The position numbers and the translations under genes are program-made. 64,000 nucleotides of DNA from Lachnotalea glycerini (GTDB lineage Bacteria; Bacillota; Clostridia; Lachnospirales; Lachnospiraceae): assembly GCF_003201285.1 (NCBI RefSeq), contig NZ_QICS01000002.1, forward strand, positions 62,001-126,000, written 5' to 3'. The notes beneath the pieces were generated by a model. That model had not been told where the DNA came from, made no database searches, and saw only the letters and a program-made list of their open reading frames with translations. Of this stretch, positions 1 through 64,000 are shown piece by piece. Numbering within the stretch: the stretch's first letter is position 1; each line of letters begins with the position of its first letter.

Positions 1-2
1 CA

Positions 3-278
3 GAGTATCCTTCGTACTTAACGGTGAAGCTTATGCAAAATGGGGAACTAAAAACAAAATTCCTAGATAAAAAACAAATACGAAGGCAGGATGAGGTACA
101 GGAATATCGAATCAATGGGGCAATCTATTTGACCTCAACCCATTTTTTTCTAGAGAATAAAGGTTTCTATGGAGGAAAGGTATTTCCCCTTATCATGGAA
201 GAAAAAGACTCCATAGATATTGATGAAGAGTATCAGTTTCAATTAGCAGAATTTTTCCTTAAAAACAAATTATTATAA
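3..278 (+). CDS. C-terminal part of an acylneuraminate cytidylyltransferase-like protein (5' end outside window)
   Basis: The frame is open from the left edge, so only the last 91 or so residues are present. The stretch containing RRQDEVQEYRINGAIYL resembles the conserved 'RRQD...YxxNGAIY' segment near the C-terminus of CMP-sialic acid/acylneuraminate cytidylyltransferases (NeuA type). These enzymes activate nonulosonic acids with CTP for surface glycans. The GTG and ATG codons near 24-33 lie inside the domain and should not be taken as starts. The 3' end overlaps the convergent amidotransferase gene by 40 bp. The call rests on one motif region, and the substrate cannot be told. Confidence 0.7.
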   Translation, partial: EYPSYLTVKLMQNGELKTKFLDKKQIRRQDEVQEYRINGAIYLTSTHFFLENKGFYGGKVFPLIMEEKDSIDIDEEYQFQLAEFFLKNKLL

Positions 279-958
279 TATTCAAAAATTTTTTGACCAT
301 CTACGGTATCTTCTCTCTTTTTATCAAAGCTCATTCTCTCAGGATGCCATTGTACACCTATAATTGGCAGAGTTTTATGATAAATCGCCTCAACCACATA
401 ATCAGAGGCCTTTTGTGCAATCATAATATTTGCGCCAAGATTGCCAATTCCTTGATGATGAGCGCTGTTTACCATGAATGTCTCGTCATACAGGTCAGAA
501 AGAAAGGTATTTGGAATAGAAAAGGAGGAATGTACCTTGTCTTCCTTTTCCCAAGCGTGCATTTTTTTGCATGCCAGATCTTGAATCAGCGTTCCTCCAA
601 AATAAACATTAATGACCTGCATACCTTTACAAATGCCGAGAACGGGTTTTTTGGCACCGACAAATAGATCTAATAATTGAAACTGTATTGTATCCAGTGC
701 AAAATCGATATTGACAGAACCGTTATTTGTTTCATGAAAAAAGCTTGGATCGATGTCACCACCTCCGGGGAGAAGAAGTCCGTCAAAAGATAAAATATCG
801 TTTGAAATATTAAGAATCAAAGGGGAACTATCTTTTGCAGAATGAGGATCTGAAAATGCAACAGTTGGATACATGTTCATGTGCTTTAATGCGGATACGT
901 AATTGTTTACCTTAGTGCCATAGCCGGCAACCAATATTTTGGGAAATAGATGCTTCAT
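239..958 (-). CDS. Class-I glutamine amidotransferase-like, gamma-glutamyl-GABA hydrolase (peptidase C26) family
   Basis: This 239-residue protein has the C26 layout: an oxyanion segment LLLPGGGDIDP at about 61-71, the nucleophile elbow GICKGMQ with Cys110, and a C-terminal GVQWHPE carrying the catalytic His and Glu. PuuD-like members hydrolyse gamma-glutamyl amides such as gamma-glutamyl-GABA; the substrate here is unknown. I place the start at 958 rather than at the in-frame ATG at 1000, because the 958 ATG has a GGAGG site seven bases upstream. The gene diverges from the M19 dipeptidase gene, so the pair may act together in gamma-glutamyl or peptide breakdown. That link is inference from position. 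Confidence 0.85.
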   Translation of the reverse strand: MKHLFPKILVAGYGTKVNNYVSALKHMNMYPTVAFSDPHSAKDSSPLILNISNDILSFDGLLLPGGGDIDPSFFHETNNGSVNIDFALDTIQFQLLDLFVGAKKPVLGICKGMQVINVYFGGTLIQDLACKKMHAWEKEDKVHSSFSIPNTFLSDLYDETFMVNSAHHQGIGNLGANIMIAQKASDYVVEAIYHKTLPIIGVQWHPERMSFDKKREDTVDGQKIFEYYNNLFLRKNSAN

Positions 959-990
959 AAATAACCTCCAGTCAATCGAATTACAAATTA

Positions 991-1027
991 AGTCATGCAT
1001 GACTATATTAGTATTGTATGCTATGAT
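991..1027 (+). promoter_or_regulatory. Candidate promoter with overlapping 14-bp perfect palindrome
   Basis: AGTCATGCATGACT (991-1004) is a perfect inverted repeat between the two divergent genes. Its right half supplies a -35-like ATGACT (999-1004), and TATGAT (1022-1027) follows after 17 bp. The palindrome is a likely operator for the dipeptidase and possibly the amidotransferase gene. The cognate regulator is not apparent. A promoter here places transcription start downstream of the ATG at 995. Confidence 0.5.
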
Positions 1028-1063
1028 AGCAATAAGTGTTTTAATAAATTAAGTGGAAAGGAT

Positions 1064-2119
1064 ATGCTTTGTGTGAATTGTTTTGTAGATAAATATGATG
1101 AAAAAGCTTTTTTTTTACATCAGTATAATCCGGTAGTGGATGCTCATTTAGACCTTGCCGCTGAAATATACGAACGATATCAAGGTGGGGAAAGAGAAGT
1201 GATTAAAAATCATTACCTTGAAAATTTTAAGAAAGCCGGAATTACTTTTATTGTATCCTCCGTATTCATCCCGACGAAACAGTTGCCTGCCAGAGGATTC
1301 GAACTGACTCTGATGCAAATTAGTGCTTTGCTTAAAGATATTGAAACAATAAAGGAAGAAGTGATACTGGTTCAGAGTAAAATGGATATGCAAATGGTAA
1401 TAAGTGAGCATAAAATTGGCATTATATTGTATTTGGAAGGACTTGATATTATTACCAATGATTGCAGCATATTAAGAGCACTTTATGCAATGGGTGTACG
1501 TGGAGCGAGTCTAACCTGGAGCAGAAGGAATTATTTGGGAGAGGGGTGCTGTAGGGCTGACAAATTAGAGGATATCAGGGGAGGACTTTCAAAGCTTGGT
1601 ATTCAAACGCTGCAAATGCTTGAGCAGCTTAATATGTTTGTCGATGTCAGCCACTTAAATGACGATGGCTTTGAAGATGTTCTTATGTGGACGAAAAAGC
1701 CTTTTATCGCTACTCACTCCAATGCAAGAAACGTACATATGAGTTATCGCAATTTGACCGATAATCAGATTCAGGCGTTAGCAAAAAGAGGAGGTGTAAT
1801 TGGCTTGAACGCTTACAAATCCATTGTAGGTGTGCATTCCATAAATAACCCAATCCATAAGATGTGTGACCACATTCAGTACATTATAAGATTGGTTGGG
1901 GAAAACCATATTGGATTTGGACTTGACCTTTGTGATTCCTATGAGAGGGCATTACCAAGAAGAGAGTTTGAAATAGAGCCAATGGATTGTCTTAAGAATC
2001 ATGCCGAATTAATTTTAATCAGTGCACAGCTTTTAAGAGAAGGCTGTTCGGAAGATACAGTAAAAAAGGTCATAGGAGGAAATTTTGTAGAATATTTTAT
2101 GAAATTTGTTTCAATATAG
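1064..2119 (+). CDS. Membrane dipeptidase family (peptidase M19) zinc dipeptidase
   Basis: The protein carries the M19 (renal dipeptidase) metal and substrate motifs in order: VDAHLDL (HxD ligands), the Glu in YLEGLD, DVSH, THSNAR (second His pair) and FGLDLCD late in the protein. These TIM-barrel enzymes cleave dipeptides, often with D- or non-standard C-terminal residues, using two zinc ions. There is no signal peptide, so it is cytosolic. The frame is open from an ATG at 995, but the apparent promoter overlaps that point. The ATG at 1064 (or GTG at 1073, with GGAAAGG upstream) is therefore more likely. It is divergent from the C26 amidotransferase gene. Confidence 0.85.
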   Translation: MLCVNCFVDKYDEKAFFLHQYNPVVDAHLDLAAEIYERYQGGEREVIKNHYLENFKKAGITFIVSSVFIPTKQLPARGFELTLMQISALLKDIETIKEEVILVQSKMDMQMVISEHKIGIILYLEGLDIITNDCSILRALYAMGVRGASLTWSRRNYLGEGCCRADKLEDIRGGLSKLGIQTLQMLEQLNMFVDVSHLNDDGFEDVLMWTKKPFIATHSNARNVHMSYRNLTDNQIQALAKRGGVIGLNAYKSIVGVHSINNPIHKMCDHIQYIIRLVGENHIGFGLDLCDSYERALPRREFEIEPMDCLKNHAELILISAQLLREGCSEDTVKKVIGGNFVEYFMKFVSI

Positions 2120-2170
2120 GAGATATGTTAAAATGAGTTTTATATTTGTGGATAAATAAGAGAATAAGAA

Positions 2171-2200
2171 TTGACAGTGTGGACACTAATACAATAAATA
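2171..2200 (+). promoter_or_regulatory. Promoter of the RNA helicase gene with inverted repeat in the spacer
   Basis: TTGACA (2171-2176) is followed after 18 bp by TAAATA (2195-2200). The inverted repeat AGTGT-GG-ACACT (2176-2187) lies directly after the -35 box, where a bound repressor would block RNA polymerase. The repressor is unknown. Confidence 0.5.
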
Positions 2201-2218
2201 AAGACGGGAAAAGAACAG

Positions 2219-3655
2219 ATGAAGCAAAATAAATTTGAAGAATATCAACTAAGCAATGAAATAATAGAGGCACTGACAATGCTTGGTTATACAACTCCGA
2301 CACAAATTCAAGAAAGGGTCATTCCCTATGCACTCGAAAATAAAGATATCGTTGCGAAATCCAAAACAGGAAGTGGTAAGACAGCCGCCTTTGCAATTCC
2401 GCTATGTGAAATGGTTGTATGGGATGAAAAGCTTGCGCAGGCACTTGTGCTGGAGCCTACAAGAGAGCTGACCAATCAGGTAAAGGAAGAAATATTTAAT
2501 ATAGGCAGAAAAAAAAGACTGAAGGTTTGTGCAATATTTGGTGGCTTTCCGATTGATAAGCAAGTAATTACCTTAAAACAGAAAGCTAATATTTTAGTTG
2601 GAACACCGGGACGTGTTCTGGATCATCTTAGAAGAGGCACCTTAAAAACCGATAAAATAAAATATCTGATTATTGATGAAGCTGATTTAATGATGGATAT
2701 GGGATTTATAGATGATGTAAAACAAATAATAAGCTATTTGAACAATCGGCAGGTAACAATGCTGTTTTCCGCTACTATGGGTGAAAATATAAAAAATCTG
2801 GCCGATCATTATTTAACAAATCCGATAGAAATTATGATTGAAAGCAATACAAAAACAGTAGATAGCGTGATCCAAGAAGGTTATTATTCAGAAAATGAAG
2901 ATAAATTAGAAGATTTATTGGCGGTGTTGATGAAGGAAGAACCAGAAAACTGTATGATATTTTGTGCAACCAGAGAAATGGTAAATGTGCTATACAGGCA
3001 GCTTACAAAAGTAAAAATACAATGCAGTATGCTTCATGGTTTGATTGACCAGCAACAAAGGCTAAAAGCGATTGATGAATTTCAAGAAGGCAGATATCGC
3101 TATTTGATTGCAACTGATGTGGCGGCAAGAGGAGTCGATTTTGACAATATTACTCATGTCATTAATTACGACTTACCTACGTCCAAAGAAGCATATGTTC
3201 ATAGAATAGGCCGTACCGGAAGAAATGGTAAATCAGGTAAAGCAATTAGTTTTATTCAAGAATCGGAAAGACGACAACAAAAAATAATAGAAGAGTACAC
3301 AGGTGTGACAATCACAGTACTTGATATTCCAATCATCAATGAAGAAAAGAAAAAAGAATTCTATCAGCACCAGCAGAAAAAGAGGGCTTATAAGGCAAAA
3401 AAAGGTGCTATTTTTAATAGTCAGATTACAAAGATTTGCATCAGTGGTGGAAGAAAGTCAAAACTAAGAGCAGGAGATATTGTTGGAACAGTATGCAGCA
3501 TAAAAGGAATTGTCGGCGACGACATCGGAATAATCGATATCAGGGACAGCCTGACTTATTTGGAAATATTAAATGGTAAGGGAGAACAAGTTTTTAAAGA
3601 GTTACAAGGCAAAACAATTAAGGGAAAAATCAGAAATGTTAAGATGCGTAAATAA
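2219..3655 (+). CDS. dbpA: DEAD-box ATP-dependent RNA helicase, DbpA/YxiN type
   Basis: All superfamily-2 helicase motifs are present in order: Q motif (GYTTPTQIQ), I (SKTGSGKT), Ia (PTRELTNQ), Ib (TPGR), II (DEAD), III (SAT), IV (MIFCATRE), V (ATDVAARGVD) and VI (HRIGRTGRNG). A lysine-rich linker leads to a roughly 75-residue C-terminal domain of the DbpA RNA-binding type (DIVGTVCSIKGIVGDDIG onward). DbpA and YxiN bind hairpin 92 of 23S rRNA and help assemble the large ribosomal subunit. The length of 478 residues fits. The gene is single and ends in a bidirectional terminator shared with the convergent asnB. Confidence 0.92.
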   Translation: MKQNKFEEYQLSNEIIEALTMLGYTTPTQIQERVIPYALENKDIVAKSKTGSGKTAAFAIPLCEMVVWDEKLAQALVLEPTRELTNQVKEEIFNIGRKKRLKVCAIFGGFPIDKQVITLKQKANILVGTPGRVLDHLRRGTLKTDKIKYLIIDEADLMMDMGFIDDVKQIISYLNNRQVTMLFSATMGENIKNLADHYLTNPIEIMIESNTKTVDSVIQEGYYSENEDKLEDLLAVLMKEEPENCMIFCATREMVNVLYRQLTKVKIQCSMLHGLIDQQQRLKAIDEFQEGRYRYLIATDVAARGVDFDNITHVINYDLPTSKEAYVHRIGRTGRNGKSGKAISFIQESERRQQKIIEEYTGVTITVLDIPIINEEKKKEFYQHQQKKRAYKAKKGAIFNSQITKICISGGRKSKLRAGDIVGTVCSIKGIVGDDIGIIDIRDSLTYLEILNGKGEQVFKELQGKTIKGKIRNVKMRK

Positions 3656-3700
3656 AAAAAGAAGAAAGTGAATAAAAAATTTACTTTCTTCTTTTTTTAT
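3654..3700. terminator. Bidirectional Rho-independent terminator
   Basis: AAAAAAAGAAGAAAGT (3654-3669) pairs with ACTTTCTTCTTTTTTT (3683-3698) around a 13-base loop. The A and T tracts serve as U-tracts on either strand, between the convergent helicase and asparagine synthetase genes. Confidence 0.85.
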
Positions 3701-3739
3701 TTACCAAGGCATAATGAATCAATAAAGAAAGCTATGAAG

Positions 3740-5593
3740 CTATATTAGTATTTTGGTATCATATTTCAAGAGCCAGTAGTTAATCATCAGCATATAGGCA
3801 ATCAATTGTGGTGCGGCCATAAGCTGTCCATACCATGGTAAACCATAATCAGAGGGTGTATTGATAAAAAAGTAAACTTTGGTTTTATCGATAAATTGAA
3901 GAATCGGAGAGGATGGTTCCTCAATGACTTCAATTAGTTTTTTCGCAAGAAGGCTTTCATAACCCGGGTCATAAGTCTTGGGATATGGAGATTTTTTTCG
4001 GTAGAGAATTTCTTCTGGCAAAAGACCGGCGGCAGATTCTCTTAATAAGCTTTTTACTACACCATTATGAAACTTCATTGACCAAGGAACATTAAATACA
4101 TATTCAACCAATCGATGGTCAGCGAAAGGAACGCGTGCTTCCAGACCGGAATACATGCTGCAACGATCCATTCTGGTCAGCAGAGTTTGCATAAACCATT
4201 TTATATTTAGATAGGAAATTTCTCTTCGACGAACCTCTGTTTGATTTTCGCCCTCCAGTCTTGGTGTTTCTTGAATAGAATTTTTATAGGCAGCATCTAC
4301 GTATTCCTCCATATTCAATTCATGGATAAAATCCTCTTTTAGCAATGTCTTACGAGGCTCCAGATTCATAGTCCATGGAAATGTATTTGCATGAAAGCAT
4401 TCCTCTTTATGAAACCAAGGATAACCGCCGAATATTTCATCTGCACATTCTCCAGTCAGAGTAACAGCATTATACTGTTTTACTAAGGAACAAAAATACA
4501 GCATGGAAGAATCAACATCAGCCATTGCTGGTAAATCGTGAGCATTGACAGAATCTGTAAGCTTATCAGCAAGACTCAACTTATCACATTCTAGATAAAT
4601 ATGATTAGAATCTAAAAACTTAACCATTTTCTCTACCCATGGTCGATCCTGAGAGGGCTGAAAGTGATTGGATTTAAAATATCGGTTGTTATTTACGAAG
4701 TCAAAGGAAAAGGTTGCAAGCTGTTTATTTTTCTTTTTTAGTTCATTCGAACAAATGGCAGAAACTAAGCTGCTGTCCACTCCCCCTGAAAGAAAGGTAC
4801 AAATCGGAATGTCAGAAACCATCTGCCTCTTAATCGAATCCTGTACGAGGTAAGAGGTTTTTTCAATTGTTTCTTCTAAGGAATCGCTATGTTCATGGGC
4901 TTCTAACTTCCAGTATTGATGTAAGGTAAGTCCATCCTTGCTGCATTTACAAAAATATCCGGGCAGGACTTCGTCTATATTCTTAAATACACCAACGCCG
5001 GGTGTTTTGGCAGGACCGATGCTAAAGATTTCATTCAGTCCACTGATATCAAGCTGTGGCTTGACAAATGGATGCTCAAAAATTCCTTTTATCTCAGAAG
5101 AAAATATCACTGTATCATTCATGTGAGTATAGTACAATGGCTTAATACCAAAACGATCTCTGAATAGATAAAGCTCATTTGTTCTTTCATCTGCAATGGC
5201 AAAAGCAAATATCCCATTTAGCTTTTTTACAAAATCAGGACCATATTCGATAAATCCAATTAAAATCACCTCAGTATCACAGGTCGTTTGAAAAGTATGC
5301 CCTTTGGCTTTTAAGTCTGATTTAAGCTCATCTGTATTATACAGCTCACCGTTGTAAACAATGGTGTAATTGCTGCTATAATATGTTCTCGTCATTGGCT
5401 GATGTCCGCCAGATAGGTCGATAATTGATAATCTTACGTGGGCAAAAGCGAAGGTGTCTGAAAGATAAGTGCCATCATCGTCAGGACCACGATGCTTTTG
5501 TACCAAATTCATGCGATTTAATATATCATTATAGTGCAAAGATGAATCTGAATAATGCTCAAATGGATTAAAAAATCCTGCAATACCACACAT
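3740..5593 (-). CDS. asnB: Asparagine synthetase, glutamine-hydrolysing
   Basis: The 617-residue protein begins MCGIAGFFNP, placing the class-II glutaminase nucleophile at Cys2. It continues through a glutamine amidotransferase domain (about 1-210, with RGPDD, RLSIIDLSGGHQPM and YNGELYN) into the ATP-pyrophosphatase synthetase domain (SGGVDSS; GECADEIFGGYPWF). It makes asparagine from aspartate, glutamine and ATP in the cytosol. Length and motifs are those of a complete, active AsnB. A purine-rich AAAGGGGAC site precedes the start. The gene stands alone between a shared terminator and the promoter region of a divergent small operon. Confidence 0.95.
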   Translation of the reverse strand: MCGIAGFFNPFEHYSDSSLHYNDILNRMNLVQKHRGPDDDGTYLSDTFAFAHVRLSIIDLSGGHQPMTRTYYSSNYTIVYNGELYNTDELKSDLKAKGHTFQTTCDTEVILIGFIEYGPDFVKKLNGIFAFAIADERTNELYLFRDRFGIKPLYYTHMNDTVIFSSEIKGIFEHPFVKPQLDISGLNEIFSIGPAKTPGVGVFKNIDEVLPGYFCKCSKDGLTLHQYWKLEAHEHSDSLEETIEKTSYLVQDSIKRQMVSDIPICTFLSGGVDSSLVSAICSNELKKKNKQLATFSFDFVNNNRYFKSNHFQPSQDRPWVEKMVKFLDSNHIYLECDKLSLADKLTDSVNAHDLPAMADVDSSMLYFCSLVKQYNAVTLTGECADEIFGGYPWFHKEECFHANTFPWTMNLEPRKTLLKEDFIHELNMEEYVDAAYKNSIQETPRLEGENQTEVRRREISYLNIKWFMQTLLTRMDRCSMYSGLEARVPFADHRLVEYVFNVPWSMKFHNGVVKSLLRESAAGLLPEEILYRKKSPYPKTYDPGYESLLAKKLIEVIEEPSSPILQFIDKTKVYFFINTPSDYGLPWYGQLMAAPQLIAYMLMINYWLLKYDTKILI

Positions 5594-5758
5594 AATATGT
5601 CCCCTTTATAATTTTTTGTTACGAAACAAACAATATCGTCTGCCTCATACTAAGTACTATGCTATAATATTATGTTTTCATACTTAATTTTGTGAAACAA
5701 ATGCGATACATGTAGAATAGTTCTTTATGCAAACTCTTATTTAAAATAGATAATCACA

Positions 5759-5787
5759 TTGACAATAAAGTACCGTAATGGTACAAT
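5759..5787 (+). promoter_or_regulatory. Strong sigma-A promoter with MarR-type inverted repeat over the -10
   Basis: TTGACA (5759-5764), 17 bp, TACAAT (5782-5787). The inverted repeat GTACC-GTAAT-GGTAC (5770-5784) fills the spacer and runs into the -10 box, a classic repressor position. The operon it drives ends with a MarR-family gene, so autoregulation is the simplest reading. Confidence 0.75.
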
Positions 5788-5835
5788 ACCGACATGGAAC
5801 AAAATTTGATCAAACAGTATGAGAGAAGGTATACT

Positions 5836-5973
5836 ATGAATAATTGGAAGAAAGTTTTACTCAAAACGATTATAATCGTGCTTGCTATATTATGCATACT
5901 TATAGTAAGCGATATATCAGAATGGTGGCATTGGGAAGAATGGATGGAACATATCAGAAATAACCATTTATAA
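5836..5973 (+). CDS. 45-residue single-pass membrane peptide
   Basis: A short frame begins MNNWKKVLLKTIIIVLAILC and ends MEHIRNNHL. It has a basic N-terminus, one hydrophobic segment (about residues 8-25) and a Trp/Glu/His-rich tail (EWWHWEEW). A GAGAAGG ribosome site lies five bases before the ATG and a strong promoter about 50 bp upstream, so translation is likely. It is the first gene of the operon with the ICMT-like and MarR genes. I recognise no family. The tail could contact lipid head groups or metal, but that is a guess. Confidence 0.6.
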   Translation: MNNWKKVLLKTIIIVLAILCILIVSDISEWWHWEEWMEHIRNNHL

Positions 5974-5990
5974 AAGTCGAGGAGAGAATT

Positions 5991-6623
5991 ATGCTTAAAT
6001 ATGAAGAGAGGCTACATTTTGATAAACATTATAAGAAACTAAAGGAATGTCATCTGATAAGAGTTTGCTGGATTTTACTAAGTAGTACTGTGTGGTATAC
6101 GATGATATATATATTTTTAAAATTTGCAATTTCTTATCTTTCTGATGCTTATGCGTGGAACGATGCACAATCTTGGTTTACGTTTGAACGCCTAAAGTTT
6201 GTAAAAATTGATTTAATATATTTTATTATTGGGCTCCTTATGATATACTATGGTTCCATTCGATTGCTTAACATATCGATTCAAAACCATAGTGTGAAAA
6301 ATGAAAATGATGAGATACCTAAACGCTTGTTGAAAGATGAATATTATGCTGTGGTGCGTCATCCGATGTACGGAACATTTGTTATTTTGTATATGGGAAC
6401 GCTTCTTTCGTTACGTTCACTTGATGGACTCATGATAGCGTTATTAATGACAGCAGGAACATATATGAATGCTATTATTGAGGAAAAGAGAGTATTACAG
6501 CCAGTGTTTCGAGAAGAATATCAGCAATACAAAAAAGATGTAAAAGCAATTCTTTTGAAAAAAACGCAAATTTTTACTTTGATAATTATAATGTTTTTTT
6601 GTATTGTTGGATTTTTAGTTTGA
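5991..6623 (+). CDS. Isoprenylcysteine carboxyl methyltransferase (ICMT/PEMT)-like integral membrane protein
   Basis: The 210-residue protein has about five hydrophobic segments. The C-terminal half carries the family signature: YYAVVRHPMYGTF (RHPxY S-adenosylmethionine-binding element) followed by EEKRVLQPVFREEYQQYKK (the ExxL...F...Y..Y element). Members methylate lipids or small membrane-associated acceptors; bacterial substrates are mostly unknown. It lies 17 bp after the 45-residue peptide gene and is followed by a MarR regulator gene under the same repressible promoter, which suggests a stress- or compound-induced membrane function. The N-terminal 60 residues are less conserved in type. 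Confidence 0.75.
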   Translation: MLKYEERLHFDKHYKKLKECHLIRVCWILLSSTVWYTMIYIFLKFAISYLSDAYAWNDAQSWFTFERLKFVKIDLIYFIIGLLMIYYGSIRLLNISIQNHSVKNENDEIPKRLLKDEYYAVVRHPMYGTFVILYMGTLLSLRSLDGLMIALLMTAGTYMNAIIEEKRVLQPVFREEYQQYKKDVKAILLKKTQIFTLIIIMFFCIVGFLV

Positions 6624-6663
6624 AATTTAAAATGAAAGGAATAATTATTTACAGGTGAACAAT

Positions 6664-7110
6664 ATGGAGAATTTGATATTTAATCAGCAAGTACAAGAAT
6701 TTAATGCATTATGGCATCAAATATTGATGTTAGATCAAAAGAAGGATTTCAAACAAAAATATCCTAATTTTTTAGAATTAACAACGAATGAAATTAGTGT
6801 GATACATATTGTTTCAGAAAATCCGGATATTATTTTAAAAAGTATATGTGAAATACTTAATTTACCCAAAAGTACCCTTACCAATACAATTAACAGGCTG
6901 GAAGAGAAAGGATATCTTTTTCGTACCATCACGAAAAAGGATTTAAGATCATATGGACTTTCTTTAACGGAGAAAGGAATCCAGACGCAAAAAGAACATA
7001 TAGAGTATGAGCATCAAGTGTTTGGTAAAATATTGGAAACATTAGATATAGAGGAAAGAATAGAGTTTTTAATGCTAATGAAGAAAATAACAATGAAATT
7101 AATCAAGTGA
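6664..7110 (+). CDS. MarR-family transcriptional regulator
   Basis: This 148-residue protein has a winged-helix core: the recognition region around SICEILNLPKSTLTNTINRL, then the wing EEKGYLFRTITKKDLRSYGLSLTEKG, which is the typical MarR 'GLI.R..d..D.R...l.LT..G' pattern. Helical dimerisation segments flank it. I choose the ATG at 6664, preceded by AGGTGA at a good distance, over the in-frame GTG at 6655 that forms part of that site. It probably represses its own operon through the GTACC-N5-GGTAC repeat at 5770-5784; the ligand is unknown. Confidence 0.88.
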   Translation: MENLIFNQQVQEFNALWHQILMLDQKKDFKQKYPNFLELTTNEISVIHIVSENPDIILKSICEILNLPKSTLTNTINRLEEKGYLFRTITKKDLRSYGLSLTEKGIQTQKEHIEYEHQVFGKILETLDIEERIEFLMLMKKITMKLIK

Positions 7111-7179
7111 CCGTTAACTAGAACGGCAAAGTTTAATTTAGATCAAGATTACGGTTATAATATCTGAGACATAAAACAG

Positions 7180-7208
7180 TTGATTTTTGATAGAAATGCT
7201 GTTATGAT
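7180..7208 (+). promoter_or_regulatory. Sigma-A-type promoter
   Basis: TTGATT (7180-7185), 17 bp, TATGAT (7203-7208), about 100 bp upstream of the TTG-initiated gene at 7315. Confidence 0.55.
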
Positions 7209-7314
7209 AAAAATTATAATTCTTATATTTATCAAGTTAAAATCTTAGCGCGGTTTCAGCGCAATTTATTCAACATTTCATTTATAACAGATAAGCATTC
7301 AAAGGAGGGATTTT

Positions 7315-7638
7315 TTGAGTGAGGTAATTAATTGCAAGCCTAGAAAATTAAAAACAAAGTATAAAAGAAGTCAGGTCAGAAAACGCCTGCAAAGAAAAAA
7401 GATAGATATTATTGTAAGACAGTACGAAAATGATGGTCAAGCGAAAACAGTAATTGTAAAGAAAATTTCTTTTTTGGCGAAAACTATGGAAATTGCTGCA
7501 AATACATTCTTTCAATTAGGCCGCTTCTTCATATGGGCAGGTATTTGTCTTTTAATCACGATTGGTTTAAATACTTTACTTAACAATCAATTAAGAGAAC
7601 AAATGATTCAAATGTTTTGCAAACTGATGGAAAGATAA
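7315..7638 (+). CDS. Small basic single-pass membrane protein, unknown function
   Basis: The 107-residue protein starts at TTG seven bases after a strong AAAGGAGGG site, so the unusual start codon is well supported. The first 60 residues are rich in Lys and Arg (KTKYKRSQVRKRLQRKK). A hydrophobic segment spans about 73-92 (FFIWAGICLLITIGLNTLL), and a short amphipathic tail follows. No family is recognised. The charge pattern predicts a cytosolic basic N-terminus that could bind nucleic acid or acidic lipid, but this is inference. It is convergent with the secreted peptide gene at 7751. Confidence 0.65.
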   Translation: MSEVINCKPRKLKTKYKRSQVRKRLQRKKIDIIVRQYENDGQAKTVIVKKISFLAKTMEIAANTFFQLGRFFIWAGICLLITIGLNTLLNNQLREQMIQMFCKLMER

Positions 7639-7685
7639 AGAACCGAAAGGAATGAAATCGTTATTATTATACAGTTCTAAAAGTT

Positions 7686-7716
7686 CCTCTGTCCTTTCTA
7701 AATGAGGGGACAGAGG
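7686..7716. terminator. Stem-loop between convergent genes
   Basis: CCTCTGTCC (7686-7694) pairs perfectly with GGACAGAGG (7708-7716). It sits between the ends of the genes at 7638 and 7751. Neither side has a long U-tract, so termination may be partial. Confidence 0.6.
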
Positions 7717-7750
7717 ATTGATTATGTATGCAAGAACTTTCACTCTATTA

Positions 7751-8092
7751 TTATAAGTCAAAGCTATAGTATAAATGGCAGCTCATTTTATAAGAGGCGG
7801 CGTAGGCTTTTGCAGCATTAGTAAATTTAAAGGAGCCTGTAGTTGCAAAAACTTGCCCGCATCCGATATTCTTATCTGTTTTCGTTGTCCCGTTATAGGT
7901 TAATTGAACCGTTGTTGAATGCTCGGCTTCTGCAGTAACATAGCCATTTGCATAGACCTCTCCGTCTAAGGTTGTCCAGATTCGTTTGCTTGTATCTGTA
8001 ATCTTTTTGGAATTGGCGGCTGAAATAGTAGTTGAGGTCAATAATAACGCCGCACAGATTAATAGTGAAAAGATTTTTTTATGTTTCTTCAT
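7751..8092 (-). CDS. Small secreted protein, possible lactococcin-972-like bacteriocin
   Basis: The 113-residue precursor has a clear signal peptide (MKKHKKIF, a hydrophobic core, then a cleavage site near TISA-AN at about residue 25). The mature part of about 88 residues is rich in Thr, Ser, Tyr and Ala and has two cysteines (78 and 105). The spacing of EVYANGY, EHSTTV, GQVFATTG and the aromatic C-terminus (YKMSCHLYYSF) recalls the lactococcin 972 family, whose mature peptides also have HSATV-type, Ala/Gly and YY elements. This is a weak match by eye. A strong AAGGGGGG site precedes the ATG. The next gene, divergent, encodes a membrane protein that could be a partner. Confidence 0.6.
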   Translation of the reverse strand: MKKHKKIFSLLICAALLLTSTTISAANSKKITDTSKRIWTTLDGEVYANGYVTAEAEHSTTVQLTYNGTTKTDKNIGCGQVFATTGSFKFTNAAKAYAASYKMSCHLYYSFDL

Positions 8093-8427
8093 ATAAATCC
8101 CCCCTTAACAATTTATAATTAGTACATGTGACAATGCGGTATGTGTGAAAGTAAAATGCATACTACCTATTAATAAATATAACATGTCTTATAAAATACG
8201 TAAACAATTTATTGAAAAATGAAATAATATAAACACAATACGACAATATTCGGCATAAAATAAAAATAATTTTAATTATTAAACAAATTTAAATTAATTG
8301 AGATAATATGTTGCAATAAAAATATTGGTGTGATATTATTTGAAAAGTTAAAGGTTTTAAATAAAACGATATGTAATTGTCAGAGAACCAAATTAGTGAT
8401 TTGTGGTTATAAGGTAAGGAGATAATT
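8093..8427. other. A+T-rich divergent intergenic region
   Basis: 335 bp between the divergent secreted peptide and membrane-protein genes. It is very A+T-rich with many short A and T tracts and must hold both promoters, but I cannot single out convincing -35/-10 pairs. No further gene or RNA structure is seen. Confidence 0.5.
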
Positions 8428-9618
8428 ATGGTTAAGAGAGTAGCGGCACTTATTTTTATATTAGGAACTGCGTGTTTTTCTTTTTTTGTTTGTCTGAGTG
8501 ATTCTTTTATGGATTATCAAGAGGTGTGTAATACAAATAAGACATATGCTGATGCCGGATACATTGATATTGACTACAATTATTCTAATTCTGAGCAGGA
8601 ATTTTCCTATTATCTGGGACAGGCATCCTATTGTGATAAACTGTCTGCATTTTATGAGGAAATCATTTCATCAAAGCATTTAAATTATATGGAAGTGGCC
8701 AAACAACAAATAGACTATCGGGGAGAATTTCATGGCTCTGATGAATTTGCTGCAGGTCAAGTGAATCAGTTAATTAACAATCAATATGATACGCCCTTGC
8801 TTTCAATCCAAATCGGTGAATTAACATTTCGTTCTAATGTAGTTACTGGGTTTATTTTAGAAGGTGATTCATTTGAGGCGGACGATTTTTCTTATAAGGA
8901 AAGAAAAACCATGCCTGTTATATTGGGCTATGATTATCGTAATTATTTAAAAATAGGGGATACCTTTCCTATTAATTATTTGGTTTATGGAGAATTCGAC
9001 GCTTATGTGGCAGGTTTTTACAATAAGGGAGCAAGTATTCAGTATAAAGATGAGAGTATCATCTTAGATAAATATATCATAGCGCCTCTGTTTCACATCA
9101 GTGAGGAGGATACTTCCAATAAATTTGTTCAATGGCTGAGCTATATAAAAACCTCCTGTTATTTTTATACTAATAGTATAGAAAATTATGATATGCAGCA
9201 AGTAATTATTCAACAATTGGTAAACAAAGCAAAGATTAATTATTATAGTCAGGGTTGTATGAGAAAAGAGAGCAAAGCATTGTATTTTAAGCCTGGATAT
9301 AAGGATATCTATCTGTCATTAGGAATCATTGGAGGTATTGTCATGGGTGTAATATACTTTACAACAAGAAGTAAATGGTACCAAGAGGATAGCTTTTTAG
9401 CATCAGACACAAATTTAGAGAAAATCAAGATAACAAATACATTGAAGTTATTATTAAACTGCTTCGTCTCATTTATGATATCGTGCTTAATCGGAATAGG
9501 TACGTTGTCCATGATAGGTTTACGTCCCTATTATTATTCGATCTGCATGTTAAGTCTGTTTTATATTGCATTGGTATTTATTGTTTGTCAAAGCTATGAT
9601 CATATCATGAGTAAATAA
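8428..9618 (+). CDS. Membrane protein with large external domain, FtsX/MacB-like topology, unknown function
   Basis: The 396-residue protein has an N-terminal membrane segment (AALIFILGTACFSFFVCL). A long hydrophilic, aromatic-rich external domain follows (about 25-285), then three C-terminal membrane segments (about 290-310, 340-362 and 368-390). This resembles half of an MacB/FtsX-type permease or the 'bacteriocin-associated integral membrane protein' linked to lactococcin 972 peptides, but no ATPase gene adjoins it and no signature motif is visible. An AAGGAG site precedes the ATG. It is followed after 46 bp by the VanZ-like gene, probably in one transcript, and is divergent from the secreted-peptide gene. 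Confidence 0.6.
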   Translation: MVKRVAALIFILGTACFSFFVCLSDSFMDYQEVCNTNKTYADAGYIDIDYNYSNSEQEFSYYLGQASYCDKLSAFYEEIISSKHLNYMEVAKQQIDYRGEFHGSDEFAAGQVNQLINNQYDTPLLSIQIGELTFRSNVVTGFILEGDSFEADDFSYKERKTMPVILGYDYRNYLKIGDTFPINYLVYGEFDAYVAGFYNKGASIQYKDESIILDKYIIAPLFHISEEDTSNKFVQWLSYIKTSCYFYTNSIENYDMQQVIIQQLVNKAKINYYSQGCMRKESKALYFKPGYKDIYLSLGIIGGIVMGVIYFTTRSKWYQEDSFLASDTNLEKIKITNTLKLLLNCFVSFMISCLIGIGTLSMIGLRPYYYSICMLSLFYIALVFIVCQSYDHIMSK

Positions 9619-9664
9619 GCTTAACTTAGTATAACAACGAACGGATGGTAAGGGGGAATAGGAA

Positions 9665-10321
9665 TTGCAATATATATTGAATCATTTTATTTACAGTGTT
9701 AACTTTTGGATTCTGTCCGTGGCATTTATTTATGCTTATCATGTATTTTATTTAGAAGGGAATTTATTACATAAAAAATCTTATGGGCTTCATGTAAAGC
9801 GCCACATGCTTGGCTTGATGATTAGCGTGGTATTTGTTTTAGGCATTACATTGGGAAATTATCTGTTGGAAGGAATCAGACATACGGATATGAATATTAT
9901 TTATATTCCTTTTTTTGAATGTATTATACGTCTCTATGGAGTATTTCAGGGAGACAGCTATAGCATAGTTGCATTGTTTGGAAATATAATTTTATACATC
10001 CCAATAGGCTATTTTGCTGCCACTCTTTATTACGACAGGAAGAAAAACAGAAGTATACCTACCGTCTTATGTGCTGTTTTAGCATTCATAATTGAGTTGT
10101 TTAAGTTGTTTGCGGTAAAAGAATTCAACATTAATGATGTGATATTAAGCACTTTGGGGGGCTTTTTGGGAGTATACATTTTTCGTATTTGTTATGTATT
10201 TAATTTTAGACGGTGCAGTGAAAAACTAGAGAATCTAACATTCAAGCAATGCTACCAATTATTATTGTCATTAGTTGTGTTTATATCACCGATTTTTATG
10301 TTGCTATATCTATTTAGATGA
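9665..10321 (+). CDS. VanZ-like family membrane protein
   Basis: The 218-residue protein has about five or six membrane segments. It contains the VanZ-family blocks: NIILYIPIGYFAATL, then IIELFKLFAVKEFNINDVIL with the conserved acidic Asp-Val motif and the following STLGGFLGVYIF. VanZ homologues raise teicoplanin resistance or alter envelope properties by an unknown mechanism. The start is TTG, eight bases after AGGGGG. It follows the external-domain membrane protein at 46 bp and ends in a strong bidirectional terminator. Confidence 0.78.
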   Translation: MQYILNHFIYSVNFWILSVAFIYAYHVFYLEGNLLHKKSYGLHVKRHMLGLMISVVFVLGITLGNYLLEGIRHTDMNIIYIPFFECIIRLYGVFQGDSYSIVALFGNIILYIPIGYFAATLYYDRKKNRSIPTVLCAVLAFIIELFKLFAVKEFNINDVILSTLGGFLGVYIFRICYVFNFRRCSEKLENLTFKQCYQLLLSLVVFISPIFMLLYLFR

Positions 10322-10337
10322 GTTTAATAATAAGACA

Positions 10338-10385
10338 AAAATGTGGCTGTTAAAAAATTAGTCAATTTTGCAACAGCCACATTTT
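10338..10385. terminator. Bidirectional Rho-independent terminator
   Basis: AAAATGTGGCTGTT (10338-10351) pairs perfectly with AACAGCCACATTTT (10372-10385), between the convergent VanZ-like and ABC-F genes. Confidence 0.85.
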
Positions 10386-10411
10386 GTAAAGGATAAAAGC
10401 TTTCTTTATTA

Positions 10412-11965
10412 TTAAATCTTCAAACTCCACTTAGAGCAATCCCAAAGATTCGTGGCAAGACCCTCATAAAAATCCGGCTCATGACAAATAAGAAGAATAC
10501 TGCCTTTATATTCCATTAATGCTCGCTTTAATTCCTCCTTGGCATCCACGTCCAGATGATTCGTAGGTTCGTCAAGAAGAAGGATATTTGTTTCCTTGTT
10601 CAGCAATTTACACAGGCGAACCTTTGCCTGTTCACCGCCGCTCAACACACGAACCTGACTTTCAATATGGTCGGTAGTCAATCCGCATTTGGCAAGTGCA
10701 GAACGCACCTGATACTGCGTAAAGGATGGAAACTCTTTCCATATCTCTTCAATACAGGTAGAAGTATTCCCTGATGGCATCTCCTGTTCAAAATAACCAA
10801 TGTATAAATAATCACCCAGAGTGGCTTCTCCGCTGATTGGAGGAATCAAGCCCAGAATACTTTTTAAAAGAGTTGTTTTGCCAATTCCGTTTGCACCAGT
10901 CAGGACAATTTTTTGTCCTCTTTCCATCGAAAGGTTAAGTGATTTCGATAACGGCTCGTCATAGCCAATTACTAAATCTTTTGTTTCAAAAATGTATTTT
11001 CCGGCAGCACGTGCATTTATGAAATTAAATTCAGGCTTTGGCTTTTCGCGCATCAGTTCAATTTTATCCATTTTATCAAGCTTCTTTTGACGAGACATAG
11101 CCATATTTCGGGTTGAAACACGAGCTTTATTTCGGGCAACAAAGTCTTCAAGTTCTGCAATTTCTTGCTGCTGGCGATTATAAGCAGCGGTAATTTGTGC
11201 TTTTTTAACTGCATAAACCTCTTGAAATTTATCATAGTCTCCGACATAACGATTTAGCTCTTGTTGATCCATATGGTAGATGAGATTGACAACGCTATTT
11301 AGAAATGGAATATCATGTGAAATTAGTATAAATGCATTTTCATAATCTAATAAATAACGCTTCAACCATTCAATATGGGGAACATCCAAATAGTTGGTAG
11401 GTTCGTCAAGAAGTAAGATATCAGGTTTTTCAAGCAAAAGCTTGGCAAGTAAAACTTTCGTTCTTTGCCCACCGCTTAGATCGGTAACATCACGGTCCAG
11501 ACCAATCTCATCTAAATCAAAAGCATGACTGATTTCTTCAATTTTAGAATCAATGACGTAGAAATCATGTGCCATCAGTAAATCCTGAATCATACCCAAT
11601 TCCTCCATCATAGTTGTGAGTTCTTCTTCTGAGGCGTCCCCCATTTTGTCGCAAATAGAATTCATATTTGTTTCCATTTCGAATAAAAATGCATAGGCAG
11701 ATTTTAGCACGTCACGGAGGGTCATTCCTTTTTCCAACACAGTATGCTGATCCAAATATCCAACACGTACATTTTTGGACCACTCCACTTTACCCTCATC
11801 AGGCTGAAGCTTACCGATAATAATGTTCATGAAAGTGGATTTTCCTTCCCCATTGGCACCGATTAATCCAATATGCTCACCCTTTAACAGACGAAAGGAT
11901 ACATTATTAAAAATTGCTCTGTCACCAAAGCCATGGCTTAAATTTTCAACATTTAATATACTCAT
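10412..11965 (-). CDS. ABC-F family ATPase
   Basis: Two ABC domains without membrane segments. Each has a Walker A (GANGEGKST near 35; GANGIGKTT in the second), a signature (LSGGQRTK; LSGGEQAK) and a Walker B (LLLDEPTNYLD; LLLDEPTNHLD). A charged linker of about 80 residues between them marks the ABC-F class. These proteins act at the ribosomal E site to relieve stalling or protect from antibiotics; this one looks like the housekeeping YkpA/YbiT type, not a named resistance factor. I choose the ATG at 11965 (AAAGGAG six bases upstream); an in-frame ATG at 11986 adds seven residues. It has its own promoter at 12015-12043. Confidence 0.9.
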   Translation of the reverse strand: MSILNVENLSHGFGDRAIFNNVSFRLLKGEHIGLIGANGEGKSTFMNIIIGKLQPDEGKVEWSKNVRVGYLDQHTVLEKGMTLRDVLKSAYAFLFEMETNMNSICDKMGDASEEELTTMMEELGMIQDLLMAHDFYVIDSKIEEISHAFDLDEIGLDRDVTDLSGGQRTKVLLAKLLLEKPDILLLDEPTNYLDVPHIEWLKRYLLDYENAFILISHDIPFLNSVVNLIYHMDQQELNRYVGDYDKFQEVYAVKKAQITAAYNRQQQEIAELEDFVARNKARVSTRNMAMSRQKKLDKMDKIELMREKPKPEFNFINARAAGKYIFETKDLVIGYDEPLSKSLNLSMERGQKIVLTGANGIGKTTLLKSILGLIPPISGEATLGDYLYIGYFEQEMPSGNTSTCIEEIWKEFPSFTQYQVRSALAKCGLTTDHIESQVRVLSGGEQAKVRLCKLLNKETNILLLDEPTNHLDVDAKEELKRALMEYKGSILLICHEPDFYEGLATNLWDCSKWSLKI

Positions 11966-12014
11966 AAAATCTCCTTTATTATTCATATTACCTCAAACGA
12001 TCGACTAGTTAAAG

Positions 12015-12043
12015 ATTATAATATAGATAGAGGGTATTTTCAA
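12015..12043 (-). promoter_or_regulatory. Sigma-A promoter of the ABC-F gene
   Basis: On the minus strand TTGAAA (12043-12038), 17 bp, TATAAT (12020-12015). Transcription would begin about 40 bp before the ABC-F start, too short a leader for an attenuator of the kind known for resistance ABC-F genes. Confidence 0.75.
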
Positions 12044-12086
12044 TAAGCAAAATTTCAATTCTAAATATTAAATATTTTTGAAAAAT

Positions 12087-12115
12087 TTGACAAAAAATGT
12101 AAAAAAATGTATAAT
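12087..12115 (+). promoter_or_regulatory. Perfect consensus sigma-A promoter of the type IV pilus operon
   Basis: TTGACA (12087-12092), exactly 17 bp, TATAAT (12110-12115), with A-tracts upstream. Transcription should start near 12122, directly ahead of the riboswitch. A consensus promoter fits an operon whose control lies in the leader RNA. Confidence 0.88.
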
Positions 12116-12135
12116 TGGTTTTAATTTAAATATAA

Positions 12136-12237
12136 TCAAGTAATAGTAGGCAAACTTATTGAAAAATAAGGACGCAAAGCTTGAAGCCTGTTGAGATAAT
12201 CTTTTTTCTAAAAAGAGGACTTTATGGCGGTTCGGTT
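12136..12237 (+). promoter_or_regulatory. Cyclic di-GMP-I (GEMM) riboswitch aptamer
   Basis: The aptamer core is unmistakable. GGCAAAC (12149-12155) opens a stem CTTATT/AATAAG closed by a GAAA-type loop, followed by GGACGCAAAGC (12170-12180). These are the invariant elements of the GEMM P2 helix that sandwich c-di-GMP. P3 follows (GCC near 12186 paired with GGC near 12227). The P1 helix is weak and not clear by eye. A Rho-independent terminator begins at 12238, so the switch should control transcription read-through into the pilus operon. The sign (on or off with ligand) cannot be read from the sequence. Confidence 0.9.
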
Positions 12238-12270
12238 GCAATCAGACAATTTTGTTTGGTTGCTTTTTTA
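12238..12270 (+). terminator. Riboswitch-controlled intrinsic terminator
   Basis: GCAATCAGACAA (12238-12249) pairs with TTGTTTGGTTGC (12252-12263) over 12 positions, with two G-U pairs, followed by TTTTTTA. It directly abuts the aptamer and acts as its expression platform. Confidence 0.85.
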
Positions 12271-12287
12271 TTTCATAGAAAAGGCGT

Positions 12288-12421
12288 GACAGCATTCGGC
12301 GCTGCTAAGCGGTCAAGTCTCTCATGAGAGAGGGATAAGGGAGCTGATGCGGACTTGCCCGCTTTGTTCCTTCATAGGAAGGACCTTGTTGTTAACGTTT
12401 ATGAGTTTTGATTCCTATGAA
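12288..12421 (+). ncRNA. Unclassified structured leader RNA with alternative pairings before pilB
   Basis: A locally G+C-rich non-coding stretch folds into three elements. Hairpin CAGC/GCTG spans 12290-12304. A long stem AAGCGG-t-CAAGTC (12307-12319) pairs with GACTTG-c-CCGCTT (12352-12364) and encloses a TCTCATGAGA hairpin plus a single-stranded GGGATAAGGGAGCTGATG segment. Hairpin CCTTC-ATAG-GAAGG spans 12369-12382. The last competes with a longer pairing of TTCATAGGAA (12371-12380) and TTCCTATGAA (12412-12421). It does not match any riboswitch class I know. It lies after the c-di-GMP terminator and 33 bases before the pilB ribosome site. Confidence 0.55.
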
Positions 12422-12465
12422 CAAAAACATAATGAAAGTTGATTAATAAGAAAAGGAAGAACCAA

Positions 12466-14163
12466 ATGGAATACAATAGAAGAAAACTTCGTTTGGGCGA
12501 TATTCTGGTTAAAGAAAATGTCATTACAAAAGAGCAGTTAGAAAAGAGCCTGGAAGAGCAGAAAACAAAGGATAAAAAACTAGGAACCCTATTAGTGGAG
12601 AATGGTGTGGTTACAGAGCTAGAAATAGCAAGAGCTTTGCAAAAACAGTTGAATTTAGACATGGTAGAATTAAGAACCGTACGTATTTCAGATGAAATAG
12701 CAAGACTGGTACCGGCAAGTATGTTGAAAAAGCATATGGTTATGCCATTTGCCTACAGTAAAGATAATTTGAATATTATTAAGATAGCGATGGCTGATCC
12801 AATGGATATCTTGGCTATCGATGATATTGCGATTGTAACAAATCTTCAGGTGGAGCCTGTAATTGCGACAACGGCAGACATTATAAGGGCAATCGATCAG
12901 TATTGTGGTACGGGAGAAATTGTTTCGGCAGCAGAGGAATATGCCAAAGAAAAAGAAAGTCTGCATGTTAATGAAGAAGAAATTCTGGCAAATGAAAATG
13001 TAAACAGTTCTCCGGTTGTAAAATTAGTAAATACGATGATTGAACAGGCCGTCAGACAAAGAGCCAGTGATATTCATATCGAAGCCTTGGAAAATAAAGT
13101 AAGAGTTCGCTATCGTATTGATGGGGTTTTATATGAAAAGATGACTTATAATATTAATCTTCTTGCCGCAATTGTAGCGCGCGTAAAGATTATTGGCGGG
13201 ATGGATATTTCTGAAAAAAGAAAACCTCAGGATGGCCGTATTACCATGAAAGTGGACAGGGGAGAATATGATATCCGTGCATCGGTATTACCTACCGTAT
13301 TTGGAGAAAAAGTCGTAATGAGAATTGCAAATAAAATGGCATTAACAAAGGAAAAAAGAGAACTTGGTTTTTCCAGTGAAGAATTAAGAAAATTTGATCA
13401 TATATTAAGGATGCCACATGGAATTATTCTGGTTACAGGGCCAACTGGAAGCGGAAAATCCACTACCCTTTATACGGCTCTTAGCGAACTAAACAATGAT
13501 AAAGTAAATATTATTACAATAGAAGATCCGGTGGAAGCAAATATTGATGGAATCAATCAGATACAGGTGAATCCAAAAGCAAATTTAACCTTTGCAACAG
13601 CACTTCGTTCTATATTAAGACAAGACCCGGATATCATCATGATTGGTGAGATTCGTGATGCAGAGACAGCATCTATTGCTGTTCAATCTTCTATTACCGG
13701 GCATCTTGTGGTTAGTACGCTTCATACCAATAGTTCGGCAAGTACGGTTGTCCGGCTTAGAGATATGGGAATTGAACCTTATCTGATTGCAGACTCGACG
13801 GTTGGTGTTATCGCCCAACGATTGGTGAGAAGATTATGTCCTCATTGTAAGAAAGTACACATAGCAGATGTAGATGAAAAAAATCTACTGGGTGTAGATG
13901 TAGAACAAGATATTACCATATATGAACCCACAGGATGCAGTTTATGTGAAGAGACAGGATATAATGGCCGTATCGGTGTCTATGAAATTATGGAAGTTAC
14001 GCCGAAGCTCAAACATATTATTGCTTCTGGCGGCGATATGGAAGAGATACAAGAACAGGCCTTAAAAGAGGGAATGAATACTTTAAAAATGAATGCAGCA
14101 AACTTTGTACTGCAAGGCGTCACTTCTTTTTCAGAAATGATGAAAATTGCGTTTACACTTTGA
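12466..14163 (+). CDS. pilB: Type IV pilus extension ATPase PilB with N-terminal MshEN c-di-GMP-binding domain
   Basis: The 565-residue GspE/PilB ATPase powers pilin polymerisation at the inner face of the membrane. Residues 9-32 and 38-61 are two tandem 24-residue motifs (RLGDILV...LEEQ and KLGTLLV...LQKQ) separated by five residues, the exact layout of the c-di-GMP-binding MshEN domain. The ATPase core has Walker A GPTGSGKSTT near 325, the Asp box, Walker B DPDIIMIGEIRDAETA, a His box and a CPHC...CSLC zinc motif. I start at ATG 12466, six bases after AGGAAG, not at the in-frame TTG at 12439. It is the first gene of the operon and so the direct target of the leader RNA. Confidence 0.95.
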   Translation: MEYNRRKLRLGDILVKENVITKEQLEKSLEEQKTKDKKLGTLLVENGVVTELEIARALQKQLNLDMVELRTVRISDEIARLVPASMLKKHMVMPFAYSKDNLNIIKIAMADPMDILAIDDIAIVTNLQVEPVIATTADIIRAIDQYCGTGEIVSAAEEYAKEKESLHVNEEEILANENVNSSPVVKLVNTMIEQAVRQRASDIHIEALENKVRVRYRIDGVLYEKMTYNINLLAAIVARVKIIGGMDISEKRKPQDGRITMKVDRGEYDIRASVLPTVFGEKVVMRIANKMALTKEKRELGFSSEELRKFDHILRMPHGIILVTGPTGSGKSTTLYTALSELNNDKVNIITIEDPVEANIDGINQIQVNPKANLTFATALRSILRQDPDIIMIGEIRDAETASIAVQSSITGHLVVSTLHTNSSASTVVRLRDMGIEPYLIADSTVGVIAQRLVRRLCPHCKKVHIADVDEKNLLGVDVEQDITIYEPTGCSLCEETGYNGRIGVYEIMEVTPKLKHIIASGGDMEEIQEQALKEGMNTLKMNAANFVLQGVTSFSEMMKIAFTL

Positions 14164-14187
14164 TAAAGAATCGTTAAAGGTGATAAC

Positions 14188-15243
14188 ATGATCAAACTAG
14201 ATAATTTAATAAAAGAAGCTATGGGGAAAGGTGGCTCTGATATTCATTTAACAACAGGAAGGCCTCCGACATTTCGTGTAGACGGGATACTCGTGTTATT
14301 TAATGATGAGAAGCTGACTTCTTTGGATATTGAAGAAGTAGTAGATGAAATAGTACATGGAGATCAAAAGACTATATTACAAAAAACAGGCGAAGTGGAT
14401 TTTGCTTATTCTGTTGCGGGGATAGGAAGATTTCGAGTCAATGTATTTACTCAGCGAGGTTCTTACGCTATGGCATTACGGCTTTTGCCTTTTGAAATAC
14501 CAAGTCCCAAAAAGCTGGGAATTCCAGAAAGCGTAGTTGAGATGGTCAATAAAAAAAGAGGGCTGGTGCTCGTCACTGGTGCAACGGGTAGTGGTAAATC
14601 AACTACTCTTGCTTCTCTCATCAATGAAATCAATCAAAAATATGCTTATCATATCATAACACTAGAAGATCCGATTGAATATCTACATAAACATAACAAA
14701 TCCATTGTAAACCAAAGAGAAATAGGTACCGATACAAAAAGCTATGCAAATGCTCTACGGGCAGCTTTAAGACAAGATCCAGATGTAATTTTAGTAGGAG
14801 AAATGAGAGATCTGGACACCATTTCAATTGCTGTAACAGCGGCAGAGACAGGGCATCTTGTATTTTCCACACTTCATACGATGGGAGCAGCAAACACGAT
14901 TGAACGTATCATCGATGTATTTCCACCCTATCAGCAGCAGCAAATCAGGATTCAACTGTCTACAGTGCTAGAATGTGTTGTCTGCCAGCAGTTGATACCT
15001 ACAGATGACGGGATGGGACGGGTGGCCGCCTTTGAAGTAATGTTGGCTAATTCAGCCATTCGAAATCTGATTAGAGAGACGAAAACGTTCCAGATACCAT
15101 CTACTATTCAAACTGCTAAAAAATCTGGTATGCAATTAATGGATGATGCGTTATATGATTTATTTATAGAAGGAAGAATATCAAAAGAAATGGCAATCAG
15201 CTATGCTGGTGATCCAATTAGTCTGCAAAGGAAAGTATACTAG
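14188..15243 (+). CDS. pilT: Type IV pilus retraction ATPase PilT
   Basis: 351 residues, standard for PilT. Visible are the N-terminal GSDIHLTTGRPPTFRVDG block, Walker A GATGSGKSTT near 130, Walker B DPDVILVGEMRDLDT and the His box (TGHLVFSTLHTMGAANTIERIID). A late RNLIRETKTFQIPS segment is close to the PilT 'AIRNLIREGK' signature that separates it from PilB. It depolymerises pili for twitching or surface pulling. AAAGGTGATAAC precedes the ATG, 24 bp after pilB. Its presence implies retractile pili, not a simple pseudopilus secretion system. Confidence 0.95.
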   Translation: MIKLDNLIKEAMGKGGSDIHLTTGRPPTFRVDGILVLFNDEKLTSLDIEEVVDEIVHGDQKTILQKTGEVDFAYSVAGIGRFRVNVFTQRGSYAMALRLLPFEIPSPKKLGIPESVVEMVNKKRGLVLVTGATGSGKSTTLASLINEINQKYAYHIITLEDPIEYLHKHNKSIVNQREIGTDTKSYANALRAALRQDPDVILVGEMRDLDTISIAVTAAETGHLVFSTLHTMGAANTIERIIDVFPPYQQQQIRIQLSTVLECVVCQQLIPTDDGMGRVAAFEVMLANSAIRNLIRETKTFQIPSTIQTAKKSGMQLMDDALYDLFIEGRISKEMAISYAGDPISLQRKVY

Positions 15244-15256
15244 AGGGGGGATAATA

Positions 15257-16471
15257 GTGAACAGTTATTCTTATTTGGCAATTGATAAAAGTGGGAAAGA
15301 AATCAAAGGATTCATGGAAGCTGAAAGCGAAGAGAAGTTAAAGATTTCCCTAAAATCAATGGAGTTGATTCCTCTGGAAGTGGGAAAGCAAAGTCTGATG
15401 ACAAAGGATATCAATATCAGCTTTGGTACACCTGTTAAGGCCAGAGATTTAAGTGTGTTTTGCAGACAGTTTGTCAGTATGATACAAGCTGGTGTAACCA
15501 TTATTGATACTCTGAATATGCTAGCAGAGCAAACGGAAAACAAATTTTTAAAAAAGGCAATAAAAGAAGTACAAATAGGAATTGAAAAGGGAGAAACGCT
15601 GGCTGACTCAATGGCGGTTCAGGAAAAAGTATTTCCTTCGATTCTAATTAATATGGTTGCGGCAGGAGAAGCATCCGGCAGCTTAGATGTTTCCTTTAAC
15701 CGAATGGCAGAACACTTTGAAAAGGATGCCAGATTGAAAAGTATGATAAAAAAAGCAATGGTTTATCCAATTGTTGTAGGTCTGGTAGCCATTGTTGTTG
15801 TCATCGTTATGCTTACGGTAGTAGTTCCCAATTTTGCAGTAATGTTCGAGGATCTTGACACAGAGATGCCGGCAATTACAGTTGCAGTTATGAATGCCAG
15901 TGATTTCATACGTCACTTCTGGTGGCTTTTATTGGGTATAATGGTAGCTGCTTTAATTGCACTTAGATACTTTAATAAAACAAACACAGGAAAGTATTTT
16001 TTTGGAAAACTAGCGCTTCGTATCCCTCTTTTTGGAAAGCTAATTACTAAATCGTCTTCTTCAAGACTAGCCAGAACGTTAAGTACTTTATTGGCGGCAG
16101 GTGTGTCTTTAAACGATGCCGTAGATATTACTTCCAAAACCATGGACAATATTTATTTTAGAGATGCTCTTTTAAGTTCCAAAGAGGCAATTATAAGAGG
16201 TGTCCCATTGTCCGTTCCGTTGCAGGAGTCTAAGCTTTTTCCTCCAATGGTATATCACATGATTAAAATTGGGGAAGAAACTGGAAATATAGAAGATATG
16301 TTACATAAACTGGCAGACTATTATGATGAAGAAGTAGAAATTGCCACTCAAGCCCTGATGGCAGCCTTAGAACCTCTGATTATTATTGTGCTGGCAGTTG
16401 TCGTAGGTGGTCTGATTATGGCGGTTATGGCTCCTATGCTGAGCATGTATCAAGGACTTGACAATATATAA
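15257..16471 (+). CDS. pilC: Type IV pilus inner-membrane platform protein PilC
   Basis: The 404-residue protein has two T2SSF repeats: FCRQFVSMIQAGVTI...LADSMA and LARTLSTLLAAGVSLNDAVD. Membrane segments lie near 170-200 and 220-240, and at the C-terminus (PLIIIVLAVVVGGLIMAVMAPM). PilC anchors the PilB and PilT motors and transmits rotation. The GTG at 15257, after GAGGGGGG, gives the usual N-terminus 'SYSYLAIDKSGKEIKG'; an in-frame ATG at 15203 lies inside pilT and is not used. It follows pilT by 13 bp. Confidence 0.93.
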   Translation: MNSYSYLAIDKSGKEIKGFMEAESEEKLKISLKSMELIPLEVGKQSLMTKDINISFGTPVKARDLSVFCRQFVSMIQAGVTIIDTLNMLAEQTENKFLKKAIKEVQIGIEKGETLADSMAVQEKVFPSILINMVAAGEASGSLDVSFNRMAEHFEKDARLKSMIKKAMVYPIVVGLVAIVVVIVMLTVVVPNFAVMFEDLDTEMPAITVAVMNASDFIRHFWWLLLGIMVAALIALRYFNKTNTGKYFFGKLALRIPLFGKLITKSSSSRLARTLSTLLAAGVSLNDAVDITSKTMDNIYFRDALLSSKEAIIRGVPLSVPLQESKLFPPMVYHMIKIGEETGNIEDMLHKLADYYDEEVEIATQALMAALEPLIIIVLAVVVGGLIMAVMAPMLSMYQGLDNI

Positions 16472-16478
16472 TCGAATT

Positions 16479-16510
16479 AAATAAGACTGTATATAGATGC
16501 AGGCTTATTT
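16479..16510 (+). other. Intercistronic stem-loop before the major pilin gene
   Basis: AAATAAG-a-CTG (16479-16489) pairs with CAG-g-CTTATTT (16500-16510). No U-tract follows, so it is unlikely to terminate. Its place just before pilA suggests an mRNA processing or stabilising element that could raise pilin yield. Confidence 0.45.
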
Positions 16511-16559
16511 GAGATAAAGAAACAGACAAAAGATTAATAGGAAAAAGGAGATAGTAAGT

Positions 16560-16982
16560 ATGAAACAAAGTATGAAACAAAAAAAGATGAATAACAAAGG
16601 TTTTTCGCTCGTAGAACTCATTATTGTAATTGCCATTATGGCAGTGTTGGTAGGTATCTTGGCACCACAGTATATTAAGTATGTGGAAAATTCCAGAATC
16701 TCAGCAGATAAAACTACGGTAGATCAAGTAGCTTCTGCGATTCAGACTGCATTGGCGAATGAGACAGTTACGGCAGAGATTACTGGCGATGTGACGATTA
16801 CATTTAGTGGAAGTGTTTTAACCGCAGTTGGTGGAACCGAATTAACGTCTGCAGTAAAAGAAACAATCGATTTAAGTAAAACGGCTATGAAATCGAAAGC
16901 ATTCAAAACCGCAGCAACTAATCCAACCATAACAATTAAGCAATCTGATTTAACTGTAACTACGGATTATAAAGGATATTAA
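16560..16982 (+). CDS. pilA: Major type IV pilin (prepilin)
   Basis: The 140-residue prepilin has a basic leader ending NNKG and the type III cleavage site G14-F15, followed by FSLVELIIVIAIMAVLVGILA with the conserved Glu at mature position 5. The mature pilin of 126 residues has the N-terminal assembly helix and a small Thr/Val/Ala-rich globular domain without cysteines. PilD would cleave and methylate it. A strong AAGGAG site and the preceding stem-loop fit high expression. It is the first and smallest pilin gene of the operon, which supports the major-pilin call; the other four pilin-like genes come later. Confidence 0.9.
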   Translation: MKQSMKQKKMNNKGFSLVELIIVIAIMAVLVGILAPQYIKYVENSRISADKTTVDQVASAIQTALANETVTAEITGDVTITFSGSVLTAVGGTELTSAVKETIDLSKTAMKSKAFKTAATNPTITIKQSDLTVTTDYKGY

Positions 16983-17016
16983 TTATCACAAAGCTATTTA
17001 GAAAGGACATAACCCT

Positions 17017-17772
17017 ATGCTCTTTGATTTATTATTATACATCATTACATTTTTATATGGTATTATAATCGGCAGCTTTTTAAATGTTTGTATCTGCCGG
17101 ATTCCACAATCAGAGAGCATTGTTACCACCCCGTCCCACTGCGTTTTTTGTGGGGTGCGGATTAAGTGGTATGATTTGGTACCGGTCATCAGTTACCTGT
17201 TACTGAAAGGGAAATGTCGAAACTGTAAGGCAAAGATTTCCATTCAGTACCCATTGATTGAAGTATTGAATGGAATCTTATATGTAGCGGTTATGGGAGT
17301 AAATGGTTGGAGCTTTCAAAGTATTCTCTACTGTTTACTTGCATCAGCCCTATTGGGTTTAAGTGTCATTGATTTTAAAACCTTTGAGATTCCGCTTGGA
17401 ATTAATTTGTTTATTTTAATATTAGGAATTCTTCAACTACTGATGGACTTGCAAAATTGGAATACCTATATTGCGGGATTTTTGTCTGTCAGTGTATTTT
17501 TATATTTGATCTATCTGGTTACCAAAGGAAAAGGAATTGGTGGTGGAGATATTAAATTGATGGCAGCTTGCGGATTATTACTAGGCTGGAAGCTGATTGT
17601 CTTAGGATTTTTATTCGGATGTATTTTGGGCTCCGTGATTCATTTATTACGTATGAAAATAAGTCATGTAGAACATATGCTGGCTTTGGGGCCATATTTA
17701 TCGGCTGGAGTATTCATAGCCGCATTATGGGGCGATTATATAATAGACTGCTATTTGGGACTGTTCTTATAA
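17017..17772 (+). CDS. pilD: Prepilin peptidase / N-methyltransferase PilD
   Basis: 251 residues of a bifunctional aspartic membrane protease. The N-terminal methyltransferase domain keeps both zinc pairs (Cys42/Cys45 and Cys67/Cys70) after the GSFLNVCICRIP block. The catalytic aspartates are D119 (SVIDFKTFEIP) and D178 (GGGDIKLMAACGLLLG). About eight membrane segments are present. It should process all five prepilins encoded in this operon. It lies 34 bp downstream of the major pilin gene. Confidence 0.95.
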   Translation: MLFDLLLYIITFLYGIIIGSFLNVCICRIPQSESIVTTPSHCVFCGVRIKWYDLVPVISYLLLKGKCRNCKAKISIQYPLIEVLNGILYVAVMGVNGWSFQSILYCLLASALLGLSVIDFKTFEIPLGINLFILILGILQLLMDLQNWNTYIAGFLSVSVFLYLIYLVTKGKGIGGGDIKLMAACGLLLGWKLIVLGFLFGCILGSVIHLLRMKISHVEHMLALGPYLSAGVFIAALWGDYIIDCYLGLFL

Positions 17773-17812
17773 ACAGAAAAAATAGGAGCAGGCTTAATAG
17801 AGGAGGATTATT

Positions 17813-19510
17813 ATGGCAAATAAAGTGCTTAGTATAGAAATAGGGCAAACACTTACAAAAGTGTGTGAAGTTGAACATGGTACGAAGAATACGAAAGTAT
17901 TTAATTGCTTTAGTTTTCAGACGCCAAAAGATATGCTAGAGGATGGATACGTACAGACGTCAGAAGAGTTTGCAAATAGTTTTCGTGAAAAATGTGCAGA
18001 GTATGGAATCAAAAATAAAAATGTAATTTTTACAATTAGTTCTACCAGAATAGCAAATAGAGAAATCTTAATTCCTCTTGTAAAAGAAAACAGAATCAAG
18101 TCAGTAATACAGGCAAATTCTCAGGAATATTTTCCTATGGATATCAGTACATACCAATTTACCTATAGTATTCTTGACGTTGTGACAGAGGAAGATAAAA
18201 AAGAAAAAAAATATAAGTTGCTGGTGCTTGCAGCACCCAGTGATTTGATTGAAAGCTACTATTCCCTGGCAGCATTTTGCGGTCTAACGGTGGTAGCAAT
18301 AGATTATAATGGAAACAGTTTATTTCAGGCAGTTAAAAATCAGTTTACACAAGAGACCAGTATGGTAATTAAAGTGGATGAATTTAGCAGTCTTCTTTTA
18401 GTGATTAAAAATCAGTCTACGGTTTTGCAAAGAAATATATCATACGGCGCTGACATTGCAATTCAGACCATGATTGATAGTAATGCTTATGGTGAGAATC
18501 TATCCTATGAAGAGGCTGCCAATCTATTTCGAAAGCAAACTTGTATACTGGAAAGCCTGAATGCTGGGGAAAGTATGAAAGATTCTTCAAGGCAAGAGGA
18601 TACGACACTAACAATAGATGAAAAAATACAAAGAACCAAGATAGAGATTACAGATTCGCTCAGATATCTGATTAATAATATAATGCGAGTGATTGACTAT
18701 TACAACTCCAGAAATCAGGAACATCCAATTGAGAAAATAGTGTTAACCGGTCTTGGCGGAGATCTTAGCGGATTTAGTGATTTATTATCCTTTGAAGTGG
18801 GACAGAAAGTCTTGGTATTGACAAAAATCAATGCGACAAATATTGAAAAGGCACTTAAGAATGAGCAGCTAAGTTATGGAGAATATGTAACTGCAATTGG
18901 TGCCGCCATTGCACCATTGGGCTTTATGGCAGAGACAGTTAAATTAATAAAGGATAAAAAGGACAAAGAAAAAGATACCAAAATAGGTTGGATTCTGTTA
19001 ATCGGTGGTTTGGCTATTTCAATTGTTTTGATTCTGACTTCATTGATTTCTCATATCAGTACAGTTGCAAAAAAGAATTCCCTAGAGACAAAGATAAGCA
19101 GCTTAGAGCCGGTTGAGGTTGTTTTCAAGGAATATCAATCAGTGGAAGTACTATATGAAAAAATGCAGTCAATTCAGAGTCTTACAGAACTTCCCAATGA
19201 TCATCTGCTGGCTTTTATTCAGGAATTGGAAGAAAAAATGCCCGCAAACATCAATGTTTTATCTTTTACAGCTACAACTAAGATGGTGACGATGAATTTA
19301 AATGTGACTTCGAAGGAAGAGGCGGCTAAGGTAATTGTGCAGCTTAGAACTTTTGAAAGTCTGGATGATATTCAGGTTGCCGGAATTACAGAGACGAATG
19401 ATGAAAGTAAAATTAAGACGGTTAACTTTACCGTCAATTGTACCTATCAAACCAATACGGCAATAAATTCAGAAAACAGTGCAGCTAGCACAGAAATACA
19501 AGCTGAATAG
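17813..19510 (+). CDS. pilM: PilM-PilN fusion: actin-like ATPase joined to a bitopic pilus assembly protein
   Basis: Residues 1-380 are PilM-like, with an actin fold: VLSIEIGQTLTKVCEVE (phosphate-1 loop), the IQANSQEYFPMDISTYQFTY region and VLTGLGGDLSGF (adenosine site). A lysine-rich linker, one membrane segment (about 391-412, GWILLIGGLAISIVLILTSL) and an external coiled-coil plus ferredoxin-like domain follow, as in PilN. In Gram-negatives PilM is cytosolic and docks the short N-terminal tail of a separate PilN; here the two are one chain of 565 residues. No separate pilN is present and pilO follows, which supports a true fusion. Confidence 0.85.
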   Translation: MANKVLSIEIGQTLTKVCEVEHGTKNTKVFNCFSFQTPKDMLEDGYVQTSEEFANSFREKCAEYGIKNKNVIFTISSTRIANREILIPLVKENRIKSVIQANSQEYFPMDISTYQFTYSILDVVTEEDKKEKKYKLLVLAAPSDLIESYYSLAAFCGLTVVAIDYNGNSLFQAVKNQFTQETSMVIKVDEFSSLLLVIKNQSTVLQRNISYGADIAIQTMIDSNAYGENLSYEEAANLFRKQTCILESLNAGESMKDSSRQEDTTLTIDEKIQRTKIEITDSLRYLINNIMRVIDYYNSRNQEHPIEKIVLTGLGGDLSGFSDLLSFEVGQKVLVLTKINATNIEKALKNEQLSYGEYVTAIGAAIAPLGFMAETVKLIKDKKDKEKDTKIGWILLIGGLAISIVLILTSLISHISTVAKKNSLETKISSLEPVEVVFKEYQSVEVLYEKMQSIQSLTELPNDHLLAFIQELEEKMPANINVLSFTATTKMVTMNLNVTSKEEAAKVIVQLRTFESLDDIQVAGITETNDESKIKTVNFTVNCTYQTNTAINSENSAASTEIQAE

Positions 19511-19521
19511 GAGGAGAAGAT

Positions 19522-20301
19522 ATGAAAATTTCAAAACGAGATGCACAGCTTTTAATGGGCTTAATTGGAATTATTGCAGTTATTTTTTCTTATCAGTTTG
19601 TATTTACGAACTTACAGACAAAGGATGAAGCCACACAAAAAGAAATTAAGATTTTGGAAACCAGAGTAGATGAACTGGAAAAAATCCAGGCGAATTTGGA
19701 TCAGTATCAGACCAAAACAAAAGAAATGAATCAGGAAATGACAGAGTTTTACAGTACATTTCCGGCTGATATTCGTTTGGAAGACAGAATTATGTTTGTA
19801 ACGAATATGGAAAATGAAAATGATAACATGAAGATATCCCAAATATCTTTTGGTGAAGCAGAACAGATAAATGCAGCAGCGTCCAAGGAGACAGATACAC
19901 AGACACAAACAGATACAAAAGCAGAGACTACGCAGGCAGAGACACAAACAGAGACACAAACAAATACGGCGAAAACATTGGATCAGAATACGACAGAAGC
20001 GGACAATACAGTGTCTGTACAGGAACCCGTTCTTTATAAGGTGCCCATTGGGCTTTCTCTCCAAGTCACTTATAAAGGGTTAAAGGATATGATTACTTAT
20101 ATATATGATAACGGACAAGCCATGGGAATGGAATCGGTTTCTGTATCTTATGACAATACAACAGGAGTCTTAATAGGAAGTACAATGATTGATATGTATA
20201 AGGTGACAGGTACCAATCATGTTTATACAGAGCCAAATGTACCTTCTGTAACGATTGGATCTGATAATATTTTCGGAACAATTGAAGCGCCAATCAATTA
20301 A
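19522..20301 (+). CDS. pilO: PilO-like pilus assembly protein with a Thr/Gln-rich insert
   Basis: The 259-residue bitopic protein has one N-terminal membrane segment (LLMGLIGIIAVIFSYQFVF), a coiled coil (about 35-80) and a C-terminal ferredoxin-like domain containing LSLQVTYKGLKDMITYIYD, typical of PilO/GspM. Between them lies a low-complexity stretch of about 40 residues built of repeated T, Q, E and K (around 125-165), a flexible linker unusual for PilO. It lies 11 bp after the PilM-PilN gene with an AGGAGGAG site and should pair with the PilN half. Confidence 0.8.
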   Translation: MKISKRDAQLLMGLIGIIAVIFSYQFVFTNLQTKDEATQKEIKILETRVDELEKIQANLDQYQTKTKEMNQEMTEFYSTFPADIRLEDRIMFVTNMENENDNMKISQISFGEAEQINAAASKETDTQTQTDTKAETTQAETQTETQTNTAKTLDQNTTEADNTVSVQEPVLYKVPIGLSLQVTYKGLKDMITYIYDNGQAMGMESVSVSYDNTTGVLIGSTMIDMYKVTGTNHVYTEPNVPSVTIGSDNIFGTIEAPIN

Positions 20302-20383
20302 AATCAGACCACTGATTGCAATAAAAATTATGAAATGAAAACAATCTAATAATAAAAAAGGAAAACAAGGCAGGGGGGATATC

Positions 20384-21769
20384 ATGAAACAAATCAAAGA
20401 TAGGAAAATCAATAATCAGGGATTTTCTTTAGTCGAAGTGTTAGTAGCCGTGGTAATCCTTGCAATTATTGTTGTTCCTTTTTTAAATGCTTTTATGGTA
20501 TCCACAAAAACGAATGCAAAATCTAAGAACATCCTTAAGGCTACAACGATAGCACAAAATATTTTAGAAGGATTAAAGGCAGCGGATATAGAAGATATCT
20601 CTTTAGAGTTTAACTATCCCAACACAGGATTTACAATTTTTGATGAGTCTTATATTCCTTTATCTGTTGGTGAAAGTTTAAAGAATCATGTAAGAGAATA
20701 CGAAAAGACAATAACAGGAGGAAATATTTTCTATCAGCCCGCAGTCTCATCAGAAAGTATTGATGGCAGTGAGACTGTCAAAAGAGCAGGTACGACCACC
20801 AGTATTTTTTCTATGGATAATGGCCAAAATTATGAATTTTTAGGTCAGTCAGACGGCGGATATAGTTTTGGACTGGAAGGGATAGAAGTTGAAAATACGC
20901 AATATGATGCCCTTATTCTGGCAGACGCCGGTGATTATCGTGAAACAGGTTCTTCCAGTAAAAAATATAATAATCAGGAGATTGTAAACATTGCAAATCT
21001 GGACGCACAAAAAGATGCCTTTTTTATACAGGATACTAATTTGGATACTACTGTTTTAGAGGATATGAAAACCCTTGAGCCTGGTAATAGTTTTGATGAG
21101 AAGAATTTATCAAGAAAAATTCAAATTAATATCAGCAATGTTGCGAGCTTAAATGGGCAGATCACGAAGGTGATAACGACTTACACCTATTCCTATCTCG
21201 ATTCAGCCATGAATAAAACTTATGAGGTTACAAATACCATATTTGATAACTCAGAGTCAGGGGAAGATTTAAGAGGAATCTATTTGTTTTATACGCCGCT
21301 GTATCATTCCGACAGTGCAGCCTCCATTCAGGATGAAATTGAAATAAACAATATGGATCATCTTCCTGTTACTGTATATGTCGTAAAGCAGGAAACGAAA
21401 GATTTGACAGAACTTGAAAATGCCGAGATAAATTATAAGATGAAGCTGACTGTCAAGGAAGATACCATGATAGGAGTTACGGACGCTTATACCGATATCC
21501 GGACAAATTTGGATTATAATCTTTATGCAGCCTATGACACAACAGGAGTGACAGAACCCAAGGTGGAGCAGGGATATTACACCTATAATACTACAAGCGC
21601 TAATCAGTCAGAGGTAAAAAGTATTTTAAATATACAGCAGATAACGGGAACACAAATTACGGATAATTTTTATGATGTTGAGATTCGTATTTATGAAAAA
21701 GGAGCGGCGGCTCTGGGATTTTCTGATACGGACAAAATATTATCCATAACCGGAAGTATCACAGACTAA
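20384..21769 (+). CDS. Large minor pilin-like protein (PilV/GspI type)
   Basis: The prepilin leader ends INNQG, followed by FSLVEVLVAVVILAIIVVPFL with Glu5, so it is a PilD substrate. The mature protein of about 448 residues is three times the size of a normal minor pilin. After the assembly helix, an ILKATTIAQNILEGLKA segment matches GspI/PilV-type proteins; the rest is a beta-rich, Asp/Thr-rich domain of unknown fold. It is the first of four consecutive minor pilin genes and probably part of a tip or priming complex. Confidence 0.75.
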   Translation: MKQIKDRKINNQGFSLVEVLVAVVILAIIVVPFLNAFMVSTKTNAKSKNILKATTIAQNILEGLKAADIEDISLEFNYPNTGFTIFDESYIPLSVGESLKNHVREYEKTITGGNIFYQPAVSSESIDGSETVKRAGTTTSIFSMDNGQNYEFLGQSDGGYSFGLEGIEVENTQYDALILADAGDYRETGSSSKKYNNQEIVNIANLDAQKDAFFIQDTNLDTTVLEDMKTLEPGNSFDEKNLSRKIQINISNVASLNGQITKVITTYTYSYLDSAMNKTYEVTNTIFDNSESGEDLRGIYLFYTPLYHSDSAASIQDEIEINNMDHLPVTVYVVKQETKDLTELENAEINYKMKLTVKEDTMIGVTDAYTDIRTNLDYNLYAAYDTTGVTEPKVEQGYYTYNTTSANQSEVKSILNIQQITGTQITDNFYDVEIRIYEKGAAALGFSDTDKILSITGSITD

Positions 21770-21803
21770 AGAGGATTTGATACAGTTAAAAGAGGGTGAG
21801 AGC

Positions 21804-24059
21804 ATGACCAATCGAAATAAAAACAGGAATTTGCAAAAACCAAGAAAGGTACTATTGTCAGGAAATCAGGGTTCTTCCATAGTTCTGGTAATTGTTGCAA
21901 TTGCCTTTGTGGGAATTCTTGCATCGGTGATTCTTTCCCTTGCAATGACAAATTACCAGATGAAATACACAGATTTACATGCCAAGGATAATTTTTATTC
22001 TGCCGAAACCGCATTAGACCAGATTCATACCGGACTAGAGGGAGAGGTATCCAATGCCTTTTCTAAGTCATATATGGAAGTGTTTCAAAAATACGGACAA
22101 TATTCAGAAGAACAAAGAGAAAACAATTTTCAATATTTATACATTAATTATTTAAGAAATACATTTAGAGAGTCCCAAACGGATACAAAATATGCATTAG
22201 CCATTATAAAGGGATATTTGGATCCGGATATATTTACCGATGAAAATACAGTCCTAACCTCGACTGAGACAGACACAGAGGAACAATTTAAGATGACTGC
22301 CTTATCTTCTGGAATTGTATTGAAAGGATTAAAGATTTTATATACAGATACCCAAGGATATGTGTCGGTTATTTCTACGGATATCCGCCTTGCCGTACCT
22401 GATATCACATTTACACAGTCAAATTCTATGCCCGATCTTTTTGAATTTTCGCTTGTAGCAAACCACCAGTTAACGGGGACCAATACAGGAACTACAAACA
22501 TAAAGGGCAGTGTCTATGGAGGAGAAGATGGAATTCAGGTGAATGGTGCCTCTGTTTGGAATTTTACGGATGCTGTACGTGTGCTGACTGATAAAGAAAT
22601 ATCTGTAACAGGACCGAATGCAGAGCTTAACATCGGTACGGATATCATGCTATGGGCAGATAATTTGGTGGTAGATAATGGCGTAATGAAGTTGAATGGT
22701 TCTGCCTATATAGGTGATGATTTAACGTTACAGGGACAAAACAGTAATGTTGTATTGAATAATGCTTATTATGGATATGGAAATTCAGACACAGAGGAAG
22801 CAAACAGCAGTGCTATCGTAGTAAACGGAAGAAACTCCAGTATTGATTTATCGGGACTTGATAAGCTTTTGCTTTCGGGTAACACTTTTATTGGAACACA
22901 GACTGTTTCCTATGATGAGTCTACTTATGGATCGGGCAATAACAAAGATATTTTAATGGGAGAGTCATTGGGGTTAAAAAGCAGTCAGATTGCATATCTG
23001 GTACCACCAGAGTGTATTGGAGTAAATGATGGAAAGACAATCATTGGTAAAAACCCTATGACCAGTACGGAGTATGCAGCTCTTTTAGAGTATGCGAATG
23101 ATAATACAAACTATCCTGATTTTGAAACGGTTTCTTTTACTACTATAGTAAAGAATCTAGGGAAGACTTTAAGCTATTACGTTCCCGATTATGCTTCTAC
23201 GTCAGGCTATCAGCCTATATTCAGCCAGATTAATGGGGACACGGTAGTCTATCTATATTTGGTAATGGATGAAGATAACAGCAGCAGGTATTTTAGGGAT
23301 TATTATAATCTGAATAGTGAAAAGACAGATAAATATTTAAAGCTTTATAACAATGATATAAAGACAGATGAATTCACAAGAATTACGACCAATGGAAATC
23401 TTTTAACCTATGACACCTCGAGTAAAGCTTCTACGCTGATTGAGGATACGAAACCTGAAACAGCAGATGATTCAGCCGCTTTAAATTCAGAGGAGAGCAG
23501 CTATGAGGGAGTATTTGAAGCACTAACAACAAAGCTGATTACCAATATTTCAGAAGTAAGTGACACAGAAAAGGCCAAATCTGTGTTTGAAAATTTAATT
23601 CTAGAAACTGATTTAAAGACCCTAGTCAACACCAAAGGTACGGGTAAAATATTTACGTTTGAAATGGATGTAACAAATGGGAGTTTGCAAGCTGTTTTTG
23701 TAAATAATGAAAGTACAGATCCTTACACGTATGGCGTCGGGCAAAGTGATGAAATCCGCTTGATTATTGCAACAGGTGATGTTGTAATTGCGAAAAATTT
23801 TACGGGACTGGTCATAGCAAAAGGAACAATTACAATCGAATCAGGTGCAAATATCATCCAAAGCAACGAAGAGGATTTAACAAAGATCCTGCAATGTACA
23901 TCTTCTGATGATGAAGATTCCAAAAGGGTAATAGAATATTTTGTAAATGGAAGTAATTATATTTTAAATGGAACAGGAATTGGCAGCTCTGATATTTTAG
24001 AGGAAGACTTTATCAAGGTTTCAGATTTGATTGTGAATGAAAACTGGACGAAACAATAA
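21804..24059 (+). CDS. PilX-like minor pilin with a very large passenger domain
   Basis: The N-terminus has a basic leader and NQG-SSIVLVIVAIAFVGILA, a pilin-like helix that lacks the Glu at mature position 5, as in PilX/GspK-type tip pilins. An AlaGlu-type 'YSAETALDQIHTGLEGE' segment follows, also typical of PilX. Beyond residue 215 lies a long repetitive beta domain (GTTNIKGSVYGGEDGIQVNG, AELNIGTDIMLWADNLVVDN, SAYIGDDLTLQGQNS) that resembles beta-helix or polymer-forming-type repeats. Total about 751 residues from ATG 21804 (GAGGGTGAG upstream); a TTG at 21777 is the alternative start. Confidence 0.72.
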   Translation: MTNRNKNRNLQKPRKVLLSGNQGSSIVLVIVAIAFVGILASVILSLAMTNYQMKYTDLHAKDNFYSAETALDQIHTGLEGEVSNAFSKSYMEVFQKYGQYSEEQRENNFQYLYINYLRNTFRESQTDTKYALAIIKGYLDPDIFTDENTVLTSTETDTEEQFKMTALSSGIVLKGLKILYTDTQGYVSVISTDIRLAVPDITFTQSNSMPDLFEFSLVANHQLTGTNTGTTNIKGSVYGGEDGIQVNGASVWNFTDAVRVLTDKEISVTGPNAELNIGTDIMLWADNLVVDNGVMKLNGSAYIGDDLTLQGQNSNVVLNNAYYGYGNSDTEEANSSAIVVNGRNSSIDLSGLDKLLLSGNTFIGTQTVSYDESTYGSGNNKDILMGESLGLKSSQIAYLVPPECIGVNDGKTIIGKNPMTSTEYAALLEYANDNTNYPDFETVSFTTIVKNLGKTLSYYVPDYASTSGYQPIFSQINGDTVVYLYLVMDEDNSSRYFRDYYNLNSEKTDKYLKLYNNDIKTDEFTRITTNGNLLTYDTSSKASTLIEDTKPETADDSAALNSEESSYEGVFEALTTKLITNISEVSDTEKAKSVFENLILETDLKTLVNTKGTGKIFTFEMDVTNGSLQAVFVNNESTDPYTYGVGQSDEIRLIIATGDVVIAKNFTGLVIAKGTITIESGANIIQSNEEDLTKILQCTSSDDEDSKRVIEYFVNGSNYILNGTGIGSSDILEEDFIKVSDLIVNENWTKQ

Positions 24060-24075
24060 ATTCGGAGGAATAAAA

Positions 24076-24558
24076 ATGGAAAATAATAAAGGATTATCCT
24101 TAATCGAATTAATTGTTGTAATTGCAATCATAGCAATTTTATCTGCCGGAACAGTCATATCGATTGGGTTGATTTTCCAGTCGGATGTAAAAGAGTGTTC
24201 ACATAAACTGGCAGGTTATATCGGACAGGCAAAAATCACTACAATGAGTAAGGTAAGTGGTGATTTAGAGCTATATCAGGATGCTTCTGACAAAGACTAT
24301 TATGTAACAATTTCATCAGAGACAACACCATATAAAATAGGAAATTCAGGACTAACGATCACCTGTGTTACGACACTTGGAAATGAAATTGTAATATCAA
24401 ACACCAACACTTTAAAGCTGAAATTTGACAGAAGTTCAGGTGCATTTAAATATCTCGAAGGAACTACAGATTATTGCAATCAGATAAAAATACAAAAGAA
24501 AACAAAAGAAATATCAATTTACTTAATCCCGGAAACAGGAAAATATTATATTGATTAA
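24076..24558 (+). CDS. Minor pilin-like protein (GspH/FimT type)
   Basis: The 160-residue prepilin has a six-residue leader MENNKG and the helix LSLIELIVVIAIIAILSAGTV with Glu5. A compact beta domain follows, as in GspH/FimT pseudopilins. I start at ATG 24076 after GGAGG; an in-frame upstream ATG at 24037 lies within the preceding gene. The stop overlaps the first possible start of the next gene (TAATG), suggesting translational coupling. Confidence 0.82.
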   Translation: MENNKGLSLIELIVVIAIIAILSAGTVISIGLIFQSDVKECSHKLAGYIGQAKITTMSKVSGDLELYQDASDKDYYVTISSETTPYKIGNSGLTITCVTTLGNEIVISNTNTLKLKFDRSSGAFKYLEGTTDYCNQIKIQKKTKEISIYLIPETGKYYID

Positions 24559-24602
24559 TGTGCAATGATATCTGCTGGGTTAGGAGTGTTTTATATGAAA
24601 AA

Positions 24603-26696
24603 ATGAAGAAAGGAATCAGAAACTCTATGGGATTTCAAAATAACAAAGGTCTTACCCTGATCGAATTAATTGTTGCCATTGCTATAGTAGGGATTGTATC
24701 AGTTTCCATTGTAAGCTTTATGGTCATGGGAGCGAACAGTTATAAAAAAGCCAATTCTGATATCAATCTTCAATATGAGGCACAGTTAACGATGAACCAG
24801 CTTCAGGATATGGTGATTGACGCAGACAAAGGAATTACATATGAAAGAAAAGGTGAAACAGAAACCGAGAACGTTTTGGATGACTCATCAGGAAGTATAG
24901 CAAAAGAGGATATCAAAACAAAAAGTATCATGATTTATAACCAGAACAATGCTTATAAAATAGAATGGAACAGGGAAGAGAAAAAGCTTTATTATTATAA
25001 ATATATGCTGGTGGAATCAGGCGGAGTAATTGCGCTAAGTCAGACGGCCGGGCCTGCATTAATGGCAGATTATATTTCGGGTATGCAGGTAAATCTAAAT
25101 CGTTTATCAACCGATCGTGTGGTCAGGATCGATTTAGATTTTACACTTGGCACGAAGAATTACAGTACATACAGCAACATTACGCTTCGAAATCAGGTCA
25201 AGGCTAATTCCGAGCCAGATGAAATTTATGATGGAACCTTAGAAGAAGGAGATGGTTCACTTGCAGATGGAATTACGCTGACTCCGAAAACAGTAGTTCT
25301 TTGGCCGGGCAACACACAGACTTTTGCTTATCAGGTTACAAATTCGGCAGGAGGATATCCCAGTCAGGATGCCAATTGGGTAATAAGCGGCAATTCCAGC
25401 AGCCAGACTACAATCTCGGATGGAGTATTAACGGTAGCAAGTGATGAAACGGCAAGTAGTATCGTGGTAAAAACATCTGCAAAACATACCCAGTCAGGAA
25501 CGGAGGTTTCTGATACGTCTCAGGTACTAATCAAGCAGGTGAGTGGTGTAGCAGTGGCAGTTACTTCTGGAGGCACTTTTAACAATACCAATCTTTATTC
25601 CGGAGACACAATACAACTAGAGGCAATCGTAAGCGGTGCCAATATTGAAGCAGAAAATTCCTATGATCAGGAAGTTAGCTGGAGTATTTTGCAAGGATCA
25701 GCTTCGAGCATTACGAAAGATGGATTTTTAAGTGTGGAAGCAGACGCAGAAACTGACAGTGAGATTATTGTAGAGGCTCGTTCCATGAGAAATAATGAGA
25801 TTGCAGGAACCATGACTTTTACAATAGAAGAAGGAATGGAACTTGCATTAAAAACGGAATCAGAAACCACACAAATTTATCGGAATGCTTCATTGAATCT
25901 GACTGCAGAATTGACTAAAGTAAAAAATCCTGATGCATATACCATACAGTGGGAATATGATCTGAAAAATGTAGACAATGACGAAGATTATGCCAGTTTG
26001 GCAGCTACACAGGGATTGACAAATACCTTATACGTTAATAAGAATCTGGACACTACAAAAGAGTACAAAATTGAAGTTACAGCCATATTGAAAAAAGATG
26101 GAGTGGTGGTAACCAGTAATGGACAAAGTGTGACTGCAACCCTGACTCTTACAATACCAAAAGTAAAGATACGATATAAAAATTTCGGTATTGACACTTA
26201 TTCAGAAACCTTAAGTACTTACCTCACACTTGGTCAGACAACCTATGTATATTATGAAATTGTAGGAATAATTATGACGAGTAATCCATCTTGGTCAGTA
26301 GGAAGCGGGGGATTAAACAGACTCGGAATAACAAGTGAGTCAGGAAGAATTAAGATTAAGGCAAAAAGCAGTAATAATAATATCAATGCAACTGTGGTTA
26401 TCTATATGACAAACGGTGATACCAGTAACGCTGTATCCGTTCATATTAAAAATAAAAATATACAAGATACTAGCTATTATTCACCACCGCCAGACAGCGT
26501 GGATTTTATTAAAGAAGGCGGAATCTATTATTATAGTGATACAATTTTATATAGTTATGGGAAAGTAAGCTATTATTCAATACAAAGATGGAAGTTAGAA
26601 ATCTATGTTAAAGATGGAAATGGAAATTGGAATCTAAGTGCCACACGTTACTGGAATAGTTCTTATAATGAGTGGAGAACAAGCTTTTTCTATTAG
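24603..26696 (+). CDS. Minor pilin-like protein (PilW/GspJ type) with bacterial Ig-like domains
   Basis: The leader MKKGIRNSMGFQNNKG is followed by LTLIELIVAIAIVGIVSVSIV with Glu5 and a GspJ-like segment to about 190. From about 215 come at least two Ig-like (Big2-type) repeats (ITLTPKTVVLWPGNTQTF...; VAVTSGGTFNNTNLYSGDTIQLEA...), then further beta domains and a Tyr/Trp-rich C-terminus. This layout suggests an adhesive pilin. The start is uncertain: ATG 24558 overlaps the upstream stop, ATG 24603 gives a normal leader, and an out-of-frame ATG at 24595 (MKK-stop) precedes it on an A6 run. Confidence 0.75.
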   Translation: MKKGIRNSMGFQNNKGLTLIELIVAIAIVGIVSVSIVSFMVMGANSYKKANSDINLQYEAQLTMNQLQDMVIDADKGITYERKGETETENVLDDSSGSIAKEDIKTKSIMIYNQNNAYKIEWNREEKKLYYYKYMLVESGGVIALSQTAGPALMADYISGMQVNLNRLSTDRVVRIDLDFTLGTKNYSTYSNITLRNQVKANSEPDEIYDGTLEEGDGSLADGITLTPKTVVLWPGNTQTFAYQVTNSAGGYPSQDANWVISGNSSSQTTISDGVLTVASDETASSIVVKTSAKHTQSGTEVSDTSQVLIKQVSGVAVAVTSGGTFNNTNLYSGDTIQLEAIVSGANIEAENSYDQEVSWSILQGSASSITKDGFLSVEADAETDSEIIVEARSMRNNEIAGTMTFTIEEGMELALKTESETTQIYRNASLNLTAELTKVKNPDAYTIQWEYDLKNVDNDEDYASLAATQGLTNTLYVNKNLDTTKEYKIEVTAILKKDGVVVTSNGQSVTATLTLTIPKVKIRYKNFGIDTYSETLSTYLTLGQTTYVYYEIVGIIMTSNPSWSVGSGGLNRLGITSESGRIKIKAKSSNNNINATVVIYMTNGDTSNAVSVHIKNKNIQDTSYYSPPPDSVDFIKEGGIYYYSDTILYSYGKVSYYSIQRWKLEIYVKDGNGNWNLSATRYWNSSYNEWRTSFFY

Positions 26697-26716
26697 GATA
26701 AAAAGGAGGGCAGAAG

Positions 26717-29700
26717 ATGAAGCGTAATCATAAAATATTTTTAAAGAAAAATATAGTCGGTATGTTAGGATGTGTTTTGACAATTGTTATCTGCCTTACT
26801 CTTTTTAAACAAGGTACAGTTGCCGTTGCTAAAGATACACTTCCAGGAGTGGAAGAGGTGATTCATAAGGTAACTTCAACTAGCGAACCTTTTCAAATAC
26901 TTGAAATTGTACCAGCTAAAGATATGGCAGAGCTAGGATATTATGTAAAAGGACAGGAACCGATTAAGTGGGAAGAAGAATTGCTGAAAAAAGGAAGCAT
27001 GGCAGAACGAAAGGCCTATATGGATTCCTTGTATCAAGAAACCGGTACAGACAGTCAGACATCTACCGCCAGTGGCTTGTTTTCCACGATTGCATCGACG
27101 ATTCCATTAGATTCTGATGGCAATCAGACAGCACCATTACTTTATGTTCCTTATGAAGAAAAAACGTCATTGACAACTGAGGAACAAGAGTCAGAAGAAT
27201 GGAAAGAAAATAGTTTTACAGAGCCGGTTACAGAGGTAGGGCTAAAAGGAAATTATAGTCTAAATCCAGAAAAAACCGGAAATTACACAAAGGATGTTTC
27301 AGGATGGAATCAACCGGGAGTGACGTTTACCTTTGCACCGGCAGGAGACGGTAACTATGAACCAAACATATTATATTACGAGAAAGATTCCGGTAGTGGA
27401 GAAAATAATTACAAAATCAAGTTCCAATATGAATTGCAAGGAGATGGAGGAGCCGGCTATCAGGTAAGTAATGAGAAAATCTTAAGCAGCACGGATATAG
27501 CCAGTCTGGAGGATGAAGAGCTGATTTATACGAAGTCAGAAGAGGATAAGTATGAATATGCAGGAACCGCAAAAGAGATTAAGGAAGCAATTGCAACAGA
27601 TACCAAAGAAAACAAAGAAGATAATACACAGGGAAGTTTAGCAGAATCAACGATATATTATCAAGTAGATTTTGTGTATGGGGAAAATCTTTCAGGCGAT
27701 GTCTACCAGGTTTCTGAAAGTGTATATGCATATGATTCAGCAGGCATCCCCACTGGTGATTATAAAGCAGTGCTTGATACGGCGCAGCCTTACTATGAAA
27801 CCGTGGGCAGCGGTCATTTTAATATTTCAGATTCAAGTCTTTTGGTTACTACTTATACCTATACCCCGGGATGTGGAGCTTACGACTGGGTGGAAGATAA
27901 AAATGCGGATACGGTTTTTGATGTGACATTAGCAAAAGTATGGTATAAAGGAGGATTTACAAATCAGGACTGGATGAAAAAATATGTATTTGATCTTGAT
28001 GATGACGATTTTGACTCGTTTTCTATTGAAGTCACAACTTTGACACCAAATGAAGTAAATTCTTGTGACTTAAGCGAGTTTGATTTGATCTATATTTCAG
28101 GTGTCAATACAGTTTTTGGCAGTAATGGAGATAGTAAATATAAAGTCTTTGACACGATATCGGAGGGGAATGATCTTACCGAAGAGACGGCAGAAGAGAT
28201 AGAGGGATTAATCATGAGTACAACTCTGCCAGTTCCTTGTATTATAGATGCGTCTGTTACCAAAGATTCTGCCATGTCAGATACAAATATCGTCAACTTG
28301 GCAAGAAACATATTAAATAGCAGTACGGATAATGACTTGCATTTTGTGAACAACAACGTTTACAGCTTTGACCGAAATCAGGTAACATTGATAAACAAAT
28401 CATTTCATCAGACTTTCTCAGCAGAAGAAATTGAAAAAGGTTTTTCTGATGTATTAAACGAAATTAAAAGTGAAAACTTATATCGGTCTTCAGATACCAC
28501 TGGCAACTATGCCTTATTTTCAGAAGATATATCACAAGCAGTATGTGTAAAATATATTATAAATTATGCCTACCGTCGAGTGACAGTTCTGAAAACAAAT
28601 ATTAGAATTTTAGAGATAGAGCCATGTGCATCTTATGAGTTGACATCTGATACGGTAAAGGGATGGATTTCAAACTCAGCATTAAGTGAAGCTACAATTA
28701 CAATTGATCAAATAACAACAGCAGAATTTATCGGAAAGATTGAAGATTTAAACGGAATATATGATTTGATTTACATAGGAACAAATACAGGACGGATGAA
28801 TTTAAAATCAGATGGAAGTACAAAATTCAATGATGAAACAATGGATGGACTGGTTTATTATCACATGGGTGATCTTGTCAATGTAAAAGGTGAATTAGCC
28901 GGATTGCTTGATACAGAGCTTAATGCTTCAGGAAAAATAAATGCCACTACCTTTGCCATGCGATACTCAGGAAATGATATTACAAAGGATAAATACAATG
29001 CGTTAAAAGATTATGTAATGGCTTCTTACCCGGTTGTTTTATCAGATGATTTTTATCATACCGACGGAAGTATCAATGATAATAAGATTGATACTTCTTC
29101 CTATCTTTATAAATTTGCTAATGAGATGACACAGGGCTCTACAAAAAGACCAAGTGTCATTCAAAAAAGTAATATTATAAACACGACATCTTTACTTGCA
29201 TTTTATTTAAACAGACCAAAACTGGAAATCAATCTTGAGGAGTTAGTAGATGATGGCAGTGATAATAATGATCAGGTTTATAAACTAACAGCAGATGAGG
29301 ATGGAGCGTATTTTCTGGATTACTATTTTTCCATCAGCAATGCAGGAGCTGTGTCTTCCAGTGCAAAATATACATGTAAGTTATACATAGATATAAATGC
29401 AGATGGTAAGTATTCGAATACGGAAGAAATTGAAAACATTCAGATTTATGATAATAATGGAGCTGAGGCAGACGAAACCAATCTATCAACCGGGAAACGA
29501 TATCATCTAAACCGTGCAGTGCCGGATGGCTATAACAGTGTATTGCCATGGAAAATAGAAGTATCACAAAACAGTAACGCTTACATCCGTAATAGTGAAA
29601 GCGGATATTCTCATATTGTTCCTGAAACAAAGGATCAGGTTACGGTTAAGGTACTCCAGATTAATTCTGCTAGTGGAAGCACCTTAAACTTAAAAACTGA

Positions 29701-31213
29701 TTCAACATTTATCTCGTTGTTTCAGGATGTGAAAGATCGTTTTAACATAGATATTGAGATTACAGTGACAACTACAGCTTTATTTCCTAAATTATGGGAT
29801 GCCAATAAGGATATTTTGAAAGAGTATGATATGCTGATTGTGGGATTCGCTGACTGCTTTAATGAAATTGACAATACCATAGGAGCCTCTGTAGACACAG
29901 GAGGCGGGGGATGTGTTACTGGTTTTGGAGGTATTTTGGAATTTATACAAAATGGAAAAAGTGTATTGTTTACGCATGACACGACTTCCTTTGTAAATAC
30001 AACTGACAGAAGCGGATTGGATGACAGGGTTTTCTGGGGATACAATTTTAATACTTACATCAGAGAAGAAGTTGGTATGGATCGTTTTGGCGTTTTGGAC
30101 AATGAAATGTTAAAAGACGGAAATTCAGCTAATGATGTAATAGAAGAACTAGAAGCATTAGGAAAAGAAGTTGCATATCAGCCAAGAAGTAACTTTTCAA
30201 GCACGGTAAGCCAGGTTCAGGGATATACCTATTCTACGCTGAATCGATACAGAAGAAGCACAAGTACCACTTCTTTATATAATTTAAATTATTCGGGATT
30301 AAATTATAGTGGAAATGGTGCTTATGGAGATGCAATGAAGGTGACGGAAGTAAATAAAGGGCAGATTACAACGTATCCTTATAATTTGGAAGATAATTAT
30401 TTAAATAATATTCTTGGAAATATGAAAGGGTTTACCGTAAGTCTTACTCATGCCCAATATTATCAGTTAGATTTAGAGGCAGATGATGATAATGATGGGG
30501 AAAGTGACATCGTTGTGTGGTATTGCATCAGTGATGGTAAATCAGGCAACGACATTTATGATGCATCTCCAAATGATGTGATTAACAATTACTACATTTA
30601 TAATAAAGGGAATATTACCTATTCTGGTGTTGGTCATAGCAAGATAACACAGCAAACAGAGGCTAAATTATTCGTAAATACCATGATTGCATCCTATAAT
30701 GCAGGAATAAAAAAGCCGCAGATTTCAATTTTGGAAGGTGCGTCTTCCTCCTCGGCAGAGTTAGAGAATATTTATATTCCATTTGATGAAGTATGGGAGA
30801 CAGAAGAAGCCACAGAAAACGCAGGAGTGCTGGAATCACAGGAAACTCTTTACTTTTATGTCAATGATATTAACTTTATTAAGGGAAGTAAAAAAATTCT
30901 GGCTAATTATTATTACGAAGATTCTGACGGTGACACAACAATAACAGTAAATGGGACAAATGTGAAGGTATCACCGATTACTGCTGTCACAAAACTGGCA
31001 GGCACCAGTACACAAGTGGAACAAGATAATCTGAGTCCGGATCATACCTATGAAATCACGGTGCCGACTTCTTATTTGAAAAGTGGCAAGAATTCAGTTA
31101 CTATTTATATAGAAGCTCAAAGTGAAATTTACAGCTATGGATCAACAAAAACAACAGAAAAAACTTATGATACGGTAGGTTTAGTCCGTACGCAGTTATT
31201 TGATTTAAAATAG
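26717..31213 (+). CDS. Giant exported protein of the pilus operon, possible adhesin (DUF5057-like)
   Basis: The 1498-residue protein has a basic N-terminus and one hydrophobic segment (NIVGMLGCVLTIVICLTLF) that acts as signal peptide or anchor. No prepilin site, LPXTG motif or C-terminal anchor is seen. The body holds repeated 'QILEIVPA' / 'IRILEIEPCASYELT' / 'VKVLQINSASGSTLNLK' blocks, each followed by 'DLIYI'-type strands, which suggest tandem Rossmann-like domains. Its size and place at the end of Lachnospiraceae pilus operons fit proteins annotated DUF5057, though I cannot confirm the family here. Its operon position suggests a pilus-linked surface protein. An AAAAGGAGGG site lies before the ATG. 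Confidence 0.7.
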   Translation: MKRNHKIFLKKNIVGMLGCVLTIVICLTLFKQGTVAVAKDTLPGVEEVIHKVTSTSEPFQILEIVPAKDMAELGYYVKGQEPIKWEEELLKKGSMAERKAYMDSLYQETGTDSQTSTASGLFSTIASTIPLDSDGNQTAPLLYVPYEEKTSLTTEEQESEEWKENSFTEPVTEVGLKGNYSLNPEKTGNYTKDVSGWNQPGVTFTFAPAGDGNYEPNILYYEKDSGSGENNYKIKFQYELQGDGGAGYQVSNEKILSSTDIASLEDEELIYTKSEEDKYEYAGTAKEIKEAIATDTKENKEDNTQGSLAESTIYYQVDFVYGENLSGDVYQVSESVYAYDSAGIPTGDYKAVLDTAQPYYETVGSGHFNISDSSLLVTTYTYTPGCGAYDWVEDKNADTVFDVTLAKVWYKGGFTNQDWMKKYVFDLDDDDFDSFSIEVTTLTPNEVNSCDLSEFDLIYISGVNTVFGSNGDSKYKVFDTISEGNDLTEETAEEIEGLIMSTTLPVPCIIDASVTKDSAMSDTNIVNLARNILNSSTDNDLHFVNNNVYSFDRNQVTLINKSFHQTFSAEEIEKGFSDVLNEIKSENLYRSSDTTGNYALFSEDISQAVCVKYIINYAYRRVTVLKTNIRILEIEPCASYELTSDTVKGWISNSALSEATITIDQITTAEFIGKIEDLNGIYDLIYIGTNTGRMNLKSDGSTKFNDETMDGLVYYHMGDLVNVKGELAGLLDTELNASGKINATTFAMRYSGNDITKDKYNALKDYVMASYPVVLSDDFYHTDGSINDNKIDTSSYLYKFANEMTQGSTKRPSVIQKSNIINTTSLLAFYLNRPKLEINLEELVDDGSDNNDQVYKLTADEDGAYFLDYYFSISNAGAVSSSAKYTCKLYIDINADGKYSNTEEIENIQIYDNNGAEADETNLSTGKRYHLNRAVPDGYNSVLPWKIEVSQNSNAYIRNSESGYSHIVPETKDQVTVKVLQINSASGSTLNLKTDSTFISLFQDVKDRFNIDIEITVTTTALFPKLWDANKDILKEYDMLIVGFADCFNEIDNTIGASVDTGGGGCVTGFGGILEFIQNGKSVLFTHDTTSFVNTTDRSGLDDRVFWGYNFNTYIREEVGMDRFGVLDNEMLKDGNSANDVIEELEALGKEVAYQPRSNFSSTVSQVQGYTYSTLNRYRRSTSTTSLYNLNYSGLNYSGNGAYGDAMKVTEVNKGQITTYPYNLEDNYLNNILGNMKGFTVSLTHAQYYQLDLEADDDNDGESDIVVWYCISDGKSGNDIYDASPNDVINNYYIYNKGNITYSGVGHSKITQQTEAKLFVNTMIASYNAGIKKPQISILEGASSSSAELENIYIPFDEVWETEEATENAGVLESQETLYFYVNDINFIKGSKKILANYYYEDSDGDTTITVNGTNVKVSPITAVTKLAGTSTQVEQDNLSPDHTYEITVPTSYLKSGKNSVTIYIEAQSEIYSYGSTKTTEKTYDTVGLVRTQLFDLK

Positions 31214-31244
31214 TGGAGAATAGTTTTGCTTTCTTCTTTAATCC

Positions 31245-31290
31245 AAAATCCCTGACTATGAAATACTTTTCTGGTACAGGGATTTTATAA
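31245..31290 (+). terminator. Rho-independent terminator of the pilus operon
   Basis: AAAATCCCTG (31245-31254) pairs with CAGGGATTTT (31277-31286) just after the giant-protein gene, closing a transcription unit of about 19 kb. Confidence 0.8.
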
Positions 31291-31399
31291 TACTTAAAAA
31301 AGTATGAATAAATGTTTGTATTGTAAAAAAAAATATGATATAAATAAAATATATGGCTTGCCAAGGTTTGCTATAAAATAATATTTGAGAGGATACTGA

Positions 31400-32443
31400 A
31401 TGGATAAAAAGAAAAAGTTGAGAGCAAAGAAATTTTTAATCTTATCGTTAAAAATTTCGATAGGGAGTTGTATTGCAATTTATATTGCCAATATGATGCA
31501 GTTAGAATTCGCGGCCTCCGCAGGTATCATAACGCTGCTGACAATCATGACTACAAAATGGGAAACGTTAAAATTATCCTTTTACAGACTATTGACCTTT
31601 ATTTTTTCAGTCGGAGTTTTATGGTTGATATTTCAATTTATTAATCAGGAATGGATGGCATACGGACTGTTCATTTTTGTATTAGTCTTAATATGTGAGT
31701 GGATTAATTGGAAAAGCACAATTTCAGTAAATGCTGTGATTGGTTCCCATTTCTTAATGACTCACGATTTTAGTAATTCATTTATTATCAATGAATTTTT
31801 ACTCGTTGCAATCGGGATCTCGATTGCTATCATCATGAATTTATTCCAAAATGCAACAAGCCAGAAGGCTGCAATCACTAAAAATATGAGATATACTGAG
31901 AAGAAACTGCAGTTCATTCTGGATGAGTTGGCTAATTATCTTTTTAACAAGCATGTCGGAAGAAATGTATGGGATGATATTATTTCCCTGGAAGAGGATT
32001 TGGCAGAATTTGTTGAAAAGGCATATGAGTATCAGAATAATACCTTTTATTCACATCCAAGCTATTATATTCATTATTTTGAAATGAGAACGAAACAATT
32101 TAATGTGCTTCACAATCTTCACTATGAAATGAAAAAGTTAAGAAATATTCCAAAGCAGGCTACTATTGTTGCAGAATATATTATGTATTTAAAAGAGTAT
32201 GTAACAGAACTCAATGATCCAATCGAGCAGATTGAAAAGCTGAATCAGTTATTTGAGCAAATGGGAGAAGAGGAACTTCCAAAAAGCAGAGAGGAACTTG
32301 AGGGCAGGGCTAAGCTCTATCATATTTTAATGGATTTGGAAGAGTTTTTAATCTTCAAGAAACGCTTTGTGGATTCAATTGACGAAGAGCAGTTTAAAAT
32401 CTATTGGAGAAAAGAAGTAGAGCAAAAGGTGGACGCAGGGTAA
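31400..32443 (+). CDS. Aromatic acid exporter family (ArAE/FUSC-like) membrane protein
   Basis: The 347-residue protein has about six membrane segments in the first 160 residues: KISIGSCIAIYIANMMQLEFAASAGIITLL, then RLLTFIFSVGVLWLIF and ISVNAVIGSHFLM, with the family 'AASAGIITLLTI' turn. A helical cytosolic C-terminal domain of about 180 residues follows (KNMRYTEKKLQFILDELA onward). This is the arrangement of Firmicutes ArAE_1 proteins, thought to export aromatic or related acids; the real substrate is unknown. It is a single gene with a purine-rich site (GAGAGGATACTGA) before the ATG. Confidence 0.8.
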   Translation: MDKKKKLRAKKFLILSLKISIGSCIAIYIANMMQLEFAASAGIITLLTIMTTKWETLKLSFYRLLTFIFSVGVLWLIFQFINQEWMAYGLFIFVLVLICEWINWKSTISVNAVIGSHFLMTHDFSNSFIINEFLLVAIGISIAIIMNLFQNATSQKAAITKNMRYTEKKLQFILDELANYLFNKHVGRNVWDDIISLEEDLAEFVEKAYEYQNNTFYSHPSYYIHYFEMRTKQFNVLHNLHYEMKKLRNIPKQATIVAEYIMYLKEYVTELNDPIEQIEKLNQLFEQMGEEELPKSREELEGRAKLYHILMDLEEFLIFKKRFVDSIDEEQFKIYWRKEVEQKVDAG

Positions 32444-32551
32444 ACTATAAAATTCAACCAAATGCTATTGATAAATTTGCGCAATCAGCAAATAACAATT
32501 TATATTACTTTAATTAAAATAGAACAACAGGCTAATACTAGAAATGTATCT

Positions 32552-33337
32552 TTAAACGATATGCAATTGAATATTTTTGGAGCGAATCAATTCAATCCAG
32601 CTATTGCTAATACCGATGTCTGTCACAATACAGTCAAAATCTTCAATGTCAGCAAAATAGGAGGATTTTATAACAGAAAATTTACTGGAATCCACAAGTA
32701 GAATTTTTTGTACTCCGGACTGGAAGATAGCTTGTTTTGTTGCGATTTCATAATTATTTGCACAGGTGATACCAAGAGATTCATGAACCCCGGCGGCTGA
32801 AATAAATATTTTATTCGCTCTGGTTTGATTAATTAAGGAAATTCCCTGTACACTTTCAAACATTTCTGTATTTGCGTGATAATAGCCGCCTGCAAATAGA
32901 ATAGAAATATTGACCTTATCAACCAGATAATTTAAAATATTTCTATTATAGCAAAGTATGGTGGCTTTTATATCTGGTGAAAGTGCTCTTGCGAGGTATT
33001 CGGTTGTAGAACCCGTATCTATAATTAAAATATCGTTCTCCTGAACCAAAGAGGCAGCAAAGTATCCGATCCGTTTTTTTTCCTCGCTGTTAGAAGTAAC
33101 CGCAAAGTTAAGTGCATATTTTTCATCAAGCTTGTCTGTTGCATTTGTAAGCTCTGTGTTAAAGAAGAATGCACCATATTGGTTTAATACAATTTTCTGC
33201 ATCATTAATTCATTCAAATCTCGTCGAATGGTCATTTCAGAAACTTCAAGTATGTCAGAAAGTTCCCTGGCAGAGGCTCCATGATTTTCTTTTAAAATTT
33301 TAACCAATTGATTGATACGTTCGTATTTTTTGCTCAT
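32552..33337 (-). CDS. DeoR-type transcriptional regulator
   Basis: The 261-residue protein has an N-terminal DeoR winged helix (RINQLVKILKENHGASARELSDIL, then VSEMTIRRDLNEL), and a sugar-phosphate-sensing DeoRC domain with IIDTGSTTEYLAR (phosphate loop) and AAGVHESLGIT. Such proteins repress until bound by a sugar phosphate, for example deoxyribose 5-phosphate. The ATG at 33337 (AGAGGT upstream) is preferred over an in-frame one at 33400. It is divergent from the nucleoside operon that ends in deoC, so it probably controls that operon through repeats at 33424-33450. Confidence 0.88.
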   Translation of the reverse strand: MSKKYERINQLVKILKENHGASARELSDILEVSEMTIRRDLNELMMQKIVLNQYGAFFFNTELTNATDKLDEKYALNFAVTSNSEEKKRIGYFAASLVQENDILIIDTGSTTEYLARALSPDIKATILCYNRNILNYLVDKVNISILFAGGYYHANTEMFESVQGISLINQTRANKIFISAAGVHESLGITCANNYEIATKQAIFQSGVQKILLVDSSKFSVIKSSYFADIEDFDCIVTDIGISNSWIELIRSKNIQLHIV

Positions 33338-33423
33338 AACAATACCTCTGTTTCTTTTAAAAGATAAAAGTAGTTTACTCATTTTTGAATATTCTATCAT
33401 TATAATTTACGATATGCAACAAA

Positions 33424-33450
33424 ATGTTAGAAAAGTAACATGTTTTAACA
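33424..33450. promoter_or_regulatory. Candidate DeoR-type operator cluster
   Basis: The inverted repeat ATGTTA-N6-TAACAT (33424-33441) overlaps the palindrome AACATGTT (33437-33444) and TGTT-TT-AACA (33441-33450), directly upstream of the nucleoside operon promoter and between the divergent genes. Confidence 0.55.
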
Positions 33451-33456
33451 AAAGTA

Positions 33457-33485
33457 TTGACTATATGTTTGCCGGATGATAAAAT
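33457..33485 (+). promoter_or_regulatory. Promoter of the nucleoside uptake operon
   Basis: TTGACT (33457-33462), 17 bp, TAAAAT (33480-33485). It leaves a leader of about 220 bases before the first gene. Confidence 0.7.
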
Positions 33486-33539
33486 CAAATCAATTAAAGA
33501 AAATTGAAACGAGTTACAAACATTTGTACAGAGCAGCGA

Positions 33540-33576
33540 GGCTATTTTTAAGATATGAGGCAACTTAAAAGTAGCC
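33540..33576 (+). other. Leader stem-loop of the nucleoside operon
   Basis: GGCTATTTTTAAG (33540-33552) pairs with CTTAAAAGTAGCC (33564-33576) over 13 positions with one G-U pair. A short AATTTTAT follows, so it may be a weak attenuator. A second small hairpin, GTCGA-TGA-TCGAC (33674-33686), lies just before the ribosome site. I see no purine riboswitch core. Confidence 0.45.
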
Positions 33577-33712
33577 AATTTTATGCCATAGATGATAAGT
33601 TACTTAGTAATTAAGGAGCTTTGATAAGTTAATTTAAGTCATATGGATTGGCTTAAAGATTAATTTATAGAATGTCGATGATCGACTCACATTTTAAGGA
33701 GGAAACATTATT

Positions 33713-34900
33713 ATGAAAAAGAAACTTTTATCATTAGTTTTAGCCGGTTGTATGATTGCTTCGTTAACAGCATGCACAAGCTCAAACAAAACCGGAGAAT
33801 CTACATCAGATTCTACTACCACTGAAACTACGGACACAAAAGATGCAGCAGCTGATACTGCAACGGATAAAACTGCACAAGGTGAAACATCAGCAGAGGG
33901 TTATGAGATTGCTTTGATTACAGATATTGGAACCATTGATGACAAGTCCTTTAATCAGGGAGCTTGGGAAGGTGTAACTCAATACGCAAAAGAAAACAAT
34001 AAAACTTACAAGTATTATCAGCCGGCAGAAAAAACAACAGATGCATACGCAGAGACAATTGAGCTTGCAATTGAAGGCGGAGCAGGTATTATTGTTTGCC
34101 CGGGATATTTATTTGAAGAAGCTGTTTTTAATGAACAGGACAAGAATCCAGATGTTAAATTTATTTTATTAGATGGAGAGCCACATAATGCAGACTATTC
34201 AGAATATAAGACTTCCGAAAATACTATGGCAATTTTATTCCAAGAGGATGAACCGGGATTTTTAGCTGGTTATGCTGCTGTCAAGGAAGGCTATACAAAA
34301 CTTGGCTTTATGGGTGGTATGGCAGTACCTGCAGTTAAGAAATACGGTTACGGTTTCGTTCAGGGTGCTGAATATGCAGCAAATGAAATGGGATTATCTT
34401 CTGTTGAAATCACATACAACTATACAGGCGGCTTTGAAGCTACACCAGAGGTACAGGCTCTAGCAGCAGCTTGGTATGGTGCAGGAACTGAAGTAATCTT
34501 TGGCTGTGGTGGTGGAGTTGGTAACTCTGTTATGGCTGCGGCAGAAGCTAACAGTAAAGCAGTAATCGGAGTTGACGTTGACCAATCTCCTGAATCAGAT
34601 ACTGTTATAACTTCAGCAATGAAGAAATTATCCGTATCCGTATATGATGGAATTAAATCAATCTATGATAATGCATTCCAAGGTGGTAAAACAACTACCT
34701 TTAGTGCAGCAAATAACGGTATTGGTCTTCCAATGGAAACTTCCAAATTTACAACCTTTACGACAGCAGATTATGATGCAATCTTTGCTAAGCTTGCAGC
34801 AGGCGAAATTGAAATTAAGAATGACACAACGGAAAGTGATGCTAAAACAGCAATCAATGCTTTAGGTTTAAAAATTGTTAAAGTTGATGTTGTAGAATAA
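33713..34900 (+). CDS. BMP-family purine nucleoside-binding lipoprotein
   Basis: The 395-residue extracellular receptor has a lipoprotein signal peptide with lipidation most likely at Cys21 (SLTAC); an earlier LAGC at Cys13 is too close to the N-terminus. A low-complexity Thr/Ser/Asp linker leads into the PnrA/BmpA/Med fold: EIALITDIGTIDDKSFNQGAWEGV, IIVCPGYLFEEAV, EPGFLAGYAAVKEGYTKLGFMGG and GCGGGVGNSVMAAA. It feeds the ABC importer encoded downstream. The deaminase and DeoC in the operon support nucleosides as cargo. Confidence 0.92.
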   Translation: MKKKLLSLVLAGCMIASLTACTSSNKTGESTSDSTTTETTDTKDAAADTATDKTAQGETSAEGYEIALITDIGTIDDKSFNQGAWEGVTQYAKENNKTYKYYQPAEKTTDAYAETIELAIEGGAGIIVCPGYLFEEAVFNEQDKNPDVKFILLDGEPHNADYSEYKTSENTMAILFQEDEPGFLAGYAAVKEGYTKLGFMGGMAVPAVKKYGYGFVQGAEYAANEMGLSSVEITYNYTGGFEATPEVQALAAAWYGAGTEVIFGCGGGVGNSVMAAAEANSKAVIGVDVDQSPESDTVITSAMKKLSVSVYDGIKSIYDNAFQGGKTTTFSAANNGIGLPMETSKFTTFTTADYDAIFAKLAAGEIEIKNDTTESDAKTAINALGLKIVKVDVVE

Positions 34901-35001
34901 TTGTAATTATGATTGTACTGAATGGTTACGAATATATGTTTCAAACAATAGCAATTAATACTAGAGCGAAAATGTTTGAATAAGCATTTTAGGAAACTAT
35001 G

Positions 35002-35035
35002 AAAGGGAGGTGCTATTTTAGTATCTCCTTTTTAA
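35002..35035 (+). terminator. Partial terminator between binding protein and transporter genes
   Basis: AAAGGGAGGTGCT (35002-35014) pairs with AGTATCTCCTTTT (35020-35032) with three G-U pairs, followed by Ts. This commonly keeps the binding protein in excess over the membrane complex. Confidence 0.65.
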
Positions 35036-35057
35036 ATAAAATAGTTGAGGTGAACAT

Positions 35058-36599
35058 ATGGAATACATTATTGAAATGCTCGATATAACAAAAGAATTTC
35101 CTGGAATTATTGCCAACGATAATATTACACTTCAAATAAAAACAGGTGAAATTCATGCCTTATTGGGTGAAAATGGTGCAGGAAAGTCTACTCTGATGAG
35201 TGTTTTATTCGGTTTATACCAACCAGAAAAAGGTGTGATCAAGGTAAAAGGAAAAGAAGTAAAAGTGAATAGTCCTCTTGACGCCAATGATTTAGGGATT
35301 GGAATGGTACATCAGCATTTTAAACTAGTACACAATTTTACAGTGCTACAGAATATAGTTTTAGGAATGGAAACGGTAAAGCATGGCTTGATAGAAATGA
35401 AGGAAGCACGGAAAAAGGTTATGACTCTTAGTGAAAAGTATAACTTGTTTGTTGATCCGGATGCACTTATTTCTGATATTACAGTTGGAATGCAGCAACG
35501 TGTGGAGATACTTAAGATGCTGTATCGAGATAATGAAATCTTAATTTTTGATGAACCTACTGCGGTTCTGACACCTCAAGAAATTGACGAATTAATGAAC
35601 ATCATGCGTAATTTGACAAAAGAGGGAAAGTCAATTATTTTTATTACCCATAAATTGAATGAAATAAAGGCTGTTGCAGACAGGTGTTCTGTATTGCGCC
35701 GTGGCAAATATATTGGAACAGTTGAAGTAAGTGATACAGACAAGGAAATGATGTCTGAGATGATGGTTGGTCGTAAGGTTAATTTGAAAATAGACAAAAA
35801 GGAAGTAAAGCCGGGCGAAGTTGTATTAGAGGTAAAAGAACTATCCGTAAAAGCGAAAAAAGAAGGGCATACCAAAAACATAGTGAATCATGTAAGCTTT
35901 CAAGTAAGAAAGGGTGAAGTAGTTTGTATAGCAGGGATTGACGGCAATGGTCAAAGTGAGCTGGTACAGGCAATTACAGGGATTTCAGGCATGGATTTGG
36001 GTAAGATTTTGCTCAATGGCGAGGACATTACGAAAAAGAGTATTCGTTATAAAAATACGCATGGAATGTCTCATATACCGGAGGATAGACACAAACATGG
36101 ATTAGTACTTGATTATACGCTTGGAGAGAATTTGGTGCTACAGCAGTATTTCACGCCAGATTTTCAAAGCCGGGGATTTCTAAAGTTTAATAAAATAGAT
36201 GAATATGCAAAGCATTTGATAGAAAAGTATGATATTCGAAGTGGACAAGGCAGTATTACCAGTGCCAGAAGTATGTCAGGCGGTAATCAGCAAAAGGCAA
36301 TTATTGCCAGAGAAATAGATAAGAATCCTGATGTTCTAATCGCAGTACAGCCAACTCGTGGCTTGGATGTGGGTGCAATTGAGTTTATTCATAAACAAAT
36401 TATGGAGCAAAGAGACAATGGAAAAGCCGTGTTGCTTATTTCACTTGAATTAGATGAAGTTATGAATTTAAGTGATAGAATATTGGTTATTTATGAAGGT
36501 GAAATAGTGGCGGATTTAGATCCAAAGAAGATTACAATTAAGGAATTAGGCCTTTACATGGCAGGCTCTAAGAAAGAAGAGGTGAAGCATCATGAATGA
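35058..36599 (+). CDS. Nucleoside ABC importer ATP-binding protein (double ABC)
   Basis: 513 residues with two fused nucleotide-binding domains of the sugar/nucleoside (MglA, RbsA, NupO/YufO) type. The first has Walker A GENGAGKST, signature ITVGMQQRVEIL and Walker B LIFDEPTAVLTPQE. The second has a degenerate Walker A (GIDGNGQSE), signature MSGGNQQKAIIARE and Walker B LIAVQPTRGLDVGAIE in place of the canonical DEP. That asymmetry is normal for this family. It energises the two permeases that follow; it overlaps the first of them by eight bases. Confidence 0.93.
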   Translation: MEYIIEMLDITKEFPGIIANDNITLQIKTGEIHALLGENGAGKSTLMSVLFGLYQPEKGVIKVKGKEVKVNSPLDANDLGIGMVHQHFKLVHNFTVLQNIVLGMETVKHGLIEMKEARKKVMTLSEKYNLFVDPDALISDITVGMQQRVEILKMLYRDNEILIFDEPTAVLTPQEIDELMNIMRNLTKEGKSIIFITHKLNEIKAVADRCSVLRRGKYIGTVEVSDTDKEMMSEMMVGRKVNLKIDKKEVKPGEVVLEVKELSVKAKKEGHTKNIVNHVSFQVRKGEVVCIAGIDGNGQSELVQAITGISGMDLGKILLNGEDITKKSIRYKNTHGMSHIPEDRHKHGLVLDYTLGENLVLQQYFTPDFQSRGFLKFNKIDEYAKHLIEKYDIRSGQGSITSARSMSGGNQQKAIIAREIDKNPDVLIAVQPTRGLDVGAIEFIHKQIMEQRDNGKAVLLISLELDEVMNLSDRILVIYEGEIVADLDPKKITIKELGLYMAGSKKEEVKHHE

Positions 36600-37671
36600 A
36601 GCAAAGCATAAGAATATGGTTGGACTTCTATCCTCAATTTTTGCAATTGTTGTTGGATTATTATTTGGTTTTATTGTTCTTCTTGCCAGTAATCCTACTC
36701 AGGCTGTTCCGGGGTTTTTTACAATATTAACAGGTTCCTTTACACATGGGTTAAAGGGAATCGGTCAAGTATTTTATTATGCAACTCCAATCATATTGAC
36801 TGGTTTGTCTGTTGGTTTTGCATTTAAAACAGGATTATTTAACATTGGAACGCCGGGGCAGTTTATTGTAGGTGCATTTGCTGCAATTGTAGTAGGAATC
36901 CGTGGTGATTTTCTAGGCAGTGCACAATGGGTGGTTGCTGTTCTTGCAAGTATTGCTGCGGGTGCACTATGGGGACTCGTTCCTGGAGTTTTAAATGCGT
37001 ACTTTAATGTAAATGTAGTAATTGCATGTATTATGATGAATTATATTGGTATGTACTTGATTAATTTTATTGTAAAGGGAAGTAAGACACTGTTTGATTC
37101 ATTGAGAAATCAATCTTTATCTGTGGACAAGGCCGCTGAAATTCCTAAAATGGGACTTAATTTATTATTTCCCGAATCAAGTATTAATGGTGGATTCTTT
37201 ATTGCTATTTTAGCTGTTGTGCTTATTCATTTCATTCTTAATAAAACGGCTTTCGGATTTGAATTAAAGGCGGCTGGTTTTAACCGCGATGCGAGCAAAT
37301 ATGCAGGAATGAATGAAAAGAGAAATATTATTTTATCTATGGCGATAGCAGGAGCACTTGCAGGTCTTGCCGGTGGTTTGCTATATCTGGCTGGTTCAGG
37401 AAAGCATATTGAGATAGTTGATGTACTTGCATCAGAGGGCTTTACCGGTATTTCCGTAGCATTGCTTGGCCTATCAAGCCCGCTTGGTATTTTGCTTGCA
37501 GGTCTGTTTATTGCGTACATAACAGCTGGAGGCTTTTATTTACAGTTATTTGAATTTTCCACGGAAATCATAGATATTATTGTAGCTGTTATCATTTACT
37601 TTAGTGCATTTGCACTGATTATTAAAACGTTTATTGAGCGCTTTGATAAGAAAAGAAATGGAGGTAAATAA
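36592..37671 (+). CDS. Nucleoside ABC importer permease, first subunit
   Basis: The 359-residue protein has about ten membrane segments and the BPD_transp_2 signature region (GFELKAAGFNRDASKYAGMNEKRNIILSMAIAGALAGLAGG). It matches NupP/YufP-type purine nucleoside permeases, the longer partner of the pair. Its start lies within the ATPase gene (eight-base overlap), so the two are translationally coupled, and it is followed two bases later by the second permease gene. Confidence 0.92.
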   Translation: MNEAKHKNMVGLLSSIFAIVVGLLFGFIVLLASNPTQAVPGFFTILTGSFTHGLKGIGQVFYYATPIILTGLSVGFAFKTGLFNIGTPGQFIVGAFAAIVVGIRGDFLGSAQWVVAVLASIAAGALWGLVPGVLNAYFNVNVVIACIMMNYIGMYLINFIVKGSKTLFDSLRNQSLSVDKAAEIPKMGLNLLFPESSINGGFFIAILAVVLIHFILNKTAFGFELKAAGFNRDASKYAGMNEKRNIILSMAIAGALAGLAGGLLYLAGSGKHIEIVDVLASEGFTGISVALLGLSSPLGILLAGLFIAYITAGGFYLQLFEFSTEIIDIIVAVIIYFSAFALIIKTFIERFDKKRNGGK

Positions 37672-37673
37672 GC

Positions 37674-38627
37674 ATGAATGTAGTATTTTCAGTCTTTCAG
37701 CAAACCATGTTTTTTACAATGCCACTGTTAATAGTAGCTCTTGGCGGAATGTTCTCTGAACGCTCCGGTATTATTAATATTGCCTTAGAGGGTATTATGA
37801 TTATGGGTGGATTTATCAGCATTTTATTTATCAATCTCACGCAGGGTGTACTAAGCGGACAGCTACAATTACTCATTGCTGTTGTGATAGCTGGTGTTGC
37901 TGGTATGTTATTTTCCTTACTGCATGCATTTGCATCCATTAATATGAAAGCGGATCAGACAATCAGCGGTACTGCACTTAACTTATTTGCTCCTGCATTT
38001 GCTGTTTTTTTTGCAAGAATTCTTCAGGGTGTACAGCAAATCCAGTTTAACAATACATTCAGAATTGAGTCTGTACCTGTGCTTGGCAATATACCTATTA
38101 TTGGTGACTTATTTTTTAAGAACACTTATATTACTACGTATATTGGGATATTGATTCTGGTGTTATCAACGATAGTTTTATATAAAACCAGATTTGGGCT
38201 AAGACTTAGAGCTTGTGGGGAACATCCGCAGGCAGCCGATTCGGTTGGCATTAATGTATATAAAATGCAATATGCAGGTGTATTAATTTCTGGGGCTTTT
38301 GCAGGTATTGGCGGGCTAGTGTTTGTCGTACCGACATCAACCAATTTTAATGCCAGTGTTGCAGGATATGGTTTTCTTGCACTTGCTGTTTTGATCTTTG
38401 GACAGTGGAATCCAATGCGTATTTTATTTGCTTCCTTTTTCTTTGGACTTTTAAAGACAGTAGCAGCATCCTATTCGGGAATACCGGTATTAGCTGCACT
38501 TGGAGTTCCAAGCTATATTTACAAAATGATTCCGTATATCACAACATTGGTTGTGCTTGTATTTACATCTAAAAATTCACAGGCACCAAGAGCAGAAGGA
38601 ATTCCGTATGACAAAGGTGCCAGATAG
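37674..38627 (+). CDS. Nucleoside ABC importer permease, second subunit
   Basis: 317 residues and eight to nine membrane segments with the family turns GMFSERSGIINIALEGIMIMGGF, GLRLRACGEHPQAADSVGINVYKMQYAGVLISGAFAGIGG and FGQWNPMRILFASFFFG. NupQ/YufQ-type. It forms a heterodimer with the preceding permease. Nine bases separate it from the deaminase gene, so uptake and the first catabolic step are made together. Confidence 0.92.
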   Translation: MNVVFSVFQQTMFFTMPLLIVALGGMFSERSGIINIALEGIMIMGGFISILFINLTQGVLSGQLQLLIAVVIAGVAGMLFSLLHAFASINMKADQTISGTALNLFAPAFAVFFARILQGVQQIQFNNTFRIESVPVLGNIPIIGDLFFKNTYITTYIGILILVLSTIVLYKTRFGLRLRACGEHPQAADSVGINVYKMQYAGVLISGAFAGIGGLVFVVPTSTNFNASVAGYGFLALAVLIFGQWNPMRILFASFFFGLLKTVAASYSGIPVLAALGVPSYIYKMIPYITTLVVLVFTSKNSQAPRAEGIPYDKGAR

Positions 38628-38636
38628 AGGTAGCGT

Positions 38637-39926
38637 ATGAATATAAGATTTTATAATGCCAGAATACTGACAATGGCTGACTCCTTTCATATTGTAGAGG
38701 GAGAGCTTTGGGTAGAGGATCATAGCATCACTTATATAGGTGCAGCTTCAAAAAAAGCAAGTCATTTGGCAGAACATATCGTATGGGACAGGGAAATTGA
38801 TGCTTGCAAAAACCTCCTAATGCCGGGCTTTAAGAATGCTCATACCCATTCAGGAATGACCTTTTTAAGGTCTTATGCAGATGATTTGCCTCTTCTTGAC
38901 TGGCTGAAGTATCAGGTATTTCCTATGGAAGCGAAACTAAAGCCTGAGTATATCTATGATTTTAGCAAGCTTGCTATCATGGAATATCTGACGAGTGGAA
39001 TTACAGCTAATTTTGATATGTATTTAGCTCCTGAACCAATTGCCAAGGCTTCTGTGGACTGTGGCTTTCGCACCGTTATTGTCGGTGCGATGAATAATTT
39101 TACACAGTCAGTCGAGGAAATGGAGGAGTATTATAACACCTATAACCATTATCATCAGTTAATCAGCTATCAATTGGGCTTTCATGCAGAGTATACAACA
39201 AACAGAGAGAGACTTGAGGGGGTAGCTTCACTCGCAAAGAAATATAAAGCGCCAGTTTATACCCACAATTCGGAAAGCAAATCGGAGGTACAAGGCTGCA
39301 TCGAACGGTACGGCATGACCCCAACCGCATTTTTAAACAGTCTTGGTATGTTTGAATATGGAGGCGGCGGGTATCATTGCATTCATATGACGGATGAGGA
39401 TATGAATATATTTAAGGAGCATGGGATGTCGGTGGTTACAAATCCAGGCTCTAATGTAAAGCTTGCAAGTGGAATCGCACCGCTTGCTGCCATGCAGCAA
39501 ATGGGAATTAACATTGCTATTGGAACAGACGGTCCTGCAAGCAATAACTGTCTTGATATGTTTCGCGAAATGTTTCTCGCGACAGGCTTACAAAAGCTTA
39601 GCTTAATGGATGCTTCGGCTATGGATGGAAATGATGTATTGTATATGGCAACGGTTGGCGGAGCAAAAGCCATGTGCCTTAATACATGCGATACGTTAGA
39701 GGTTGACAAAGCGGCAGACATCATCATGCTAGATTTAAACCAGCCTAATATGAGACCGATTCATAATATAACTAAAAATATCGTATATAGTGGCAGTAAG
39801 CAAAACGTTAAAATGACAATGGTTAACGGTAAAATTCTCTATGAAGACGGTAAGTTTGACATTGGAACAGAGCCTGCCGCACTCTATGAGCGTATCGAGT
39901 CCATTGTGAATGAAATGAAGAAATAG
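38637..39926 (+). CDS. Amidohydrolase, purine nucleoside (SAH/MTA/adenosine-type) deaminase
   Basis: The 429-residue metal-dependent amidohydrolase of the TrzN/MtaD/SsnA group has HxH zinc ligands H69/H71 (KNAHTHSGM), FLRSYADDLPLLDWL, HNSES, YHCIHMTDEDM and IGTDGPASNN with the catalytic Asp. Family members remove the amino group from SAH, methylthioadenosine, 5'-deoxyadenosine or adenosine. Operon context with nucleoside uptake and DeoC favours deamination of imported adenine nucleosides. It lacks the N-terminal extension of guanine deaminases. The exact substrate is not determined by sequence. Confidence 0.82.
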   Translation: MNIRFYNARILTMADSFHIVEGELWVEDHSITYIGAASKKASHLAEHIVWDREIDACKNLLMPGFKNAHTHSGMTFLRSYADDLPLLDWLKYQVFPMEAKLKPEYIYDFSKLAIMEYLTSGITANFDMYLAPEPIAKASVDCGFRTVIVGAMNNFTQSVEEMEEYYNTYNHYHQLISYQLGFHAEYTTNRERLEGVASLAKKYKAPVYTHNSESKSEVQGCIERYGMTPTAFLNSLGMFEYGGGGYHCIHMTDEDMNIFKEHGMSVVTNPGSNVKLASGIAPLAAMQQMGINIAIGTDGPASNNCLDMFREMFLATGLQKLSLMDASAMDGNDVLYMATVGGAKAMCLNTCDTLEVDKAADIIMLDLNQPNMRPIHNITKNIVYSGSKQNVKMTMVNGKILYEDGKFDIGTEPAALYERIESIVNEMKK

Positions 39927-39968
39927 TATAGAGAAAATGGAAAATGAAATTTAAGGTAAGTAAAGCAT

Positions 39969-39987
39969 AAAGGTAGCATATACCTTT
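39969..39987 (+). other. Small stem-loop before deoC
   Basis: AAAGGTA (39969-39975) pairs with TACCTTT (39981-39987), ending just ahead of the GGAAGGAG ribosome site of deoC. It may act in message processing or stability. Confidence 0.35.
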
Positions 39988-39999
39988 GGAAGGAGTAAT

Positions 40000-40641
40000 A
40001 TGTTAACACCAAAATATTTTGACCATACAATTTTAAAGGCGGATGCGACGAAAGAACAGGTTTCTAAAATCTGTGAGGAAGCGCTTGAGCATGATTTTGC
40101 CTCCGTATGTGTAAATCAATACTATACAGCCTTTGTAGCAAACAAATTAAAAGGCAGTGAGGTGAAGGTCTGCACTGTAATCGGTTTTCCTTTGGGAATG
40201 ATGTCCACTAGGGCGAAATGCTTTGAAGCGCAGGCAGCCATTGAGGATGGTGCGACAGAGATTGACATGGTAATCAATGTAGGTGCCTTAAAGGATAAGG
40301 ACTATGATATCGTTTATGATGATATGAAAAAGGTTAAGGAAACATGCAGGAATAAGGCAATCTTAAAGGTGATTATAGAAACCTGTCTTTTAACCAATGA
40401 GGAGAAAGTGAAAGCATGCGAATTAGCAGGGAAAGCAAATGCAGATTTCGTTAAGACCTCGACTGGTTTTAGTACAGGTGGTGCAACAGTAGAAGATGTT
40501 AAACTGATGAGAAAAACAGTTGGAGAAAATATGGGAGTGAAAGCTTCAGGTGGTATTCGAGATAAAGAAACAGCAGAAGCTATGATTCGGGCAGGTGCAA
40601 GCAGACTTGGAACCAGCGCAACCGTTGAAATAATGCAATAG
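40000..40641 (+). CDS. deoC: Deoxyribose-phosphate aldolase
   Basis: The 213-residue class-I aldolase splits 2-deoxyribose 5-phosphate into acetaldehyde and glyceraldehyde 3-phosphate. It starts [20 protein letters not shown] and carries the Schiff-base Lys in [10 protein letters not shown], the second Lys in [10 protein letters not shown] and the [11 protein letters not shown]-terminus. It closes the nucleoside operon and needs a phosphorylase and phosphopentomutase that are not in this window. Its product or substrate is the likely signal for the divergent DeoR-type regulator. Confidence 0.95.
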
Positions 40642-40666
40642 TTTGGATGTATATAACATGCAAATC

Positions 40667-40699
40667 GGAGTGAAAGATTTAGATAAATTCTTTCACTCC
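40667..40699. terminator. Stem-loop terminating convergent deoC and AraC genes
   Basis: GGAGTGAAAGA (40667-40677) pairs perfectly with TCTTTCACTCC (40689-40699). It overlaps the last codons of the AraC gene. U-tracts are poor on both strands. Confidence 0.6.
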
Positions 40700-41887
40700 A
40701 AAACAATCTCGATATTGTTTTAACGTCATTTTAGTTATTTTCTTAAATTGCTTTCCAAGATGGCTTTGAGAAGAAAAGCCAAGATACGTTGCAATTTCAA
40801 TGTAAGTATAATTAGAGTAAACCAGAAGATTTTTCGTCAGGTTTATTTTTTCTTTCAGTATAAAATCAGAAATAGAGATTCCTTCGCATTGTTTAAATAA
40901 ATCAGAGAGATACTTAGAATTCATATCGAGTTCGTCTGCAATGTTCTTTGCAAAAATCTTTTCATGTAAATGAGTATAAATATAATCTTTACATTTACCA
41001 ATTCTGGGATTTTTGTCTTTTTTATAAAATCCATCCTGATATTCCTTAATCTCATGTACCATCATAGTATATTTATATTCTGCATCCTTGCTTAAATGAT
41101 TCAAAGTTACTTCATCTTGTGCTTCCTCAACTTTTCTGATATAAATATCACTTAAAGAAAAAGAAATCTCGGGATTAACGCCACCCCGAATGGCGGCACG
41201 GCTTGCCAAAGTGATAACAACAATACATAAATTTTTAAGACTGCGTAATTTATTATTAGCAAGTGTACCTATATTTCCAATGTAATCTTCAGCCCAGCTT
41301 TTCTCTAATTGTTCCATACTTCCATTTTCAATACTGGAAAACTCTCGAATTTCCTGATCATAAGGATTATGCTTTTGTCCGGTTTCATGGCTTTGAAAGA
41401 GAAGCTCATTAAAGTTTTTTTGAATCTTCTTATCAATCATTTTCTCAATACAGTTAAAACGGATTAATTCCTGTCTATCAAGTGGATAGGTACGAAAAAG
41501 GTTGTGTATCAACAGCATATCCTCGACTAACATACTAAATTCGCAGGAGAATACAGGTTGCAAATAGGATGGATCAAAAGATGTTACTGACAATTGATGC
41601 TTAATATAAACAGGTGTATTCAAGTATAAGGGACCAATAATAAAGAGATTTTGGGGTGTGGTAACGGTTGCAAATACAACATTGTCGTTAATAGAAGAGA
41701 GCAAAGGAAATTCATTGGGGGGAATATCTAAAATAAAGTTTTCAATCTCAGATTGTGAAAACAAGAGGTCGTCTTGTGACACGGTACGAACACAGGAAAT
41801 ACTTTGCTGTAATTTGTCTTTGGAATAGGTTCTCACAATTGTGTGAAGATGATAGGAAATATACTGCATTAAATATTCGATATTCAT
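40679..41887 (-). CDS. AraC-family transcriptional regulator
   Basis: The 402-residue protein has a C-terminal AraC DNA-binding domain of two helix-turn-helix units: KIFAKNIADELDMNSKYLSDLFKQ and NYTYIEIATYLGFSSQSHLGKQFKKI, with the closing TLKQYR. The N-terminal 290 residues are a sensor domain I do not recognise; it is neither a cupin nor a receiver. I take the ATG at 41887 after GGAGGG; an in-frame ATG at 41908 also exists. It is divergent from the glycosidase genes and probably activates them through direct repeats at 41919-42002. Confidence 0.87.
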   Translation of the reverse strand: MNIEYLMQYISYHLHTIVRTYSKDKLQQSISCVRTVSQDDLLFSQSEIENFILDIPPNEFPLLSSINDNVVFATVTTPQNLFIIGPLYLNTPVYIKHQLSVTSFDPSYLQPVFSCEFSMLVEDMLLIHNLFRTYPLDRQELIRFNCIEKMIDKKIQKNFNELLFQSHETGQKHNPYDQEIREFSSIENGSMEQLEKSWAEDYIGNIGTLANNKLRSLKNLCIVVITLASRAAIRGGVNPEISFSLSDIYIRKVEEAQDEVTLNHLSKDAEYKYTMMVHEIKEYQDGFYKKDKNPRIGKCKDYIYTHLHEKIFAKNIADELDMNSKYLSDLFKQCEGISISDFILKEKINLTKNLLVYSNYTYIEIATYLGFSSQSHLGKQFKKITKMTLKQYRDCFGVKEFI

Positions 41888-41918
41888 GATGCCCTCCAAG
41901 TGAATCATAATTTATTTA

Positions 41919-42002
41919 ATCAGATTATGTATAATTACAGGTAGCTGATAATAGTATATCAGATTATACGGAAATTGTGATAAAAAACTGGAAAAAGTGA
42001 TA
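41919..42002. promoter_or_regulatory. Paired direct repeats in the AraC/glycosidase intergenic region
   Basis: ATCAGATTAT occurs at 41919-41928 and 41958-41967 (39 bp apart). GTGATA occurs at 41977-41982 and 41997-42002 (20 bp apart, about two helical turns). AraC-type proteins bind such direct half-sites. Confidence 0.45.
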
Positions 42003-42097
42003 TAAGATTTTGGCTTCCTATCTTAAACTGTAAGTAGATTATAAGGGCAATGATGAAATGAATCAAACAGAAATAATGCTTAAAAAAGGAGAAAGAA

Positions 42098-43291
42098 ATG
42101 AAAGTAAAAGGCGTTAACCTTGGAAATTGGCTTGTGTTGGAAAAATGGATGAGTCCTGCATTATTTGATGGTACAACAGCAGAAGATGAATATTGGCTGC
42201 CTCGTCAATTATCAAAAGCAGTTTATGAGGCAAGAATCAATGTTCATAGAAGTGAGTATATTACAGAACGTGATTTCGTGACCATTAAATCATGGGGAAT
42301 GAATGCAGTTCGTATTCCCGTACCGTATTTTATCTTTGGAGACAGAGAGCCATTTATAGGCTGCATAAGAGAGCTTGATCAGGCATTTAACTGGGCTGAA
42401 AAATATGGGCTGAAAATTCTTATAGATTTGCACACAGCGCCGGAGGGTCAAAACGGTTCTGATAACGGAGGTATCTGTGGTGTGTGTAAATGGGCACAAA
42501 ATCCCGATGAAGTGGAATTTGAACTGACAGTTTTGGAGAGACTGGCTGAAAGATACAAAACACGTGAAGGGTTATGGGGAATTGAAATACTAAATGAGCC
42601 TGCATTGGAAAGTATATGGGAAATGTTTGGAATGCAGCAACGCTATCCGCCGGTAGACCTGAAAATGGCAAAAGGCAGTAAGGGCATCAGCCATAAGTTT
42701 ATCAGACAGTTTTATAAAGATGCTTATGAAAGAATCCGAAAACATATGCCAGAGGATAAATATGTAGTATTTCATGATGGATTTGAACTAAAAGCATGGA
42801 AAGATTTTATGCAGGAAGATAAATATAAGAATGTAGTTTTAGATACGCATCAATATCTGATGATGGCGGAAATGGCAGGGTGTAAGCAGACGATAGAGGG
42901 ATACTTGAAATATATAAAGGAACATTTCCTTAAAGACATAGAGGAAATGCAACAATACTTTCCAGTCATCTGCGGCGAATGGTGTTTATTCAACTCTCTT
43001 GCATGCGGTTTTGATACCAAAGGCGGACAAACTGTGTTAAATGGTTTGGAAGGGGCATCCGTAGAAACCTTAACGTCAGAGCAGAAAATGGAAATCTACA
43101 AAACAATAGGAAGGGCACAATTAGAAGCATGGAATAAAGGATCTGGATATTTTTATTGGAGCTATAAGCTATTAACAGATACAGTAAATACGAGCGGATG
43201 GATTGGCTGGGATAGCTGGGATCTAGGAAGATGTGTTGATTTTGGATGGTTTCCGTTAAATTATGAAAATGAATCAATAATAATACATTAA
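42098..43291 (+). CDS. Glycoside hydrolase family 5, exo-beta-1,3-glucanase-like
   Basis: The 397-residue TIM-barrel enzyme without signal peptide begins MKVKGVNLGNWLVLEKWMSP, very like yeast exo-1,3-beta-glucanase (GH5_9 'RGVNLGGWLVLEPWI'). The acid/base is Glu167 in ILNEP and the nucleophile Glu294 in ICGEWCL. A cytosolic place implies action on imported oligosaccharides. It heads a run of three glycosidase genes (GH5, GH42 and GH30 types). Activity on beta-1,3-glucan fragments is inferred from family likeness; other beta-glucosides are possible. AAAAGGAG precedes the ATG. Confidence 0.85.
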   Translation: MKVKGVNLGNWLVLEKWMSPALFDGTTAEDEYWLPRQLSKAVYEARINVHRSEYITERDFVTIKSWGMNAVRIPVPYFIFGDREPFIGCIRELDQAFNWAEKYGLKILIDLHTAPEGQNGSDNGGICGVCKWAQNPDEVEFELTVLERLAERYKTREGLWGIEILNEPALESIWEMFGMQQRYPPVDLKMAKGSKGISHKFIRQFYKDAYERIRKHMPEDKYVVFHDGFELKAWKDFMQEDKYKNVVLDTHQYLMMAEMAGCKQTIEGYLKYIKEHFLKDIEEMQQYFPVICGEWCLFNSLACGFDTKGGQTVLNGLEGASVETLTSEQKMEIYKTIGRAQLEAWNKGSGYFYWSYKLLTDTVNTSGWIGWDSWDLGRCVDFGWFPLNYENESIIIH

Positions 43292-43328
43292 AGATACCAT
43301 GTAATAAATCAATAAAAAGGTGTTGGAT

Positions 43329-45332
43329 ATGAATCAGGAATTATTATTTGGAGCAGCATATTATTTGGAATATATGCCATATGACAGATTGGAACAAGAT
43401 ATCTATATGATGCAGAAAGCAAGAATGAATGTTGTACGAATTGCAGAATCTACCTGGAGTACATTAGAGCCGATCGATGGAGAGTTTGATTTCTCATATA
43501 TAGATCGTGTTTTAGAAGCAGTAAAGAAAGCAGGAATGATGGCAATTATAGGAACTCCTACTTATGCGATTCCTAGTTGGTTGGAAAAGAAAGATAAAGA
43601 TATCATGTTGACAACGAATGAAGGACAGAAACGATATGGACACAGACAGTGCATGAATATTATGAATGCAACGTTTCGTTTTTATGCAGAGCGCATCATT
43701 AGGAAATTGGTTTTACATACTGCAAATCATCCATGTGTCATAGGGTTTCAAATTGACAATGAAACAAAGCACTATGGCACAGCAAGCGAAGAGGTACAAA
43801 AACAATTTAAAGAATACTTAATGGATACCTTTTGTACAACAAAACAACTGAATAAAACCTTTGGACTGGCCTATTGGAGTAATTCCATTCGTGATTGGGA
43901 TGATTTACCGGATATGCGTGGATGTATAAACGGTGGACTTTCCAGTGAATTTGAACGCTTTTTAAGAAGTATGGCAGCACAATATTTAAAATGGCAGGCA
44001 CATATTGTAAGAGAATACAAACGAGAAGACCAATTGATAACGCATAATTTTGATTTTGAGTGGAAGAAATTTGGTGCCGATATCGCGCAGGATGGATATT
44101 CTTATGGAGTACAGCCCGATATCAATCATTATGAAGCCGCTCAAGCGGTAACGATAGCAGGAGCAGATATCTATCATCCGACACAGGATTATTTGACCGG
44201 GGCGGAAATTGCTTTTTGCGGAGATGAAATTCGTAGCTTAAAAGACCAAAATTATTATGTATTAGAATGTCAGGCACAGGCTTTTAAAAACTGGACACCA
44301 TATCCTGGCCAGCTTCGTATTCATGCATACAGCCATCTCGCAAGTGGTGCAGACGGTATTATGTATTGGAATTGGCATTCTATCCACAATGGATATGAAA
44401 CCTATTGGAAAGGCTTGCTAAGTCATGATTTAGCAACAAATCCAACTTATGAAGAGGCTTGTAGATTAGGAAAGGAATGGAGCAATGTTGGACGTAGATT
44501 ATTGCATTTAAAAAAGGAAAATAAAGTTGCAATTGTGATAGATAACCAGTCCTTAAATGCATTAAAATGGTTTCCGATAGACACTAAATTAAGCTATAAC
44601 GATGTGGTTCGTTGGATGTATGACAGCCTTTATGAAATGAATATAGAATGTGACGTTGTAGATGTAAATGCATTCGATACGAGTAAATACCGTATGATTG
44701 TTACACCAGCCCTTTATAGTGCATCAGAAGTTACATTAATAAAATTAAAAAATTTTATTGCAAGCGGCGGTGTTTTGGTAAGCTCATTTAAATCTTTTGT
44801 ATCAGATGAGCACTTAAGTGTTTATTCTGATAGGCAGCCTCATATTCTACAGGAATGTTTTCAAATGAGCTATAATCAGTTTACAGAACCAGGAAAGATG
44901 AAATTAAAGGGAAAGGTGGTCAATTATTTTGCTGAATTAGTAAAGACAGATGGAGCGCAGGTTCTTGCCTATTATGACCATAAATACTGGAAAGAGTATG
45001 CAGGTATCACCCTCGCTGAATATCAAAATGGCTTTGCCTACTATATTGCGTGTTATACAGATAAGGCTGTCTTGAAAGAAATTTACAGACAGGCTTTAAA
45101 GGATGCTGGGCTAGAATGTGATACAGCAAAAGTTTGCTGGCCGATTATTATTCGAAGTGGTAAGAACCAAGAGAATAAGATCATACATTATGTGTTTCAT
45201 TATAGTGAAAAGGATGGTGTTTTTATTTGTCCTTATGAAGAGGTAAGAGATATTATAAGTAAAAGAGAATATAAAAGAGGAAGTCAAATTGAATTGAAAG
45301 ACTGGGATGTCATCATATTGGAGGAAGAATAA
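43329..45332 (+). CDS. Glycoside hydrolase family 42-like beta-galactosidase
   Basis: The 667-residue protein has the GH42 opening LFGAAYYLEYMPYDRLEQDIYMM, RIAESTWSTLEP, and the acid/base in QIDNET (Glu145). The probable nucleophile Glu313 is in YYVLECQAQ, where typical GH42 enzymes have 'ME.SPS', so the subfamily may be distinct. A trimerisation-like domain follows (from about 390). It removes terminal beta-linked galactose or similar residues inside the cell. I prefer ATG 43329, six bases after AAAGGTG; a GTG at 43320 is in frame. Its stop overlaps the start of the GH30 gene (TAATG). Confidence 0.83.
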   Translation: MNQELLFGAAYYLEYMPYDRLEQDIYMMQKARMNVVRIAESTWSTLEPIDGEFDFSYIDRVLEAVKKAGMMAIIGTPTYAIPSWLEKKDKDIMLTTNEGQKRYGHRQCMNIMNATFRFYAERIIRKLVLHTANHPCVIGFQIDNETKHYGTASEEVQKQFKEYLMDTFCTTKQLNKTFGLAYWSNSIRDWDDLPDMRGCINGGLSSEFERFLRSMAAQYLKWQAHIVREYKREDQLITHNFDFEWKKFGADIAQDGYSYGVQPDINHYEAAQAVTIAGADIYHPTQDYLTGAEIAFCGDEIRSLKDQNYYVLECQAQAFKNWTPYPGQLRIHAYSHLASGADGIMYWNWHSIHNGYETYWKGLLSHDLATNPTYEEACRLGKEWSNVGRRLLHLKKENKVAIVIDNQSLNALKWFPIDTKLSYNDVVRWMYDSLYEMNIECDVVDVNAFDTSKYRMIVTPALYSASEVTLIKLKNFIASGGVLVSSFKSFVSDEHLSVYSDRQPHILQECFQMSYNQFTEPGKMKLKGKVVNYFAELVKTDGAQVLAYYDHKYWKEYAGITLAEYQNGFAYYIACYTDKAVLKEIYRQALKDAGLECDTAKVCWPIIIRSGKNQENKIIHYVFHYSEKDGVFICPYEEVRDIISKREYKRGSQIELKDWDVIILEEE

Positions 45333-46666
45333 TGGAAATCAAACTATTTCAAAGTGCAGGGAAAGAAACTCTAATCAGGAGTGAACTATCAAAAAATTTT
45401 ACAGAAGATACAGGAATTGAAAATGAAGTGATTAATTTGTATCCGTCTATTGAGTATCAAACATTGGAAGGATTTGGGGGAGCTATTACGGATGCATCGG
45501 GATATGTGTTTGCTCAGATGAATGAAGAACAAAAAAACAATATGCTGTCGATGTATTTTGAAGAGCAGAATATGAATTATCAGATTGTTCGTATTCCTAT
45601 GGATAGTTGTGATTTTTCTACCCATCTATATTCCGCTGTAGAGGAGGAAGAGGACGTAGAATTGAATACTTTTTCTTTTGCAGATACACAACGTTATATC
45701 ATCCCACTTCTGGATGCAGCACAGAAAAAAGCAGGAAAGAAATTAAAAATTATGCTATCCGCATGGTCACCGCCAGCATTTATGAAAACGAATCAAGAGC
45801 GTAAAAATGGCGGCTCTTTAAAACCTAAATACCGTCAAATGTGGGCGGAGTATCTTTGCAAATACATTGAAACCTTTCAAAAAAATGGTTATGTTGTTGC
45901 ACGTATGACTATCCAAAATGAACCAAAAGCAGTGCAGACATGGGATTCTTGTGTATATTCGTCTGAGGAAGAAAAAATATTTTTAAAAGATTTTTTATAT
46001 CCAACCTTGAAAAAACATGGGATGGCTGACGTTGAAGTATTTATTTGGGATCATAATAAGGAACGTCTCTTTGAAAGAGCAGATGAAATCATTGATGATG
46101 AGACAGACAGCATGGTAACCGGACTTGCTTTTCACTGGTACAGCGGGGATCATTTTGAAGCATTGGATTTGGTAAGAGAGAAATTCCCAGATAAAAAATT
46201 GATTTTATCTGAAAGCTGTCTGGAATTCAGTAAATTTGATCCTGCCACAGAAAGCTTCAATGCGGCTCGCTTGGCGCATGATATGATTGGAAATCTAAAT
46301 CATGGTATGCATGCATTTTATGATTGGAATATTTTGCTAAATACGCAGGGAGGACCCAATCATGTAAATAATTATTGTGATGCACCTTATCTTTTTGATG
46401 AAAATAAAAAAGAGCTGATTACTCGTATGTCACTATCTTATTACTGGCATTTCACTCACTTTATTAAACCGGGTGCAAAAAAAATTGCATATACAAAATA
46501 TACGTCCCAATTGGATATAACAGCATGGAAAAATCCGGATGGCAATATTGTTATAATAGTTTTGAATGCAACTAAAACCCCATTGCCATGTATTCTGCGT
46601 TTGAATGGTAAAATAACAGAGTTTACAATTTCGGAGCATGCGATTGCAAGTGGTATCATTCACTAA
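45332..46666 (+). CDS. Glycoside hydrolase family 30, beta-1,6-glucanase/glucosylceramidase-like
   Basis: The 444-residue protein has the GH30 signature TLEGFGGAITDASGYVF, LSAWSPPAFMKTN, the acid/base Glu197 in MTIQNEP and the nucleophile Glu294 in LILSESCLE, with the C-terminal beta domain that flanks the barrel. No signal peptide. GH30 members of this group cut beta-1,6-glucan or beta-glucosides/xylosides. Together with the GH5 gene this suggests branched beta-1,3/1,6-glucan fragments as substrate, an inference. Its start overlaps the stop of the GH42 gene by one base. Confidence 0.88.
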   Translation: MEIKLFQSAGKETLIRSELSKNFTEDTGIENEVINLYPSIEYQTLEGFGGAITDASGYVFAQMNEEQKNNMLSMYFEEQNMNYQIVRIPMDSCDFSTHLYSAVEEEEDVELNTFSFADTQRYIIPLLDAAQKKAGKKLKIMLSAWSPPAFMKTNQERKNGGSLKPKYRQMWAEYLCKYIETFQKNGYVVARMTIQNEPKAVQTWDSCVYSSEEEKIFLKDFLYPTLKKHGMADVEVFIWDHNKERLFERADEIIDDETDSMVTGLAFHWYSGDHFEALDLVREKFPDKKLILSESCLEFSKFDPATESFNAARLAHDMIGNLNHGMHAFYDWNILLNTQGGPNHVNNYCDAPYLFDENKKELITRMSLSYYWHFTHFIKPGAKKIAYTKYTSQLDITAWKNPDGNIVIIVLNATKTPLPCILRLNGKITEFTISEHAIASGIIH

Positions 46667-46723
46667 GGAGGTTGCAAATTAAAAACAGTTTGAAACTGGT
46701 AAATTGATGATTGGGGGGATAGT

Positions 46724-48268
46724 ATGATTCGCTTAATTATTGTAGAAGACGAAAAGCTGATACGAAACGGTATTGAAAAACATGTACCGTGGAATAAACT
46801 TGGTGTAAATTTAGTACTTTCTGCTGAAAATGCAGAAGAAGCCTTTCAGATGTGTAAAGAATTGAAACCGGATATTATTATTTCAGATATTATGATGCCT
46901 GGAATAAATGGGATACAGCTTTGCCATACATTTAGAAAAACCATGCCTGAAAGTCAGATTATTTTTATCAGCGGTTATTCGGATAAAGCATATTTAAAGG
47001 CTGCAATTGAACTGAAAGCTGTCAGTTATGTGGAAAAACCAATTTCTATGTCTGAATTACAAGAAGCTATAAAAAAAGCAGTAGAATCCGTACAAAGATC
47101 AAGGAGACAAAGTACCAATCTTTTGCATACGTTATTGGGGGTACAGGATGCAGAAACGGACAGCATCGTTGAGGCGATTAAGCTGTCTGACAAAGGAAAA
47201 GTAATAGAACAGGATTCAACTTTTCGCATCTTGGTTTTACATACTAAAAATAAGACATACAATGCAACAGAATTTAACAGCAGATGTCAAGAATATATTT
47301 CAGATATATTATTAAAGGCTGGAATTCATTATATTACAGACTTTGCTAAAAAGGATTTATTTGTATTATTATTATCGGGACCTGATCAAATGATAGGCAA
47401 AGATTCAGCAATCATGTCTGTTTGCTGGTCTGCACTTTCCAATATGCGAAAAGAAGACGAAGAATGGTTTTGGGGAATTGGGAAAGAAGTGCAGTCCTTA
47501 GAAAAGGTTTCTGATTCTTATCAAAGTGCATTAGAATGCATCCAATTACTCTCCTTTAAGGGATGGAATAATTATGCTTTTTATAATGAACCGTATTCTT
47601 ATTATCAGGAAAATTTGCCTCTTGCTCATCAGAATGAGTTTCATAAGGCTCTTCTTGATAAAGATATAAAAAGAAGTACATCTATATTAGAAAGCATATT
47701 TCAAATGTTAATCGATGGGAATGTGGTACTGAATTTTAATGTACGAAATATTTATAATACGTTAGATCGTATTATCCTTCAATCTGGCAGAGAGCGTAAT
47801 TTAATCGGATTTCAAAAGCAGAGAAGAATAAAGCAGGAAAATGAAAAATTTTTGGATGGTGTAGAGACAATAGAAGAAATGCATTCTTATGTAAAGAATC
47901 ATATGAAACAAATTCTTAAAGAGAATGAATGTGAGCAGAAAAATAATTTTGCTGTAAAACATGTAATTGATTATATATTAGAAAATTATGCCGACAAGGA
48001 AATTAACATTCAGATATTAGCTAGTGTGGTGTATCTTACACCTACTTACTTAAGTAATCTTTTTAAGAAAAAAACAGGAGTTACAATTGGTCAATATATT
48101 ACTGAAATCAGACTAAAAAAAGCAGAAGAATTATTAAACAATCCAAGACTTAAGCTGTATCAAATAGCTGATATGGTGGGATATGAAGATGCGAATTATT
48201 TTGCCAAACTATTTAAAAAGAAAACAGGAATGATGCCATCTGAATATAGGGAGAATATAATAGTATGA
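46724..48268 (+). CDS. Response regulator, YesN type (receiver plus AraC DNA-binding domain)
   Basis: The 514-residue protein has a receiver domain 1-125 (LIIVEDEKLIRNGIE acidic pocket, phosphorylation Asp in PDIIISDIMMPGING, Lys in SYVEKPIS), a roughly 270-residue middle region, and a C-terminal AraC double helix-turn-helix (NIQILASVVYLTPTYLSNLFKKKTG and KLYQIADMVGYEDANYFAKLFKK). YesN regulators act with YesM kinases to turn on oligosaccharide importers. The stop overlaps the kinase start (ATGA). The likely target is the importer operon at 50455-53920. Confidence 0.93.
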   Translation: MIRLIIVEDEKLIRNGIEKHVPWNKLGVNLVLSAENAEEAFQMCKELKPDIIISDIMMPGINGIQLCHTFRKTMPESQIIFISGYSDKAYLKAAIELKAVSYVEKPISMSELQEAIKKAVESVQRSRRQSTNLLHTLLGVQDAETDSIVEAIKLSDKGKVIEQDSTFRILVLHTKNKTYNATEFNSRCQEYISDILLKAGIHYITDFAKKDLFVLLLSGPDQMIGKDSAIMSVCWSALSNMRKEDEEWFWGIGKEVQSLEKVSDSYQSALECIQLLSFKGWNNYAFYNEPYSYYQENLPLAHQNEFHKALLDKDIKRSTSILESIFQMLIDGNVVLNFNVRNIYNTLDRIILQSGRERNLIGFQKQRRIKQENEKFLDGVETIEEMHSYVKNHMKQILKENECEQKNNFAVKHVIDYILENYADKEINIQILASVVYLTPTYLSNLFKKKTGVTIGQYITEIRLKKAEELLNNPRLKLYQIADMVGYEDANYFAKLFKKKTGMMPSEYRENIIV

Positions 48269-50100
48269 ATAAATGGATTGACAATCTAATCAGTGCTTAT
48301 AAAAAGCTGTCAATGCAGAAAAAAATGATATACGCATTTTCTATACCGGTTATTATAATCTGCATGCTAATAAATCTGGTCAGCTATCATGTCATCTCTC
48401 AAAATTATAAGAATCAATTACGCTATTTAGTAGATCAATCATGTGAACAGGCAAAAGCTTTTATCTTAAACTATGTCGAAAATATGTATTACACGTCCGT
48501 CATGATATCGGATAACAGCAAAGTAGAAAATATCCTTGCATCAAGTGAATTTTCAAAGGATAAAGATTTAGCGGAGCAGTATCGTGAATTCTGGAATTTA
48601 AAAGATGCATTTCAAAACATAGGAGTATCGAATCCTACTTTCAGAATTGGTATGTATATTCCGGATTATTTAATTTATTCTAACAATAATGATTATTTCT
48701 ATCCTTCATCATCTCTTCAAAGTCGAGAGGACTATGAAGAAATGATGCAAGTTATTTCAAATGGAAAAATGTATTTTGCATTAATTGATGAGTCGGAGCC
48801 ATCTAATCCGAGCAGACATAAATCCTATCTATCACTCTTTAAAAGAATGGAAGTGACGGACAATCAGCAAGAAAAGAGAAGTTATATCTGTAAGGTCGAG
48901 GTACTGGTTTCTGAGTTTGAAAAGATACTTAAAAATGCTAATAATACCAAAAACGGATTAATTTATCTTTTAGATGAAGATAAAGAAATACTGGTATCAT
49001 CAGATGACAGCACAATTAAAAACATGTATGATAAGGGCTGCTTGCCAAAATCAAAGTTAACCTCATGGTCACAGTGGAACGTAGATGATAGTAACTATTA
49101 TGTTTTATGGCAGTCGATTGAGGAGTCGAACTGGCAGATTGTTTCGTTAATTCCTGTAGATCAGTTTCAACAGCAAAGTAATTTTATATGGTTTATGATA
49201 TTAACAATAGTAATTGTAATATCCATAGCGGTAATTATTATTTCCATCCTGCTTTCGCGATATTATGTAGGTCGGTTATCAAAGCTGAATCAGAAAATGA
49301 AAACGCTTGAGAAAGGAAAGCTGAATGCAGATATTTATACTCAATACGAACAATCAGGGGATGAGATAGACGAAATATTTATTAATTTCAACTATATGAC
49401 GGACAAATTAAGAAGTCTGATGCTAGAACATTATAAACTCGGTAAAAGCGTTATGTCAGCCGAGTTAAAAGCATTACAAGCACAGATTAATCCTCACTTT
49501 TTATATAATACTTTGGATTTGATAAATTGGAGTGCAATGGATTACGGTGCACAGGAAATAGTAGATATTGCACATAATCTGGGCCAGTTTTACCGTCTAA
49601 GCCTAAATCATGGCAAAAACGCCATCCTAATCGATGAGGAGTTAAAGCATGTGGAGGCATATGTTAATATTGAGAATGTACATTTTGACGGCGCAATCAA
49701 ACTAATGATAGATGTACCCAATGAAATCCGTTCTTACGCTTGTCTAAATATCATATTGCAGCCCTTTGTTGAAAATTCCATCATTCATGGTATCGCAGAG
49801 CATTCTGAAATCAAGGAATGCAATATAAAAATCAGTGCTGAATTGGAAGACGAGGATATTATGATTCATATTGCAGATGATGCAAAAGGAATGGATGAAA
49901 GCCAAGTATCACAGCTTTTAAATAATAGTTCCTCAGATGCTAATAATGGCTATGGTGTTAAAAACATTAATTTTAGAATTAAGCTTTGTTACGGTGATAA
50001 ATATGGTATTACCTATGATAGTATACCTAAAAATGGTACAATTGTTCACATTCGTATACCAATAATGGCTTATAATGAACTGGAAGACAATTTAAAATAA
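48265..50100 (+). CDS. Sensor histidine kinase, YesM type
   Basis: The 611-residue kinase has an N-terminal membrane segment (MIYAFSIPVIIICMLINLVSY) and an external sensor domain of about 270 residues. A second membrane segment (FIWFMILTIVIVISIAVIIISILL) and a HAMP-like linker follow. The His_kinase domain (LQAQINPHFLYNTLDLINW, His near 411) precedes an ATPase domain with PFVENSIIHG and ADDAKGMD. It probably senses an external sugar or the loaded binding protein and phosphorylates the adjoining YesN-type regulator, whose gene overlaps by four bases. Confidence 0.93.
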   Translation: MNKWIDNLISAYKKLSMQKKMIYAFSIPVIIICMLINLVSYHVISQNYKNQLRYLVDQSCEQAKAFILNYVENMYYTSVMISDNSKVENILASSEFSKDKDLAEQYREFWNLKDAFQNIGVSNPTFRIGMYIPDYLIYSNNNDYFYPSSSLQSREDYEEMMQVISNGKMYFALIDESEPSNPSRHKSYLSLFKRMEVTDNQQEKRSYICKVEVLVSEFEKILKNANNTKNGLIYLLDEDKEILVSSDDSTIKNMYDKGCLPKSKLTSWSQWNVDDSNYYVLWQSIEESNWQIVSLIPVDQFQQQSNFIWFMILTIVIVISIAVIIISILLSRYYVGRLSKLNQKMKTLEKGKLNADIYTQYEQSGDEIDEIFINFNYMTDKLRSLMLEHYKLGKSVMSAELKALQAQINPHFLYNTLDLINWSAMDYGAQEIVDIAHNLGQFYRLSLNHGKNAILIDEELKHVEAYVNIENVHFDGAIKLMIDVPNEIRSYACLNIILQPFVENSIIHGIAEHSEIKECNIKISAELEDEDIMIHIADDAKGMDESQVSQLLNNSSSDANNGYGVKNINFRIKLCYGDKYGITYDSIPKNGTIVHIRIPIMAYNELEDNLK

Positions 50101-50102
50101 GA

Positions 50103-50147
50103 ACATATAATATAAAAACATATAATATAAAAACATATAATATAAAA
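50103..50147 (+). repeat. Three tandem copies of a 15-bp unit
   Basis: The unit ACATATAATATAAAA is repeated three times without change, immediately after the kinase gene. Each copy holds a TATAAT. It leads straight into the following terminator. Confidence 0.8.
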
Positions 50148-50186
50148 ACAGCTTAAGCCTTTATTCATACTAATAGCTGTTTTTTA
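50144..50186 (+). terminator. Rho-independent terminator after the two-component genes
   Basis: AAAAACAGCT (50144-50153) pairs with AGCTGTTTTT (50175-50184), ending in a T-run. It separates regulator and importer transcripts. Confidence 0.75.
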
Positions 50187-50454
50187 GAAATTTTGTATAT
50201 TTTTATATTGGTATAGCCGTTTCTTATAACATGCAGTCATATGATTCTAAAATAATACAAAAAAATCTTAATTTTGATATTGTATTTTATAATAACATAA
50301 AATATTCCTTATTATCGTAAGTTTAATACCTACTTATTTTTCTGTTGATACGGTATAGTAAATTTATTAGTAATTGCTTAGCTTTTCTGGTACAGAAGCG
50401 TTTTATCAAAGCAAACAAAAAGAGACTGTAACAATATCATGCGTCACCTAGTTT
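50187..50454. other. A+T-rich leader/promoter region of the importer operon
   Basis: This stretch between the kinase terminator and the first permease gene is highly A+T-rich. A weak promoter (TTGATA at 50274-50279, 18 bp, TAAAAT at 50298-50303) is possible. An activated promoter with poor -35 would fit control by the YesN-type regulator. No gene is seen. Confidence 0.4.
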
Positions 50455-51408
50455 ATGATTGGAAAGAGAGTGGGAAAGAAAATGGGAAAACACTTAAGAA
50501 ATTTAGGGCACGAATTTAAAAAGAACCGCGCTCTATTTGTAATGATAGCACCAGCAGTACTGGTCGTTCTTATTTTTTCATATTTGCCAATGTCTGGCTT
50601 GATTTTAGCATTTAAAGAATACCGTTTTAATTTGGGGATATTTGGTAGTGAATTTAACGGTCTTGATAATTTTAAGTATTTGTTTCAATCAGGAACAGGA
50701 TGGTTAATTACGAGAAATACAATCGTATTCAACTTAGTGAATTTAATCTCGTCTCAAGCTCTTGCTATTTTAGTGGCTATTTTTATTACTGAGATTAATC
50801 ATAAATACTTTAAAAAATTAACACAGTCAATTATTTTTTTACCGTATTTTATATCGTGGGTTATCGTTGGCACATTTATATATAATATATTCAATTATGA
50901 AACAGGTGTCTTAAATCATGTGCTGCAGTTATTTGGATTGGAAGCTATAAATGTATACTCTATGCCTAAAGTGTGGCCTTTTATTATTGCCATCTTTAAT
51001 GCATGGAAATGGTGTGGGTACAATTCTGTTATTTATATTGCAGCTATTACAGGTGTTGACTCAGAAACGTATGAAGCAGCAGCAGTGGACGGAGCAAATA
51101 TTTTCCAAAGAATTAAGAATATTACACTTCCGTGCATTAAGCCTACCGTAATTACAATGTTGCTTTTACAGGTAGGGCGAATCCTTCGAGGAGATTTTGA
51201 AATGTTTTATCAGATTGTTGGAAATAATGGGCAATTGTTTAATGCGACAGATGTTATTGACACTTATGTATTTCGTTCGCTGTTACAAAACTCTAATCTT
51301 GGCATGACAGCGGCAGCAACTTTTTATCAATCTATTTTATGCTTTGCTATTATTATGATAGTAAATGCAGTAGTAAAACGTATTGATAAAGACAATGCAT
51401 TATTCTAG
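50455..51408 (+). CDS. Oligosaccharide ABC importer permease, LplB type
   Basis: The 317-residue protein has six membrane segments and the EAA loop ETYEAAAVDGANIFQRIKNITLPCIKPT. The N-terminal block (LFVMIAPAVLVVLIFSYLPMSGLILAFKEYRF) is typical of LplB/YtcP-system permeases. No ATPase gene is nearby; this class commonly uses a shared MsmX-type ATPase encoded elsewhere. The start is uncertain: ATG 50455 has no good ribosome site, while ATG 50482 follows GGGAAAG. Operon with the second permease and binding protein. Confidence 0.9.
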   Translation: MIGKRVGKKMGKHLRNLGHEFKKNRALFVMIAPAVLVVLIFSYLPMSGLILAFKEYRFNLGIFGSEFNGLDNFKYLFQSGTGWLITRNTIVFNLVNLISSQALAILVAIFITEINHKYFKKLTQSIIFLPYFISWVIVGTFIYNIFNYETGVLNHVLQLFGLEAINVYSMPKVWPFIIAIFNAWKWCGYNSVIYIAAITGVDSETYEAAAVDGANIFQRIKNITLPCIKPTVITMLLLQVGRILRGDFEMFYQIVGNNGQLFNATDVIDTYVFRSLLQNSNLGMTAAATFYQSILCFAIIMIVNAVVKRIDKDNALF

Positions 51409-51428
51409 AGAAAGGGAGGTATGTAGGA

Positions 51429-52343
51429 ATGGTTGACAGCTTGGTCGTAAAATCAGGTCAAATAAAAATGAGTACTTCAACAAAAGTATTTAATGTGATA
51501 AGCTATGTTTTTGTAGCATTCATGGCACTGGTTTGTATACTGCCTTTTATTATGATGATTTCAGGCTCGGTTACTTCAGAACATGCAATTCGTTTTAGTG
51601 GATACAAAATACTACCAAAAGAATTCACATGGGAAGCATATAGTTTGATTTTTAAAAATCCAATTACAATTTTTCGTGCGTATGGCGTGTCTTTTTATAT
51701 CACAATAATAGGTACCATATTAGGGCTTTTTCTAATTACAATGACATCTTATGTCATAAGTCGTAAAGATTTTAAATATCGTAATGCATTTTCTTTTTTC
51801 TTTTATTTTACTACATTATTTAATGGTGGAATGGTATGTACTTACATATTTTATATTCAATATTTGCACTTGAAGGACAGCCTGTGGGCATTGATTTTAC
51901 CAGGTATGTTTAATGTATTCTATCTGCTGATTATGAGAAGCTTCGTATCGGCAATCCCGGTGGCACTAATTGAATCAGCCAAGATTGATGGGGCCGGTGA
52001 ATTTAGAATTTTCTTCAGAATTATTTTGCCTCTGTTAAAATCGGGTCTTGCAACGATTGGTTTATTTCTTGCCTTGGGATATTGGAATGATTGGTACAAT
52101 GCAATGCTTTATATTAATTCAGATAAAAAATATCCGTTACAATATATGTTATATAATATGTTACAGCAGACACAGGCACTAGCAAAAATTGCAAGTCAAG
52201 CGGGAATTTCGGTACAAAATTTGCCATCAAACAGTTTAAAGATGGCTATGGCCGTTGTAGCAACAGGCCCCATTATACTGCTATATCCATTTGTACAAAA
52301 ATATTTTGTAAAAGGAATCACAATTGGTTCAGTAAAAGGCTGA
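51429..52343 (+). CDS. Oligosaccharide ABC importer permease, YtcP/LplC type
   Basis: 304 residues and six membrane segments, with the N-terminal KVFNVISYVFVAFMALVCILPFIMMISGS block, and the EAA loop ALIESAKIDGAGEFRIFFRIILPLLKSGLATIGLF. The GYWNDWYNAMLYI and C-terminal GPIILLYPFVQKYFVKGITIGSVKG blocks are diagnostic of YtcP-like proteins. It is the second half of the transmembrane pair and lies 20 bp after the LplB-type gene with a GGGAGG site. Confidence 0.93.
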   Translation: MVDSLVVKSGQIKMSTSTKVFNVISYVFVAFMALVCILPFIMMISGSVTSEHAIRFSGYKILPKEFTWEAYSLIFKNPITIFRAYGVSFYITIIGTILGLFLITMTSYVISRKDFKYRNAFSFFFYFTTLFNGGMVCTYIFYIQYLHLKDSLWALILPGMFNVFYLLIMRSFVSAIPVALIESAKIDGAGEFRIFFRIILPLLKSGLATIGLFLALGYWNDWYNAMLYINSDKKYPLQYMLYNMLQQTQALAKIASQAGISVQNLPSNSLKMAMAVVATGPIILLYPFVQKYFVKGITIGSVKG

Positions 52344-52381
52344 TCGAATTGATATAAACATATGTATAAGGAGGATATGAT

Positions 52382-53920
52382 ATGAAAAAGAGAAAGGCAA
52401 TGTTGTGTTTTGGGTTGGTTCTTACTATGATGGGCAGTATACTGGGAGGATGTGGTACAAGTAGTTCTTCCATTGATACATCAAATGCGGATCAAAGTTC
52501 ATCCCAAAGCTCAGAGGAAACCGGCGAATTAGACACTTTTGAAGAAGTAGAGCTGGTAATGTATGTAATTGGGGACAGGCCTGCCGGGCAGGATGCTGTA
52601 GATGAAAATTTTAATCAATTAATAAAAGAAAAATTAAATTGTACCCTAAAACTTAACTGGATTCCATGGTCAGATTACGCAAATAAATATCCGCTTTTGT
52701 TCTCATCAGGAGAAGAATTTGATATGGCATATACATCTGGCTGGTTAAATTTTGCTTCATTAGCAAGAAAAGGTGCATTTATGAGTCTGGACGAGCTTTG
52801 GGCAACCTATGCTCCCAAAAACTTCTCCAAGCAATCTGTAGCAGCCCTGCAGGAGGCAACGATTGATGGGCATTACTATTGCATCCCAACAATGCTTTCC
52901 ACTTACAATGCGTATGGGCCTATCTATCGAACAGATATTATGGAAGGCAGCGAATGGGATGGCAAAATGGAAACTTTTGAAGATGTTGAAACATATTGCG
53001 ATATTGTAAAAGAAACCAAACCTGAAATGGAGCCGCTTGATATCTATTCAGCAGGTTCAGAATGGGATGATACATGGATGTGGAGTTTGGGTTACTCATC
53101 AAGCAAGGGGTCTAGTAATGATTTCCTTTTCTTTGATTCGTCACAAGAAAATCCACAGTTGTTTACTTACTATGAAAGTGATCAAACAAATGAGTTTTTG
53201 GAAATGATGGCAAGATGGAATGAAAAAGGATTTTTCTCAAAATCAGCATTATCTGATACGGATTCTACTAAGACTCAGAATGGTAAAGCAGCAGTGAGAA
53301 CTCATAATGTAGACAACTATGCAAGCTATTCAACCATACATCCAGAATGGTCTTATAGCTATTCGAATTTAGTGAAGAGTATTGCTCATTTGCCATATAC
53401 ACAGGATGCAATGGTTATCTCAAATACTTCTAAGAACCCAGAAAGAGCATTGGCACTTTGGGATTTAATTACCAATGATCAGGAAGTTTTCGATGCATTC
53501 TATTATGGGATCTTAGACAAGACATACACATTAGATGACAGTGGCGATTATGCAATAACAGATGCGGATAATTATGCAGTGTCAACTATGTGGGCGGCAC
53601 GTACGACTGAGTTTAACCGTAACATAGTAGGAACTCCTGCAGATTACAATACGATGAAAGAAGGATTTGAAACCTCTATTGTAGCTGGGGAAGGTACTGA
53701 AAAATACTCCGCGTTTACAATTGATACCTCTTCCATAGAAACAGAGTACGCAGCATGCCAGAGTGCTCATCAGCAGTATTGGTGGCCGTTAGAACTAGGC
53801 TATACAGATGCGGCAACGGGTCTTGCAGAATATCAAGAGAAGATGGAAGCAGCAGGAATTGAGAAGGTTCGTACAGAAATCCAGAAACAGTTGGATGCAT
53901 ATATCGCTAATCTAAAATAA
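52382..53920 (+). CDS. Oligosaccharide-binding lipoprotein, LplA type
   Basis: The 512-residue extracellular solute-binding protein has lipidation at Cys24 (ILGGC) followed by a Ser-rich linker. The large family-1 fold starts VELVMYVIGDRPAGQDAVDENFN and has aromatic clusters (WIPWSDYANKYP, YTSGWLNFA, HQQYWWPLELGY) that suit sugar stacking. It delivers oligosaccharides to the two permeases. All glycosidases of this locus lack signal peptides, so the cargo is probably taken up as intact oligosaccharide. AAGGAGG precedes the ATG; a strong terminator follows. Confidence 0.93.
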   Translation: MKKRKAMLCFGLVLTMMGSILGGCGTSSSSIDTSNADQSSSQSSEETGELDTFEEVELVMYVIGDRPAGQDAVDENFNQLIKEKLNCTLKLNWIPWSDYANKYPLLFSSGEEFDMAYTSGWLNFASLARKGAFMSLDELWATYAPKNFSKQSVAALQEATIDGHYYCIPTMLSTYNAYGPIYRTDIMEGSEWDGKMETFEDVETYCDIVKETKPEMEPLDIYSAGSEWDDTWMWSLGYSSSKGSSNDFLFFDSSQENPQLFTYYESDQTNEFLEMMARWNEKGFFSKSALSDTDSTKTQNGKAAVRTHNVDNYASYSTIHPEWSYSYSNLVKSIAHLPYTQDAMVISNTSKNPERALALWDLITNDQEVFDAFYYGILDKTYTLDDSGDYAITDADNYAVSTMWAARTTEFNRNIVGTPADYNTMKEGFETSIVAGEGTEKYSAFTIDTSSIETEYAACQSAHQQYWWPLELGYTDAATGLAEYQEKMEAAGIEKVRTEIQKQLDAYIANLK

Positions 53921-53944
53921 TATTTTTATAATAAAGGTAGAGGA

Positions 53945-53982
53945 AAAAAGGTATGGAAGATGAAAATTTTCCATACCTTTTT
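53945..53982 (+). terminator. Rho-independent terminator of the importer operon
   Basis: AAAAAGGTATGGAA (53945-53958) pairs with TTCCATACCTTTTT (53969-53982), a 14-bp perfect stem with terminal U-tract. Confidence 0.9.
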
Positions 53983-54096
53983 GTGTTATTGCTGGAACAT
54001 TTGATATGAAATGTGAACTATTTTTTAAAATTTAGCTGTAAGAGGTTCAAATTATGTATATCAGTCACATTGGGGCACATAATAGGATATGATATA

Positions 54097-54119
54097 GAAC
54101 AAAAGTGTAACATTTGTTC
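54097..54119. promoter_or_regulatory. Candidate SorC-family operator
   Basis: Inverted repeat GAACAAA-N9-TTTGTTC just upstream of the promoter of the SorC-led operon. Its form is like the GAACA/TGTTC-type palindromes known for SorC/DeoR sugar regulators such as Bacillus subtilis DeoR. A second perfect palindrome, TAAGCGCTTA, lies at 54176-54185 after the -10. Confidence 0.55.
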
Positions 54120-54135
54120 AAAGTGTATAGAAGTA

Positions 54136-54164
54136 TTGAAAACTACTATTTATATTTGTATAAT
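54136..54164 (+). promoter_or_regulatory. Promoter of the SorC/kinase/RuBisCO-like operon
   Basis: TTGAAA (54136-54141), 17 bp, TATAAT (54159-54164). The palindrome TAAGCGCTTA (54176-54185) sits near the transcription start and could be a repressor roadblock. Confidence 0.75.
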
Positions 54165-54207
54165 ATATATAGTAATAAGCGCTTAATACAGATAGAAAGG
54201 AAAAAAT

Positions 54208-55143
54208 ATGGATAGTAATGAGTTGAGATTATTAGTAAAGATTTGTAAAATGTATTACTTAGAAGATTTGAGTCAAAATGAGATAGCAAAGCAGCTATTC
54301 ATTTCTCGTCCGCAAGTAAGCAAGCTGATTTCTAAAGCAAAGCAAAAAAATATTATTTCATTCCAAATAAATGACCCATTTTCAGAAGAAGATAAGGCAG
54401 CGGAGCAATTGAAGAAACGTTATCATATTGAGGATGTGCTGGTTGTAGATACAAGGGATGTAAACAGTGAATGCGCTTCAGAGAAGTTAGCTAAAAATAT
54501 GTCTTTTCTAATTACTCGTTATGTGTCCAATGGTAGTGTAATCGGTATATCTGCAGGCTATACTGTTGCTGCTTGTTCCAAATATTGTAATATATATAAT
54601 TGTAAGAATTTGCAATTTATACCATTAGTTGCAGGTCAATCCTTTGAGGGGGAGAATTGGTATGCAAATCAAAGCTGCCAACGCTTTGCCAGTCGTCTGA
54701 AAAGTAAGTATATGCTGCTTAATACACCTTTGATTATAAGAAATACGCAAGCACGAGAAGAACTCGAGAATAATATTGCAGTAAGACCGGTACTTGACTG
54801 CTATGATCATCTGGATACGATTCTACTTGGAATTGGACAGGCAACTCCAGAATCCACGTTAGGAAAATGTTCTATCAGCAAGGATGAGATTAACTGGGCT
54901 TATGAGCATGGAGTTAAGGCGGTAATTGGGGCTTCCTTTATCGATGCTGGAGGAAATGAAATTAGTGGGACACAAAGTGATTTTTTTATTGGCATAAAAG
55001 TCGCCCAGATTAGAAAGTGTAAATCAGTCGTTGCAGTAGCAACGGGAATTCATAAGGTGGAAGCGATTAAGGCGACATTAAAAGGGGAATATGTAAATGC
55101 ATTTTGCACAGACTTAGTTACTGCACAAGAGTTATTAAAATGA
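54208..55143 (+). CDS. SorC-family sugar-responsive transcriptional regulator
   Basis: The 311-residue protein has an N-terminal helix-turn-helix (MYYLEDLSQNEIAKQLFISRPQVSKLISKAKQ) and a sugar-phosphate-binding domain with YVSNGSVIGISAGYTVAA, DTILLGIGQATPEST, GASFIDAGGNEI and VVAVATGIHKVEAIKATLKG. Such proteins sense the phosphorylated sugar or sugar acid of the pathway they control. It leads the operon with the FGGY kinase (16 bp downstream), so the kinase product is the likely inducer. Confidence 0.92.
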   Translation: MDSNELRLLVKICKMYYLEDLSQNEIAKQLFISRPQVSKLISKAKQKNIISFQINDPFSEEDKAAEQLKKRYHIEDVLVVDTRDVNSECASEKLAKNMSFLITRYVSNGSVIGISAGYTVAACSKYCNIYNCKNLQFIPLVAGQSFEGENWYANQSCQRFASRLKSKYMLLNTPLIIRNTQAREELENNIAVRPVLDCYDHLDTILLGIGQATPESTLGKCSISKDEINWAYEHGVKAVIGASFIDAGGNEISGTQSDFFIGIKVAQIRKCKSVVAVATGIHKVEAIKATLKGEYVNAFCTDLVTAQELLK

Positions 55144-55159
55144 CCAGTGGAGGTATTTT

Positions 55160-56692
55160 ATGGGAAGATATTATATTGGATTTGATTGTGGAACGCAAAG
55201 TACAAAAACAGCAATTTACAGCGAAGATACGACCTGTGTAGCAGAAGAAATGATACCAACTAATATTAACTACCCAAAGGCAGGTTGGGCGGAAATGGAC
55301 GCAGACCATTATCTGGAATCAGTCAGAAAGGGAATAAAGGCATGTCTTACAAAAAGTGGTATTGATCCAAAGGATGTACGCGCCATATGCGGTGACGGAA
55401 TTATTTGTGGAATTGTAGGTGTTAATGAGGATGGAAAAGCGATAACACCATATATTCCTTATCTGGATTCACGTACTGCACAGGATGCGAAATGGATTAA
55501 TGAAAATTTAGAGCCTATTTGGATTGAAGAGAGTGGAAATGCATCTGTAGCACCATTTTATCCGCCCCTATTGGCTCGCTGGCTGATTAAAAATCATGAG
55601 GAATTCAAACAAAGCGGTGTTAAAATCATGAATAATGGGCCATACGTATTGTCTCGTCTTGCAAATTTGAAAGCGAAAGATGCATTTATTGACTGGGCAA
55701 CTTTGTCAGGGTGGCTGATTGGATATAAGGCAGAGGAAAAAGTTTGGTCTAAGGAGCAGATGAATCTGTTGGAGATTCCGATGGAGTTATTACCCAAAAT
55801 TGTTAAACCTTGGGATATTGTTGGTACTTTAAGTGAAGAGGAAGCTTCTTTAACAGGCCTGCCAGCAGGAATTCCGATTGTGGCTGGAGCAGGGGATACG
55901 ATGCAGTCCAATCTGGGCTGTGGACTTGTTGAGACAGGTATGGCAGCGGATGTAGCCGGAACCGCAGCTATGTTTACGATAATGGTAGATGGAATTAATT
56001 TAGAACTTAGCAAAAATTCAGATTTGTTATTCTCAATTGGTACATTACCAGATACTTATTTTTACTGGGGTTATATTCGAACAGGCGGCTTATCCTTACG
56101 CTGGTTTCGCGATAATATTTGTGGGCGTGAAGGAGACAACTCTTTCTACGATGAAATACAGGAATTGGCGCAGAAAGTATCGGTAGGCTCAAATGGAACG
56201 TTATTCTTCCCATATCTTCAAGGTGGCGGTGGTGATTTAGAAAACGCCAGCGGATGCTTTTTGAATATGACGACCAAAACAGATCAAGGAGAAATGTGGC
56301 GTGCAATTTTAGAGTCAATAGCTTATGAATATTTGTCACTTGTTAACAGTTTAAGAGAGAATGGAATCAGTGTTGATAAAATTATTATAACAGAAGGCGG
56401 AAGTAAGAGTAACTTATGGAATCAGATTAAAGCAGATGTTTTGGAGGCTAATGTTTTTACTCTAAAACGTAAAGAAGGAGCAGTGATGTCAAATATTGCA
56501 TTGGCAGCCTATGCAGTAGGAGATATTAAGGATTTAAAGGATGCAATTTCAAAATGGATTGAAGCAAGAGATACCTTTACACCCAATATTCAAAATACAA
56601 AGAATTATCAAAATATTTTTGCCATTCAGCAAAAACTGCTTAAGGAAAATATGAAAGATGCTTTTTTATCACTTGCCAAATTAAACCAGTAA
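55160..56692 (+). CDS. FGGY-family carbohydrate kinase, substrate unknown
   Basis: 510 residues. The N-terminal ATPase loop YIGFDCGTQSTKTAIY, catalytic-region DWATLSGWL, VAGAGDTMQSNLGCGL, GTLFFPYLQGGGGD and the FGGY-like ITEGGSKSNLWNQIKADVL are all present, so the enzyme should be active. FGGY kinases act on ketoses, polyols and similar C3-C7 sugars; xylulokinase-like features are visible but substrate residues cannot be assigned. Genes for a membrane protein, a HAD phosphatase and a RuBisCO-like protein follow, so the phosphorylated product may feed that enzyme. No isomerase or dehydrogenase gene is present in the cluster. Confidence 0.88.
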   Translation: MGRYYIGFDCGTQSTKTAIYSEDTTCVAEEMIPTNINYPKAGWAEMDADHYLESVRKGIKACLTKSGIDPKDVRAICGDGIICGIVGVNEDGKAITPYIPYLDSRTAQDAKWINENLEPIWIEESGNASVAPFYPPLLARWLIKNHEEFKQSGVKIMNNGPYVLSRLANLKAKDAFIDWATLSGWLIGYKAEEKVWSKEQMNLLEIPMELLPKIVKPWDIVGTLSEEEASLTGLPAGIPIVAGAGDTMQSNLGCGLVETGMAADVAGTAAMFTIMVDGINLELSKNSDLLFSIGTLPDTYFYWGYIRTGGLSLRWFRDNICGREGDNSFYDEIQELAQKVSVGSNGTLFFPYLQGGGGDLENASGCFLNMTTKTDQGEMWRAILESIAYEYLSLVNSLRENGISVDKIIITEGGSKSNLWNQIKADVLEANVFTLKRKEGAVMSNIALAAYAVGDIKDLKDAISKWIEARDTFTPNIQNTKNYQNIFAIQQKLLKENMKDAFLSLAKLNQ

Positions 56693-56710
56693 ATCAAGGA
56701 GGAAATTATA

Positions 56711-57226
56711 ATGAAATTTCATAAATTTATCGTAATTCCGTTTTCAATTGGTGTTTTAGCATTTATTTTACAGTTAGTGGATCAAAGCTTATCGCCGATT
56801 CTTTCACCTGATGGGAACTCTGGTTTTGCATGGATATCTTTTCAGGCTTGGGCAGTTTATTTCTTCGCAGGCTGTAATATGAAAGGTGGCTTAAAGTCCT
56901 ATTTGAATTATATTACAGGAATTGTAGCAGCAATATTTATGATATTGTTGGGGCAGTTTGTAACTCCTATGCTTGGCAGCTTTTCCATGCCGTTTGCTCT
57001 ATTGGTTGGCTGTGTTATATTTTTAAGTCTGGAAAGGGTAGAGCTGTTTAATTTATTGCCTCCAATGTTTATCTCGGCCGGCATCTATTTTGGAATCATT
57101 ACATATGTGCCAAATGCCAACTTTATAAATGTAGCAGTTATCGTTGCCCTATATGCATTTTTTGGCCTGTTTCTTGGCTACATTTCCATTCTGTTCAGAC
57201 AATGGTATGAGGAGAAGCAAAAATGA
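56711..57226 (+). CDS. DUF1097-like small integral membrane protein
   Basis: The 171-residue protein has five or six membrane segments, with the pattern of the YcdZ/DUF1097 family (IPFSIGVLAFILQLVD; SFQAWAVYFFAGCNMKGGLKSYLNYITGIVAA; FNLLPPMFISAGIYFG). Function is unknown; members are often beside catabolic genes and could be small transport or channel proteins. Here it could move the substrate or a product of the FGGY/RuBisCO-like pathway, because no other transporter gene lies in this operon. Its stop overlaps the HAD start (ATGA). Confidence 0.7.
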   Translation: MKFHKFIVIPFSIGVLAFILQLVDQSLSPILSPDGNSGFAWISFQAWAVYFFAGCNMKGGLKSYLNYITGIVAAIFMILLGQFVTPMLGSFSMPFALLVGCVIFLSLERVELFNLLPPMFISAGIYFGIITYVPNANFINVAVIVALYAFFGLFLGYISILFRQWYEEKQK

Positions 57227-57855
57227 AATTAGCAATATTTGATTTTGACGGAACAATATTTGAATCTGCTTGCTATTGGGAAAAAATCATTGATGACTAT
57301 TTAAGAAAACGCAATATTACACCGCCTGAGAATATTTTAAGCATTGTAAAACCATTAGGTATTTCTGGCGCGGCGAAGTTGTTTAAAGAAAGGTTTTCCC
57401 TAAACGAGGAGCAGAGTGAAATAGTTACAGACTGGAGAACCAAAATGGGCAGAAACTATCACGAGGTTATTCCGCTCAAGGCTTATGCCTATGAATATAT
57501 TTCTAAGCTTCAAAAAGAAGGAACTAAAATATGTCTGGCAACTGCGATGGAACGGGACTTTGTAATGCCTGCAATGGAACGCACAGGAATCTCTAAGTTA
57601 TTTGACAGTATTGTTACCATTGCAGATGTGAATGCAAATAAGAACAGTCCTAGGATATTTCAGTATTGTGCAGAACAATTTCAGGCAGAACCGTATGAAT
57701 GTACTGTTTTTGAAGATTCACCTCAGGCAGCAATCATATGTAAGGAAGCAGGGTTTCATGTGATCGGGGTATATGATGGCGTGTGTAAGAATGACTGCGA
57801 TCTAATGAAGCCGGTTTGTGACCAATTTATTTGTTCCTTTTATGAATTAATTTAA
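57223..57855 (+). CDS. HAD-superfamily phosphatase (beta-phosphoglucomutase/phosphoglycolate phosphatase-like)
   Basis: 210 residues. HAD motif I is LAIFDFDGTIFES (DxD nucleophile and acid), motif II CLATA near 105, the motif III Lys near DVNANKNSP, and motif IV VFEDSPQAAIICKEAG. The helical cap between motifs I and II is the C1 type of the phosphoglycolate phosphatase/beta-phosphoglucomutase group. It probably removes phosphate from a small product or by-product of this operon. Glycolate phosphate or a sugar phosphate are guesses. It overlaps the DUF1097-like gene by four bases. Confidence 0.85.
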   Translation: MKLAIFDFDGTIFESACYWEKIIDDYLRKRNITPPENILSIVKPLGISGAAKLFKERFSLNEEQSEIVTDWRTKMGRNYHEVIPLKAYAYEYISKLQKEGTKICLATAMERDFVMPAMERTGISKLFDSIVTIADVNANKNSPRIFQYCAEQFQAEPYECTVFEDSPQAAIICKEAGFHVIGVYDGVCKNDCDLMKPVCDQFICSFYELI

Positions 57856-57954
57856 GAAGTAAAATAGATTGACCGAAAAAGTGACGACAGTAGAAGATAA
57901 TAGATTAATGCATTTATGTAGTATGAAGTCATATCAATTAAAGGAGATATTATT

Positions 57955-59265
57955 ATGAAGAGAAATTATGATCCAATTATTTTTTGTCAAAGTGAATCAC
58001 TTGATTTAGAAGATTTTGTTATAGCTACTTACCTAATGTCAGCGCAAACAAAGGATGTATTGATGAGAGCAGGCGCTATGGCGGTGGAACAGACAACGGG
58101 AACCTGGCTTAGAGTTCCGGACGAAACAGATGAAGTTCGCCGTAAATTTGTCGGACGTGTTATCAATGTATTTAATGTTCCAGGTTATGAAGCTACTTGT
58201 CCTGATAAAATAAGAACCTGTGTGATACAAATAGCATTTCCGTGGAGAAATTTTGGGCAACAGTTACCAGAGCTTTTATCTACCGTGTTTGGTAATATTT
58301 CAATCATGGATAATTTAAAGCTTCTTGATTTACAGTTTCCAAAGAGCTTTACAGCCGGCTTCAAAGGACCACGCTTTGGTACACAAGGACTAAGAGATCG
58401 TCTTGGAATACAGGATCGTCCGTTAACATTGGCTATGATTAAGCCTTGTACAGGTATTCCGATAGATGTTATTGAACGACAGTTTTATAATTTGGCATTA
58501 TCAGGAGTTGATATGGTTAAGGATGATGAATTAATAGCAGATCCTATCCATGCTCCTTTGTTTAAACGTATTGAAGCTTGTCAGCGAGCAGCAGAGAAAG
58601 CTTATAAGGAAACAGGTAAAAAGGTTCTTTACATTCCCAATATTACAGATCGTCAGGATCGTATGTTTGAGAAAGCACATAAAGCAATTGACATGGGAGT
58701 CGAAGCTCTTATGGTTAATGTTCATGCAACAGGCTATGGTACAATGAGTGCTTTGGCTGAAGATGACAGTATTAAAGTACCATTGCTTGCACATCCTTGC
58801 TACAGTGGAACAAGCTATATGGGAAGTTCGACAGGAATGTCCTCTCATATCATACATGGAAAATTTATGCGATTAGAAGGTGCAGATATGGTTGTTTATA
58901 ACTGTTCATATGGCAAAGTTCCTAGTCTGGTAGAACGTTATGTAAGAATTGGACAAAGTCTGTTATCAGATTTCCACGGTTTAAAACCAACATTCCCAAG
59001 TCCGGCGGCAGGTATGCATCCAGGCTTAGTTGGACAGGTAATGGATGATTTAGGACCAGATATTATCATTGGAGCAGGGGCTTCTATGCATGCTCATCCA
59101 ATGGGCTTGAAGGGCGGTGTTGCAGCACTGAACCAGGCAGCCGAAGCTTGGAAACTTAATGTCACACCACAAGAATATGCGCAGGATCATGAGGAGCTTA
59201 GAATATCCATTGATCAATGGGGTGTATATGATCCAAATAAGTCAATTTTTGAATTAACAAATTAA
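57955..59265 (+). CDS. RuBisCO-like protein (form IV RLP)
   Basis: The 436-residue homologue of the RuBisCO large subunit keeps the catalytic Lys163 (AMIKPCTG), but Cys165 stands where true RuBisCO has its second lysine (K177). The metal-site motif Lys189-Asp190-Asp191-Glu192 (VKDDE) is intact, so a carbamylated lysine and Mg2+ are expected. His280 aligns with H294. The loop-6 and phosphate regions differ (HGKFMRLEGAD 301-311; PSPAAGMHPG 349-358; GAGASMHAHPMG 373-384). It is thus not a CO2-fixing enzyme but an enolase, isomerase, decarboxylase or transcarboxylase on a phosphorylated sugar derivative. The neighbours do not include methionine-salvage genes. Confidence 0.9.
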   Translation: MKRNYDPIIFCQSESLDLEDFVIATYLMSAQTKDVLMRAGAMAVEQTTGTWLRVPDETDEVRRKFVGRVINVFNVPGYEATCPDKIRTCVIQIAFPWRNFGQQLPELLSTVFGNISIMDNLKLLDLQFPKSFTAGFKGPRFGTQGLRDRLGIQDRPLTLAMIKPCTGIPIDVIERQFYNLALSGVDMVKDDELIADPIHAPLFKRIEACQRAAEKAYKETGKKVLYIPNITDRQDRMFEKAHKAIDMGVEALMVNVHATGYGTMSALAEDDSIKVPLLAHPCYSGTSYMGSSTGMSSHIIHGKFMRLEGADMVVYNCSYGKVPSLVERYVRIGQSLLSDFHGLKPTFPSPAAGMHPGLVGQVMDDLGPDIIIGAGASMHAHPMGLKGGVAALNQAAEAWKLNVTPQEYAQDHEELRISIDQWGVYDPNKSIFELTN

Positions 59266-59276
59266 TAAGATAATAT

Positions 59277-59345
59277 AAAAGGACCAAATCCAAGGAAAGC
59301 TTTTTCAAGCATTTTAAGGAAGTGGTCCTTTTTACATTGACAATA
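59277..59345 (+). terminator. Rho-independent terminator after the RuBisCO-like gene
   Basis: AAAAGGACCA (59277-59286) pairs with TGGTCCTTTT (59333-59342) across an internal A/T-rich loop that can itself fold, followed by Ts. Confidence 0.75.
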
Positions 59346-59370
59346 TGAATGATTGGAGACAGAAAATATT

Positions 59371-59424
59371 ATGAGCAAACTATATCAGATTCAGTTACGA
59401 AGCAGAGCAAATGAGCTTCTGTAG
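59371..59424 (+). CDS. Possible 17-codon leader ORF
   Basis: MSKLYQIQLRSRANELL, preceded by TTGGAG eleven or so bases upstream. It lies between the RuBisCO-like terminator and the promoter of the next gene, so its transcription source is unclear. It may be a chance frame or the remnant of a gene. Confidence 0.15.
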   Translation: MSKLYQIQLRSRANELL

Positions 59425-59486
59425 AAAAATGTAAATAAAAGTCTTGTACATATTAAAATAGGTCAGTGAATACCTTGTATAAATCA

Positions 59487-59516
59487 TTGTTTGAAAGTGT
59501 AAATATAGCATATAAT
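59487..59516 (+). promoter_or_regulatory. Promoter of the GH43/esterase fusion gene
   Basis: TTGTTT (59487-59492), 18 bp, TATAAT (59511-59516), about 50 bp before the ATG. The 303-bp gap before the gene otherwise holds only the terminator and the doubtful 17-codon frame. Confidence 0.55.
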
Positions 59517-59568
59517 TTAATTAATGTTTATAGATCAAAGTGATTAATAATTTTGTAGAGGTGATTTT

Positions 59569-62436
59569 ATGATTCTAACAGAAATGAAACAGGATTTGTA
59601 TTATGTTCTATGTTATACCAGATTACCAATAAATGAGGATATTTATTCTCCAAAGCTTGCTTATAGCATGCATCTTGCATACAGCGAGGACGGAGTTCAT
59701 TTTAATGAGCTTAATCATAATTCAGGCGTATTGTTTGCAAAATCAACAGACAATCCGGATGGAACTTTAAACGCGAAAAGCCTAAAGAATCCTTATATTT
59801 TCACAATGGCAGATGGAAGCTTTGGAGTTGTTGCAGTTCGCACTGAGGCTGATGGTTTGGAGGAGATGCATAGCAAAGGAAGTGTATTATTTTTTATTAC
59901 AGAAGACTTTTTACAATATAAAGAGATGGGGCTAATTCCTTTAAAAGATGATACATATGTAAATGAAGTGAAATGCAGGTATGATGTAAGTCAAAAGAAA
60001 TATATCATTCATTGGAGTGATACAGAAGGAAAATATTATCAAAATGTTGTTACTGATATAAAGCAATTTACAAAAATATCCAAGGCAGAGCAGGCTGAGC
60101 CCTTTATCTTAGATAAGACAATTACCGATATCGAAGGAATTGTTTTGGGTAATGTAATTCAAATTCCAAAGAAAGTTGCATATCGTTTGATTAACAGACT
60201 TACGGTACCCCAAAATATAAAAATAGAAGTTCCATCTAAAATAGAGGTTTCCTCAGAGGACTCATTAAAGAAAGTAAAAGCTGTTGCAGTCTATAGTGAT
60301 GGAACGAGAGCAGAAAAGCGTATTGATTGGGATACTTCTATGATAGATTGGAACAAAACAGGAGTGTATACTGTTTGCGGCAATATTCATCAAGAGCATT
60401 ATGCATTTCCGGTGGCCATTAATCGGGCAGACCCTTGCATTGGCAAGTGGAAGGGAAAATATTATTTTATAGCAACGAATGATGCAGACAATAATCATAC
60501 CTTAAATATCAGAGAGGCAGACAATATTCCTGATTTGGTGGATGCAAAAGAGGTAAAAATACTGGATACCACAATGTATGAGCATTTGGGGAATTTGCTC
60601 TGGGCACCAGAGTTTCATATTATTGGAGATGATTTATATATTTTTCATGCCGGAACACCGGGTGCATTTGAAAAGGAACAGTCACATGTCATGAAGCTAA
60701 AGACAGGGGGAAATCCTGTGATTGCGACAGACTGGATTATGCCAGAGCGTGTCATGAAAAAAGATGGAAGCTATTTATATGGTGAAGCGGGCATTACTCT
60801 TGATATGACATGTTTTGAACAAAATGGCAGTATATATGTCATATGGGCACAAAGACAATTTTTCCCTGTGGATCAAGGCTCTTGGCTGTATATTGCAAAG
60901 GTGGATGCAAGGAAGCCTTGGATGCTGATTACGGATCCGGTTCTACTTTCAAGACCGGAATATGGCTGGGAAAATAATCATACTTTTGTTGAGGAAGGAC
61001 CATTTGCATTAATAACAGATAAGAAAATATTTGTAACATTTTCCGGCGCTATGGTAGATACTACATATACGGTAGGTCTGTTAAGTGCAGATAAGGATGC
61101 AGATTTATTAGATCCGGCCAATTGGATGAAAGAAAATTATCCTATCCTGACTTCAAGAAGTGTAATAGGTGAATACGGTCCAGGGCATAATGCTTTTGTA
61201 ATGGATGAGGACGGCACTTACTGGAATACCTATCATGCAAGAGCAGGTGCAAACCAGCCAAGAAGTGCAGGCATTCGTCGGGTACATTTTGACATCGATG
61301 GATATCCTGTATTGGATTTAATAGAAGAAAAAGATCTAGACATATCGTTAGCTAAGGTATCAGCGACTGTTATCGTGAACCATGCAACAGCTATTAGGCA
61401 AAATTACAAAGCTGCAGTCTGTGAAGAGCAAAAGGGGACGCTGACAGAGGTTTCCTACAGTGTAAGAAACTATATTAATCAATCAAGACAGCTAGTAACC
61501 AATCAAAGCATCAGTGAAGAGGAAGCAGGAAGAAAAACGGTTTTAGGGGAGGAAATAATAAAAAAATGTGCAGTATATCTTCCTGCAGGCTATGATGAAG
61601 CCGATAAATCTACCAAATATAATGTACTATATTTGCTGCATGGTGTAGGTGGGAACCGATATGAATGGTCGGCAGGGAACGAAAAGCATGATGGATATAA
61701 TGTTATTTGCAATCTGTTTGACAATTTAATTAAAAACGGTGATATAGAACCTTTGATTGTTATATTTACAGAGGGAAGAAGTGCTTATGATTGGGAAGAT
61801 ACATCTTTTAATATTGATGGAACAAATATGCTGGGATTTTATTATTTCGATTATGAATTAAGATATGATTTGATACCATTTATAGAAGCAAAATTTAATA
61901 CATATGCAAATATAGCAGATAATACAGAGGCTGATATCTCCTATAATCGTTTACATAGGGCAATTGGGGGCTTGTCTATGGGTGGAATGCAATCTCTTAA
62001 TCTGGGACTTGGTGGGTATCGTTGTGATTCGGCTGCTTATACGAATAGGGAACCAAAGTGGAGTAACGGACTTGACACCACAGTGGAGGTAGTCGGTATG
62101 GTTGATTTGTTTGCCTTTGTGGGAGCTTTTTCTAATGCGCCCACCTCCAGTGATGGTGATCATTTGGGATCAAGTATAGCCGCAAATGGTCATAAGCTGG
62201 AATTATTATACATTACCTGCGGTGATGCAGATGGAATTGCATATCAGGATGGATTTTCAAAGGCTGTAAAAGGCCTGGCAAACGCTGCGGGGAATAAAAT
62301 AGGTGATAGTTACAGTGTATTGATTAAGGGCGGAGTTCATGATCATAATGTCTGGTACAATGGTGCTTACAATTTTAGCCGGTTATGCTTTAGGGCATCC
62401 TATGGACTTATGAGGACATATGAAATAAGCATATAA
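59569..62436 (+). CDS. Multidomain glycosidase-esterase: GH43-like propeller, Ig-like, second GH43, esterase
   Basis: 955 residues without signal peptide. Domains in order: an N-terminal GH43-like five-bladed-propeller segment (about 10-200, YYVLCYTRLP...YSMHLAYSEDGVHF), a Big_4-type Ig-like domain (about 215-285, AVYSDGTRAEKRIDW), a full GH43-like domain (about 285-600, RADPCIGKWKGKYYFIATND with the base Asp, LLWAPEFHIIGDDLYIFHAG, GPGHNAFV) and an esterase-D/feruloyl-esterase type alpha/beta hydrolase (about 655-955, VLYLLHGVGG, nucleophile GGLSMGG, His in GGVHDHNVW). This suggests removal of arabinose- or xylose-type side groups and their acyl esters from imported oligosaccharides. AGAGGTGAT precedes the ATG. 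Confidence 0.82.
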   Translation: MILTEMKQDLYYVLCYTRLPINEDIYSPKLAYSMHLAYSEDGVHFNELNHNSGVLFAKSTDNPDGTLNAKSLKNPYIFTMADGSFGVVAVRTEADGLEEMHSKGSVLFFITEDFLQYKEMGLIPLKDDTYVNEVKCRYDVSQKKYIIHWSDTEGKYYQNVVTDIKQFTKISKAEQAEPFILDKTITDIEGIVLGNVIQIPKKVAYRLINRLTVPQNIKIEVPSKIEVSSEDSLKKVKAVAVYSDGTRAEKRIDWDTSMIDWNKTGVYTVCGNIHQEHYAFPVAINRADPCIGKWKGKYYFIATNDADNNHTLNIREADNIPDLVDAKEVKILDTTMYEHLGNLLWAPEFHIIGDDLYIFHAGTPGAFEKEQSHVMKLKTGGNPVIATDWIMPERVMKKDGSYLYGEAGITLDMTCFEQNGSIYVIWAQRQFFPVDQGSWLYIAKVDARKPWMLITDPVLLSRPEYGWENNHTFVEEGPFALITDKKIFVTFSGAMVDTTYTVGLLSADKDADLLDPANWMKENYPILTSRSVIGEYGPGHNAFVMDEDGTYWNTYHARAGANQPRSAGIRRVHFDIDGYPVLDLIEEKDLDISLAKVSATVIVNHATAIRQNYKAAVCEEQKGTLTEVSYSVRNYINQSRQLVTNQSISEEEAGRKTVLGEEIIKKCAVYLPAGYDEADKSTKYNVLYLLHGVGGNRYEWSAGNEKHDGYNVICNLFDNLIKNGDIEPLIVIFTEGRSAYDWEDTSFNIDGTNMLGFYYFDYELRYDLIPFIEAKFNTYANIADNTEADISYNRLHRAIGGLSMGGMQSLNLGLGGYRCDSAAYTNREPKWSNGLDTTVEVVGMVDLFAFVGAFSNAPTSSDGDHLGSSIAANGHKLELLYITCGDADGIAYQDGFSKAVKGLANAAGNKIGDSYSVLIKGGVHDHNVWYNGAYNFSRLCFRASYGLMRTYEISI

Positions 62437-62457
62437 AGTAAATACTGAAGTAGATAC

Positions 62458-62494
62458 AAAGCAAGGAATGGAGATAAAACATTTCTTGCTTTTT
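62458..62494 (+). terminator. Rho-independent terminator
   Basis: AAAGCAAGGAATG (62458-62470) pairs with CATTTCTTGCTTT (62480-62492) with one G-U pair, followed by Ts. Confidence 0.85.
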
Positions 62495-62749
62495 GTTATG
62501 CCGTGTGCTTGGATTCCACGAATGCTTAAGAAAATATCACTGTGCAATACATTTTACGTGTATAGCAAGTGATTTGTTAAAAAAAGCATAAAATTTGTCG
62601 TATAATTAAAATAAATGTTTAAAAAATAAATTCAATAAAATTAAATTACATAAATATAACGTATAATTAAAAAATTAATAAAAATAAGCTTTATATTTTG
62701 CAAATAAAGTATATTATATGTACAATATGTTAAAATAAGGCAAAATTAA
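62495..62749. other. Extremely A+T-rich intergenic region with direct repeats
   Basis: About 250 bp of nearly pure A/T sequence before the small-peptide promoter. CGTATAATTAAAA occurs at 62599-62611 and again at 62660-62672 (61 bp apart). These could be regulator sites or curved DNA. No gene is visible. Confidence 0.5.
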
Positions 62750-62777
62750 TTGACAATACAGTCAGGTGTGATAAAAT
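62750..62777 (+). promoter_or_regulatory. Promoter of the small-peptide gene
   Basis: TTGACA (62750-62755), 16 bp, TAAAAT (62772-62777), 54 bp before the ATG at 62831. Confidence 0.7.
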
Positions 62778-62830
62778 AATGAAATAGTCTATATACACAT
62801 TGTTACTGATATTGAGGAGGGGCATAAATA

Positions 62831-63091
62831 ATGGAATTAATGATTACTAGAAAGATTGATGACTTATTCATTAATACACAATGTAGAATGGCAAAATTCA
62901 TGGAGAGCAGAGAGGCTGTTGTAATTTTTATTATATCAGCAGCAATTATTCTTGCATTAGGTATTACAGCAGGCGCTGGTGTTGCTATTTATTGCATGGC
63001 AAAAGGTGGAAATGTTGACTGGAGTTTTGGAGTTGTAAAAGTTTGGAAGATGGGATTACCAAACTTTCAATTTAAATGTATTTTAAAATAA
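62831..63091 (+). CDS. 86-residue membrane-active peptide or peptide precursor, unknown
   Basis: A hydrophilic N-terminal half (MELMITRKIDDLFINTQCRM) is followed by a hydrophobic, Gly/Ala-rich segment (about 29-57, VVIFIISAAIILALGITAGAGVAIY) and a basic, aromatic tail (WSFGVVKVWKMGLPNFQFKC). Cysteines lie at about 18, 56 and 83. It has a very strong AGGAGGGG site and its own promoter, and is followed by ABC transporter genes. Size, composition and context suit a bacteriocin-like or signalling peptide, or a small partner of the transporter. No family is recognised, and no double-glycine leader is certain. Confidence 0.65.
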   Translation: MELMITRKIDDLFINTQCRMAKFMESREAVVIFIISAAIILALGITAGAGVAIYCMAKGGNVDWSFGVVKVWKMGLPNFQFKCILK

Positions 63092-63202
63092 CAAACATAT
63101 CTTATATTTTTTAATAAAAGAAATAGAGTTATAAAATTGTAAAGAAATAAATCTTGTGTATATAGGCTTCTGTAAAATATAGAAATCATTAAGGTGGTTA
63201 AT

Positions 63203-63922
63203 ATGGATAAATTTTTGGAAGTAAATCATATTACAAAGTTTTATGGCAAGGTTAAGGCTTTGGATGATATAAGCTTCTGGGTGAAACAAAAAGAAATATT
63301 TGGTTTACTTGGAGCGAATGGTTCAGGTAAGAGTTCCTTTATTAAAACATTACTAAAAATAATAGATAGTGGTCCAAACGATACAGGAACAATTACTGTA
63401 AATGATAAAGATAATATTAAAATAGGCTATGTAGCAGAAAACAGAGCAATATTAGAGAATCTGACAGGTGAGGAATTTATTGATTTTGTTTTAAGCATCA
63501 ATCATGTAAATAGTACAGAAAAAAAGGAATTTTATTTGAAGCGATTTGATATGTATGAGAAGAAAAATGAACTGATACGATATTATTCGAATGGAATGAA
63601 AAAGAAAATACTGATTATATCTGCCTTAAGCATATCACCTGATCTGTTGATTGTAGATGAACCTTTTGCAGCTTTGGATCCGGAAGGAATTCATCTGTTA
63701 AAACAGGTGTTGAAGGATATCTCAAAAGAAGGCTGCACCGTAATGATTTGTTCTCATACGCTTGATGTTTTGGAGGAAATAGTGGATAGTTTAATTATTC
63801 TGCGAAAAGGAAAAATGCTTTATTTTGGTGAAAAAAAAGAGCTTTTTTACAAAATGAATTCAAATAAGCTGGAAGAATGTTATATCAAAGTTGTACAGTC
63901 CGAATCTATGGAGGAAGAGTAA
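63203..63922 (+). CDS. ABC transporter ATP-binding protein
   Basis: The 239-residue single ABC domain has Walker A GANGSGKSS near 38, a Q-loop replaced by VAENRA, Walker B LLIVDEPFAALDPEG and an H-loop SHTLD. The signature reads YYSNGMKKKIL, as in drug or bacteriocin exporters of the ABC-2 group. I start at ATG 63203, five bases after AAGGTGG; a GTG at 63194 is in frame. The permease gene starts one base after the stop. The pair probably exports, or gives immunity to, the peptide encoded just upstream. Confidence 0.88.
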   Translation: MDKFLEVNHITKFYGKVKALDDISFWVKQKEIFGLLGANGSGKSSFIKTLLKIIDSGPNDTGTITVNDKDNIKIGYVAENRAILENLTGEEFIDFVLSINHVNSTEKKEFYLKRFDMYEKKNELIRYYSNGMKKKILIISALSISPDLLIVDEPFAALDPEGIHLLKQVLKDISKEGCTVMICSHTLDVLEEIVDSLIILRKGKMLYFGEKKELFYKMNSNKLEECYIKVVQSESMEEE

Positions 63923-63923
63923 A

Positions 63924-64000
63924 ATGCTTAGCAAGGTTTTTAAATTGAAATGGAATTTGTTTCAGAACAATCTAAAAATACTTTTTCACAAATATCCTGT
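63924..64000 (+). CDS. ABC transporter permease, N-terminal fragment cut by window edge
   Basis: The open frame begins MLSKVFKLKWNLFQNNLKIL one base after the ATPase stop and runs off the right edge. The 25 visible residues are basic and amphipathic, as at the start of ABC-2-type permeases. The assignment rests on position next to the ATPase gene, with GAGGAAGAG as ribosome site. Confidence 0.6.
   Translation, partial: MLSKVFKLKWNLFQNNLKILFHKYP

Follow-up and report, generated by a model that had tools for sequence, protein, structure and literature searches.

A five-gene operon encoding an FGGY kinase and a RuBisCO-like protein of an unassigned clade in Lachnotalea glycerini

The operon and its accessory genes

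The window, by which we mean the whole 64,000-nucleotide stretch of Lachnotalea glycerini DNA analyzed, carries five consecutive genes on the + strand. The first encodes a SorC-family regulator of 311 residues (54208..55143) and is followed by genes for an FGGY carbohydrate kinase (55160..56692; 510 residues; PF00370 and PF02782), a DUF1097 protein (56711..57226; 171 residues; PF06496, 1e-15), a HAD-family phosphatase-like protein (57223..57855; 210 residues; PF13419), and a RuBisCO-like protein (RLP) of what we call clade A (57955..59265; 436 residues; PF00016, 5.6e-40, and PF02788). The gaps between successive genes are 16, 18, −4, and 99 nt. As the first-pass annotation had proposed, the five genes from 54208 to 59265 form a real operon. 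The observation is not due to chance: the RLP matches a solved MtnW structure (2oej) at 1.3e-83, and an FGGY kinase gene accompanies the RLP gene at 8 of 8 loci of its clade.

A sigma-70-like promoter site, TTGAAA-17-TATAAT, lies 5′ of the SorC gene (54136..54164, +) and matches the consensus at 11 of 12 positions; promoter-like sites are not commoner in the region than in shuffled sequences (16 versus 21.5). It is followed by the palindrome GTAATAAGCGCTTAATAC (54172..54189, +), a possible operator whose core presumably resembles a CcpA catabolite-repression (cre) site. Upstream, a terminator-like hairpin of 17 pairs (53945..53982, +) stands between ABC-transporter genes and the operon. Downstream, before a GH43 gene, lies a 26-nt imperfect inverted repeat, 73% complementary and ending in TTTT (59277..59332, +); it is a possible operon terminator and was not among the terminator-like sites of the scan that gave the upstream hairpin. 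Because terminator-like repeats occur on both flanks, we excluded the upstream ABC genes and the downstream GH43-esterase gene from the operon.

The first protein is a SorC regulator (PF04198, 4e-50; 170.8 bits against a cut-off of 27). Its N-terminal helix-turn-helix matches fell under the Pfam cut-offs, and its residues 2 to 311 align with SorC 2w48, which, with DeoR 8r7y, represents its solved relatives. It is 51% identical to a SorC protein encoded beside an FGGY-RLP pair in another clade-A locus, L047. A copy of the HAD protein, 54% identical, was found in the operon of L027 only. BLASTP revealed no relatives of the DUF1097 protein, which possibly has a role in transport, in the other seven clade-A loci. 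The kinase belongs to the FGGY carbohydrate kinases (FGGY_N, 129.1 bits, cut-off 28.8; FGGY_C, 67.9 bits, cut-off 27) and falls outside the XylB equivalog of NCBIfam (238.7 bits, cut-off 380). In the kinase tree it belongs to a separate nine-row subfamily (100/100) that does not include Escherichia coli XylB.

Relatives and active-site residues of the RLP

Scores of 137.9 bits against PF00016 (cut-off 30.1) and 41.8 bits against PF02788 (cut-off 20.7) identify the last protein as a form IV RLP. Its predicted model (pLDDT 84, pTM 0.85) has the RuBisCO fold and matches both RLP and RuBisCO structures, best of all MtnW 2oem. In a tree of 67 rows it fell within clade A, which has 8 members (100/99) and is separate from MtnW, OiaX, and the DeepYkr group; the latter's 8 rows, including R. 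palustris RLP1 (which we take to be PDB 3qfw), form one branch at 100/100 with the window RLP outside it. Clades A to F, which we defined by sequence alignment and identity ahead of tree building, make up 39 of the 67 rows, and the open-access literature searched yielded neither a characterized member of these clades nor a paper describing clade A. Dropped from the tree were L069 (internal stop), L112 (partial), L101 and L102 (more OiaX-like), and L019 to L021 (same genes as L044 to L046). The RLPs of L059, L121, and L144 were missed by ORF calling or the similarity step, as were L103 to L107 and L109 of one 12-locus set, from which L098 to L100 and L108 are in the tree.

Aligned with RuBisCO, the RLP has Lys163 at K175 (codon 58441..58443, +), Cys165 at K177 (58447..58449, +), and the KDDE metal motif at K201 to E204 (residues 189 to 192; 58519..58530, +), just as the first-pass annotation described. 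Three further residues that it did not mention are also kept, namely Glu45 at E60 (58087..58089, +), Asn114 at N123 (58294..58296, +; Lys in MtnW), and Lys321 at loop-6 K334 (58915..58917, +). The MAFFT alignment and a separate BLASTP agree on the last of these, which lies in a low-confidence loop of the model (residues 318 to 324). The claim of altered phosphate loops was right for R295, H327, S379, and G404, which are replaced by P281, V314, A351, and Ala, but not for T65, W66, G381, and G403, which are kept; most P1-phosphate residues remain and the P5-phosphate residues are lost. With C165, P281, V314, and A351, the protein lacks the K177, R295, H327, S379, and two phosphate sites of the carboxylating RuBisCOs (forms I to III). 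All eight clade-A members share E45, T50, W51, N114, K163, C165, KDDE, K321, G353, and G375 without variation.

Retention of E60 and K334 varies among the groups. Both residues are kept in all 24 rows of clades A to D and in the OiaX-like rows (7/7), and both are missing from MtnW (4/4) and clade E (8/8). E60 is kept and K334 is lost in clade F (7/7), and the DeepYkr group keeps E60 with Arg at K334 (8/8). Both annotated OiaX proteins keep K334 and have Asp at E60, and K334 is present in five of six unplaced rows. K334 of RuBisCO also contacts the P1 phosphate, so that its retention need not mean a carboxylate.

These residues bear on whether the RLP could be a diverged MtnW, the DK-MTP-1-P enolase of methionine salvage, and the HAD protein its MtnX. 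MtnW provides the closest solved structures and NCBIfam models (2oej; PRK09549, 367 bits), and mtnW is followed by the phosphatase gene mtnX on a Bacillus velezensis plasmid. Both MtnW models nevertheless score below cut-off (367 against 409 and 324 against 513.6 bits), Asn114 stands where 4 of 4 MtnW rows have Lys, and those rows carry Gly in place of E45 and Ser in place of K321. The operon encodes neither MtnB nor MtnD, and mtnA was not detected in the window's genome, which is 97.9% complete. On the models, the residues, and the genome search we consider a salvage enolase highly improbable, and the earlier view that the neighbors are not methionine-salvage genes is upheld.

The annotation's specific link to apiose or apionate fared less well. 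In a kinase-swapped apionate route, the FGGY kinase would phosphorylate 3-oxo-isoapionate and the RLP would decarboxylate or hydrolyze the product as OiaX does. RLPs with such activities exist, as the available text of PMC6302742 describes, and K334 is kept as in OiaX. Moreover, one clade-E locus (L037) has genes for an FGGY kinase, a hydroxyacid dehydrogenase, an RLP, and TIM- and RpiB-clustering proteins in a single run, and looks more like such a route than the window does. The window RLP, however, reached only 164.2 bits against the OiaX model NF042437 (cut-off 700), branches apart from annotated OiaX, and has lost R295, which OiaX keeps. A search of the window's genome turned up no DUF1537 kinase, and the operon lacks the TIM, RpiB, and dehydrogenase partners of that route. 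OiaC, to our knowledge, is not an RLP. The open-access literature searched contained nothing that we could find joining an RLP with apionate and decarboxylase, FGGY, or Lachnospiraceae, or on apulose. We regard the apionate route as very unlikely here. What stands is an RLP of an unassigned clade, accompanied by an FGGY kinase, in a sugar operon outside methionine salvage.

Kinase partners and gene neighborhoods

In a count of FGGY-RLP distances over 57 loci (L009 and L026 lay outside both this count and the tree), every one of the 8 clade-A loci had an FGGY kinase gene within 7 kb of the RLP gene, and in seven the two genes share a strand. The pairing extends to bacteria that are only remotely related. 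The kinases fall into three subfamilies: the window type (window, L027, L047, and L141), the L028 type, and a LyxK-like type (L049, L140, and L142) that joins E. coli LyxK, itself a long branch, at 100/99. With three kinase subfamilies serving one RLP clade, the kinase has been exchanged and the RLP retained. Such a history is what one would predict for an RLP whose substrate is made by the kinase, and we conclude that the two enzymes very probably act in sequence.

As to what they do, we tentatively favor a kinase that makes a monophosphorylated keto sugar acid and an RLP that decarboxylates or splits it. This reading and an isomerase or epimerase reading were held nearly equal, with the former slightly ahead; the slight preference for a carboxylate-handling reaction over a plain isomerase derives from the distribution of E60 and K334 described above. 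D-2-hydroxyacid dehydrogenase genes, which fit sugar-acid metabolism, lie near the RLP gene in L049 (on the opposite strand) and adjoin it in L037. Several observations count against decarboxylation or cleavage. Clade A has lost R295, H327, and S379, all of which persist in OiaX-like rows, and R295 persists in annotated OiaX as well. Clade B keeps E60 and K334 but has an FGGY gene at none of its four loci. The nearest FGGY relatives of the window kinase (50 to 53%) are in five genomes without an RLP (L135 to L139), where their neighbors are housekeeping-like and gave no clue to the substrate; a sirtuin-like neighbor, judged by eye, occurs in three of the five. Ketoses and polyols are the usual substrates of FGGY kinases. 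Finally, relatives of the L049 SDR and hydroxyacid dehydrogenases were not seen within 7 kb in the window, L027, or L047, nor in the L141 stretch examined, so that at loci with the window-type kinase nothing was seen to make a 3-keto acid.

Alternatively, the kinase would make a ketose monophosphate, and the RLP would run the enolization half of RuBisCO catalysis, shifting the carbonyl or inverting C3 to yield an intermediate of the pentose phosphate pathway; conversion of a ketose 1-phosphate to the 5-phosphate, or of L-erythrulose 1-phosphate to D-erythrulose 4-phosphate, would be examples. This reading is only slightly less probable than the favored one. The DeepYkr RLPs of R. rubrum and R. 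palustris, which act on a ketose 1-phosphate, are proven 5-methylthioribulose-1-phosphate 1,3-isomerases, according to the available text of PMC5893883, and a largely kept P1 site with loss of P5 fits a ketose 1-phosphate. Neighborhoods consistent with an isomerase include the small operons of L047 and L141, which hold little beyond kinase and RLP; an SDR gene beside the RLP gene in L049, L140, and L142; an epimerase-like AP_endonuc_2 protein, below cut-offs, in L028; and a galactitol-PTS-IIC-like permease gene in L142 (300 of 542 bits). Outside clade A, RhaB-like kinases accompany four clade-F RLPs, and the clade-B locus L030 has PTS and Glp-type (glycerol-phosphate-dehydrogenase-like) flavoprotein genes, which fit ketose phosphates and speak against a sugar acid. 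On the other side, K334 is Lys in clades A to D but Arg in 8 of 8 DeepYkr rows, E204 is Glu in the window RLP but His or Asp in that group, and clade A branches apart from it. A class II aldolase/epimerase (PF00596), sought as an outlet for L-pentulose phosphate, was uninformative: all 8 clade-A genomes gave hits, and so did 12 of 14 controls.

The DeepYkr precedent (PMC5893883, available text) could extend to salvage of 5-deoxy or otherwise 5-modified sugars, in which the kinase would make a 5-deoxyribulose-type 1-phosphate and the RLP would convert it to 1-deoxyxylulose 5-phosphate. In L141 the FGGY-RLP pair comes immediately after genes for an ADP-ribosylglycohydrolase and a xanthine/uracil-type permease, and the former family also occurs with the clade-F RLP of L051 and, by clustering, L052. 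No such gene was seen in a non-exhaustive look at the annotated neighbors of the other clade-A operons, however; mtnA, present in five of eight clade-A genomes, is on contigs other than that of the RLP; and partners of the SDR and LyxK-like kinds would be out of place in it. We judge such salvage very unlikely.

A candidate route and its known counterparts

The retained CO2/carboxylate residues E60, N123, and K334, together with loss of the second phosphate site, lead us to favor decarboxylation or hydrolytic C-C cleavage, reactions that the kept E60/K334 pair renders plausible. In the short catabolic pathway that the operon would then encode, the SorC protein, judging by its family, would sense a sugar phosphate and control the unit, and the FGGY kinase would phosphorylate a keto sugar or keto sugar acid that is either taken up or produced in the cell. 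In the RLP, Lys189 would be carbamylated as in RuBisCO and, with Asp191 and Glu192, would bind Mg2+; the substrate phosphate would occupy the P1 site and a Mg-stabilized enediolate would form. The RLP would decarboxylate a phosphorylated 3-keto or branched sugar acid, or cleave it hydrolytically at a C-C bond, to yield a ketose phosphate or a phosphoglycerate-type product for central metabolism, and the HAD protein may remove phosphate from that product or from a dead-end side product.

We put forward, as a possibility somewhat short of even, a new route in which an FGGY kinase serves an RLP with an intact CO2-handling site and a single phosphate site that decarboxylates or splits a sugar acid or branched sugar. 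If this is correct, RuBisCO chemistry would here serve the heterotrophic breakdown of sugars, with substrates of a class found neither in methionine salvage nor in the apionate route. The same active-site signature is present in the uncharacterized clades A to D. Only a handful of RLPs have an assigned reaction (PMC10176493, available text). The kinase and RLP form a small two-enzyme module, and one substrate screen could give both a new RuBisCO-superfamily reaction and a new sugar pathway.

Among known systems, MtnW (YkrW; Geobacillus kaustophilus 2oem and Bacillus subtilis 2zvi) is the nearest solved relative in sequence and fold. Like the window RLP, it keeps K175, KDDE, W66, G381, and G403 and has lost R295 and H327; unlike it, MtnW has Lys for N123, Gly for E60, and Ser for K334 and keeps S379, and its loci have mtnX- and mtnB-type neighbors with an FGGY gene within 7 kb in none of three. 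The DeepYkr RLPs (R. rubrum and R. palustris RLP1) share E60, N123, and K175 but differ in Arg at K334, His or Asp at E204, gaps at T65 and W66, and a separate branch. Annotated OiaX (Rhizobium L113 and Marivivens L122) likewise adjoins a kinase in sugar-acid catabolism and keeps K175 and K334, but its kinase is of the DUF1537 (four-carbon acid sugar) type rather than FGGY, R295 is kept, the branch is separate, and the window RLP fails the NCBIfam OiaX model. RLP decarboxylation and transcarboxylation/hydration are known for 3-oxo-isoapionate 4-phosphate (PMC6302742, available text).

A precedent for a kinase followed by a decarboxylase is found in E. coli, where the lyxK gene adjoins that for SgbH, the 3-keto-L-gulonate-6-phosphate decarboxylase. 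The L-xylulose kinase LyxK is also a 3-keto-L-gulonate kinase, and SgbH is of the OMPDC type, not an RLP. As in the route favored here, an FGGY kinase is paired with a sugar-acid-phosphate decarboxylase; the window kinase, unlike that of E. coli, is not LyxK-like, but LyxK-like kinases accompany the clade-A RLPs of L049, L140, and L142.

Layout and setting of the operon

The five genes lie head to tail on the forward strand and encode, in order, a SorC-family regulator (54208-55143), an FGGY kinase (55160-56692), a DUF1097 protein (56711-57226), a HAD protein (57223-57855) and a RuBisCO-like protein (RLP; 57955-59265), with intergenic gaps of 16, 18, -4 and 99 nt. At 54136-54164, on the same strand, is a site that resembles a promoter and matches the consensus at 11 of 12 positions. 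Because a terminator-like hairpin of 17 pairs (53945-53982, forward strand) stands 3' of the upstream ABC-transporter genes, and an imperfect inverted repeat of 26 nt with TTTT at its end (59277-59332, forward strand; absent from the list of terminator-like sites) stands 3' of the RLP gene, the ABC-transporter genes and the downstream GH43-esterase gene probably form units separate from the operon. One RLP was matched in the window genome and none was found in G144, a genome of the same genus; the operon is therefore probably accessory.

Elsewhere in the window, a c-di-GMP-I riboswitch was detected at 12139-12243 on the forward strand (55.5 bits; gathering threshold, 35), and a run of genes that look by eye like type IV pilus genes starts at 12439, ~200 nt 3' of it, as if the pilus genes were switched by c-di-GMP.

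Placement and distribution of the RLP

A maximum-likelihood tree built from 67 RLP rows placed the window RLP in an eight-row group (support, 100/99) that we named clade A. This clade is apart from MtnW (methionine-salvage enolase), annotated OiaX (3-oxo-isoapionate-4-phosphate decarboxylase) and the group containing 3qfw, which we take to be DeepYkr (5-methylthioribulose-1-phosphate 1,3-isomerase); our clades B to F are nearer. The window RLP scored under both MtnW model cut-offs (367 of 409 and 324 of 513.6 bits) and reached 164 of the 700 bits for OiaX. Our searches of open-access papers gave none on RLPs with FGGY kinases, apionate or Lachnospiraceae and no title on clades A to F. Given these failed cut-offs and this literature, the window RLP is a member of an apparently uncharacterised clade, within a recurrent FGGY-RLP module. 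A review (PMC10176493) describes only a handful of RLPs as characterised, with reactions comprising proton abstraction, isomerisation, decarboxylation and oxygenation.

The window genome, 97.9% complete, yielded neither an mtnA gene nor a DUF1537 kinase in our searches; mtnA lies elsewhere in 5 of the 8 clade-A genomes and a DUF1537 kinase in 2 of the 8. Two other genomic settings involve mtnA. At locus L120, mtnK, mtnA and split transketolase genes stand ahead of the RLP gene, and in genome G680, whose RLP is on a different contig, mtnA and a class II aldolase-family gene are ~100 nt apart (contig C4:2234-3851) and resemble a DHAP-shunt pair.

Of 299 genomes searched in the window's family, which we take to be Lachnospiraceae, 3 have clade A (the window genome among them) and 22 have some match at E<=0.001. 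Among the 391 genomes searched in its class, no other carries clade A; RLPs from other clades were found in 11 further genomes (E<=1e-60). The 398 genomes of the phylum yielded 2 further clade-A genomes (E<=1e-130). The clade is present in 2 of 248 genomes of the Christensenella carrier's order and in 1 of 52 of the Synergistaceae carrier's family, the carrier being counted in each. This low frequency and the scatter of hosts suggest that clade A spread by horizontal transfer.

Association with FGGY kinases

An FGGY kinase gene was found <=7 kb from the RLP gene in all eight clade-A loci, including L049, where the two genes are 5.2 kb apart on opposite strands. Counts at this distance were 0/4, 3/8, 0/4, 1/8 and 5/7 for clades B to F and 0/3 for MtnW, 0/5 for OiaX and the like, 1/5 for DeepYkr and 2/5 for unplaced RLPs. 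Since four clade-A genomes hold 2 to 11 FGGY genes each (E<=1e-30), we calculate a chance probability of such proximity of about 2 to 12 percent for each locus. The clade-A kinases are not orthologous and are of three kinds: one subfamily in the window, L027, L047 and L141 (62 to 71% identity to the window kinase); LyxK-like kinases, accompanied by an SDR, in L049, L140 and L142; and a third in L028 only, with an AP_endonuc_2 protein that scores below the cut-off of keto-sugar epimerase models. The kinase tree has several long branches, and in its FucK/RhaB part the program flagged a risk of false joins. The pairing of one RLP with three different kinases is what would be expected if the RLP takes as its substrate a phosphorylated product which all three kinases are able to form, and we consider it quite likely that kinase and RLP work one after the other on a single compound. 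The closest FGGY relatives outside the clade (50 to 53% identity) occur in 5 of the family's 299 genomes; their surroundings look like housekeeping genes and none of these 5 genomes has an RLP match, which cautions against over-reading the window kinase.

With no DUF1097 relative detected by BLASTP in the other seven clade-A loci, and a HAD relative among them only in L027 (54%; L028 has a HAD protein of another kind), neither the DUF1097 nor the HAD protein belongs to the core of the module. The regulator is of the SorC family in the window and L047 and YhfZ-type in L027, L028, L049, L140 and L142. The substrate, the product and the roles of the HAD, DUF1097 and SorC proteins are ones that we infer.

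Several of the compared loci have distinctive neighbours. In L141 (4974-10407), on a contig that ends soon after the RLP gene and covers the upstream side only, the FGGY and RLP genes come directly after those for an ADP-ribosylglycohydrolase and a xanthine/uracil-type permease, which suggests that the sugar in this species is derived from a glycoside. The clade-F RLPs of L051, L054, L057 and L058 keep K177, have Ser/Thr at K334 and stand alongside rhamnulokinase-like FGGY kinases; L057 also has genes for a sugar-isomerase-like protein and an E1/E2 acyl-transfer complex, hinting at a deoxy-sugar 1-phosphate route. In L030 (clade B), glycerol-phosphate-dehydrogenase-like flavoproteins are encoded on one side of the RLP gene and a PHP protein, a Cof-type HAD, PTS IIA, IIB and IIC of the galactitol/ascorbate family and enzyme I on the other. 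On a Vibrio nigripulchritudo plasmid typed as conjugative (L118), a DeepYkr-group RLP gene is flanked by those for an FGGY kinase and thiamine-pyrophosphate/transketolase-type proteins.

Active site and candidate reactions

We read the active site of the window RLP by alignment to a form I RuBisCO (L119), whose residues are given with the window numbers in brackets. The alignment bore out the Lys163, Cys165 and KDDE of the first-pass annotation. K175 (K163), K201, D203 and E204 (K189, D191 and E192) and H294 (H280) are kept, as are E60 (E45), N123 (N114) and K334 (K321), a set absent from that annotation; the K321-K334 pairing was reproduced by an independent BLASTP alignment. K177 is replaced by Cys165, R295 by Pro281, H327 by Val314, S379 by Ala351 and G404 by Ala376. 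In RuBisCO, we take the C1 (P1) phosphate to be held by T65, W66, G381 and G403-404, the C5 (P5) phosphate by R295, H327 and S379, and the CO2/carboxylate position to be served by E60, N123 and K334. The "altered phosphate loops" of the earlier reading therefore hold for P5, with all three residues replaced, but not for most of P1, where T65 (T50), W66 (W51), G381 (G353) and G403 (G375) are kept. H294, R295, H327 and K334 bind substrate in RuBisCO, according to PMC8698309. The predicted structure (pLDDT 84, pTM 0.85; 13 aligned sequences) has the RuBisCO fold and MtnW 2oem as its best solved match; residues 318-324, the loop with K321, are of low confidence, in keeping with a mobile loop 6.

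All 24 rows of clades A to D retain both E60 and K334, and so do the OiaX-like rows (7/7); annotated OiaX keeps K334 with Asp at E60 (2/2). Both residues are absent from MtnW (4/4) and clade E (8/8), the DeepYkr group has E60 with Arg at K334 (8/8), and clade F lacks K334 (7/7). We tentatively favour a carboxylate-handling reaction, which the RLP may catalyse on this sequence evidence. For the apionate-type route with a swapped kinase proposed earlier, L037 (clade E) is a better candidate than the window operon: one run encodes an FGGY kinase, a D-2-hydroxyacid dehydrogenase, the RLP and proteins clustering with TIM-like (triose-phosphate-isomerase) and RpiB-like proteins, calls made on cluster members from L043.

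A close alternative, slightly less likely in our view, is that the RLP is an isomerase or epimerase. FGGY kinase specificity in general suits this, as do P1-only phosphate binding in the RLP, the SDRs of L049, L140 and L142, the RhaB-like kinases at the four clade-F loci and the PTS and Glp-like flavoproteins of L030; PMC5893883 provides a precedent in DeepYkr RLPs, which isomerise a ketose 1-phosphate. Under the carboxylate-handling reading, the LyxK-like kinases and the D-2-hydroxyacid dehydrogenases of L049 would suit a keto sugar acid as substrate, as would the LyxK-SgbH pair of Escherichia coli, in which a kinase is paired with a decarboxylase.
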